A DNA stretch of 38,539 nucleotides, from NCBI GenBank assembly GCA_003650425.1, contig QMPP01000005.1:1-38539 (forward strand). Direction: 5' to 3'. Below the pieces are notes generated by a model. That model saw only the letters and a list, made by a program, of their open reading frames with translations, did not search any database and was not told the DNA's origin. The first letter of the stretch is position 1. Each line of letters begins with the position of its first letter. Source of the DNA: Bacteroidota bacterium (lineage in GTDB: Bacteria > Bacteroidota > Bacteroidia > Bacteroidales > F082). Positions 1-38,539 of the stretch are shown here, piece by piece. The position numbers and the translations under genes were made by a program.

Positions 1-1011
1 GTGAGCAAAACCGGTAAGCAACTGCCCGTAGCATACCTTACCCAGCCATTTTGGATGCTTACTCTTACCTGGAATACTTCTGGGGGTAAACACAAAGTTT
101 CCGAAAGTATTGGCAGGGAAGCCATATACTTGAAACGGAAAATCAGTACCCCGTCCTACCGAAACAGAAGTACCCTCAAAAAAACAAAGAGAAGGATATA
201 AGTAAACCGATTCCCAATTAGGAAGATTGGGCGAGGGGGCTACTTTTAATTTCACTATCATATTATGCCGGTAACCCCACATTTTAATTACCCTTAAATC
301 GCAAGACTTATCACCGTCCAGCCAGCCTTCCCCGTTTACCATCAGGGCATATTCACCTATTGTCATACCATACACCACCGGTACAGGATGCATTCCAACA
401 AACGAGCTGAATTTCTTTTCCAATACAGGTCCATCAACATAAAATCCATTCGGGTTGGGACGGTCGAGTATAATTACCCGAACACCGTTTTCAGCACATG
501 CTTCCATGGCAAGACTCATGGTTGAGATGTAAGTGTAAAAGCGGGTACCCACATCTTGCAAATCAATCAGCAAAATATCCACATCTGCCAAATCAGCCAC
601 CTCAGGCTTTTTCTTTTTTCCATATAAGGAAATTAGGGGTATTCCCGCGTAGGAGTCGTTGCCCTCTTCAAATCTTTCGCCGGCATCTTTGCTCCCGCGA
701 AAACCATGCTCGGGACTGAATATTGCCACGAGGTTAACCTTTTTTGCAAGCAGCACATCAAGCAAATATGTGTTGCCAATTATCGAAGCCTGATTTACCA
801 GTACCGCCACCCGCTTATGCTTTAAAAGGGGTAAATATTCATCAAACTGCTCAGCCCCTACTTTGATACTATCATAATCTACCAGAACAGGTACTGATGC
901 TTGAGCCATGATAGCCTTACAGGATACGACAATCAACATCAACACTATAACATTGCGACTAATTCTTCCTATATGTTTCAAACAATAACCTATCGACGTA
1001 CTAACACTCAT
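1..1011 (-). CDS. namZ: Exo-beta-N-acetylmuramidase NamZ family (DUF1343), 3'-truncated by window edge
   Basis: Reading the minus strand from the ATG at 1011 gives 337 residues with no stop before the window edge, so the C-terminus (perhaps 60 residues, from the usual ~400 aa) is missing. An N-terminal hydrophobic stretch (about 21-29) is followed by VVSC at 28-31, which could be a lipobox, and by MAQA, which could be a signal peptidase I site; export is clear, the anchor is not. Family blocks are present in order: FSPEHGFRG (98-106), QDVGTRFYTYI (152-162), DRPNPNG (183-189), GMTIGEYA (215-222), SPNLPN (260-265) and an FEGTS...GRGTDFPF block (278-293). NamZ enzymes remove terminal N-acetylmuramic acid from peptidoglycan fragments in the periplasm, as part of cell-wall recycling. 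The gene is divergent from the permease at 1097. Confidence 0.93.
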   Translation of the reverse strand, partial: MSVSTSIGYCLKHIGRISRNVIVLMLIVVSCKAIMAQASVPVLVDYDSIKVGAEQFDEYLPLLKHKRVAVLVNQASIIGNTYLLDVLLAKKVNLVAIFSPEHGFRGSKDAGERFEEGNDSYAGIPLISLYGKKKKPEVADLADVDILLIDLQDVGTRFYTYISTMSLAMEACAENGVRVIILDRPNPNGFYVDGPVLEKKFSSFVGMHPVPVVYGMTIGEYALMVNGEGWLDGDKSCDLRVIKMWGYRHNMIVKLKVAPSPNLPNWESVYLYPSLCFFEGTSVSVGRGTDFPFQVYGFPANTFGNFVFTPRSIPGKSKHPKWLGKVCYGQLLTGFAH

Positions 1012-1050
1012 AAAAATAAGATTAATCAATTAAAGGTACAACAGAACATC

Positions 1051-1058
1051 TATCTTTG
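1051..1058 (+). promoter_or_regulatory. Bacteroidota -7 promoter box TATCTTTG for the FtsX-like permease
   Basis: TATCTTTG matches TAnnTTTG exactly. It lies 38 bases before the TTG at 1097 and 20 before the TTG at 1079. No clear TTTG -33 element sits about 19 bases upstream. It overlaps the palindrome CTTTGCAAAG (1055-1064). Confidence 0.6.
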
Positions 1059-1096
1059 CAAAGAAACCTAAACTTTCATTGCAAAACAGCCACACG

Positions 1097-2320
1097 TTGA
1101 ATTTTGAATATTTTATAGCACGGCACATGAGACCAGAGAAAGGAAAATCCTTTTCTCAACCGATTATTAAAATATCCTATATCAGTATCGCGTTGGGACT
1201 AACCCTGATGATTGCATCCATTTCCATTGTTGTAGGTTTTAAGCACTCTATCAGCAACAAAGTTATCGGTTTTACGGCGAATCTCCAAATTATTCCTTTC
1301 GACAACAATCAATCGTTGGAAGCGCAACCCATGAACATCGACAGAGACTTTATCAAATTATTGCCAACCATCCCTAATGTTAAACACATCCAGTTTGTAG
1401 CGCAAAAAGGCGGTGTGTTGAAAACAGAAGATCAAATTCAGGGAGTCGTATTAAAAGGAGTGGAGTCCAACTACGACTGGTCGTTTTTAAGCAAAAATCT
1501 TGTCGATGGAAAACTTCCTAAGTTGACAGATAAACGCGACTACGAAGTATTAATTTCGAAAATACTGGCTGACAAGCTAAAACTTAGTGTTGGCGACAAG
1601 GTTCGGGTTTGGTTTGTAAACAACAACGAGCAAGGGGCTCGAGGACGTAAATTTACCGTCAGCGGGATTTACAATACAGGACTTGAGAATTTTGACGGTA
1701 GTCTGATTATTGGAGATCTTGATGTTGTAGCAAAACTCAATAACTGGAAACCGGGAGAAGTGGGCACAGTAGAGATATTACTCAAAAATCCTGATAAAGT
1801 AAAAGCCACCGCAGATGCCATTTATCACGATATACCGTACGACCTCAATATTGTTACGGCCACCGAGCTTTACCCTCAAATTTTTAATTGGCTCGACCTG
1901 CTCGATATGAATGTTGTGGTTATTTTAGTACTCCTTATTCTGGTGGCAAGTATTACCATGATATCGACACTGCTAATTCTAATAATTGAAAGAACCTCGA
2001 TGGTAGGCTTGTTGAAAGCGTTGGGCGCTACCAACAAAAGCATTGGCCGTATTTTTCTTTTACGTTCCACCTCTATTGTACTAAAAGGGATGCTGTGGGG
2101 TAATGTACTCGGACTACTTTTTTACTTTGTACAACTCAAATTCAGAATTTTTCACCTGGATCCGCAGTCCTATTACGTTGACTACGTGCCTGTAGAGTTG
2201 CACCTTCAACAATTTTTAATGTTAAATATCGGGGTATTCGCTGTTAGCCTGCTAATTTTAATGATTCCTACCTGGTACATCAACAGGGTTACACCATCCA
2301 AAGCCTTAAGGTACGAGTAA
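1097..2320 (+). CDS. FtsX/LolE-type ABC transporter permease
   Basis: A 407-residue inner-membrane permease of the MacB/FtsX/LolCE superfamily. The topology is typical: one TM near the N-terminus (about 27-47), a large periplasmic domain (about 48-265), then three TMs (about 270-296, 326-347, 374-395) and a C-terminus ending in PSKALRYE, like the usual PxxALR(Y/x)E ending. LolCE extract lipoproteins for transport to the outer membrane, and Bacteroidota homologues are usually annotated as lipoprotein-releasing permeases. No ATPase gene lies next to it, so the partner and substrate are inferred. A TTG at 1079 would add six residues; I prefer the TTG at 1097 because related proteins begin close to a M-N-x-x-x-F/Y-I-A-R motif. 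The gene is convergent with the lipoprotein gene at 2366. Confidence 0.85.
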   Translation: MNFEYFIARHMRPEKGKSFSQPIIKISYISIALGLTLMIASISIVVGFKHSISNKVIGFTANLQIIPFDNNQSLEAQPMNIDRDFIKLLPTIPNVKHIQFVAQKGGVLKTEDQIQGVVLKGVESNYDWSFLSKNLVDGKLPKLTDKRDYEVLISKILADKLKLSVGDKVRVWFVNNNEQGARGRKFTVSGIYNTGLENFDGSLIIGDLDVVAKLNNWKPGEVGTVEILLKNPDKVKATADAIYHDIPYDLNIVTATELYPQIFNWLDLLDMNVVVILVLLILVASITMISTLLILIIERTSMVGLLKALGATNKSIGRIFLLRSTSIVLKGMLWGNVLGLLFYFVQLKFRIFHLDPQSYYVDYVPVELHLQQFLMLNIGVFAVSLLILMIPTWYINRVTPSKALRYE

Positions 2321-2365
2321 AATACAAAAACTGCGCACCACAAGCAATTTATCCAAAATCAGATA

Positions 2366-3202
2366 TTAATTATTGCAATCGTAAGTAAAGAAATCGGCAG
2401 TGGTGAATCCCGTTTTATAATCTTTAAAAATCTTAACAGGAAAGTTGTTGTCGTTATACTCGAAGGTAGCGGTATAACTTTGAGTGGCCATTAACTCATT
2501 ACTGGCATTCATAGTCGTAACATCGGTAATATTATTTTTAGTAACAAAAGAGCTGATACCCTCACCATTTACAAAAAAATAATCTAACCCAATACCATAA
2601 AAAGGATTCTGTTTGGTATCGAAACCGATGGCCGAGCTGCTAATTAATTTAAGTTCACCTGTTTGAAGTGAATATTCGTAATGACTAAGCTCGACAGTAT
2701 TGGCCGCCAGGTTATAGAAATATTGATTTTTCATTGTTACAATAACGGAATCATTTACCGGAACGTTCATCGAAATCTCTTTCAGCATATCACCTTCAAA
2801 TCCTAAAAGGTAATAACCGAATTGAGTGAGCGTTCCACTTTCGTTAGGTACCTGAACATAAATGGTATCGGGTAATTCTCTGGTATTGTAATGATAAATA
2901 TATTTTGTGTCGATAGCCGTATCAGTAGAAGCAAAAACAACCTCATGCAGTATTCCGTCGTTATAAGTAAGATCAGCTCTGTCGTTTACCGTGGTTCCAT
3001 CGTAATTATACAGGGTGGCACTTGAAACCAAATGGTCGGCATTATACTCGAATTTTGTCATCGAATAATCACTATCAGTTTGAAATTCTGTAATATAGCA
3101 CTGTTTTCCCAGCGTCGTACCATGATCTTCCTCCTTCTTGCAGGCACTAAAAGCAACAGCTATCAAAGCTACCAATACCAATACTAATCCTCTATTTTTC
3201 AT
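2366..3202 (-). CDS. Surface-type lipoprotein with YD-like repeats, function unknown
   Basis: A 278-residue protein with a classical lipoprotein signal: positively charged start, hydrophobic run, then FSAC with Cys21 as the lipidation site. The residues after Cys21 are KKEED, which resembles the lysine-plus-acidic lipoprotein export signal known in Bacteroidota, so the protein is probably displayed on the cell surface. The mature part is built of short beta-hairpin-like units with aromatic/Asn/Asp motifs (FEYNAD, YNYDG, YNDG, YHYN, FEYND, FTYDCN). This resembles YD/RHS-like or DUF4595-like Bacteroidota lipoproteins. I see no catalytic motif and assign no function. It stands alone, convergent with the permease and divergent from the SDR gene. 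Confidence 0.8.
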   Translation of the reverse strand: MKNRGLVLVLVALIAVAFSACKKEEDHGTTLGKQCYITEFQTDSDYSMTKFEYNADHLVSSATLYNYDGTTVNDRADLTYNDGILHEVVFASTDTAIDTKYIYHYNTRELPDTIYVQVPNESGTLTQFGYYLLGFEGDMLKEISMNVPVNDSVIVTMKNQYFYNLAANTVELSHYEYSLQTGELKLISSSAIGFDTKQNPFYGIGLDYFFVNGEGISSFVTKNNITDVTTMNASNELMATQSYTATFEYNDNNFPVKIFKDYKTGFTTADFFTYDCNN

Positions 3203-3255
3203 AAAACTAAATCTTTACTTCTTATTTATTATTTGATGTCTAAAAAATCAAAACG

Positions 3256-3263
3256 CAAAAATA
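3256..3263 (-). promoter_or_regulatory. Candidate -7 box TATTTTTG for the lipoprotein gene
   Basis: On the minus strand the sequence is TATTTTTG, matching TAnnTTTG, about 53 bases before the ATG at 3202. No well-placed -33 TTTG was found, so this is a moderate candidate. Confidence 0.4.
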
Positions 3264-3321
3264 GTCAATCTATTACAACCTCCATAAGTTTAATTACAGA
3301 AGATGTTTTAGGTTTATAATA

Positions 3322-3329
3322 TATCTTTG
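3322..3329 (+). promoter_or_regulatory. -7 box TATCTTTG only four bases before the SDR start codon
   Basis: An exact TAnnTTTG match ends at 3329 and the ATG of the SDR gene is at 3334. If used, transcription would start at or next to the ATG, giving a leaderless or nearly leaderless mRNA. There is no obvious -33 element. Confidence 0.55.
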
Positions 3330-3333
3330 TCGT

Positions 3334-4272
3334 ATGGGAGAATCAAAAACAATACTTGTTACCGGTGCGTGTGGTTTCGTGGGCACCAATCTTGTAAAGT
3401 ACCTGTCAGGTATTCAGGAATTTGATAGAGTAATTGTTTGCTGCCGCGACAGAAAAGTGGCAGCCACCATCGTTAAAAGCCACGACAGGCTTATTTTTAC
3501 TGAAGCGAATCTGGCAGACCCCTCGACCTACCAAACCATATTCAAAATTCACAACCCAAATTACATTATCCACCTGGCCGCCATCGCACGGTTCAAACAA
3601 GGAGAAAAGAACCCGGATGCAACGGTTAAAATTAATTTTTTTGGCACCATCGAGTTGCTTAAGCTGGCGAAACAATTTAAAACAAAGAAAGTTTTGGTGG
3701 TCTCTTCAAATCTAGCCAGAAACCCCAAGGGAGTAACGGGAATTAGTAAATATCTTACCGAAGCGTACATTAAAAACATACAGCCATATCCCGAAGTATC
3801 CTGTATTCGGCTACCCAACGTAATCGACAGTCCCGGCGCCGTTACGCTGCTGTTTAAAGAGCAAATTAGAAAAGGATTGCCTATCACCATTACCGACAAT
3901 CGCATGTCACGGAAATTTGTTACGCCGCAGGAAGCTGGCAACAACTTGGTTTTTGCCCTTCTCAACGGGAATCATGGAGACCTCTTCATCAACAACAAAC
4001 CCTCCACTCCCATTGTCAATCTGGCACAGAAAATGATTGATGAATCAGGCAAATCGATACCCATCCAATTGATTGGCATGCGTCCCGGTGAAAAGTTGCA
4101 AGAGGAAGATTATCCGAAAGGGAGTGTTGCAGCTACATCGAACCATTATCTTTATCGACTAACGGAAGAGCAGCATTCTGTAACAGAACTACAAAAAGCG
4201 ATTGGCTTATTAGCTAAAAAGGTTCATAATAATTTAACAGATAAGATTAAAGCCACCTTTCATTTGCCGTGA
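3334..4272 (+). CDS. CapD/FlaA1-like NAD-dependent epimerase/dehydratase with altered catalytic residues
   Basis: A 312-residue extended SDR. The Rossmann nucleotide-binding motif TGACGFVGTN lies at 10-19, and LAAIA (81-85) matches the usual L-A-A motif. The C-terminal block GMRPGEKLQEE (248-258) is typical of the CapD/FlaA1/PseB UDP-sugar 4,6-dehydratases, which act on UDP-GlcNAc for capsule, O-antigen or flagellar glycans. The active-site block that normally reads STDKAxNPxNxM/YGATK here reads SSNLARNPKGVTGISK (124-139). Asp becomes Asn126, Lys becomes Leu127 and Tyr/Met becomes Thr135, while Lys139 is kept. Nucleotide and sugar binding may survive, but normal dehydratase chemistry is doubtful. 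The family call is firm and the reaction is unknown. A promoter box sits just before the ATG. Confidence 0.82.
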   Translation: MGESKTILVTGACGFVGTNLVKYLSGIQEFDRVIVCCRDRKVAATIVKSHDRLIFTEANLADPSTYQTIFKIHNPNYIIHLAAIARFKQGEKNPDATVKINFFGTIELLKLAKQFKTKKVLVVSSNLARNPKGVTGISKYLTEAYIKNIQPYPEVSCIRLPNVIDSPGAVTLLFKEQIRKGLPITITDNRMSRKFVTPQEAGNNLVFALLNGNHGDLFINNKPSTPIVNLAQKMIDESGKSIPIQLIGMRPGEKLQEEDYPKGSVAATSNHYLYRLTEEQHSVTELQKAIGLLAKKVHNNLTDKIKATFHLP

Positions 4273-4282
4273 GTTTCTTTAT

Positions 4283-4290
4283 TACTTTTG
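4283..4290 (+). promoter_or_regulatory. -7 box TACTTTTG that fixes the downstream start at 4315
   Basis: TACTTTTG matches TAnnTTTG, and a TTTG 16 bases upstream (4263-4266) may be a slightly short-spaced -33 element. The box overlaps the most upstream in-frame start (TTG at 4288), so translation must begin further down, most simply at the TTG at 4315. Confidence 0.55.
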
Positions 4291-4314
4291 CATTTCACAA
4301 TTAAAATCAATCTT

Positions 4315-5586
4315 TTGACAAAAAGAATTAAATCATATCTGTTGATAATACTGATGTTGTTCGCCTTTTCGGCAAAAGCAACCTACCTGTTAATCCCCAT
4401 GGACGACACGCAAACCAACCATCTTAAAAGTTATGGGGTGGCATTTTGGGTTCTTCAACAAGGGGTTGATGTAGAGTGGCTTTTAAATTATCGAGGAGGA
4501 AGCTACCTGATACCTTATCACCAATTGTTTGAAAACGAATGTGTTGTCAGAAATATTAGCTTCGAAGTCATTTCAGATGCGCAAGCAACCTCCATCCGGC
4601 AGGAAATTGCCCAACCCGACATTAACATGGACATTGTTAAACTTAATAAAGTACCTCGAATTGCCGTTTATTCACCAAAAAATAAGCAACCTTGGGATGA
4701 TGCTGTTACATTGGTGTTAACCTATGCCGAAATTCCTTACGATGTTATTTATGATGAAGAAGTGTTAAATGGCGTTTTGCCAACCTACGACTGGCTGCAT
4801 TTGCATCACGAAGATTTTACGGGACAGTATGGTAAATTTTGGGCTCACTATCGAAATTACCCCTGGTATCAGGAGAATGTACGGGCAGCTGAAGAGATGG
4901 CACACAAGCTGGGCTATCAAAAAGTATCGAAGTTAAAATTGGCAGTAGCTGAAAAGATTCGTGATTTTGTACTGGGAGGCGGTTATCTTTTTGCCATGTG
5001 CTCGGCAGCTGACAGTTACGATGTGACGCTGGCCGCACGTAATACCGACATCTGTGATGTGATGTTTGATGGTGACCCCATGGACGCAAACGCACAACAA
5101 AAACTCGACTATTCACCCTGTCTGGCCTTTAAAGACTTTAAAATTGTTACCAGTCCCATGGTTTACGAAATCTCGAACATCGATGTAACCAGCACTCGTT
5201 CAAGAAACATCAATAAAACAAACGACTATTTCACGTTGTTTGATTTTTCAGCTAAATGGGATATTATCCCAACTATGTTAACCCAGGATCATAAAAAAAT
5301 CATTAAAGGATTTATGGGACAAACTACCGCCTTTAATGAAGATGTGATCAAATCAAACGTAATCATTATGGGAGAGCTAAAATCAGCCAACGAAGCACGA
5401 TACATTCATGGCGAGTTGGGTAAAGGATTTTGGACCTTTTATGGCGGCCACGACCCTGAAGATTATCAGCATCTTGTGGGCGACCCACCCACCGACCTCA
5501 ACCTGCATCCCAACTCAGCCGGCTACCGCCTTATCCTGAACAATGTACTTTTTCCGGCAGCAAAAAAGAAAAAGAGGAAAACCTAA
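4315..5586 (+). CDS. Secreted class I glutamine amidotransferase-like protein, function unknown
   Basis: A 423-residue protein starting at TTG 4315. Its signal peptide is a basic start (TKRIKS), a hydrophobic run (YLLIILMLFAF) and SAKA as the probable cleavage site. The body resembles a class I glutamine amidotransferase/flavodoxin-like fold: a PRIAVYSP strand (about 114-121), WLHLHHEDF (160-168), and GGGYLFAMCSAADS (221-234), where Cys229 sits at a nucleophile-elbow-like turn. I recall such proteins in many Bacteroidota, sometimes automatically labelled asparagine synthetase B, but no ATP-pyrophosphatase synthetase domain is visible and I do not accept that name. The C-terminus is very basic (KKKKRK). 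It follows the SDR gene by about 40 bases with its own promoter box and is convergent with the RES toxin gene. Confidence 0.72.
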   Translation: MTKRIKSYLLIILMLFAFSAKATYLLIPMDDTQTNHLKSYGVAFWVLQQGVDVEWLLNYRGGSYLIPYHQLFENECVVRNISFEVISDAQATSIRQEIAQPDINMDIVKLNKVPRIAVYSPKNKQPWDDAVTLVLTYAEIPYDVIYDEEVLNGVLPTYDWLHLHHEDFTGQYGKFWAHYRNYPWYQENVRAAEEMAHKLGYQKVSKLKLAVAEKIRDFVLGGGYLFAMCSAADSYDVTLAARNTDICDVMFDGDPMDANAQQKLDYSPCLAFKDFKIVTSPMVYEISNIDVTSTRSRNINKTNDYFTLFDFSAKWDIIPTMLTQDHKKIIKGFMGQTTAFNEDVIKSNVIIMGELKSANEARYIHGELGKGFWTFYGGHDPEDYQHLVGDPPTDLNLHPNSAGYRLILNNVLFPAAKKKKRKT

Positions 5587-5605
5587 AAGAGGATACGGAA
5601 AAGTG

Positions 5606-6070
5606 TTAGTGGTTGATGAACATCCTTTTATCAAAAGAAAATTCTTCCGCCTTTTGAATGGTAACGTTATTAAAATCCTTATGACCGGGATTAATGAGGT
5701 AATTAAAATCACCTTGTACTACTGCCGATGGAACTTTAATTGTTAGGTAATTATTTTGTTTGAGCAGCTTATCACCAATAATCTGAGTGGCTCCCGTGTG
5801 AGGAAAAGATTTCCAGTTTGGCTGAAGGGATGCCGGTAATATTTCATAGATAAGTGCATCATCCGGAATTTCGATGGTTACAAGAAAGTAATCCTCAGGC
5901 ACAGTACCAAGCCCGGTATGAACTGCAATCTCCGCTACACATAATGCTCTCGAATCACCCGCATAAATTACCGATACCCCTTTGCTGTTCCACCGGCCAC
6001 CCGCAATTTCCGCCCCTTTTCCCGACAGGTCACGTGCAAATTTAGATTTGGAAAGCCTAAATACAATCAT
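5606..6070 (-). CDS. RES-domain toxin of a RES/Xre toxin-antitoxin pair
   Basis: A 154-residue RES-domain protein, normal length for the family. The fold resembles ADP-ribosyltransferases. Known members either destroy NAD+ (MbcT type) or ADP-ribosylate a cell target (ParT type); which applies here cannot be read from sequence. The expected residues are present: Arg26 in GGRWN, Tyr36 in VIYA, Glu47 in CVAE and Ser115 in VPSAV. The ATG at 6070 overlaps the TGA of the upstream antitoxin gene (ATGA), so the pair is translationally coupled with the antitoxin first, the usual order for this type. All four active-site residues are kept and the frame is open, so the toxin looks functional. Confidence 0.92.
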   Translation of the reverse strand: MIVFRLSKSKFARDLSGKGAEIAGGRWNSKGVSVIYAGDSRALCVAEIAVHTGLGTVPEDYFLVTIEIPDDALIYEILPASLQPNWKSFPHTGATQIIGDKLLKQNNYLTIKVPSAVVQGDFNYLINPGHKDFNNVTIQKAEEFSFDKRMFINH

Positions 6071-6498
6071 GCCAAAATACCGTATTGAATGCGGGTAAGC
6101 TCATCTTTTAACATTTGAATACCAAAAGAGCTATCGAGCAGGCTTTTGGGTTTAACACCACCCAAAGCAACATTGTTGGTATTTAACCAACGATTGAACC
6201 TTTCCTGAGAACCAAAGACTTCAATTCCAAACTTGTTGAGCATGGTTATCTCGAGGATTTTTTCGGAGGCAGTAGTACTAAAAGTAGCCTTATCTTTTTT
6301 ATATCGATTAAGCGAGCGCTCCGACAGATGCAAAAACTGCGACCACTCACGAAGTGTGAAAGGAATACTTTTAGCAAGACGTTCAAAAAAAGAATAATGA
6401 ACGCCTCTTTTTATAGCATTGATAAGCATAAAAACGTTGCCGTCATCAAGGCTGGAATAGGCAACCATTGGTTCGTGTATTTCATCTGTTTTTAACAT
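6067..6498 (-). CDS. Xre/MbcA/ParS-type antitoxin (DUF2384)
   Basis: A 143-residue antitoxin partner of the RES toxin. The N-terminal half holds a helix-turn-helix region (about 44-75, including FTLREWSQFLHLSERSLNRY) like the Xre-type domain of these antitoxins. The C-terminal part (about 95-143), with FGSQERFNRWL and the proline-containing KPKSLLDSSFG motif, is the MbcA/ParS toxin-binding region that plugs the toxin active site. The gene ends in an ATGA overlap with the toxin start. A -7 box (6515-6522) and two TACGT repeats upstream fit autoregulation by the complex. The identification is firm; the operator is inferred. Confidence 0.9.
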   Translation of the reverse strand: MLKTDEIHEPMVAYSSLDDGNVFMLINAIKRGVHYSFFERLAKSIPFTLREWSQFLHLSERSLNRYKKDKATFSTTASEKILEITMLNKFGIEVFGSQERFNRWLNTNNVALGGVKPKSLLDSSFGIQMLKDELTRIQYGILA

Positions 6499-6514
6499 CT
6501 TTTTATTGTTTTTA

Positions 6515-6547
6515 CAAATATACGTATTTTTTCTTGTTTTGTTACGT
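6515..6547 (-). promoter_or_regulatory. Promoter and possible operator of the toxin-antitoxin operon
   Basis: On the minus strand TATATTTG (6522-6515) matches TAnnTTTG, 16 bases before the antitoxin ATG. The plus strand carries TACGT at 6521-6525 (inside palindromic TACGTA) and again at 6543-6547, 22 bases apart, about two helical turns. This spacing would suit a dimeric HTH repressor, but the operator role is inference. Confidence 0.4.
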
Positions 6548-6583
6548 CATGTGTCGTTTTTCTCAAAAAGAAAAAAAAAGAAA

Positions 6584-6653
6584 CTGTTTAAAAAGTCAGA
6601 AATTGTGTCATACTTCGACTCAGTATGACAAACCGGTTATACCTTTTAAACAG
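6584..6653. repeat. Nested inverted-repeat element, possible fumC terminator or MITE/REP-like unit
   Basis: Two inverted repeats are nested. The outer arms are CTGTTTAAAA (6584-6593) and TTTTAAACAG (6644-6653). The inner perfect 9-bp stem is TGTCATACT (6606-6614) and AGTATGACA (6622-6630) around the 7-base loop TCGACTC. It lies between the fumC stop (6699) and the antitoxin start (6498). On the minus strand the structure is followed by a T-rich run (6565-6582), so it could end fumC transcription. The right end, reading GAGGCTGTTTAAAA on the minus strand, resembles the ends of palindromic intergenic repeats in Bacteroidota. Confidence 0.65.
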
Positions 6654-6698
6654 CCTCTTCTAATTGACTGTTATGCATTTTTGTTGGCTGTTAAACTA

Positions 6699-8093
6699 CT
6701 ACATGCTACCCAACATTTTGCCTGGATCAACCCACTCGGTAAATTCCTCGTCGGTTAAAAAGCCCAGCTCCAAAGCAGCTTCACGCAAGGTAGTACCTTC
6801 GCTATGCGCTTTTTTAGCAATTTTAGCAGATTTCTCATACCCAATATGGGTATTCAAAGCTGTTACCAACATTAACGAATTATTTAAAATAACTGTAATC
6901 CGTTCTTCATTGGCTTTAACGTCTTTGATGGCATTGTTCGCAAACGAAACACAAGCATCACCTAACAATCGTGCCGACTGTAGTAAATTAGAAATCATGA
7001 CCGGTTTAAATACATTTAGCTGAAAATGACCCTGCATACCACCAACCGTAATGGCAGCATCGTTACCAATTACCTGAGCACAAACCATTGTCAATGCCTC
7101 ATTTTGCGTAGGATTAACTTTGCCGGGCATAATAGACGATCCGGGTTCATTGGCTGGAAGGCTGATTTCGCCTATGCTACAACGAGGACCAGATCCTAGG
7201 TAACGAATGTTATTGGCGATATGCATTAAGCTAACGGCCAACTGTTTTAACGCACCCGAAGCTTCAACAACAGCATCGTGAGCCGACAAAGCCTCAAATT
7301 TATTGGGAGCCGTTTTAAATGGAAATCCTGTAAGCTCTGCTATTTTTGCAGCCACTTTTTCAGCATAGCCCTTTGGTGTGTTAAGCCCTGTACCAACAGC
7401 CGTACCGCCAAGTGCCAATTCTGATAGGTGATCTAGTGTATTTTTCAAGGCTCTCAAACCATATTCAAGTTGTGCTACATAGCCTGAAAACTCTTGTCCT
7501 AAAGTCAACGGAGTGGCATCCATCCAGTGCGTCCTCCCCGTTTTAACAACATTGGCAAATTCTTTGGCTTTTTTATCCAAGGCATCGCGTAGTATTTCCA
7601 CACCGGGTATGGTTGTTTCAACAATCATTTTATACCCTGCAATATGCATGGCAGTAGGAAATGTATCGTTGGACGATTGTGATTTATTTACATCATCGTT
7701 AGGATGCAGAAATTTTTCTTTGTCAGTAAGATTTCCACCTTTGATAACATGTCCGCGGTTGGCAATAACCTCATTCATATTCATGTTCGACTGGGTACCT
7801 GAACCTGTTTGCCATATTACCAGAGGAAAATTGCCATTGAGTTTACCTTCAAGAATTTCATCGGCAACCCTGCCAATTGCATCTGCTTTTTCCTGTGGCA
7901 AAACACCCAGATCGGCATTTGTTAAAGCAGCAGCCTTTTTCAGATAGGCAAATGCTTCAATAATTTCGTGAGGCATTGAAGCTTCGGGACCAATTTTAAA
8001 ATTCATTTTTGAGCGTTGCGTTTGAGCACCCCAATATTTATCGGCAGGTACTTTCACTTCACCCATTGTGTCGTGTTCTATTCTGTATTCCAT
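6699..8093 (-). CDS. fumC: Class II fumarate hydratase
   Basis: A 464-residue class II (iron-independent) fumarase, normal full length, which interconverts fumarate and malate in the TCA cycle in the cytosol. The family signature [16 protein letters not shown] is present (about 314-329), as are [14 protein letters not shown] (about 96-109), [11 protein letters not shown] (about 139-149) and [19 protein letters not shown] (about 185-203) for substrate binding. It starts 20 bases after the stop of the ArsC-like gene and may be cotranscribed with it. The nested inverted repeat at 6584-6653 lies downstream as a possible terminator. I see nothing anomalous. Confidence 0.97.
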
Positions 8094-8113
8094 GATACTA
8101 TTTTTTTAAAAAA

Positions 8114-8455
8114 TTAAAATAACTCATTAATATTTTCAGCCGGGTCGCCCCAAACTGCCTTATTATCTTTAACAACAATCGGTCTTTTTATCAACTTTTG
8201 ATTTTCAACCATAATTTTTACCCACTCCTCATCGGTAAAGTTCTTACCCTTATAGTTTTGCTTATAAACGGCTTCCTGGGTACGAATCATCTCCTGAGGT
8301 TTTTTGTTCAGTTTCATTAATAACATGGTAAGTTGCTCTTCCGTGAGCAGAGTTTTCAGGTATTCTACTACTGTAAAATCTTCTGTTTTATTTTTTAGAA
8401 GCTCAAGTCCGGCACGTGATTTTTTACACCGCGGATTGTGATAAATAGTAATCAT
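8114..8455 (-). CDS. ArsC/Spx-family thioredoxin-fold protein (arsenate reductase-like)
   Basis: A 113-residue protein of the ArsC/Spx/YffB family. The N-terminal ITIYHNPRCKKSR carries the single active-site Cys (Cys10) in a CxxS arrangement, as in glutathione/glutaredoxin-coupled arsenate reductases. IKRPIVV near residue 90, with the conserved Arg-Pro, is the second family marker. Many such proteins in non-resistant bacteria are housekeeping and may not reduce arsenate. No arsB, acr3 or arsR is nearby, so arsenic resistance is not supported by context. It lies immediately upstream of fumC with a 20-base gap, and a promoter box lies 24 bases before its start. Confidence 0.88.
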   Translation of the reverse strand: MITIYHNPRCKKSRAGLELLKNKTEDFTVVEYLKTLLTEEQLTMLLMKLNKKPQEMIRTQEAVYKQNYKGKNFTDEEWVKIMVENQKLIKRPIVVKDNKAVWGDPAENINELF

Positions 8456-8479
8456 AACATCATTTATTTATAATAGAAG

Positions 8480-8487
8480 CAAATGTA
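8480..8487 (-). promoter_or_regulatory. -7 box TACATTTG for the ArsC-like gene and probably fumC
   Basis: On the minus strand TACATTTG matches TAnnTTTG exactly and lies 24 bases before the ATG at 8455. No convincing -33 element is seen. Confidence 0.5.
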
Positions 8488-8627
8488 TGGAAATCTATTT
8501 TGAATCGCACTCTAAATAGGGTAATCCTACCTGTTTAGAAGCGTTAAATTTTGTGAAAACAGGAATGGTGGGTATTTATTTAACGAAGTTGTTTAAAGTA
8601 TAAATACTTTTTTAAGGGTAATTCCAT

Positions 8628-8715
8628 GTAAATCAGAAAACAAATATCTTTTTTATAACTCCTCCTTTGTTTTCCCTCCAAAGAGGGAAATAATGGAATT
8701 TGTTTTCTGATTTAC
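8628..8715. repeat. 18-bp inverted repeat enclosing an 8-bp hairpin, in the 344-base prfB/arsC-like spacer
   Basis: The gene-free stretch 8456-8799 holds a promoter box (8480-8487) and this element. Perfect 18-base arms read GTAAATCAGAAAACAAAT (8628-8645) and its reverse complement (8698-8715). Between them lies a second hairpin, TTTCCCTC (8671-8678), loop CAAA, GAGGGAAA (8683-8690). ATTCCAT (8621-8627) and ATGGAAT (8693-8699) form a further inverted pair overlapping the right arm, so alternative foldings are possible. No T-run follows on the minus strand, so a simple terminator is less likely than a REP/MITE-like unit. I see nothing else in the spacer. Confidence 0.75.
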
Positions 8716-8799
8716 TATGTATTTAATAATTTTGACACCGCCATCTTTCTTTCGAGTTTCAAAAGATTTAACCGGTGGCCATAGAAGGAATAAAAATTA

Positions 8800-9898
8800 T
8801 CATCCCTGATCTGTTCCCCCAAACTCCATCAGATAGGCTTTTATAAAGTCGTTCAGCTCTCCATCCAATACTGCCTGCGCATTGGAGGTTTCATAATTGG
8901 TTCGTAAATCTTTTACCAGTTTATACGGATGTAACACATAAGATCGGATTTGTGATCCCCACTCAATTTTTTTCTTATTTCCCTCAATATTTGCCTGTGC
9001 TTCCTGCTGCTTTCGCATCTCTATTTCATAGAGTTGTGATTTTAGCATTTTCAAAGCTTTTTCCCGATTTTGTCCTTGCGACCGGGTTTCCTGGCATTCG
9101 ACCACGATGCCTGTTGGCTCGTGGTGCAATCTTACTGCCGTTTCAACTTTATTCACGTTTTGCCCGCCGGGTCCACTCGAGCGAAAGGTATCCCAGGTAA
9201 TATCAGATGGGTTAATGTTTATCTGTATGGAGTCGTCAACAACCGGGTAGATGTAAACCGAAGCAAAAGAGGTGTGGCGCCGGTTAGCCGAATCGAACGG
9301 CGAAAGGCGAACTAAACGATGAACTCCGTTTTCACCTTTTAGATAGCCAAAAGCAAAATCACCATCAAACTCCAGCGAAACCGATTTTATACCGGCTACA
9401 TCACCCTCTTGATAGTCGAGCTCCTTAACTTTAAAACCATTTTTCTCGCCCCAGCGAATGTACATACGCATAAGCATCTCAGCCCAGTCTTGGCTTTCGG
9501 TGCCTCCCGCCCCGGGATTAATCTTCAGAATGGCATTAAACTTATCCTCTTTACCTCCCAGCATTTGCAGAAACTCCAGCTCTTCGACCAAAGTAACAGC
9601 TTCATGGTACTGTTGATCAAGATCGGATTGTTCGGCTTCACCGGCCTCAAGAAATTCCTGGAGTACAGAGAGGTCGTTAAGCAGGCTTTCTACCTGTTGA
9701 TATTTTGTAACCCAGCGTTTTTTTTCCTGAATATCCTTCAGTATTAATTCTGCTTTTTTAGGGTCATCCCAAAACCCGGGAGCTTGCGTTTTCTCCTCTT
9801 CTTCCTCTACTTCGTACTTCTTTTTATCGATGTCAAAGATACCTCCTCAAGGCACCCAGCCTCTTATACAAATCTTTTAACCCCTCGGGAGTAAACAT
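8800..9898 (-). CDS. prfB: Peptide chain release factor 2 with programmed +1 frameshift
   Basis: RF2 ends translation at UGA and UAA. The gene starts at ATG 9898 and reads 21 codons to an in-frame TGA at 9835-9833. The slippery context is AGG AGG TAT CTT TGA C, with a Shine-Dalgarno-like AGGAGG just before it, as in the classical bacterial prfB site. Slipping from CTT to TTT skips one base (9835), and reading resumes at GAC (9834-9832), so the product is join(9898-9836, 9834-8800), 365 residues, the same as E. coli RF2. The anticodon-like SPF motif ([11 protein letters not shown]) and the catalytic GGQ loop ([13 protein letters not shown]) are present. Taking only the open frame from an internal start would lose the N-terminal domain. 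It follows the WG-repeat gene by 13 bases. Confidence 0.97.
9831..9850 (-). promoter_or_regulatory. Programmed +1 ribosomal frameshift site of prfB (RF2 autoregulation)
   Basis: On the minus strand the site reads AGGAGGTATCTTTGAC (9847-9832). AGGAGG can pair with the 16S anti-Shine-Dalgarno, CTT is the slip codon and TGA is the RF2-specific stop. Low RF2 slows termination at TGA and favours the shift, so RF2 controls its own level. Beyond the stop the +1 frame is open and matches RF2. Confidence 0.95.
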
Positions 9899-9911
9899 AT
9901 TTTTTAAATTT

Positions 9912-10904
9912 TTACTTAGACAATTTTACCATATCAAAACAGTTAGGAAATTGCGGGTTTACCACAAAACCACCGTTTTTGTTAATCCATCCCCACAGTC
10001 CACCCGTACGAACCCGAGCCATGCCGCCATTAAAACTTTTTACTTTCTCGAATTGTGGAGTTACCACTAATTTTCCATGTTTATCAACAAAACCCCACAC
10101 CTTAGCCTGACGCACTCCTGCTCTTCCCTCCTGGAAATCAAGAACGGCTATAAACTGAGGGTTAATGGCATACTTTCCATTTTTATCGAGAAAACCCCAA
10201 ACTTTGCCAAGTTTTACAGCAGCCATCCCTTCGTGAAAATCTCTCAACACCTCAAATTGCGGATTGATAACAAAGTGGCCTTGTTCGTCGATGGCACCAT
10301 ATTTACCTGCCGACCGTACTACGGCAATACCATTGCTAAAAGGGCCGGCTTTATCAAATTGTGCATTGATAACCCAGCTTCCGTTAAGATCGATATAACC
10401 CCACTTTTTGCCCATCATGGCAGGGGCAATTCCATCGTTAAAGCTTTTTATATGAACGTATTGGGGGTTAATAATATAGTTACCCTCCGATGATATATAG
10501 CCCCATTTGCCGGCTAACCTGACCATAGCTCTGCCATCATGAAAATCACGAACCGACTCATACTGCGGATTAATGGCAAAGCTTCCATTTTTATCGATAA
10601 AACCCCATTTTTTAGCCACTTTAACAGCTGCAAGTCCTTCGTGGAAATCCTTAACAACAGTAAATTGAGGCGTTATGGCAACAGTACCATCTGCGTCAAG
10701 AAATCCCCATAGCTTACCCACTTTAACAGCGGCGAGGTTTTCGCTAAAGCTGCGCAGATGTTCAAACTGAGGATTTACATACCAATTACCTTTTTCGGTA
10801 ATAAAGCCCCACTGTTTATCTTGTCGGGCGGCAGCAATATACTCTTGAGAAAATAGAGGAGAAACGGCAAGAAAGACAAATAATAACAGGAATGATTTTT
10901 TCAT
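9912..10904 (-). CDS. Exported WG-repeat protein
   Basis: A 330-residue protein with a signal peptide (MKKSFLLLFVFLAVSPLFSQ) followed by nine tandem repeats of about 35 residues filling the mature chain. Each has a K/G-x-WGF/Y-I/L/V-D/N-x-x-G core and ends in a N/T-P-Q-F/Y element; one repeat has YGAI in place of WGFI. This matches the WG (beta-repeat) family, which probably forms a beta-rich scaffold. Family function is poorly known and no enzyme motif is visible. It lies 13 bases upstream of prfB on the same strand, so RF2 may be cotranscribed with it. No TAnnTTTG box was found in the 109 bases upstream. Confidence 0.88.
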   Translation of the reverse strand: MKKSFLLLFVFLAVSPLFSQEYIAAARQDKQWGFITEKGNWYVNPQFEHLRSFSENLAAVKVGKLWGFLDADGTVAITPQFTVVKDFHEGLAAVKVAKKWGFIDKNGSFAINPQYESVRDFHDGRAMVRLAGKWGYISSEGNYIINPQYVHIKSFNDGIAPAMMGKKWGYIDLNGSWVINAQFDKAGPFSNGIAVVRSAGKYGAIDEQGHFVINPQFEVLRDFHEGMAAVKLGKVWGFLDKNGKYAINPQFIAVLDFQEGRAGVRQAKVWGFVDKHGKLVVTPQFEKVKSFNGGMARVRTGGLWGWINKNGGFVVNPQFPNCFDMVKLSK

Positions 10905-11013
10905 GACACAATATTTAAGTTAAAATTATTTTCAGTATTGACCCTTAGCAATAGCTATCCCGATCTTCAATAGGCTAAAATAAAAAAATATTAAACATAA
11001 AAGAGCTGTGAGC

Positions 11014-12333
<1,320 letters not shown>

Positions 12334-12399
12334 TTATCTTATTATTCAGACTTTATGTTTTGTCATGTACAACAACGTAAACGTTCGTTAGCATACATT

Positions 12400-12424
12400 A
12401 AAAAACCCTGTTTTGCACAGGGTT
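12400..12424 (-). terminator. Rho-independent terminator after the Fur-family gene
   Basis: A perfect 8-bp stem, AACCCTGT (12404-12411) and ACAGGGTT (12417-12424), encloses a 5-base loop. On the minus strand it is followed by a T-run, so it ends the fur-like transcript before purA. The plus strand also carries a T-run (12426-12431), making it potentially bidirectional. Confidence 0.85.
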
Positions 12425-12504
12425 ATTTTTTAACAAAAATAATTATTTGTCCTCTAGAAAGGAATTAATTTACGAACTACTTATAAACAAAAAAAATTAT
12501 TCTT

Positions 12505-12966
12505 CTATTCCTTCTCTTCCTCTTTTTTACATTTTCCATAAAAAGTAAGAGAGTGGTAGGTAACCTTGACACCCAACAACTCTTCAACAGCTTGCTGAAT
12601 TTCCTGAATACGCGGGTCACAAAATTCAAGTACTTTTCCGTCCTCAAGGCAAACAAAATGATCGTGTTGTTTAAACTTAAAGGAGCGTTCAAACTGTGCA
12701 CAGTTATTTCCGAATTGGTGTTTGGTAACCAAATTACAATCAAGTAACAGCTCAATGGTATTATAAAGAGTAGCACGGCTAACCCTGTATTTGTTGTTTT
12801 TCATTCTGATATAGAGTGTTTCTATATCAAAATGCCCCTCGGTAGCATAAATCTCTTTTAAAATAGTAAACCGTTCCGGTGTTTTACGATGTCCCCGCCC
12901 CTCAAGATATTCAGTAAAAAGTTTTTTGACAGCGTCAAATGTATCTTTCTGTTTTTTGTTTTTCAT
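12505..12966 (-). CDS. Fur-family metal-responsive transcriptional regulator
   Basis: A 153-residue Fur/PerR/Zur-type regulator. The winged-helix DNA-binding part is at about 15-85 ([12 protein letters not shown], then [13 protein letters not shown] as the recognition region). The metal-binding dimerization part carries His45, Glu93, His101 and His103 in KQHDHFVC, and Glu114. The C-terminal paired CxxC motifs that hold structural zinc in many Fur proteins are absent: only single Cys106, Cys116 and Cys146 remain. Whether it senses iron, peroxide or zinc cannot be decided. The C-terminus is highly charged (CKKEEEKE). It lies between the RSH gene and purA, with its own terminator. Confidence 0.9.
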
Positions 12967-13047
12967 ACGTCCTATTTTTAAGGCGTAAAAATAACACTTT
13001 AAATTAATTTATAATAATTTAAAATAAAAAAAAGTAAAGATTTAAAT

Positions 13048-15288
13048 TTATTCTATACGTTTAACCTTAATCACCTCTTTAATTTTATGCAGGCTTTTCA
13101 TTACATTTTTTAATTCATCAAGCCCCTTAACGTATAGAAATATCTGAACTTCAATCATTTCACCAATAGTTACCAAGTCAAATTTACGGATATTCAAATT
13201 ATATTCATCGCTTAAAACAGTAGATATCATTTTAACAAGGCCTTTTTTATTTTCCGATACCAGTTTAACACCAGACAAAAAGTTTACCCCGATATCTTTT
13301 CCCCAATTGGGATTAGTAATTTTTTTGCCGTATTGCGACATATACTTGATGGCAACATCGCAATTAGTACGATGAATCTCCATGAGTTTATTGGGCCAGC
13401 TAATACTAACAACATCATCGCCGGGTATGGGATTGCAACATGAAGGAATAATAAATTCGATGGCATCGCTTTCGCTACCCTCTTCGATGTACAGATTTTC
13501 CTTTGACGTAGCTTTTTCGATACTGTCTGATTTTTTTCCAAACAGCATATTATTTGTTAAAATACTGGGAAAGTGAAACCAACCTGATTTTTGTTCCACG
13601 CCAAAAAGGACTTCTTTTATCTCTTTAGCACCTAGCTTATTGGTTGCCAGTAAGTAAAAAAAGTTTGTTTTGTCGGATAAATTTAACTTTTCAATCAGTT
13701 GTTCCACATTGCACTGTGGGTGTTCGGCTTTAAGCTGTTTGCAAATTTTATTAAATTTTTCCTCTCCCTCTTTTCTAAACTTTCTACGCTTGTTTTTTAC
13801 CACTTGTTTAATGCGAGCCTTGGCTCGTGCCGAAACCACAATATCAAGCCACTTTTCGGTAACTTTATCAATTTTAGAGCTTATTATTTCCACCTGGTCA
13901 CCGGCTCTAAGTTCAAATTCTATCGGCTTAAGTTTACGGTTCACGTTGGCGCCGATACACTTATTCCCCAGGTCGGTGTGGATGGTATAGGCAAAATCGA
14001 GCACGGTGGCTCCCTTGGGAAGCGGTATCAAATCGCCGGTGGGCGTAAAAACAATAATTTCCTCGGTTACCAGATTTTTCCTGAAAACATCAATAAAAGG
14101 AATGGCTTCATCGTTAGCCTCTTTAAGCAGTTCACGTGTTCGGATTAACCATTTTTCGAGTCCTTCCTGATCATTTTTGTCTCGATATTTCCAAAAAGCA
14201 GGATAGCCACGGGTAGCAATCTCATCCATTCTTCTGCTCAATATTTGTACATTAACCCAGTCACCACCAGGAAGCATCACCACCGTATGAATAGCTGAAT
14301 ATCCATTGGTTTTAGGCTGAGAAACGAGGTCGAGAAGCTTGCTATTGTTGGAATGAAATAAAGTGGTAACATCAGCATAGGCAGTCCAGCAGGCTACTTT
14401 TTCCTGCTCAGGTTTTGTATTTACAATCAGCTTAACCGTAGGTATTAAAAAAACATCTTTAAAAGTGAGCTCATTGTCGCTCATGTTTTTCCAAATAGAA
14501 AATGCCGTTTTGTTCCGAAGCTGAATTTCAACTTTACCCGGGGAACTTGCATAATACTCTTCCAGCGGTTTTTTAAAGCTATTAAATTTCTGTTCCAACT
14601 TAGGGCTATATTGCTTTATTTGATGACTAATTTGCTTATAAAAATCAGGATTACTGTATTTAAATGAAAGTTCTTCCAATTCCGATTTGATATCATAAAG
14701 CCCAAGACTATTGGCAAGTGGAGCATAGATGTATCGTGTTTCGGAGGCTATTTTTAGTTTTTTGAGTTGTGGCATAGCATCAAGAGTCCGCATATTATGC
14801 AGCCGGTCGGCCAATTTTACCAATATCACCCTCACATCATCGGACATGGTATAAACCACTTTTTTTAAAGTCTCGGATTGGTTGGTACTGTATGCTGTTT
14901 CGGAAATCCCCTCAATTTTTGTCAAGCCATCAATGATGCGTGCTACTTTGTCACCGAACATTCCCTCTACATCTTCAAGGGTAAGATCAGTATCTTCAAC
15001 GGTATCGTGAAGCAAGGCAGCAATGATGGAAGTGCGACCCAAACCTAAATCACCCGCAGCGATGGTAGCTACTTCAAGCGGATGCAAAATAAAAGGCTCG
15101 CCACTTTTACGACGCATGTCTTTATGTGCCTCGGCAGCCACCTTAAAAGCTTTACGTACTTCCCACCTGTCTTGTGTTTCTTTACGCGTATGCCACACCT
15201 CGATAAGTCGCCTGTACCGGCGAAGAATCTCTCTCCTCTCTTGCGCTTCAGCAAAATTGGGTTTAATATGGTCTGATTTCTGTTTCAT
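13048..15288 (-). CDS. spoT: RelA/SpoT homologue (RSH): hydrolase site intact, synthetase site degenerate
   Basis: A 746-residue long RSH protein with the domain order HD hydrolase, synthetase, TGS (about 411-474) and C-terminal ACT (about 670-745). The hydrolase motifs are complete: RKSGEPFILHP with His69, HDTVEDT (His94, Asp95, Glu98, Asp99) and DRLHNMRT with Asn165. The synthetase keeps QPKTNGYSAIHT, but the usual FDxxA(V/I)R block is FLIPTVK (Asp to Leu281, Arg to Lys) and the usual E-V/I-Q-I-R-T is NVQILS (Glu to Asn346). AAHWKY has become PAFWKY. I infer (p)ppGpp hydrolysis without synthesis. A TTG at 15309 would add seven residues, but it overlaps the -7 box, so ATG 15288 is preferred. 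Confidence 0.93.
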   Translation of the reverse strand: MKQKSDHIKPNFAEAQERREILRRYRRLIEVWHTRKETQDRWEVRKAFKVAAEAHKDMRRKSGEPFILHPLEVATIAAGDLGLGRTSIIAALLHDTVEDTDLTLEDVEGMFGDKVARIIDGLTKIEGISETAYSTNQSETLKKVVYTMSDDVRVILVKLADRLHNMRTLDAMPQLKKLKIASETRYIYAPLANSLGLYDIKSELEELSFKYSNPDFYKQISHQIKQYSPKLEQKFNSFKKPLEEYYASSPGKVEIQLRNKTAFSIWKNMSDNELTFKDVFLIPTVKLIVNTKPEQEKVACWTAYADVTTLFHSNNSKLLDLVSQPKTNGYSAIHTVVMLPGGDWVNVQILSRRMDEIATRGYPAFWKYRDKNDQEGLEKWLIRTRELLKEANDEAIPFIDVFRKNLVTEEIIVFTPTGDLIPLPKGATVLDFAYTIHTDLGNKCIGANVNRKLKPIEFELRAGDQVEIISSKIDKVTEKWLDIVVSARAKARIKQVVKNKRRKFRKEGEEKFNKICKQLKAEHPQCNVEQLIEKLNLSDKTNFFYLLATNKLGAKEIKEVLFGVEQKSGWFHFPSILTNNMLFGKKSDSIEKATSKENLYIEEGSESDAIEFIIPSCCNPIPGDDVVSISWPNKLMEIHRTNCDVAIKYMSQYGKKITNPNWGKDIGVNFLSGVKLVSENKKGLVKMISTVLSDEYNLNIRKFDLVTIGEMIEVQIFLYVKGLDELKNVMKSLHKIKEVIKVKRIE

Positions 15289-15296
15289 TGATATTG

Positions 15297-15304
15297 CAAA
15301 ATTA
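15297..15304 (-). promoter_or_regulatory. -7 box TAATTTTG eight bases before the RSH start codon
   Basis: On the minus strand TAATTTTG matches TAnnTTTG and ends eight bases upstream of ATG 15288, which implies a very short leader. It also argues against the longer TTG start at 15309. No -33 element is obvious. Confidence 0.45.
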
Positions 15305-15494
15305 AGCAAAAACCCACCAGCTATTATACTAAAAAAAAAATCAATTTCTGATAATTTTTATTGAATCTTTCAAAAGGCAGGAAATCAACCGCCACTGCTC
15401 ACAAAACATGGGTTGCCTGAGCGGGACGATAAGGAATAGGCCAAGATGTTTGCTCAAAGAATAAAAAACCTTAGATACACAAAACAATTGGCAT

Positions 15495-15520
15495 TACCTT
15501 TGCATAATTTCATACTTTTG
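15495..15520 (+). promoter_or_regulatory. Two candidate -7 boxes for the first T9SS cargo gene
   Basis: TACCTTTG (15495-15502) and TACTTTTG (15513-15520) both match TAnnTTTG and lie 39 and 21 bases before the ATG at 15542. A TTG at 15488-15490 is 22 bases upstream of the second box, a slightly long spacing. I see nothing else identifiable in 15310-15490. Confidence 0.5.
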
Positions 15521-15541
15521 ACTTTCATTTAAACCGAGTCG

Positions 15542-18145
15542 ATGAAAAGGATTTCTGTACTGTTTTTTTTAATGATTACAATGGGATTGAAGGTGTATGC
15601 AACACATCAACGAGCCGCAGAAATTACCTATAAACACCTGTCAGGACTTACTTACGAGTTTACCATTACCATGTACACGCGCACCTCTAGTCCGGCAGAT
15701 GATACCCGGACAACAATGCCAATAATTTGGGGCGACAACTCGTCGGAAGAGATTCCGCGGATTGTATGGACTGACTGGGATGACGATATTTCGTTAAATG
15801 TTTACAAGGGTGAGCACACTTTTCCGGGACCGGGAACCTATACTATTTCGGTGGAAGACCCTAACCGTAACAATGGCGTGGTAAACATTCCGAACTCGGT
15901 AAACGTACCCATTTACGTAGAATCAACACTAGTGATTAATCCTTTTTTAGGTTACAACAACTCAGTGCAGCTCCTCAACCCGCCCATCGACAAGGCATGT
16001 GTTGGCAAACTTTTTATTCACAACCCGGCGGCTTACGATCCTGACGGCGACAGCTTATCATACAAACTGGCTGTATGTAAAGGAGCAGCGGGATACAATA
16101 TTCCGGGTTACACTTTCCCCATGGCTTCCGATTTTTTTAAGCTGGACTCGATTAGTGGTAATATGATTTGGAAAAACCCCATGTTGCAGGGCGAGTACAA
16201 CGTGGCATTTGTTATTGAGGAGTGGCGAAGTGGAAACCTGGTAGGAACGGTCAGACGCGACATGCAAATTACTGTTGTTGCCTGCGACCATGATCCACCC
16301 GACATTTTTGCCCTTGATGATACCTGTGAAATCGCTGGTAATTTTTTAACTTTCCCTGTCACCGCTACTGATCCAGAAGGCACACTGGTAACCATCACGG
16401 CTTTTGGAGGCCCTTTTACGCTGGCGGATAGCCCTGCCCAAATAAACCCTGATCCCGGATTAGGTACCGGAACAGCACATACTCAATTCGAGTGGGACAC
16501 CAAGTGCTCACACATTCGAAAAAATACCTATAACGTGGTTTTTAAAGCCAAGGATAACGGGTATCCTGTTAACCTGGTGAATTTTAAAAATAGTGCTGTT
16601 AAGGTTATAGGCCCCGCCCCGGAAAACCTGACAACCACCGCGCTGGGAAACGGGATTAATCTGGATTGGGACAAAGAGCAGTGTGCCAATGCCACAGGTT
16701 ATAACATTTACCGAAAAGTCGATTCATCCGGCTGGGAGGCAGGGTTTTGCGAAACAGGCGTCCCCGGATATACAGGTTTTAAGTTGATAGCAACTATCGA
16801 CGGAGTTCATAACTCCGAGTTTCGTGATGACAACCTCAGCAGCGGGCTTAATCACGGGATACGATATTGTTACCGTGTTACAGCTACTTTTCATGATGGT
16901 GCCGAGAGTCTAACATCGAACGAGACATGTGCTTTTTTAAAACGTGATGTTCCTATTATAACCCATGTTACCAACGATAGTACTGATATTAACATCGGAA
17001 GAGTTTACATTATCTGGGCTAAACCTACTGAGCTGGACACTCTTCAATATCCCGGTCCGTACCAATACACCCTGTTCCGCAACAATGGTGTTTCATGGAA
17101 TAATCCGGTAGAGGTAACGGTACTCGATGGCATGAACGATACCACGTGGCTGGATGCCTCGGTAAACATGAACAATAATAACCTGCCATACAGTTACCGC
17201 GTTGATCTCTCCAGCAAAACAGTTGGATTCATCGATAGTTCGCAAGATGCTTCTTCCATATTTTTAATACTACATCCTTTTAACAAAGCCTTGCGCTTGT
17301 CGTGGTCGTTTAAAGTGCCATGGATTAACGAAAAATACATTATTTACAGAAAAAACCCAGGAAGCAATAACTTTGTTCTATTGGATACCGTTGAGCAGCC
17401 AACCTATTTTGACAGAGGGCTGGAAAACCACCAACAATACTGTTATTACATTAAAGCCATCGGACATTATTCGGTATCCGGGATTATTGACCCGTTGATT
17501 AACTTATCTCAAATTGCCTGTGGGATTCCCGACGACAAAGAGCCTCCCTGCCAACCGGTTTTAACGGTTGCGACCAATTGTGACAACAGCGAAAACACCT
17601 TATCGTGGAATCTGCCTTACGACAGTTGTAATTACGATGTGGCCAAGTATGTAGTGTATTACTCTCATCCGGGAGCCGATAATTTATTGCCATTGGACTC
17701 GATTGCCAATCCTTACGACACCACTTTTGTTCACAGCAACCTCAACAATGTGGTTGGATGCTATGGTGTTATCGCGGTTGATTCCGTTGGAAACCGAAGC
17801 GATATGTCAGATATTATCTGCGTTAATTACGATGCCTGCCCCGCCTGCGACCTGCCCAACGTTTTTACCCCCAACGATGACAATTTTAACGACCTGCTCA
17901 GACCCATTACCAAAAACCCCAAAGCCACGATAGATCATATTGAACTATCAATTTTTAACCGATGGGGAGTGGAAGTATTTTACACCGAAGACCCGGAAGT
18001 TAAATGGGACGGAAAAAACCAACGAACAGGAAAGCTACTACCCGATGGTACCTATTTTTATAAATGTACTGCTTTTGTTGTATCGAACGACGGGTTAATT
18101 ACCACCCACCTGCAAGGCTCAATTACCATTTTAACAGGGAGGTAA
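15542..18145 (+). CDS. Large secreted protein with T9SS type B (gliding-motility-associated) C-terminal domain
   Basis: An 867-residue protein with a signal peptide (KRISVLFFLMITMGLKVYA). The mature N-terminus, THQRAAEITYKHLSGLTYEF, is a module seen at the start of many Bacteroidota cell-surface proteins. The middle contains Ig/fibronectin type III-like beta domains (for example NGINLDWDKEQ...YNIYRK near 370-395, and YIIYRK near 600). The C-terminus (about 770-867), with LPNVFTPNDDNFND, IFNRWGVEVFY and DGTYFYKC, is the CHU_C/type B sorting domain recognised by the type IX secretion system. The protein is therefore exported and attached or released at the cell surface. No catalytic motif is visible, and adhesion or matrix function is a guess. 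A related cargo gene follows. Confidence 0.88.
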   Translation: MKRISVLFFLMITMGLKVYATHQRAAEITYKHLSGLTYEFTITMYTRTSSPADDTRTTMPIIWGDNSSEEIPRIVWTDWDDDISLNVYKGEHTFPGPGTYTISVEDPNRNNGVVNIPNSVNVPIYVESTLVINPFLGYNNSVQLLNPPIDKACVGKLFIHNPAAYDPDGDSLSYKLAVCKGAAGYNIPGYTFPMASDFFKLDSISGNMIWKNPMLQGEYNVAFVIEEWRSGNLVGTVRRDMQITVVACDHDPPDIFALDDTCEIAGNFLTFPVTATDPEGTLVTITAFGGPFTLADSPAQINPDPGLGTGTAHTQFEWDTKCSHIRKNTYNVVFKAKDNGYPVNLVNFKNSAVKVIGPAPENLTTTALGNGINLDWDKEQCANATGYNIYRKVDSSGWEAGFCETGVPGYTGFKLIATIDGVHNSEFRDDNLSSGLNHGIRYCYRVTATFHDGAESLTSNETCAFLKRDVPIITHVTNDSTDINIGRVYIIWAKPTELDTLQYPGPYQYTLFRNNGVSWNNPVEVTVLDGMNDTTWLDASVNMNNNNLPYSYRVDLSSKTVGFIDSSQDASSIFLILHPFNKALRLSWSFKVPWINEKYIIYRKNPGSNNFVLLDTVEQPTYFDRGLENHQQYCYYIKAIGHYSVSGIIDPLINLSQIACGIPDDKEPPCQPVLTVATNCDNSENTLSWNLPYDSCNYDVAKYVVYYSHPGADNLLPLDSIANPYDTTFVHSNLNNVVGCYGVIAVDSVGNRSDMSDIICVNYDACPACDLPNVFTPNDDNFNDLLRPITKNPKATIDHIELSIFNRWGVEVFYTEDPEVKWDGKNQRTGKLLPDGTYFYKCTAFVVSNDGLITTHLQGSITILTGR

Positions 18146-18345
18146 TATTATTTAGGCTAAGTGCACCGCAACGGAAAGAGTCTGAATGAAATAGTTCGTT
18201 CTGCAAGACTTTCACAATAGCAAAATATGACAGACTATTAAAAAAGAAGCAGCGTTAAGCTACAGCGGTATTTGTACCATCTGGCACACCCCGTCGCGCA
18301 ACCCAATTTACTTCCATATTGTCAGGTAGATGCAAGAAATAATAT

Positions 18346-18353
18346 TACTTTTG
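18346..18353 (+). promoter_or_regulatory. -7 box TACTTTTG that fixes the start of the second T9SS cargo gene
   Basis: TACTTTTG matches TAnnTTTG, 20 bases before ATG 18374. It lies inside the longer open frame that begins at 18272, so the upstream start would not be transcribed. The rest of 18146-18345 shows no gene or clear structure. Confidence 0.6.
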
Positions 18354-18373
18354 AGCCCCAAACCAAATTTATT

Positions 18374-21300
18374 ATGCGAAAGTTTTCCGGTTTTATTGTA
18401 TGGCTTTTTGCTTTTGCTGCTATTTTCTCGTATCAACAAGTCGAAGCTCAATTTAATTTTGTGGTAACACAAGCCACTTCCGATGCAGAAGTTGAAGCTT
18501 GGGTTGATACCATTTTTTTAGAAGGCGTTGAGCCGCAGGCTATCAACAACATCAGTTTTAGTGGTGATTACAGAGCTGTTGGCCATTTTACAGGGGGATA
18601 TTTTTTTGGGTTTACCACGCCGGAAGGACTTGTTATGACCTCAGGATTGGCTGATGACGTAGATGAATCAAATGTTTGTAATTCGGGCGCTAACGCAAGC
18701 ACCAACAACAATGGCGTTGACGGCGATCAGGATTTATTCAAAGCTGCCAATAACACCTCATCAAACGATGGATGTATTATTGAGTTTGACTTTAAGCCTA
18801 CGGCAGATACGGTTAGATTTAGTTATGTATTTGCCTCGGAAGAGTACCACGATTATGTTACCGCGTCGTACAACGATGTTTTCGGTTTCTTTTTAAGTTC
18901 AAAAACACCGGGCGACAGTTTGGGACCTTATTCAAACAACTCTAAAAATATTGCCTTGGTACCGGGAACCAATCTTCCTGTCAGCATTCACAATGTAAAT
19001 TTTGGAGGAGGGGGACAAACCTGCACAGGAAAACCAACTGGATGCACCAATTGCCAATACTTTAACGACAATAGCCAAAGTACTGATCCAAATTTTCAAA
19101 AATTTGTTTACGATGCCTATACCACAGCTTTTGTTGCAAAAAGTGCTGTGCAACAATGCAAATGGTATCATATTAAGCTGGCCATTGGTGATGCGGGAGA
19201 TGCCGTTTTCGATTCAGGGGTACTGCTTGAAAAAGGCAGTTTCAACCCAGGTAACGTAACAGGAGATGTTGAATTTGATCATCCCACGGTTGATTCCTTG
19301 ATATATGAAAGCTGCAACAACCACCTCGCTATTCTCTATTTCAGAATTGCCGAACCCATGGGATTCCCTTACACTTTTCCCTTTGAGGTAGCCGGATCAG
19401 CCACACGAGATGTGGATTACAGTCTTTACACCACCACCAGTTCCGACTCGGTGTATATTCCTGTTGGCGCCCTGTACGATTCAATCATCATCCGCCCTTA
19501 TACCGATGGTGAAGTTGAAGGCGAAGAAGATGTAAAAATTATTTACAGTCCGCAAATGTGCAATTCTTTTTCTGCACACAAAGATACTTCTGTTATTATT
19601 ATTGCAGATAATCCTGCTTTTCCTGATACCGTTCGATTTTATTATACCAAATGTGAGGACACGCTTAACCTAACCTTTGCCGACATGGCCGGTGGAGTTC
19701 CTCCCTATAAATTCGATTGGCTTGAAAACGGCTCATTTGATTCCGATCCTTATGAATACAATATCTCAGGAACAGACACTTCCGTTGTTTATTGTCTGCT
19801 TTATGATACCTGCGGTCATCAGGCAGAAGATTCAGCCATAGTTATTGTGCCTGAAATAGAGGTTACGGCAGGTCCCGACAAGGAGATGTGCAACGACCCT
19901 TCAGTTACGCTTGAAGGTGTCTCCGACGAAGCGCAATATTTTTATTGGACAGCCACTCCAAACGACCCATCATTATCAGGACAGGAAAATATTCCACAAC
20001 CGACCGTAAGTCCTACCACCACTACCGAGTATGTGCTAACAGCTTCCGACAATTGCACCCATCAGGAAAAAGATACTACCATGGTTTTAATGAACGGTGC
20101 AGTAGCCAATGCATCCTCAAATGTTAACGAAATTTGTATTGGCGATTCGGTAGTAATAACAGTAAATGATGCTGCCACTTATCAATGGAGTGCTACACCA
20201 CCTGATGGTTCGTTGGCTGGACAGGACACCAACCAAACAATCGTTGTTTATCCACAGCAAAACACCACTTACGCTATTTCGTTGGTTAACGATTGTGGTT
20301 ATTCAGCCGACGATCAGTTGGATATCGTGGTTCATCTGCTGCCCAATGCCAATGCCGGTATTGATGATAGTGTTTGTAAAGGTCTCACTTATCTGTTGCA
20401 GGCTGCCGGGGGTATCAATTACAACTGGTCTTCTACACCCTATGATGCTACTTTGTTTGCAAACGGACAGGATACACTTGCTAATCCGGTAGTAACTCCC
20501 GGCCAGCAAACACAATACACCTATTTAGTATTGGTTACCAACAATCATGGATGTGTTGCCGAAGATTCGATGCATCTGTTTGTTAAGCCGGTACCAACAG
20601 TAGACATCACCAATAGCAGCGACAGCATTTGCTTTGGAGATCAGGTAAACCTTAATGCCGAGGGAACAGATATATTACCCACATGGAGTGCAACTCCTAT
20701 AGACCCCTCGTTAACAGGACAAGAGAATAATATCTCCATTACCGTATCGCCATTGGTTACTACCACTTACACCCTTTCGGCAGTAGCCACCGGTTTCGAT
20801 TGTCCGGCTACCATTACCAAAACCATTGAAGTTATTCCAGAGTTAAAAGCCGATTTCCAGCTTGAACATTCCAGGGTCTGCCAGCACGCCCCCTTTCAGA
20901 TAGTTTATTCGGGCAATGCCTCCGATAATGCCACTTATACCTGGAATTTTGATGGCGGTGTCGTAAATACCGGTTCCAATGCCGGCCCCATCGATTTGCA
21001 ATGGGATACCACCGGTGTAAAAACCATTACACTTCAAGTTGAAGAACAAGGATGTATTAGTAATACCGAACAACAAAACGTGGAAGTATTACCAACACCT
21101 GTTACCGGTTTTAGTGCTACACCTGTTGAAGGCTGTGAGCCTCTCGAAGTAGCTTTTACCGACACCACAACCAATACCAGCGGGTTTGTAACATACGATT
21201 GGCATTTTGGGAGTGCAGGAAGCAGTACAGTCCCCTCACCAAACGTTACTTTCGATAAAGAAGGTGTCTATCCGGTATCGTTACTGGTTACCAGTGATGG

Positions 21301-21862
21301 CGACTGTAAATCATTTGTGGAAAGAACCAATTATATAAAGGTGTACGATGCACCAACAGCCACTTTTTCGGCTGACCCTCTGGAAACAGTGCTGGATCAG
21401 GCAACTATTCAGTTTAGCAACAGCTCAGTTAGTAGCGACACCTTAACTTATAGCTGGGATTTTAATGACGGCAGCAACTCCGGTATAAAAAACCCAAGCC
21501 ATACTTATGCCGAAACGGGTACTTACAATGTATTGCTCACGGTTGTAACCGACAACGGTTGTGAAGACACGTACTCTACCGAGATTACCGTTCATCCTGA
21601 TTTTGCTGTTTTTATTCCCAATGCATTTACACCTAACGGCGATGGGTTAAACGATAAGTTTGAAGTTAAAGGAGTAGGTGTAAAAACTTACAACCTCCAA
21701 ATTTATTCAAGATGGGGTGAGTTAATTTACGAATCCGACAACTTAGAAAAACAGTGGGATGCCGCCAATACTCCCGGCGGAACCTATGTTTACGTTATTC
21801 ATGCTACAACCCTTTTGGACAAACAAATAGAGGAGAAAGGAACGGTCACGGTTGTCAAATAA
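18374..21862 (+). CDS. Very large T9SS type B cargo protein with choice-of-anchor L, Ig-like and PKD domains
   Basis: A 1162-residue protein. The start at 18374 gives a clean signal peptide (RKFSGFIVWLFAFAAIF...VEAQ); the 34 residues upstream are not signal-like. Domains in order: a choice-of-anchor L domain (about 30-300, with GLVMTSG, IEFDFKP and YVFASEEYHDY); a Calx-beta-like region (about 305-415); four Ig-like repeats sharing W-S/T-A/S-TP-x-D-x-S/T-L and GQ (about 521, 602, 682, 769); three PKD domains (TWNFDG near 854, DWHFG near 939, SWDFNDG near 1025); and a CHU_C type B sorting domain (about 1079-1162, FIPNAFTPNGDGLND). It is probably a cell-surface adhesin or matrix protein; the ligand is unknown. 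It may be cotranscribed with the preceding cargo gene but has its own promoter box. Confidence 0.9.
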   Translation: MRKFSGFIVWLFAFAAIFSYQQVEAQFNFVVTQATSDAEVEAWVDTIFLEGVEPQAINNISFSGDYRAVGHFTGGYFFGFTTPEGLVMTSGLADDVDESNVCNSGANASTNNNGVDGDQDLFKAANNTSSNDGCIIEFDFKPTADTVRFSYVFASEEYHDYVTASYNDVFGFFLSSKTPGDSLGPYSNNSKNIALVPGTNLPVSIHNVNFGGGGQTCTGKPTGCTNCQYFNDNSQSTDPNFQKFVYDAYTTAFVAKSAVQQCKWYHIKLAIGDAGDAVFDSGVLLEKGSFNPGNVTGDVEFDHPTVDSLIYESCNNHLAILYFRIAEPMGFPYTFPFEVAGSATRDVDYSLYTTTSSDSVYIPVGALYDSIIIRPYTDGEVEGEEDVKIIYSPQMCNSFSAHKDTSVIIIADNPAFPDTVRFYYTKCEDTLNLTFADMAGGVPPYKFDWLENGSFDSDPYEYNISGTDTSVVYCLLYDTCGHQAEDSAIVIVPEIEVTAGPDKEMCNDPSVTLEGVSDEAQYFYWTATPNDPSLSGQENIPQPTVSPTTTTEYVLTASDNCTHQEKDTTMVLMNGAVANASSNVNEICIGDSVVITVNDAATYQWSATPPDGSLAGQDTNQTIVVYPQQNTTYAISLVNDCGYSADDQLDIVVHLLPNANAGIDDSVCKGLTYLLQAAGGINYNWSSTPYDATLFANGQDTLANPVVTPGQQTQYTYLVLVTNNHGCVAEDSMHLFVKPVPTVDITNSSDSICFGDQVNLNAEGTDILPTWSATPIDPSLTGQENNISITVSPLVTTTYTLSAVATGFDCPATITKTIEVIPELKADFQLEHSRVCQHAPFQIVYSGNASDNATYTWNFDGGVVNTGSNAGPIDLQWDTTGVKTITLQVEEQGCISNTEQQNVEVLPTPVTGFSATPVEGCEPLEVAFTDTTTNTSGFVTYDWHFGSAGSSTVPSPNVTFDKEGVYPVSLLVTSDGDCKSFVERTNYIKVYDAPTATFSADPLETVLDQATIQFSNSSVSSDTLTYSWDFNDGSNSGIKNPSHTYAETGTYNVLLTVVTDNGCEDTYSTEITVHPDFAVFIPNAFTPNGDGLNDKFEVKGVGVKTYNLQIYSRWGELIYESDNLEKQWDAANTPGGTYVYVIHATTLLDKQIEEKGTVTVVK

Positions 21863-22000
21863 GAACCTGAATCCGATAGATAATAAGCAAATATTAGCAG
21901 GTAAAAGTGATGCTATAACGCTTCAAATATTTCTATCAACTATCTCCAATGAAATCATCGGCCTTAAGTTTCATTTTTTCAACAAAATAGTGTTGATTTT

Positions 22001-22031
22001 TTTGTAGATAAGAAAAAGGTTTCTATCTTTG
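22001..22031 (+). promoter_or_regulatory. Complete Bacteroidota promoter of the rplM ribosomal operon
   Basis: TTTG (22001-22004), a 19-base spacer and TATCTTTG (22024-22031) match the Bacteroidota -33/-7 consensus. Transcription would start near 22037, leaving about 45 bases of leader before rplM. The leader contains TTAAG (22042-22046) and CTTAA (22063-22067), which may pair and could be a ribosomal-protein autoregulatory site, but this is weak. 21863-22000 shows nothing else. Confidence 0.8.
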
Positions 22032-22083
22032 CACCCCAATTTTAAGAGGACATAGCAAAAACGCTTAAGAAACAAATAGATAG

Positions 22084-22539
22084 ATGAATACTTTAAGTTA
22101 TAAGACGGTAAGTGCAAACAAAGAAACGGTCAATAAAGAATGGATATTGATCGATGCAGAGAACGAAGTTTTAGGAAGACTTTCTTCGGTTGCAGCCAAA
22201 TTCCTTCGTGGAAAATACAAACCAAATTTCACCCCACACGTTGACTGTGGCGATAATGTAATCATTATCAACGCTGATAAAATCAGACTTACAGGAAAAA
22301 AATGGGATCAAAAAGAATACATCCGTCATACCGGATATCCGGGTGGTCAGCGTAGTGCTACTGCTACTGAATTAATGGCTAAAAAACCTACTGCCATGGT
22401 AGAAAAAGCAATTAAGGGCATGTTACCTAAAAACAAGCTGGGTAGCGAAATGTTCAGAAACCTTCATGTTTTTGCAGGCGCCGAACATCCTCATGAAGCT
22501 CAAAAGCCAAAGAAAATAAATTTAAAATCAATTAGATAA
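22084..22539 (+). CDS. rplM: Ribosomal protein uL13
   Basis: A 151-residue 50S subunit protein L13, close to the usual 142-150 residues. Family features include [16 protein letters not shown] near the start, [31 protein letters not shown] and the P[26 protein letters not shown] block. It is needed early in large-subunit assembly. It heads the rplM-rpsI pair, eight bases from rpsI, and is driven by the promoter at 22001-22031. In other bacteria L13 regulates its own operon, so leader regulation is possible but not demonstrated here. Confidence 0.98.
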
Positions 22540-22547
22540 GTTAAGAA

Positions 22548-22934
22548 ATGGAAGTTGTAAACACACTTGGCAGAAGAAAAACTGCCATTGCAAGAATTTA
22601 CCTCTCAGAAGGTGATGGTAAAATTGTTGTTAACAAACGCGACTACAAAGAATATTTCACAACCGCTACCTTGCAGTATGTTGTTGAGCAGGCTTTCCTA
22701 CTTACCGATAACACGGGTAAATATAACATAAAGGTTAATTTAACCGGTGGTGGTATCAAAGGGCAAGCAGAGGCACTCCGTCTTGCTATTTCAAGAGCGC
22801 TTATCAAAATTGATCCCGAATATCGTGGAGTATTAAAAGAAAACGGATTACTTAAACGTGACCCGCGTATGGTTGAACGTAAAAAACCTGGTCAGCCAAA
22901 AGCCCGTAAACAATTCCAGTTTAGTAAACGATAG
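22548..22934 (+). CDS. rpsI: Ribosomal protein uS9
   Basis: A 128-residue 30S subunit protein S9, normal length. It starts with NTLGRRKTAIARIYL, contains the NLTGGGIKGQAEALRLAISRAL block, and ends in the long basic tail DPRMVERKKPGQPKARKQFQFSKR, whose last Lys-Arg contacts P-site tRNA. It lies eight bases after rplM, the near-universal pairing. A hairpin (22970-23011) follows it before rpsB. Confidence 0.98.
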   Translation: MEVVNTLGRRKTAIARIYLSEGDGKIVVNKRDYKEYFTTATLQYVVEQAFLLTDNTGKYNIKVNLTGGGIKGQAEALRLAISRALIKIDPEYRGVLKENGLLKRDPRMVERKKPGQPKARKQFQFSKR

Positions 22935-22969
22935 AATTATCCTTATTATCGGAACGAGTTTAGTATCCA

Positions 22970-23016
22970 AATTGCTGAAACTCCCGCCTATGGCAGGACT
23001 ATTCAGCAATTGTTTT
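22970..23016 (+). terminator. Hairpin between rpsI and rpsB: terminator or attenuator
   Basis: A 10-bp stem, AATTGCTGAA (22970-22979) with TTCAGCAATT (23002-23011), encloses an inner stem TCCCGCC (22982-22988) with GGCAGGA (22992-22998) that has one mismatch. It is followed by GTTTTTAG. I found no TAnnTTTG box before rpsB, so rpsB-tsf probably depends at least partly on readthrough, making this an attenuator or S2-responsive leader candidate. Confidence 0.6.
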
Positions 23017-23048
23017 TAGTGAATGTAAACAAATTAAACAATTAAAAA

Positions 23049-23888
23049 ATGGCAAAAGTCACTTTCGAAGAAATGTTAGATGCTGGTGTACACTTTGGAC
23101 ACCTGAGACGTAAATGGAATCCTAACATGGCTCCTTACATTTTCATGGAGCGTAATGGTATCCACATTATCGACCTTTACAAAACCCAGGCTAAACTGGA
23201 TGACGCTTTAAAAGCATTAAAGCAGATTGCAAAATCAGGACGTAAAGTTCTTTTTGTTGCTACCAAAAAACAGGCAAAAGATATCGTTGCCGAATCAATT
23301 AAAAAAGTTAACATGCCTTACGTTACCGAGCGCTGGCCCGGTGGTATGCTTACCAATTTTGCAACCATTCGTAAAGCAGTTCGTAAAATGACTGCCATCG
23401 ACAAAATGAAAACCACCAGCTCGTGGAATAACCTTTCAAAGCGTGAGCGTTTGCAAATCGACCGGGAAAGAGCAAAACTCGAAAAAAACCTTGGTAGTAT
23501 TTCAGATATGAGCCGTCTTCCTGCTGCTTTGTTTATCGTTGATATCCTCAAAGAAAACATCGCTGTTGCCGAAGCACGTAAACTAAATATCCCAACCTTT
23601 GCTATGGTGGACACTAACTCCGATCCAACGCTTATCGACTTCCCCATTCCTGCTAATGACGATGCTTCTAAATCTATCTCACTCATCATTAATGCAGCCG
23701 CACAGGCAGTTGGCGAAGGATTAGCCGAGAGAAAAATGGCTCGTGAAAAGAAAGCTGCCGAAAACCACGAAAAAGAGGCTAAAGCCGCTGCTAAAAAAGA
23801 GGAAGCTCCTGCCAAAGCAACAGATGCTCCAAAAGCTGAGAAAAAAGCAAGACCGAGAAAAACGGTTGTAAAAAAACAAGATAAATAA
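23049..23888 (+). CDS. rpsB: Ribosomal protein uS2 with charged C-terminal extension
   Basis: A 279-residue 30S subunit protein S2. The core (about 1-228) has the usual markers: TFEEMLDAGVHFGHLRRKWNPNM at the N-terminus, IHIIDLYKTQ, VLFVATKKQAKD, ERWPGGMLTNF, and the later P-x-x-A-x-VDTNSDPTLIDFPIPAND block. The last 50 residues are an Ala/Lys/Glu-rich, probably disordered tail not found in E. coli S2 (241 residues); such tails occur in other Bacteroidota. It is paired with tsf as in most bacteria, 21 bases apart. Confidence 0.98.
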   Translation: MAKVTFEEMLDAGVHFGHLRRKWNPNMAPYIFMERNGIHIIDLYKTQAKLDDALKALKQIAKSGRKVLFVATKKQAKDIVAESIKKVNMPYVTERWPGGMLTNFATIRKAVRKMTAIDKMKTTSSWNNLSKRERLQIDRERAKLEKNLGSISDMSRLPAALFIVDILKENIAVAEARKLNIPTFAMVDTNSDPTLIDFPIPANDDASKSISLIINAAAQAVGEGLAERKMAREKKAAENHEKEAKAAAKKEEAPAKATDAPKAEKKARPRKTVVKKQDK

Positions 23889-23909
23889 TTTAGTAAAAAA
23901 GATTACGAA

Positions 23910-24737
23910 ATGAAAATAACCGCCAAAGAAGTAAATGAGCTGAGAAAGGCCACCGGAGCCGGAATGATGGACTGCAAAAAAGCACTTCAGGAAGCTGAAG
24001 GCAATATGGAAGAAGCCATCGACATCCTTAGAAAAAAAGGACAGAAAGTTGCTGCTAAACGAGCCGACCGCGAAGCCGGTGAAGGTGTTGTACTTGCTAA
24101 AGTTAGTGACGACCATAAATTTGGTGCTGCTGTTATGATTAACTGTGAAACCGATTTCGTTGCTAAAAATCAGGACTTTATCGACTTTGTTAAATCACTA
24201 ACCGATTTAGCTGTTGCCAACAAAGCTAAAAATGCTGACGAACTGAACGCATTGATGCTTGACGACCGTACTGTTGCTGAAGCCATCACCGAAAAAACAG
24301 GTGTTATTGGTGAAAAAGTTCAGCTGGGCGACTACCAGATTGTTGAAGGTGAAAGTGTTTACTTTTACGTTCATAATGGTAACCGAATTGCTTCAATCGT
24401 TGCTTTTAATAAAGCTGGTGATTTTGCTGAAGCAGGAAAAGACATGGCCATGCAAATTGCTGCCATGGATCCCGTAGCTATCAATGCTGACCAGGTTCCT
24501 GAAGAAGTAAAACAACATGAAATTAATATTGGAATGGAACAAGCACGCGCAGAGGGAAAACCCGAAGCTATGCTCGAAAGAATTGCCATAGGTAAACTGA
24601 ACAAATTCTACAAAGACAATACCCTCTTAGCACAGACATTCATCAAAAACAGCAAGCAAAGTGTTGCTGATTATTTGAAAACTAAAGATGCCGACTTAAC
24701 GGTTATAGCATTTAAAAGACTGGCACTCGCAGTATAG
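23910..24737 (+). CDS. tsf: Elongation factor Ts
   Basis: A 275-residue EF-Ts, the GDP/GTP exchange factor for EF-Tu. The N-terminal UBA-like domain reads KEVNELRKATGAGMMDCKKALQEAEGNMEEAIDILRKKG, and the core contains the TDFVAKN motif that contacts EF-Tu. The length is typical. It is the last gene of the rplM-rpsI-rpsB-tsf run and is followed by a strong terminator. Confidence 0.98.
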   Translation: MKITAKEVNELRKATGAGMMDCKKALQEAEGNMEEAIDILRKKGQKVAAKRADREAGEGVVLAKVSDDHKFGAAVMINCETDFVAKNQDFIDFVKSLTDLAVANKAKNADELNALMLDDRTVAEAITEKTGVIGEKVQLGDYQIVEGESVYFYVHNGNRIASIVAFNKAGDFAEAGKDMAMQIAAMDPVAINADQVPEEVKQHEINIGMEQARAEGKPEAMLERIAIGKLNKFYKDNTLLAQTFIKNSKQSVADYLKTKDADLTVIAFKRLALAV

Positions 24738-24760
24738 GTAGGTTAATAAACTGTTAGTTT

Positions 24761-24794
24761 AAAGCCATGCAATTGTTGCATGGCTTTTTTTTTT
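24761..24794 (+). terminator. Strong rho-independent terminator after tsf
   Basis: A perfect 12-bp stem, AAAGCCATGCAA (24761-24772) and TTGCATGGCTTT (24776-24787), has a 3-base loop and a T-run to 24794. It separates tsf from the convergent priA, whose stop is at 24799. The minus strand offers only a weak T-run. Confidence 0.92.
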
Positions 24795-24798
24795 GCCT

Positions 24799-27288
24799 TT
24801 ACTGCGGGTCAACATCCGTTTGAACCATTACCGACCGATACTTGGTGTACTCCCGAAATTTTTCGAGCACCTTTTTTAAGTAGGACTTAAAAACTTTTTG
24901 ATTTTGATCAGCCCTGTTTTTTAATAAAATTTGATTGATGTATTTATTACGTATCCTTGAAACCATAGGATATTCCGGCCCAAACACCCTGTTTCCAAAC
25001 ACCGCTCTCAACTCTCGGCCGAGCGTGGCAGCGGCTTCTTCCACCTTTAACCTGTCGGTATGCTTTAATGAGATTCGTATCAGCCTGAAATAGGGGGGGT
25101 AGTTAAACTTTTCTCTTTCCACCATCTCCCTTTTAAACATACTTAGGTAATCGTTACGCAGCACATCTTGAATAATAGCATGCGAGGGTTTCCACGATTG
25201 AATAATAACCTTACCCTGTTTATCTTTCCGTCCTGCTCTGCCACTCACCTGTGCCATAAGCTGAAAACTGCGCTCGTGTGCCCTGAAATCGGGATAGCTG
25301 AGCATGTTGTCGGCATTTAACACACCTACCACATGCACGTTGTCGAAATCGAGCCCCTTGGTAACCATTTGGGTGCCCGTCAGAATATCGGTCTTCCCCT
25401 TTTCAAAATCTTCAAAAATCCTTCTAAAAGCATGTTTTGACCGGGTTGTGTCCAAATCCATCCTGTCGATATGTGCTTCCGGAAAGAAAGCCTCCAGTTC
25501 CTCCTCTACCTTTTCCGTGCCAAATCCCTTTAACTTCAGGTGAGTGCTGCCACAATCGTCGCAACGACCCGGAACAGGCATAGTGTATCCGCAGTAATGA
25601 CATTTTAACTTTCCCAAATGCTTGTGATAGGTAAGCGTAACATCACAGTTTTTACAAACGGGTGTCCAGCTGCACTGTTCACACTCCAAACGTAATGAAA
25701 AACCACGTCTGTTTTGAAATAAAATTATCTGGTGCTTATTGGCCAGGGCATCTTTTATCTGATGGATAAGAATGGATGAAAAATGAGAACGAATCAATTT
25801 GCGACGCACCTGATCCTGCATATTAACCACGATGATTTCCGGCATCTTAACATGGCCATACCGCTCACTCAACTCCACTAAACCGTATTTCCCCTTCAAC
25901 GCGTTGGCATAACTCTCCAAACTAGGCGTTGCCGACCCCAATAACACGTGGGCTTTATGCATTAATCCCAGGTAAATAGCCGAATCGCGGGCATTGTATC
26001 TGGGTGCCGGGTCGTATTGCTTGTAAGACTGGTCATGCTCCTCATCAACAATAACCAATCCCAGGTTGGTAAAGGGTAAAAACATAGCCGAACGCGGCCC
26101 CACGATAACGCTGTATTGGTTTCCATCGGGGCTCAGCCCTGCCACACTATTCCATATTTCCACACGCTCGTTAAGACTGTATTGCGAGTGATAAACACCC
26201 ACCCTGTCGCCAAAATACTTTTGAAGCCGGCTAATTATTTGTGTGGTGAGTGCAATTTCGGGTAACAGGTACAAAGCCTGTTTTCCCTGGTCGATGGCTT
26301 CGGTGATAAGCTTGATGTAAAGCTCCGTTTTTCCGCTGGAGGTTACGCCGTGTAACAGGGTTACTTTTCTATCATTAAACGAAGTGATGATTTGTTGGTA
26401 AACATCTTTTTGGGCTTTGCTGAGCAGTATGGATTCGGTTGACTTCTCGGGCATGTTTCCTGCTTTCAGGCGGCTAACCTCTTTCATCTGCGATTGGAAT
26501 ATTCCTTTATCCACCAGTGCCTTCAGGGCTGAGACTCCTCCTTCCGACTGCTTTAACAAAACCGATTGCTGTACCCATCCGGGCTCGCTGTTATTGAAAC
26601 CTGTCAATGCTAAATATTTCATCAACAATTCCAACTGTTTAAAAGCTCTTTTGGAAAGTTCATCCATCAACTCCTGAAGAATTTCCTCATCAAAAACCTC
26701 GGGAGCAACCCTGACAAATTTCTCGGTTTTGGGTTTGTAGCGCTCTTTCAGCTCCTCCTCCATGACTACCATTTTTTTATCAATCATCGATTTTAACAGC
26801 GGCAGCACTTTACTATATCCCACCACCCCGGAAATTTGGGAAACAGTCATAGCTTTATTTTCCAAAAGCGCTTCGGTAATACGGTATTCAAAATCTGACA
26901 GAATTTCACGGTCGAAAACAAAGCCTGGCGACAGCATCACTTTTCCCTCGCTGGAGAGGCGAAAGGCCGAAGGCAACGCGGCATTGAGTACGTCACCGGG
27001 ATGTGCCAGGTAGTAATCGGCCATCCAATCCCAAAACTTCAACTGCATATCGTTTACCAACGGCTTTTCATCCAAAATGGAAAGGAGGTACTTTGCCACC
27101 CCTTTTTTGGGTGGATTTTGATGAATGGCTTTAACAATACCGGCATAAATCTTTTTCCTGCCAAACTGTACCGCCACCCTGTGACCCACCTGCAGGAACT
27201 CATTCCAGTCGTACGGAACCCGGTAGGTAAACGAGCCATCAAGCGGCAACGGCAATAAAACATCAGCAAAAAGGGTTATTCTTTCCAT
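24799..27288 (-). CDS. priA: Primosomal protein N' (PriA helicase)
   Basis: An 829-residue PriA, the 3'-5' helicase that restarts stalled replication forks. The N-terminal 3'-DNA-binding domain (FADVLLPLPLDGSFTYRVP...) is followed by a winged-helix region and the helicase core with Walker A GVTSSGKTE, the DEEH box and LGSATPS. Four CxxC pairs for zinc (CEQC, CKNC, CHYC, CDDC) follow, then the second helicase lobe with GTQM and QVSGRAGR. ATG 27288 is chosen: the longer reading from 27327 adds 13 hydrophobic residues not expected in PriA and would start upstream of the promoter box at 27295-27302. It is convergent with tsf. Confidence 0.97.
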   Translation of the reverse strand: MERITLFADVLLPLPLDGSFTYRVPYDWNEFLQVGHRVAVQFGRKKIYAGIVKAIHQNPPKKGVAKYLLSILDEKPLVNDMQLKFWDWMADYYLAHPGDVLNAALPSAFRLSSEGKVMLSPGFVFDREILSDFEYRITEALLENKAMTVSQISGVVGYSKVLPLLKSMIDKKMVVMEEELKERYKPKTEKFVRVAPEVFDEEILQELMDELSKRAFKQLELLMKYLALTGFNNSEPGWVQQSVLLKQSEGGVSALKALVDKGIFQSQMKEVSRLKAGNMPEKSTESILLSKAQKDVYQQIITSFNDRKVTLLHGVTSSGKTELYIKLITEAIDQGKQALYLLPEIALTTQIISRLQKYFGDRVGVYHSQYSLNERVEIWNSVAGLSPDGNQYSVIVGPRSAMFLPFTNLGLVIVDEEHDQSYKQYDPAPRYNARDSAIYLGLMHKAHVLLGSATPSLESYANALKGKYGLVELSERYGHVKMPEIIVVNMQDQVRRKLIRSHFSSILIHQIKDALANKHQIILFQNRRGFSLRLECEQCSWTPVCKNCDVTLTYHKHLGKLKCHYCGYTMPVPGRCDDCGSTHLKLKGFGTEKVEEELEAFFPEAHIDRMDLDTTRSKHAFRRIFEDFEKGKTDILTGTQMVTKGLDFDNVHVVGVLNADNMLSYPDFRAHERSFQLMAQVSGRAGRKDKQGKVIIQSWKPSHAIIQDVLRNDYLSMFKREMVEREKFNYPPYFRLIRISLKHTDRLKVEEAAATLGRELRAVFGNRVFGPEYPMVSRIRNKYINQILLKNRADQNQKVFKSYLKKVLEKFREYTKYRSVMVQTDVDPQ

Positions 27289-27294
27289 TAAAAG

Positions 27295-27302
27295 CAAAAG
27301 TA
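27295..27302 (-). promoter_or_regulatory. -7 box TACTTTTG six bases before the priA start codon
   Basis: On the minus strand TACTTTTG matches TAnnTTTG, six bases upstream of ATG 27288. This implies a nearly leaderless mRNA and excludes the longer start at 27327. No -33 element was found. Confidence 0.5.
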
Positions 27303-27650
27303 AACAATAGTAGGTTAACTTTCGCATGCTAATAAATCTGGAAAAACATCAAATTACCCGATGGATATGGCTCGATGACTGCTGATATCACAACCGGTAA
27401 TATCGAATATCGGAACACCGAATAATGATTTTAGAAGTAACTCCAAACTCTCAACTCCCAACTCTAGGCACTTTAGGCACTCGAAGTACTCCAGGCACTT
27501 TTGATCGCAGATTAACGATTTCAGATTTTTGATTTTCAACTCTCCACTCTTCACTCTTCACTCCCGACTTTAGGCACTCGAAGTACTTTAGGCACTTTTT
27601 CGTAAATTGTAAATAATTAATGACGTAACCCGAAAGTTTCAATAATTAAC
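27303..27650. repeat. Repeat-rich intergenic region with heptamer and GGCACT repeats
   Basis: This 348-base stretch has no credible gene. A 20-base direct repeat CTTTAGGCACTCGAAGTACT occurs at 27471-27490 and 27568-27587, each followed two bases later by AGGCACTTTT, with more GGCACT copies nearby. On the minus strand, runs of about 7-base units occur: GAGTTGG, GAGTTGA, GAGTTTG, GAGTTAC (around 27441-27468), and AAGAGTG twice with GGGAGTG (around 27546-27566). A TCGAATATCGG-type stretch lies at 27402-27412. Such short degenerate repeats occur between genes in several Bacteroidota; their role is unknown. Short open frames across it encode only repeat-derived peptides. Confidence 0.7.
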
Positions 27651-28264
27651 TTAAAAGGCAAAACCAATTCCTCCTTCAATTACAATTCCCGAACCAAACG
27701 AAATATCCAGTGACCTTTTCATATCAGAAGAAACCGTTCCTGAAGTAATTTTATAGTTATCGGTTAGCACTAAGGCATACCCCTGTTAAAAAGAGTGTAG
27801 AATCCTTTTTTAGCCATGTACTCAAAACCTACGGCGAGCTGGATAAATGGTGATTCCTCTACCTTCATTTTAAAGGGAGCATCGTTGTTAAACGCATCTT
27901 TTTGCTCAAACTCGTAGGGTGTTCCGAAGCCATACATAAATCCCAATCCCACGAATGGAGTAAAGTTTTTTACCTTAAACAGATATCTTCCGCGTGCTGA
28001 AGTTTTAACCCCCACGGCGGAAAGACCAATTCCCACATCAATGGCTATCTTGGGTACAGGATAGTAGCTTAAGTTAGCGCCAAATCCTGTCAGTCCGTTC
28101 CACCCCATATTGAACCATACAGCCGTTTTACGTACATCGCGAATGGGAAGCTGTTCTGTATTTACTATTTTTTCGCGAGATAGATTTTGATAAGTGGTTT
28201 GTGCATTAACCTCAACTCCTGCCACGAGAAAGCCAATAAGTGCTATTAAGGTTATTTTTTTCAT
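27651..28264 (-). pseudogene. Outer-membrane beta-barrel protein, frameshifted near its 3' end
   Basis: The gene starts at ATG 28264 with a signal peptide (KKITLIALIGFLVAGVEVNAQ), followed by alternating beta-strand segments typical of small outer-membrane barrels (VWFNMGWNGLTGFGANLSYY, IAIDVGIGLSAVG, FTPFVGLGFMYGFG, FIQLAVGFEYMA). The reading frame stops early at 27770 after FNRGMP (164 aa). If one G is restored in the GGGG run at 27783-27780, the frame continues for about 40 residues (NRGYALVLTDNYKI...) and ends in GIGFAF at the stop 27653-27651, with the terminal Phe expected of a barrel. The full product would be about 204 residues. The cause may be a real one-base deletion, phase variation or a sequencing error. 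It starts four bases after the YqeY gene. Confidence 0.8.
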
Positions 28265-28268
28265 AGGG

Positions 28269-28721
28269 TTAACTCAATAGCCCTTTAACAATGTTCGAGA
28301 TAGCCTTGTTGTCAGCCTTGCCGGCCAGTTGTTTGGCGGCTATACCCATAACACGTCCCATGTCTTTCATTGATGAAGCACCGGTATCTGCCACAATCTT
28401 TTCAATAATACTTTTTACTTCTTCTTCTGACATCTGCTCGGGGAGGTATTTCTCGATAATAGAAACCTGATATTCTTCTTCTTCGGCTAGTTCAGGACGG
28501 TTTTGTTCGCGGTAAAGAACAGCGGACTCTTTACGTTGCTTAACCAGTTTTTGCAATAGTTTTAATTCAACACTTTCAGGAATTTCGCCATCAGCAACAT
28601 CCTTGCCTGTTTTTTCGAGCAGTAGTGCTGCTTTTATGGCTCTAAGTGCTTCAAGCTTGCGTCGATTCTTTGCCTTCATTGCCTCTTTTAAATCGTTATT
28701 GATTAATTTTTCCAGTTCCAT
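28269..28721 (-). CDS. GatB/YqeY domain protein
   Basis: A 150-residue stand-alone YqeY-like protein, normal length. It is related to the C-terminal tRNA-contacting helical domain of the amidotransferase subunit GatB. Markers are the helical N-terminus with KAKNRRKLEALRAIKAAL, EYQVSIIEKYLPEQMSEEE, and the C-terminal MKDMGRVMGIAAKQLAGKADNK, where the conserved MGxVM...G(K/R)AD pattern is visible. The cellular role is not well established; a link to tRNA or amidotransferase metabolism is only a family-level guess. It follows ftsZ after a terminator and leads directly into the beta-barrel gene. Confidence 0.93.
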   Translation of the reverse strand: MELEKLINNDLKEAMKAKNRRKLEALRAIKAALLLEKTGKDVADGEIPESVELKLLQKLVKQRKESAVLYREQNRPELAEEEEYQVSIIEKYLPEQMSEEEVKSIIEKIVADTGASSMKDMGRVMGIAAKQLAGKADNKAISNIVKGLLS

Positions 28722-28839
28722 AGCGATAATTTTTAAATTTAACGAACAAAGTTAATGAAATGAAGCGAGAACAGTTTCACGAATCAGGAATTTGTTTTTT
28801 ATATTTTCAGATTTTTTCGCTTGCGAAAGGAATTCTGTT

Positions 28840-28899
28840 AAAAAAAAGCAGCCACGCATAGGACGTGGCTGCTTAAGTGAGAAGAGTAACAATCTCACT
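28840..28899 (-). terminator. Tandem hairpin terminator after ftsZ
   Basis: Reading the minus strand after the ftsZ stop (28908), a 7-bp hairpin (AGTGAGA, 28893-28899 with 28876-28882) comes first. A perfect 11-bp stem follows (AAGCAGCCACG at 28846-28856, CGTGGCTGCTT at 28864-28874, 7-base loop), leading into a T-run at 28847-28840. It ends the division cluster and separates it from the YqeY gene. Confidence 0.9.
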
Positions 28900-28907
28900 A
28901 ACCTAAT

Positions 28908-30563
28908 TTAATCTACATTATCGTGTAAAAACGAGTTTCCTTTGTTGATAACCGGATTGTTGTTCTCGTCGCTGCCCAGCGTATAGCGCGAAATATTTTC
29001 TTCTGATGAAAGTGTTCGGTTGTCAATTTCTACCTTGCGGCGCTGGTATGCCGGAACCTTTTCCATTTCGGCAAGGTTGGAGCTGCTAAGCGAACTTAAT
29101 CCCTTTAACTTTTTTCGCCGTTCTTCGGCATGCTTCACCTCTTTTTCATCCTTTTGTTCAACAGGTGCAAGGGTGTTTTTAACTTCAAATTCAATTTCAT
29201 CGGTTACCGGTTCGCTTTCAATTTTTTTTTCAGATACCGATTCCTTTACGGGAATCTCATTCTCTTTTACAGGAGTGGTTTCAAACAGGTCGTGAACTTT
29301 TTTGTGTATGGGTGGCTTTGTGGCTTCCTTTGCAGGTGCTGTAAAAGCTGCTTCCTCTTTTGGTTTTTCTTTTGAGATAAGCGTGGATTCTTCAACCGAA
29401 GGTGTTGCCGGAGTTTCATCAATCACTTCTTCACGTGGAGAAAATACCGGCTCAGGTGCCGACTCAAGGTCGATGACAACCTTGTTGGGGTTTTCTTCCG
29501 TATTGCGTTTCTTCTTGTTGAATCCAGTAGCAATAATGGTTACGCTGAGCGCATCGCCAAGGCTTGCATCGGTTCCGTTACCCCAGATAAGATTAGCACC
29601 GTTGCCAGCCTGACTTTGAACGAAGGTCGTGATTTCTTCAACTTCATCCATCATCAGTTCTTTTTCGCCCGTGATAATATGCAACAGAATATCGCTGGCA
29701 CCGGCAATATCGTTATCATCCAGCAGCGGTGAGTTTAACGCTTCCTGGACAGCACGGGTAGAACGGTCTTCACCTTCGGCCTGAGCCGAGCTCATGATAG
29801 CCTTGCCGCTTTCATTTTCGGTCATAACGGTTTTTACATCCTCAAAGTCAACGTTTACATATCCCGGAACGGTAATAAGTTCGGCAATACCTTTGGCAGC
29901 TGTCTTCAAAATATCATCGGCCTTGCCAAAAGCCTGGGTAAGTGATAGGTTACCGTAAACTTCGCGCAACTTGTTGTTGCTAATAACGATGAGCGTATCA
30001 ACATGCGATTTTAATTCTTCAATTCCTTTTTGAGCCAGGTTCAATCTTTTTTGGCCTTCCCATTCAAATGGAAGCGTTACAATACCTACCACCAGCACGC
30101 CCATCTCTTTGGCCACCTGTGCGATGATGGGTGCCGCTCCGGTTCCTGTTCCGCCACCCATTCCGGCAGTAATAAACAGCATTTCGGTTTCTCCGGTAAG
30201 TGCCTCTTTTATCTCTTCCACCGAATCGATGGCAGCCTGACGGCCTACATCGGGTTTGGAACCGGCGCCCAGTTTACGGTTTCCAAGTTTTACCTTGATG
30301 GGAATGGGACTGTTGTGCAGTGCTTGTGCATCGGTGTTGCAAACTACAAAATCAACCCCTTTGATGCCTTGCTTAAACATGTAGTTAACGGCATTGCCAC
30401 CACCACCACCAATACCTATCACCTTGATGATATTGGGAAGCTCTTTTTGCTCAAATTCAATGGGGGCTTCCATTTCAATGTTATTTTCAAAAACTTCTTC
30501 ATTTAAAGGAGTTTCGGGCTTGCGTTGGCCATTTTCTTCAAATTGGATTAAGTCAGAATTCAT
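28908..30563 (-). CDS. ftsZ: Cell division protein FtsZ with long C-terminal linker
   Basis: A 551-residue FtsZ, the tubulin-like GTPase that forms the division ring. The core starts near residue 42 after an acidic extension: [17 protein letters not shown] for nucleotide binding, the tubulin signature [13 protein letters not shown] (about 135-147), and the T7-loop region [11 protein letters not shown]. After about residue 365 a long Glu/Lys/Pro-rich linker of some 165 residues runs to a conserved-looking C-terminal peptide ([12 protein letters not shown]), the expected binding site for FtsA. The core is about as long as in E. coli (383 aa in total); the excess is the linker. It is last in the mraY-to-ftsZ cluster and is followed by the terminator. 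Confidence 0.97.
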
Positions 30564-30615
30564 ATTGTTACTCTTTGATGTAAAATTAAATGGTTTTATA
30601 TTTCTTTTGTTGTTT

Positions 30616-30623
30616 CAAACATA
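30616..30623 (-). promoter_or_regulatory. Candidate internal promoter box TATGTTTG before ftsZ
   Basis: On the minus strand TATGTTTG matches TAnnTTTG, about 52 bases before the ftsZ ATG at 30563, in the 96-base gap after ftsA. No clear -33 element. It could add ftsZ-specific transcription to the cluster transcript. Confidence 0.35.
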
Positions 30624-30659
30624 AGGTTATTAACATACTTTCGTTAATTGATGGGTTTG

Positions 30660-31994
30660 TTATTGACCCATGGCGGAGTCGTCTTCGAAAAAGGCTTTAA
30701 TTTTATTTAAAAAGGAGGTACCCGGTTCAATATATTCCCTTCTTTTTTCTTTTTTTGAACCAAGACCGAAAAAACTTTTGCCTTTGCCTTTTCCTTTGTC
30801 CGAACCCGCTTCTTCGTCCAGATTGTTTTGAATTTCGGAACGGCGGACACCTTCAATAACCAGTCCGATGCCGGTGGCAAACATGGGAGCTGCCATTTTA
30901 TCGCTGTTTTTTCCCGAGAGGTACTCGTTGGGATAGCCGATACGCGTGTCCATGCCGGTGTTGTATTGTGTAAACACATCCATGTGTTTGAGTTGCGAAC
31001 CACCCCCCGTTAGCACAATACCGCCAATCAATTTCTTTTTAAAGCCGGAGTTTTTAATCTCAAAATCTATCAGTTCGATAATATCTTTTAACCGTGCTTC
31101 AATGATGTTAGCAAGATTTTTCAGCGTAATCTCCTTGGGTGGGCGTCCGCGAAGACCCGGAATGGCCACCACCTCGTTATCGCTGTTTTTCTCGGCCAGT
31201 GCTGAACCAAATTTTAGTTTCAGCTCTTCAGCATAACGCTTAATAATGGAGCAGCCTTCCTTTACATCTTCAGTAATTATTTCGCCGCCAAGAGGGATGA
31301 CAGCCGTATGGCGAATGATGTGATCCTGAAAGATGGCAATGTCGGTGGTGCCGCCGCCAATGTCAACCAAAGCCACACCGGCTTCTTTTTCTTCATCGCT
31401 TAAAACTGCCATGGACGAGGCGATGGGCTCTAATATCAACGCTTCCACCTCAAGGCCTGCCTTTTTTACGCAGGTGTAAATGTTTTTAGCGGCAGCCGTT
31501 TGCCCAATGATGATATGGAAATTGGCTTCCAACGTAGAGCCCAGCATACCACGCGGTTCGCGAATGCCCTCCTCGTTGTCGATAATATAATCCTGCGGGA
31601 TAACATCAATTATTTCTTCACCGGGCGACATATTTAGCTTGTACATGTCCATTTTCAACTTTTCAATCTCCGCCTGGCTAATCTCCTTGTTCGGGTCATC
31701 CCGGATGATATTACCACGGTGTTGCTGACTGCGGATGTGCTGCCCTGCAATGCCCACGTGTACCGCTTTGATTTCAACTTCCGACTCTTCTTCGGCAATC
31801 TCAACTGCCTTGCGAATCGATTTTACCGTATTTTCAATGTTGGCTACAACGCCTCGCTTAACGCCTATCGACTCGGTTTTGCCATAGCCCAGGATTTCAA
31901 TTTTGCCAAATTCATCTTTTTGCCCCACGATACAGGCAATTTTTGTAGTACCTATGTCAAGGCCAACAATAATGTCGTTTTCTATGTTTTCCAT
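30660..31994 (-). CDS. ftsA: Cell division protein FtsA
   Basis: A 444-residue actin-like ATPase that tethers FtsZ to the membrane. N-terminal IIVGLDIGTTKIACIVG is the phosphate-1 motif, followed by the 1C subdomain typical of FtsA (about 85-165). VALVDIGGGTTDIAIF is phosphate-2 and GGIVLTGGGSQL the adenosine motif. The C-terminus has a charged linker and the short amphipathic helix FLNKIKAFFEDD, which is the expected membrane-targeting sequence. It is four bases downstream of ftsQ and 96 bases upstream of ftsZ, the conserved order. Confidence 0.97.
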   Translation of the reverse strand: MENIENDIIVGLDIGTTKIACIVGQKDEFGKIEILGYGKTESIGVKRGVVANIENTVKSIRKAVEIAEEESEVEIKAVHVGIAGQHIRSQQHRGNIIRDDPNKEISQAEIEKLKMDMYKLNMSPGEEIIDVIPQDYIIDNEEGIREPRGMLGSTLEANFHIIIGQTAAAKNIYTCVKKAGLEVEALILEPIASSMAVLSDEEKEAGVALVDIGGGTTDIAIFQDHIIRHTAVIPLGGEIITEDVKEGCSIIKRYAEELKLKFGSALAEKNSDNEVVAIPGLRGRPPKEITLKNLANIIEARLKDIIELIDFEIKNSGFKKKLIGGIVLTGGGSQLKHMDVFTQYNTGMDTRIGYPNEYLSGKNSDKMAAPMFATGIGLVIEGVRRSEIQNNLDEEAGSDKGKGKGKSFFGLGSKKEKRREYIEPGTSFLNKIKAFFEDDSAMGQ

Positions 31995-31998
31995 ATCG

Positions 31999-32769
31999 CT
32001 ATTTTTTAGTGCACACTATTTGATTTCTATATTTAAGGTTTACTGTTTTATAGGTATCCCAACCTTCGTAAACCAACGATTTTTTATAAAAGATCACCAA
32101 ATTCTCCAGCTTGTGCGTCAGATTGGTGGTATCTCCTAAACGAATGATCTGATTTCCAACCACAGGTATCAGATCGAACTCATGCCGGCTGTTCAGATAA
32201 ACCTCACTCAACAATGATCTTAAAAATTTATACCGGTTAATTCCTTTTGAAATGGCCAATAACTTTTTAAGGTCGCTCTTTTTGTAGATGGTATCGTTGA
32301 TATTGTTGTAGCCATGAACGGGATTGGTTTGGATATAACCGTTGGCAATAAGCAGATGTGGAGCATAATGGTTACTCAACGGTAATATTTTGCCCTTCTC
32401 ATCCAGATAAAAACTCTTTCCAAACTGATTAAAAACCCGTAATACCGGTTTCGATTCCAGTATATTGATAATCAGGTTTCCTTCGATGTCGGTATAGGCA
32501 TCAATTTTATCAATCCATGGTGTTTGTGCCAGGCTGTCTTCAATAAATTCGAGGTTCACGTCTTGCAGCCGAATGGTGTCGTTAAGGTGACTCTCAACAC
32601 AGCTAATAATCTCATCCCTATTCAAAAACCCTTTTTCGCCATCGCGCGACAGATGTATCATTACCTTTTGCAAAGGCTCCTGTTCATGTTTCAGGTAAAC
32701 ATAAATCAGCAGTGTCACCATGGCAATAGTGAATGATAAAAAGAGTGCTATTTGAAAAAACCGTTTCAT
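31999..32769 (-). CDS. ftsQ: Cell division protein FtsQ/DivIB
   Basis: A 256-residue bitopic protein: short cytosolic start, one TM (about 4-26, FFQIALFLSFTIAMVTLLIYVYL), then a periplasmic POTRA domain (about 35-105, with NRDEIISCVESHL and WIDKIDAYTDIEGNLIINILESKPV) and a beta domain. The sequence is divergent, as usual for FtsQ, but position between murC and ftsA supports the call. It links the early ring to the septal peptidoglycan machinery. Its start directly abuts the murC stop. Confidence 0.9.
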   Translation of the reverse strand: MKRFFQIALFLSFTIAMVTLLIYVYLKHEQEPLQKVMIHLSRDGEKGFLNRDEIISCVESHLNDTIRLQDVNLEFIEDSLAQTPWIDKIDAYTDIEGNLIINILESKPVLRVFNQFGKSFYLDEKGKILPLSNHYAPHLLIANGYIQTNPVHGYNNINDTIYKKSDLKKLLAISKGINRYKFLRSLLSEVYLNSRHEFDLIPVVGNQIIRLGDTTNLTHKLENLVIFYKKSLVYEGWDTYKTVNLKYRNQIVCTKK

Positions 32770-34116
32770 CTAATTAATTAAAACTTTTTTAATTTGTTCA
32801 GGCATCAGTCCAATGTCGCCGGCTCCCAATGTTAACAACACTTGTGGTTTATTAACAGACAGATATTCAAGCAATTTTTCCTTTGTCAGCTGCTTTTTGT
32901 TGGGGTTAGTGATTTTGTCAAAGATAATTTTTGAAGTCACACCGGGGATGGGTTTTTCGCGAGCCGGATAGATATCAAGCAAGATAATTTTATCGAGATG
33001 GTTAAGGGCAGCGGCAAAATCTTCGGCAAAATCTTCTGTTCTGCTAAAAAGATGTGGCTGAAAAACGCCGGTTATTACCTTTTCGGGATAGAGCATCCGG
33101 GCTGCCTCGATGGTAACCCTTAACTCGTCCGGGTGATGGGCATAATCGTGAATATATACCCGTTCGCTGGTTTTAATGTGATAGTCGAACCGGTGCTGAA
33201 CTCCTTGAAATGATTCCAGACCCGATTTTATTTGATCCGCATTAAGTCCTAACTCAAAACCGATGGCAGCAGCTGCCAGGGCATTTTCAATATAGTGAAG
33301 ACCAGGAACCGAAAGCGTAATGTTATTTACTTTCTCCGAACCATGAATCAGGTCAAATACAAAGTTTCCGTTTTCTACGATGATATTTTCTGCGCGACAA
33401 TCAGCATGGCCACGTGCTGAATAGCTAAGTTTTCTGCCGGTGCCGGTTTGTAAGCGCTCTAGTCCTTCATGATAAATAAGTAAACCATTGCTACCGAGTC
33501 GTTGGGCAAACTCAACAAAGGTATTTTGCAGCTCTTTTTGGGTTCCATAAATGTCAAGGTGATCGGCATCCATGGAAGAGATTACGGAAATATCGGGGTG
33601 CAGTTGTAAAAACGAACGATCATACTCATCGGCTTCCACTACAAAAACATCGGTTTGTTCTGAAATAATGAAATTGGAGCCGTAATTTTTAAGAATACCG
33701 CCAATCAGGGCTGTTAGATTCTTTCCGGCATTTTTTAACAGGTGCGCTGCCATGGCGCTGATGCTGGTTTTGCCGTGGGTACCAGCAACGGCAACAGTAA
33801 AATAATCTTTGGAGATATCACCCAAAACGGCTGCCCGTTTTTTCAGTTCAATATTAGAGGTTACAAAATACTGGTACTCTTTATTCTGTTTTGGAACTGC
33901 CGGAGTATAGATAACAAGGTCGAGGTCAGCAGGAATAGCCGAAACATCTTCGTGGTAATGAATGTGCATTCCTTCCTGCACCAACTGTTGTGTTAAGGGT
34001 GTTTCCGTGCGGTCGTAGCCGTACACTTCGCAACCTTGCTTTTTATAAAAGCGAGCCAGTGCGCTCATGCCAATGCCGCCAATGCCAAGGAAATATACTT
34101 TTTTCGACCTTTTCAT
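32770..34116 (-). CDS. murC: UDP-N-acetylmuramate--L-alanine ligase
   Basis: A 448-residue Mur ligase that adds L-Ala to UDP-MurNAc with ATP, in the cytosol. The N-terminal Rossmann part (KVYFLGIGGIGMSALARFYKKQG) is the MurC signature, followed by the ATP-binding AGTHGKTS motif, EADEYDRSFLQLHP and MDADHLDIYG in the central domain, and the C-terminal DYAHHPDE block. Length and all key motifs are normal. It lies five bases after murG and abuts ftsQ. Confidence 0.97.
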   Translation of the reverse strand: MKRSKKVYFLGIGGIGMSALARFYKKQGCEVYGYDRTETPLTQQLVQEGMHIHYHEDVSAIPADLDLVIYTPAVPKQNKEYQYFVTSNIELKKRAAVLGDISKDYFTVAVAGTHGKTSISAMAAHLLKNAGKNLTALIGGILKNYGSNFIISEQTDVFVVEADEYDRSFLQLHPDISVISSMDADHLDIYGTQKELQNTFVEFAQRLGSNGLLIYHEGLERLQTGTGRKLSYSARGHADCRAENIIVENGNFVFDLIHGSEKVNNITLSVPGLHYIENALAAAAIGFELGLNADQIKSGLESFQGVQHRFDYHIKTSERVYIHDYAHHPDELRVTIEAARMLYPEKVITGVFQPHLFSRTEDFAEDFAAALNHLDKIILLDIYPAREKPIPGVTSKIIFDKITNPNKKQLTKEKLLEYLSVNKPQVLLTLGAGDIGLMPEQIKKVLIN

Positions 34117-34121
34117 CCTTT

Positions 34122-35228
34122 TTACTTTAACAATTTCTTAACTTCTTTTACAATGTTTTCGGTAGCATCATCCGTTTTGAATGGTTTCAGGTTGTTGATG
34201 ATGTCCCTTCTTTTTTTGTCTGATTCAACAAGCTCATTAATCGTTTCCACAATTCTTGTTTTTGCCTCCGCTTCACGAAGTAAAATAGCTGCCCCTTTTT
34301 CTGCAAGCGAAAGAGCATTTTTAGTTTGATGATCTTCGGCTGCCGATGGTAACGGAATAAAAATGGCCGGTTTGCCAACGGCTACTATTTCAGCAATAGC
34401 AATGGCACCGGCTCTGGATACTAACATATCTGCGGCAGCGTATGCTTTATCCATTTCGTATATAAAATCGACTACCTTAATTCGCTTACCAAACGGGCTG
34501 CTTTTGGCTGCATTTTTTGCTTTTTCCAACGAAAAAGTGCCGGTTTGCCATATAATTTGAATGCCGAGCACCGCTATTTCGTTAAGGTTTTCCAGGATAG
34601 CCTGATTGATACCTCTGGCACCCTGGCTTCCACCAATAATCAGCAACACCGGCCGGTTAACCTCCAGATTAAAATGATTTAACCCCTCTTCACGGGTAGT
34701 CTTAAGGTTTAATATCTCCTTGCGGATAGGTGCTCCGGTTATCACCAGCTTGCCGGAGGGAAAATAGTTTTCCATCCCTTCGTAAGCCACGCAAATGGTA
34801 TTTACCCGTTTACCTAAAATTTTGTTGGTGATGCCAGGATAGGAGTTCTGCTCTAAAATAAGGGCAGGCACCTTTCGGCGGGAAGCCATATAAAGCAACG
34901 GGCCGCTGGCGTACCCGCCGGTTCCGATGGCAATATCGGGTTTAAAGTTTTTAATAATCGCAGCGGCTTTCCACAGACTGCTTATCAGCTTGAACGGGAA
35001 AGAGAGATTGTCAATGGTGAGCTTGCGCTGAAACCCACTTATCCAAAGTCCGTGAATGGGATAACCGACCCTGGGAACTTTCTCCATCTCCATTCTGCCT
35101 TTAGCTCCCACAAAAACGATTTCTGCATCGGGATAATGCTCCTTTAGCTTGTTGGCAATAGCGATGGCAGGGAAAATGTGCCCGCCGGTACCCCCACCGC
35201 TCATCAATATTTTTAGTGGCTTACTCAT
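34122..35228 (-). CDS. murG: UDP-N-acetylglucosamine--MurNAc-pentapeptide transferase
   Basis: A 368-residue GT-B glycosyltransferase that converts lipid I to lipid II on the inner face of the membrane. The N-terminal glycine loop MSGGGTGGHIFPAIAIA, the GTGGYASGP loop and EQNSYPGITNKIL fit MurG, as do GGSQGAR, the acceptor and UDP-GlcNAc-binding residues in SRAGAIAIAEI, and PAAEDHQTKNA. The start overlaps the ftsW stop by eight bases, which suggests coupling. Confidence 0.97.
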   Translation of the reverse strand: MSKPLKILMSGGGTGGHIFPAIAIANKLKEHYPDAEIVFVGAKGRMEMEKVPRVGYPIHGLWISGFQRKLTIDNLSFPFKLISSLWKAAAIIKNFKPDIAIGTGGYASGPLLYMASRRKVPALILEQNSYPGITNKILGKRVNTICVAYEGMENYFPSGKLVITGAPIRKEILNLKTTREEGLNHFNLEVNRPVLLIIGGSQGARGINQAILENLNEIAVLGIQIIWQTGTFSLEKAKNAAKSSPFGKRIKVVDFIYEMDKAYAAADMLVSRAGAIAIAEIVAVGKPAIFIPLPSAAEDHQTKNALSLAEKGAAILLREAEAKTRIVETINELVESDKKRRDIINNLKPFKTDDATENIVKEVKKLLK

Positions 35229-36402
35229 CGCGCTCCTCCCCGGTTATTGCTTCTGCAGCAAGTTTTTCTTTATTCAGTTCAATTTCACGACTCACACTTA
35301 AAATAATGCCAATGGCCAAACTACTGAACCATAAAGAGGTTCCACCCATGCTTATCAGCGGCAGCGGTTGTCCGGTAACAGGAAAGAGGTTGACAGCTAC
35401 CCCCATGTTTATCATGGCTTGAAATACCAGGCTAAAACTCATCCCGATAACCATAAAACTCCCGAACAGCGTGGGTGATTTTAACGAAATACGAATGGCT
35501 CTGAAAAAGAGGACAAGATAGAGTAACAGCACAAAAACACCACCTATTAAGCCATATTCTTCGATAATAATGGCATAAATAAAATCGGAATAGGGATGCG
35601 GAAGAATGTTTCTCTGGGTACTGTTACCGGGGCCCTTGCCGTATATACCTCCGGTTGCAATGGCTATTTTTGCCTGTTCCACCTGAAAGGGGATTTCGCT
35701 TTTGTCTTTATTCAGGAAGTGTTCGATGCGATGTTTCCAGGTAGCCGTTCGCCCCTGCATACCATCAGGCATGTTAAACATGATAAGAATAATGATGGCT
35801 AAAATAGTGGCTCCCGCAGCAATCAGGCCTGCCAGGTAAAGTAGTTTAACCCTTCCAACAAAAAGCATAACCAGGCTAATGGTAAACACGATGGCAGCCG
35901 TGGAGAGATTGGCAGGCAATATGGCTATCACTACTGCCAATATTGGAACCATCAAGGGAACAAAGGCCGATTTAAACCCTTTGATATTATCCTGCCGGCG
36001 CGTCAGCTCACGTGCCAGATAAACGATAAGGGTAATTTTTGCCAGGTCGGAAGTTTGAAAAGTAAGCCCCACCAACGGGATTCTTAATACACGCGTAGCT
36101 CCGTTAATGTTTTCGCCAAAAAACAAGGTTATCACCAATAACGGAACGGCAATGTAGAGGGCAATTTGAAAAATACGTGAGTAGTAGGTGTATTTTAGTT
36201 TGTAGGCCAAATACATAAGCAGGAGGCCAAAAAACATGATGATGGCATGCTTTATCATGTAATGCATGGTATCGCCACCCTGGTATTTGTAAGCCAGTGT
36301 GCCTGTTGAACTGTAAACAGCCAGCAACGAAATAATGCTCAACATCACTACGATGGACCAAATTACCTTGTCTCCTTTTATGTATTTAAAACCGATTTTC
36401 AT
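35221..36402 (-). CDS. ftsW: SEDS-family peptidoglycan glycosyltransferase FtsW
   Basis: A 393-residue polytopic membrane protein with about ten hydrophobic segments, beginning KYIKGDKVIWSIVVMLSIISLLAVYSS. SEDS markers are the large extracytoplasmic region with GINGATRVLRIPLVGLTFQTSDLAKI, the ATGGIYGKGPGNS segment, DFIYAIIIEEYGLIGG and the TGQPLPLISMGGTS loop. FtsW polymerises lipid II into septal glycan with a class B PBP. Position in the division cluster supports FtsW rather than RodA. It lies four bases after murD. Confidence 0.95.
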   Translation of the reverse strand: MKIGFKYIKGDKVIWSIVVMLSIISLLAVYSSTGTLAYKYQGGDTMHYMIKHAIIMFFGLLLMYLAYKLKYTYYSRIFQIALYIAVPLLVITLFFGENINGATRVLRIPLVGLTFQTSDLAKITLIVYLARELTRRQDNIKGFKSAFVPLMVPILAVVIAILPANLSTAAIVFTISLVMLFVGRVKLLYLAGLIAAGATILAIIILIMFNMPDGMQGRTATWKHRIEHFLNKDKSEIPFQVEQAKIAIATGGIYGKGPGNSTQRNILPHPYSDFIYAIIIEEYGLIGGVFVLLLYLVLFFRAIRISLKSPTLFGSFMVIGMSFSLVFQAMINMGVAVNLFPVTGQPLPLISMGGTSLWFSSLAIGIILSVSREIELNKEKLAAEAITGEERDE

Positions 36403-36406
36403 GGTG

Positions 36407-37774
36407 CTATAGCTCCTTTACCGCTTTTTTAAATTGATCGCCGCGATCCTGATAATTTTCAAAAAGGTCGAAACTGGCGCAGGCAGGCGATAGTAGTACA
36501 ATCTCACCTTTCTTAGCCAGATTGTAAGCATACGTTACAGCTTCTTTAGCCGATCCGGCATCTACCATTAAATCGACCATATCTTCAAAAGCTGCGTGTA
36601 GTTTGCTGTTATCAACACCAAGACAAACAATGGCTTTTACCTTTTTCTTAACGAGCGCCATCAGCTCCGAATAGTCGTTTCCTTTGTCCTGCCCGCCAAC
36701 AATCCACACCGTAGGAGCTTCAACATACTCGAGGGCGTACCAGGTAGAGTTGATGTTGGTGGCTTTACTGTCGTTGATAAACGTGATGCCATGTACATTG
36801 GAAACAAACTCCAGCCGGTGGGGTATGTTTTCAAAATCGGAAAGACTCTGCTTGATGTTCTCTTTTCTTACATCCAACAGCCTCGCTGCCACCGAAGCGG
36901 CCATGGAGTTGTAGGCGTTGTGTTTTCCCTGAAGTGCTAACTGTTCAAGTGTCATATTAAATCTGCTTTTATGTATATTTATAATCAATTCATTATTTTC
37001 GAGCCATGCGCCGTTTTCCCGTGGGAAGTTGCTGAGCGTAAGGCTGTATTTTTTGGGAATGATGTCTCTTTTTTTTAGCTCCCGGGCTGTAACCGGGTCA
37101 TCAGCGTTAAAAATGAAGGCATCTTCCTCCGACATGTTTTGAAGAATACGGAACTTGGATTCGATGTAGTTTTCGAAACGGTTATCGTAACGGTCCAGAT
37201 GATCGGGAGTAAGGTTGGTAAGCACAGCAATGTCGGCTTTAAAATTGAACATGCCATCCAGCTGAAAGCTGCTAATCTCCAACACGTAAATATCGAAATC
37301 TGCTTCCGCAACCTGCCATGCGAAACTCTTTCCCACGTTACCGGCCAGTCCCACGTTGAGTCCTGCATTTTTTAAAATATGCCAGATCAACAGGGTTGTG
37401 GTGGTTTTTCCATTCGATCCGGTAATGCAAACGAGTTTGGCATGGGTAAAACGAGCGGCGAATTCTATTTCCGAGATAACGGAAATACCTTTTTCCGTTG
37501 CCCGTTTCACGGGAAGGGCGGTATCAGGAATTCCGGGACTTTTTATAATCTCCGCTGCCTTTTCAATTCTGTCAAACGAATGTCCGTTTTCTTCAAAATC
37601 AATGTCATGATGTGTAAGAACGCTTTTGTATTCAGAGCCGATTTTTCCATAATCGCTTACGAAAACATCAAACCCTTTTTTTTTGGCAAGAATGGCAGCT
37701 CCTGTTCCGCTTTCGCCGGCTCCGAGGATGACTATTTTTTTCCCGGACTTCTGTTTTGATTTGCCACTCTTCAT
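36407..37774 (-). CDS. murD: UDP-N-acetylmuramoyl-L-alanine--D-glutamate ligase
   Basis: A 455-residue Mur ligase that adds D-Glu to UDP-MurNAc-L-Ala. After a short basic extension (about 1-12) come KIVILGAGESGTGAAILAKKKG for UDP binding, the ATP loop TGSNGKTTTTLLIWHIL, NLTPDHLDRY in the central domain, FINDSKATN, and VWIVGGQDKGNDY in the C-terminal domain. Length is typical. A 152-base spacer with short repeats separates it from mraY, the only sizeable gap between mraY and ftsA. Confidence 0.97.
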   Translation of the reverse strand: MKSGKSKQKSGKKIVILGAGESGTGAAILAKKKGFDVFVSDYGKIGSEYKSVLTHHDIDFEENGHSFDRIEKAAEIIKSPGIPDTALPVKRATEKGISVISEIEFAARFTHAKLVCITGSNGKTTTTLLIWHILKNAGLNVGLAGNVGKSFAWQVAEADFDIYVLEISSFQLDGMFNFKADIAVLTNLTPDHLDRYDNRFENYIESKFRILQNMSEEDAFIFNADDPVTARELKKRDIIPKKYSLTLSNFPRENGAWLENNELIINIHKSRFNMTLEQLALQGKHNAYNSMAASVAARLLDVRKENIKQSLSDFENIPHRLEFVSNVHGITFINDSKATNINSTWYALEYVEAPTVWIVGGQDKGNDYSELMALVKKKVKAIVCLGVDNSKLHAAFEDMVDLMVDAGSAKEAVTYAYNLAKKGEIVLLSPACASFDLFENYQDRGDQFKKAVKEL

Positions 37775-37926
37775 TTTCTGTTTCTTTTTGCTCTTTGGGC
37801 GTCATTGTGCTTGCGCCGTCATTCACCTTCGCTGTCATTTGCTCGCCGGGAGGCTCGCGCTATTTACTCACTACCCGACCTCACCCTAATTTTTCATTAT
37901 TCATTTTCCATTCTACTTATTCGTAT
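37775..37926. repeat. Repeat-bearing spacer between mraY and murD
   Basis: GTCATT occurs three times at 16-17-base spacing (37801, 37818, 37834), each followed by related C/G-rich sequence. A low-complexity TTCATTATTCATTTTCCATTC stretch lies nearby at about 37894-37914. I find no gene, promoter box or terminator here. Confidence 0.5.
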
Positions 37927-38539
37927 TTATCTTAGTTTCAGTGTTATAATGGTTAACACAGCCAGCATCATTCCTATAATAAATACCCGCATCACAATTT
38001 TGGCTTCGGGATATCCTTTCTTTTGATAGTGATGGTGCAAAGGAGACATCAGGAAAATCCTTCGGCCTTCTCCAAATTTCTTTTTGGTATATTTAAAGTA
38101 GCTCACCTGCATAATCACCGAGAGGCTCTCCACCATGAAAATACCTGCCAGCAGCGGTAACAATAACTCTTTACGAATAATAATGGCGAACACGGCGATG
38201 ATACCGCCAATGGCCAGACTTCCGGTATCGCCCATAAAGACTTGAGCAGGGTAGGTGTTATACCATAAAAATCCTACCGTAGCTCCAACAAAACCGGCAA
38301 TAAACACGGTTAACTCACCCACATTAGGAATGTACATAATGTTAAGGTAGTTGGAAAAAATGATGTTACCCGATACCCAGGCTAGGATTCCCAACGTTGC
38401 CCCTATAATAGCAGAAGTTCCTGCTGCCAGTCCATCCATACCATCGGTAAGGTTGGCTCCGTTTGAAACACCGGTAAGGATGAAAATAACAAATGGGATA
38501 AAAATCAGAAAGGCATATTTTTCATAATCATCTCCCAAC
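37927..38539 (-). CDS. mraY: Phospho-MurNAc-pentapeptide translocase MraY, 5'-truncated by window edge
   Basis: The C-terminal 203 residues of MraY; the start lies beyond the right edge, so the TTG at 38538 is not a real start. MraY makes lipid I by moving phospho-MurNAc-pentapeptide to undecaprenyl phosphate in the inner membrane. Visible signatures are [15 protein letters not shown] with the catalytic Asp-rich loop, [12 protein letters not shown], and [12 protein letters not shown] near the C-terminus, among several TM segments. It is the first visible gene of the division cluster on the minus strand. Confidence 0.97.

Follow-up and report, generated by a model that had tools for sequence, protein, structure and literature searches.

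A predicted hairpin adjoining the Shine-Dalgarno sequence is linked to the prfB frameshift site in Bacteroidia

Many frameshifting prfB genes of the Bacteroidia, which encode release factor 2 (RF2), can form a short hairpin next to the Shine-Dalgarno (SD) sequence of the frameshift site. Across the class this hairpin is in excess over synonymous shuffles, holds a set position, depends on the presence of the frameshift and has two arms that match each other. A conserved, frameshift-linked hairpin adjoining the SD is what is new here; no description of a natural prfB hairpin was found in the literature searched, and Naeem 2024, Jha 2021 or Baranov 2002 may report one. We consider it likely that these genes use the prfB +1 frameshift with an added upstream hairpin that refolds and helps the shift. 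Held more tentatively, at close to an even chance, is the fuller reading that RF2 autoregulation has an undescribed hairpin, selected in frameshift genes only and in lineage-specific registers, which drives the +1 shift together with the SD despite a hidden anti-SD (ASD). The original prediction left the question of how ASD-hiding ribosomes achieve an SD-stimulated shift, for which the hairpin is a concrete candidate.

The prfB frameshift site

The stretch of DNA analyzed here (38,539 nt, called the window below) carries prfB on the minus strand at 9898-8800, identified by its translation and by a match to TIGR00020 over the cut-off (507 bits over a cut-off of 370 when the genome was searched; 504 bits for the protein). 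The gene starts with an ATG at 9898-9896, preceded by AT-rich sequence without an obvious SD, and its zero-frame leader (9898-9833) consists of 21 codons followed by UGA. The body (9834-8800) is open in the +1 frame from a GAC codon at 9834-9832 and encodes 344 aa, giving an RF2 of 365 aa together with the 21 zero-frame residues. The +1-frame product covers positions 16-353 of TIGR00020, and RF1 models scored far under their cut-offs. UGA is also the terminal stop of the gene (8802-8800), as in 3 of the 30 counted ORFs of the window, prfB among them. A plain ORF call returns 8800-9591, a product of 263 aa with a TTG start, which bears out the warning that the gene is at risk of being annotated as a 263-residue fragment.

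The frameshift site comprises, all on the minus strand, an internal SD AGGAGG at 9847-9842 (codons 18-19), the E-site codon UAU at 9841-9839, the slippery P-site codon CUU at 9838-9836, which re-pairs on UUU, and the in-frame UGA at 9835-9833 (codon 22) with a C next to it at 9832. In the order AGGAGG-UAU-CUU-UGA-C, an SD-like stimulator stands 3 nt 5′ of the slippery codon and a C follows the stop, and the gene has the expected short zero-frame ORF, a stop overlapping the slippery CUUU and RF2 in the +1 frame. The minus-strand reading, the +1 frame and the TIGR00020 match agree with the predicted gene coordinates and intact AGGAGG context; the predicted codon range of 19-24 is only roughly right, given the codon positions above. 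By its sequence, from which we infer actual shifting and autoregulation, the site is the well-known +1 programmed frameshift through which prfB is autoregulated, in which plentiful RF2 would lead to termination at the UGA and a 21-residue peptide.

An exact 16-mer of the site is present as a single copy in the 3.1 Mb assembly. Allowing up to three mismatches gave 19 matches, not above a reversed control (20), and a motif search with up to three mismatches in 395 genomes gave mostly chance hits among the matches listed and was excluded from the counts. AGGAGG by itself is not rare, with 14 copies in the window when both strands are counted. By RF2, a ‘Bacteroidales bacterium’ MAG with 91% identity is the closest named relative within the top 80 of 592 candidates, and the assembly was accordingly taken as Bacteroidota. 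Just downstream of prfB, at 8628-8715, the window holds an imperfect inverted repeat with 27-nt arms that are 85% complementary and 34 nt between them, which is possibly a terminator or a small mobile repeat.

SD strength and ribosome type of the host

Pairing of the prfB SD with the 16S tail is predicted at −12.9 kcal/mol, and the strongest 0.1% of random 17-mers of the window lie at about −12.7 kcal/mol. Ordinary starts were taken from non-overlapping ORFs (100 aa or longer) that begin with ATG, leaving aside the ORF inside prfB. Of 29 such starts, 2 reach −7 kcal/mol compared with 5% of random 17-mers at −7.1 kcal/mol, indicating that SDs at ordinary starts are about as frequent as by chance and upholding the view that they are scarce in the window. 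The two starts with SD-like sequence are those of ORFs 34122-35228 and 35221-36402; these neighbors (34122-36402), which overlap, are murG and an ftsW-like gene that scores under the NCBIfam cut-off.

The genome of the window encodes a bS21 of 64 aa with a Tyr at residue 54, and excerpts of McNutt 2023 (PMC9976891) describe Tyr54 of bS21 as stacking on the 16S tail. The genome thus carries a feature of an ASD-hiding ribosome. No 16S gene was found in the window's assembly; a search of 24 relatives gave 11 matches with nine readable ends, and CCTCC is present in all nine, three of them from the same order. As far as checked, the ASD-occluding ribosome setting proposed for this lineage was right. 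Two DNA-pattern ASD matches from 60 genomes of the order were considered as 16S and dropped; Rfam found no RNA family in either. On contig C81 of the window's own genome (locus L124), rpsR is followed by a gene that looks like rplI from its position and reading. Unlike rpsR itself, which reaches −2.5 kcal/mol, this gene is preceded by a strong SD, UAAGGAGGAACUGAAAG-AUG, at −11.1 kcal/mol.

The paradox of a strong prfB SD on such ribosomes, as raised in the original prediction, is already published and not new. McNutt 2021 (PMC8710568) prints an F. johnsoniae prfB site, AGGAGGUAUCUUUGAC, identical to that of the window, states the puzzle, and in a survey of the class found a frameshift in 523 of 726 Bacteroidia. 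The F. johnsoniae ribosomes appear to be of the same occluded-ASD type as those of the window's host. The F. johnsoniae PCR primer prZM53 given in that paper covers the hairpin region, and neither ‘hairpin’ nor ‘stem-loop’ occurs in the text examined. A Flavobacterium-like locus of our class sample (L254), which contains the prZM53 sequence, can form AGCGC/GCGUU. Passages of Prince 2025 (PMC12421855) cite Naeem 2024 for a low frameshifting efficiency in F. johnsoniae and give UAA as the frameshift stop in 1.4% of 8,164 genomes.

Conservation of the frameshift site in the class

The class sample was an even draw of 149 genomes, 148 with a match; four were dropped (one without a match, three with a weak best match), and 145 prfB loci, the window's own included, were analyzed, one of which is under the TIGR00020 cut-off. 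We took the class to be Bacteroidia, as the named relatives are Bacteroidales and the Flavobacterium-like L254 is a member. Some loci apparently belong both to this sample and to the set of 80 named relatives, as seen from equal leaders (e.g., L092 and L141). Frameshift genes were identified by requiring CTTT or TTTT.

The frameshift site is present in 122 of the 145 class genes and absent in 23; among relatives ranked by RF2, the top 80 of 592 candidates all carry it. In all 122 sites the slippery codon is CTT and the base after the stop is C; 118 sites have UGA as the stop and four have UAA (L129, L130, L131 and L194), and the latter are all without a strong SD. AGGAGG is conserved as the original prediction had expected, with 73 of the 122 sites carrying it and 106 carrying AGGAGG, AGGGGG (24) or GGGAGG (9); the other 16 have different hexamers. 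An SD of at least −7 kcal/mol strength was found in 108 of the 122 frameshift genes (15-nt window) compared with 6 of the 23 non-frameshift genes (30-nt window). Moreover, all 180 Arg codons at the two SD codons are AGG, compared with 174 of 1974 at other positions of these genes, so that selection on the SD acts at the nucleotide level.

The argument that the SD is retained and is therefore used holds in part: nucleotide-level selection keeps the SD, and strong use was overstated, since retention does not show strong use. Fourteen of the 122 sites are without an SD of −7 kcal/mol, among them that of genome G445, whose 16S tail still reads CCTCC, which suggests that the SD may be dispensable at the prfB site. 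Two non-frameshift genes, L247 (genome G409) and L209, carry an SD-like relic, which in L247 is AGGGGG-UUC-CUU minus the stop.

A predicted hairpin directly 5′ of the SD

The hairpin was first noticed as inverted repeats before the SD in aligned leaders. In the window, it is predicted from a 5′ arm GAGGC at 9863-9859 and a 3′ arm GCCUU at 9853-9849 on the minus strand (fold with a stem score of 4.5), 35-50 nt past the first base of the start codon; the 3′ arm lies 1 nt before the SD and ends at −11 from CUU. Against synonymous shuffles this stem has a P of 0.08 and its energy a P of 0.0455, so that the window by itself would not have revealed the hairpin and the case rests on the class.

For the class, the region from −39 to −10 before CUU was scored for the best uninterrupted stem with a 3′ arm ending at −11 or −12 and a score of at least 4. 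As null, every leader codon was swapped for a synonymous one with GC3-matched usage in 300 shuffles. By this measure 88 of the 122 frameshift genes are hairpin-capable, compared with 24.1 ± 4.2 in the shuffles (maximum 38 in 300). After dereplication at 80, 70 and 65% RF2 identity the counts are 63/82, 43/50 and 23/30 versus 16.9, 10.4 ± 2.7 and 6.7, and in the nearest named relatives (best 80 of 592 candidates) 66/80 versus 14.9 ± 3.2. No excess was found at the same position in non-frameshift genes (3/23 versus 3.8 expected), and control windows in the gene body gave 22/122 versus 15.3 ± 3.4, a mild excess, and 20/122 versus 19.3 ± 3.7. When 16 end positions were scanned (n = 50), the signal lay at −11 (42 versus 8.5) and −12 (33 versus 5.2), with a smaller rise at −13 (9 versus 3.4).

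Folding energies show the same dependence on the frameshift: the leader energy is −5.9 kcal/mol versus −3.8 kcal/mol in shuffles for frameshift genes and −3.3 versus −3.2 kcal/mol for non-frameshift genes. Leaders with a fold P below 0.05 make up 21% of the 122, compared with 5.5% of 488 gene-body windows and 9% of the 23 non-frameshift leaders; gene by gene, the folding signal is modest. Structure downstream of the site was considered and set aside (−3.5 versus −3.2 kcal/mol in shuffles). When 67 nt of free mRNA are folded, the minimum-energy structure contains the stem in 51 of the 88 genes; the SD itself is mostly paired there, with at least five of its six bases free in only 10 of the 88.

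Exchange of the 3′ arm among genes with the same dipeptide lowered the number of stems from 88 to 62.4 ± 4.0, with none of 600 exchanges reaching 88, and in the set dereplicated at 70% from 43/50 to 25.3 ± 2.9 (maximum 34). Thus, the arms match each other and are not each conserved for a reason of their own. The 88 stems represent 48 different sequences, e.g., AGGGAC/GUCCCU, AGAGAC/GUCUCU, AGCGC/GCGCU and GAGGC/GCCUU, and have 4 bp (8 genes), 5 bp (52), 6 bp (27) or 9 bp (1). Their 3′ arm ends at −11 in 84 and at −12 in four genes, and the 5′ arm starts at −26 in 51, at −30 in 11, at −29 in nine, at −28 in six, at −25 in six and elsewhere in five. An RF2 tree calls for at least 23 changes of register and at least 20 gains or losses of the hairpin.

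In the commonest register (−26/−11), which comprises 37 of 65 dereplicated rows (rows chosen by register, plus seven without a stem), 93.5% of the cells pair, compared with 20-49% when the arms are slid against each other. The covariation score of this register is 0.258 versus 0.217 in shuffles, with 1 of 500 reaching 0.258, and no two-sided change relative to the commonest pair was found in any pair of its 37 rows. The score being only slightly above that of shuffles, much of the register is a conserved CGC/GCG match. Two-sided changes are seen outside the commonest register, as in AGGGAC/GUCCCU, AGAGAC/GUCUCU and AGGGAU/AUCCCU. A second alignment, A2 (14 rows), stands outside all counts.

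The hairpin is found at 83 of the 108 sites with a strong SD and at 5 of the 14 without one (Fisher P 0.003, uncorrected for kinship); kinship-independent pairs for this association are too few to decide (median P 0.25). As the hairpin is commoner at strong-SD sites, a general rule by which it substitutes for the SD is not favored. Avoidance of competitor SDs was likewise dropped as the cause of the 5′ codon choice, which showed no deviation from shuffles in this respect.

A model for the upstream hairpin

In most Bacteroidia sampled, the cassette would read hairpin, SD, E codon, CUU, UGA and C, the addition to the textbook cassette being the short hairpin (4-6 bp in 87 of the 88 genes) that ends 1-2 nt before the SD. 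We propose that this hairpin folds again while the mRNA is emerging from the ribosome and thereby helps the +1 shift. It might do so by pulling the mRNA forward by one base, by stacking on and stabilizing the short SD-ASD helix, which these ribosomes would otherwise disfavor, or by both. Hairpin and SD are mostly separated by a single base, and the stacking route fits the company that the hairpin keeps with the SD. That the hairpin forms on the ribosome, that it stimulates the +1 shift and by which route are inferred from the sequence comparisons. If the hairpin does act in this way, the RF2 cassette of the textbooks, which usually begins with the SD, would be incomplete for at least one bacterial class, and reporters with the short motif could under-report natural efficiency in Bacteroidia.

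The E. coli prfB cassette (L289) shares the SD, the 3-nt spacing and CUU UGA C; it differs in having AGGGGG instead of the window's AGGAGG and a free ASD. A 6-bp stem that includes one G-U is possible at the corresponding position but, taken singly, is not above chance (P 0.22). In E. coli reporters a minimal window from the SD onward suffices for frameshifting. As described in excerpts of Huang, Cho and Chang 2018 (PMC6321510), an artificial hairpin upstream of CUUUGA stimulated the +1 shift in E. coli cell-free 70S reactions to ∼60% of the SD effect, and did so only with RF2 absent. That hairpin is artificial, has 12 bp, abuts the E site and was compared with an SD, whereas the class hairpin is natural, short and placed behind the SD; in the window, the 3′ arm ends 11 nt before CUU with the SD between, not against the E site. 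A conserved hairpin directly 5′ of the frameshift signal is present class-wide, with the above P of 0.08 for the window alone.

Upstream structures are also treated in Atkins 2016 (PMC5009743, including section 36). There, the 5′ stem-loop of T4 gene 60 is modelled as an mRNA ‘motor’: the hairpin forms at the mRNA exit and is proposed to move the mRNA relative to the ribosome, in a long bypass of a coding gap as opposed to the +1 shift of prfB. The review also describes an upstream stem-loop in barley yellow dwarf virus, raises the possibility that a viral stem-loop in such a position serves as insulation, and notes that the sequence directly 5′ of the SD is without competitor SDs at RF2 sites. 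PRFect 2024 makes the general remark that minor hairpins 5′ of frameshift sites may have been overlooked.

Alternative explanations

The frameshift could be an ordinary one and the hairpin a functionless by-product of conserved residues (Arg at −24 and Ala-Leu at −15 to −10) combined with codon bias. The residues are indeed conserved, with R at −24 and L at −12 in 122/122 genes and A at −15 in 103/122, and such an origin would also suit the scant two-sided change in the commonest register, the mild excess in one gene-body control and the P of only 0.08 for the window's own stem. However, the shuffles keep these residues and GC3-matched usage and still give 24.1 against 88, the exchange of arms between genes with the same dipeptide breaks many stems, and non-frameshift genes have no excess at the same place (3/23 versus 3.8). 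Codon choice points the same way: the Ala codon at −15 is GCG in 68 of 103 genes, compared with 455 of 3014 in the gene body. We therefore regard a mere by-product as improbable. Even less probable is an action of the 5′ region without any pushing, in which it keeps the ASD free of competitor SDs and the hairpin masks stretches rich in purines or acts as an insulator. Purines do predominate in a number of 5′ arms (AGGGAC, GAGGC), and the lack of competitor SDs and the insulation role in section 36 of PMC5009743 agree with this idea, but predicted ASD pairing of −39 to −10, −30 to −16 and −18 to −10 shows no deviation from synonymous shuffles (z −1.3, −1.4 and −0.9).

An effect of the hairpin on initiation, mRNA stability or transcription instead of frameshifting seems highly improbable. 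In the window the hairpin lies at a distance from the start where structure can matter; yet most non-frameshift genes have their start at the same distance and show no hairpin excess, and the position of the hairpin is locked to the SD at −11/−12. A further possibility, which we think unlikely and which concerns the SD, is that the prfB SD is barely used in Bacteroidia, the shift occurring mainly without SD-ASD pairing and the SD serving only under stress or on ribosomes lacking bS21. Naeem 2024 (RNA 30:136), a work devoted to this puzzle, reportedly found that F. johnsoniae efficiency is low and raised by a bS21 mutation and that the shift normally takes place without SD-ASD pairing, which speaks for this possibility. 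So do the low efficiency cited in the excerpts of PMC12421855 and the 14 of 122 sites without an SD of −7 kcal/mol, including that of G445 with its CCTCC tail. Against it, the 180 AGG codons out of 180 at the SD Arg positions suggest that the SD has fitness value in nature. A barely used SD can go together with a working hairpin, and the +1 frameshift aided by a refolding upstream hairpin remains our preferred reading.

The hairpin outside the class

An outgroup of 21 records, made up of E. coli plus 20 drawn from collections of plasmids or phages, contained 17 frameshift genes, seven of which have the stem compared with 3.0 ± 1.4 in shuffles (maximum of 300 shuffles 7); the seven include three Enterobacteriaceae, which represent a single lineage. 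If the stem may end anywhere from −13 to −10, the excess shrinks to 8/17 versus 5.5 ± 1.7. All four frameshifting Alphaproteobacteria (Tistrella, Sinorhizobium, Shinella and Methylobacterium, a set that includes two records added to the outgroup and in which Sinorhizobium and Shinella do not differ in the leader stretch) have stems of 7-8 bp ending at −11, with a P of 0.025-0.071 when taken singly. Among these stems, GCAGGC/GCCUGC, GCAGAC/GUCUGC and GCAGUC/GACUGC present one pair as G-C, A-U and U-A. The notion that AGGAGG is an answer of the Bacteroidia to ASD hiding was set aside; the hexamer is found in Alphaproteobacteria too. The hairpin thus also accompanies ribosomes that do not hide their ASD, which makes a role in compensation only less likely. 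It is also present in one Bacteroides and one Parabacteroides record.

The stem score was not reached in any of seven Bacillota or Fusobacteriota frameshift records, nor in Aeromonas, Acinetobacter and a Pseudomonas phage. In other Bacteroidota classes, represented by 30 genes that are the best-scoring ones and not an even draw, the hairpin is at chance level (6 of 28 frameshift genes versus 5.5). Together, the scores under the threshold in Bacillota and Fusobacteriota and the chance level in other classes indicate that the hairpin is not required in general. A prfB-like gene is carried by the Prevotella phage Lak-A2 (L314), in which the scan found no frameshift site. UAA is the frameshift stop in 7 of the 28 frameshift genes from other Bacteroidota classes (L006, L007, L014, L019, L021, L022 and L031), and in eight loci of these classes (L014, L016, L017, L020, L024, L025, L030 and L031) the SD core is located one base further upstream (CGAGGU-UAU-CUU).
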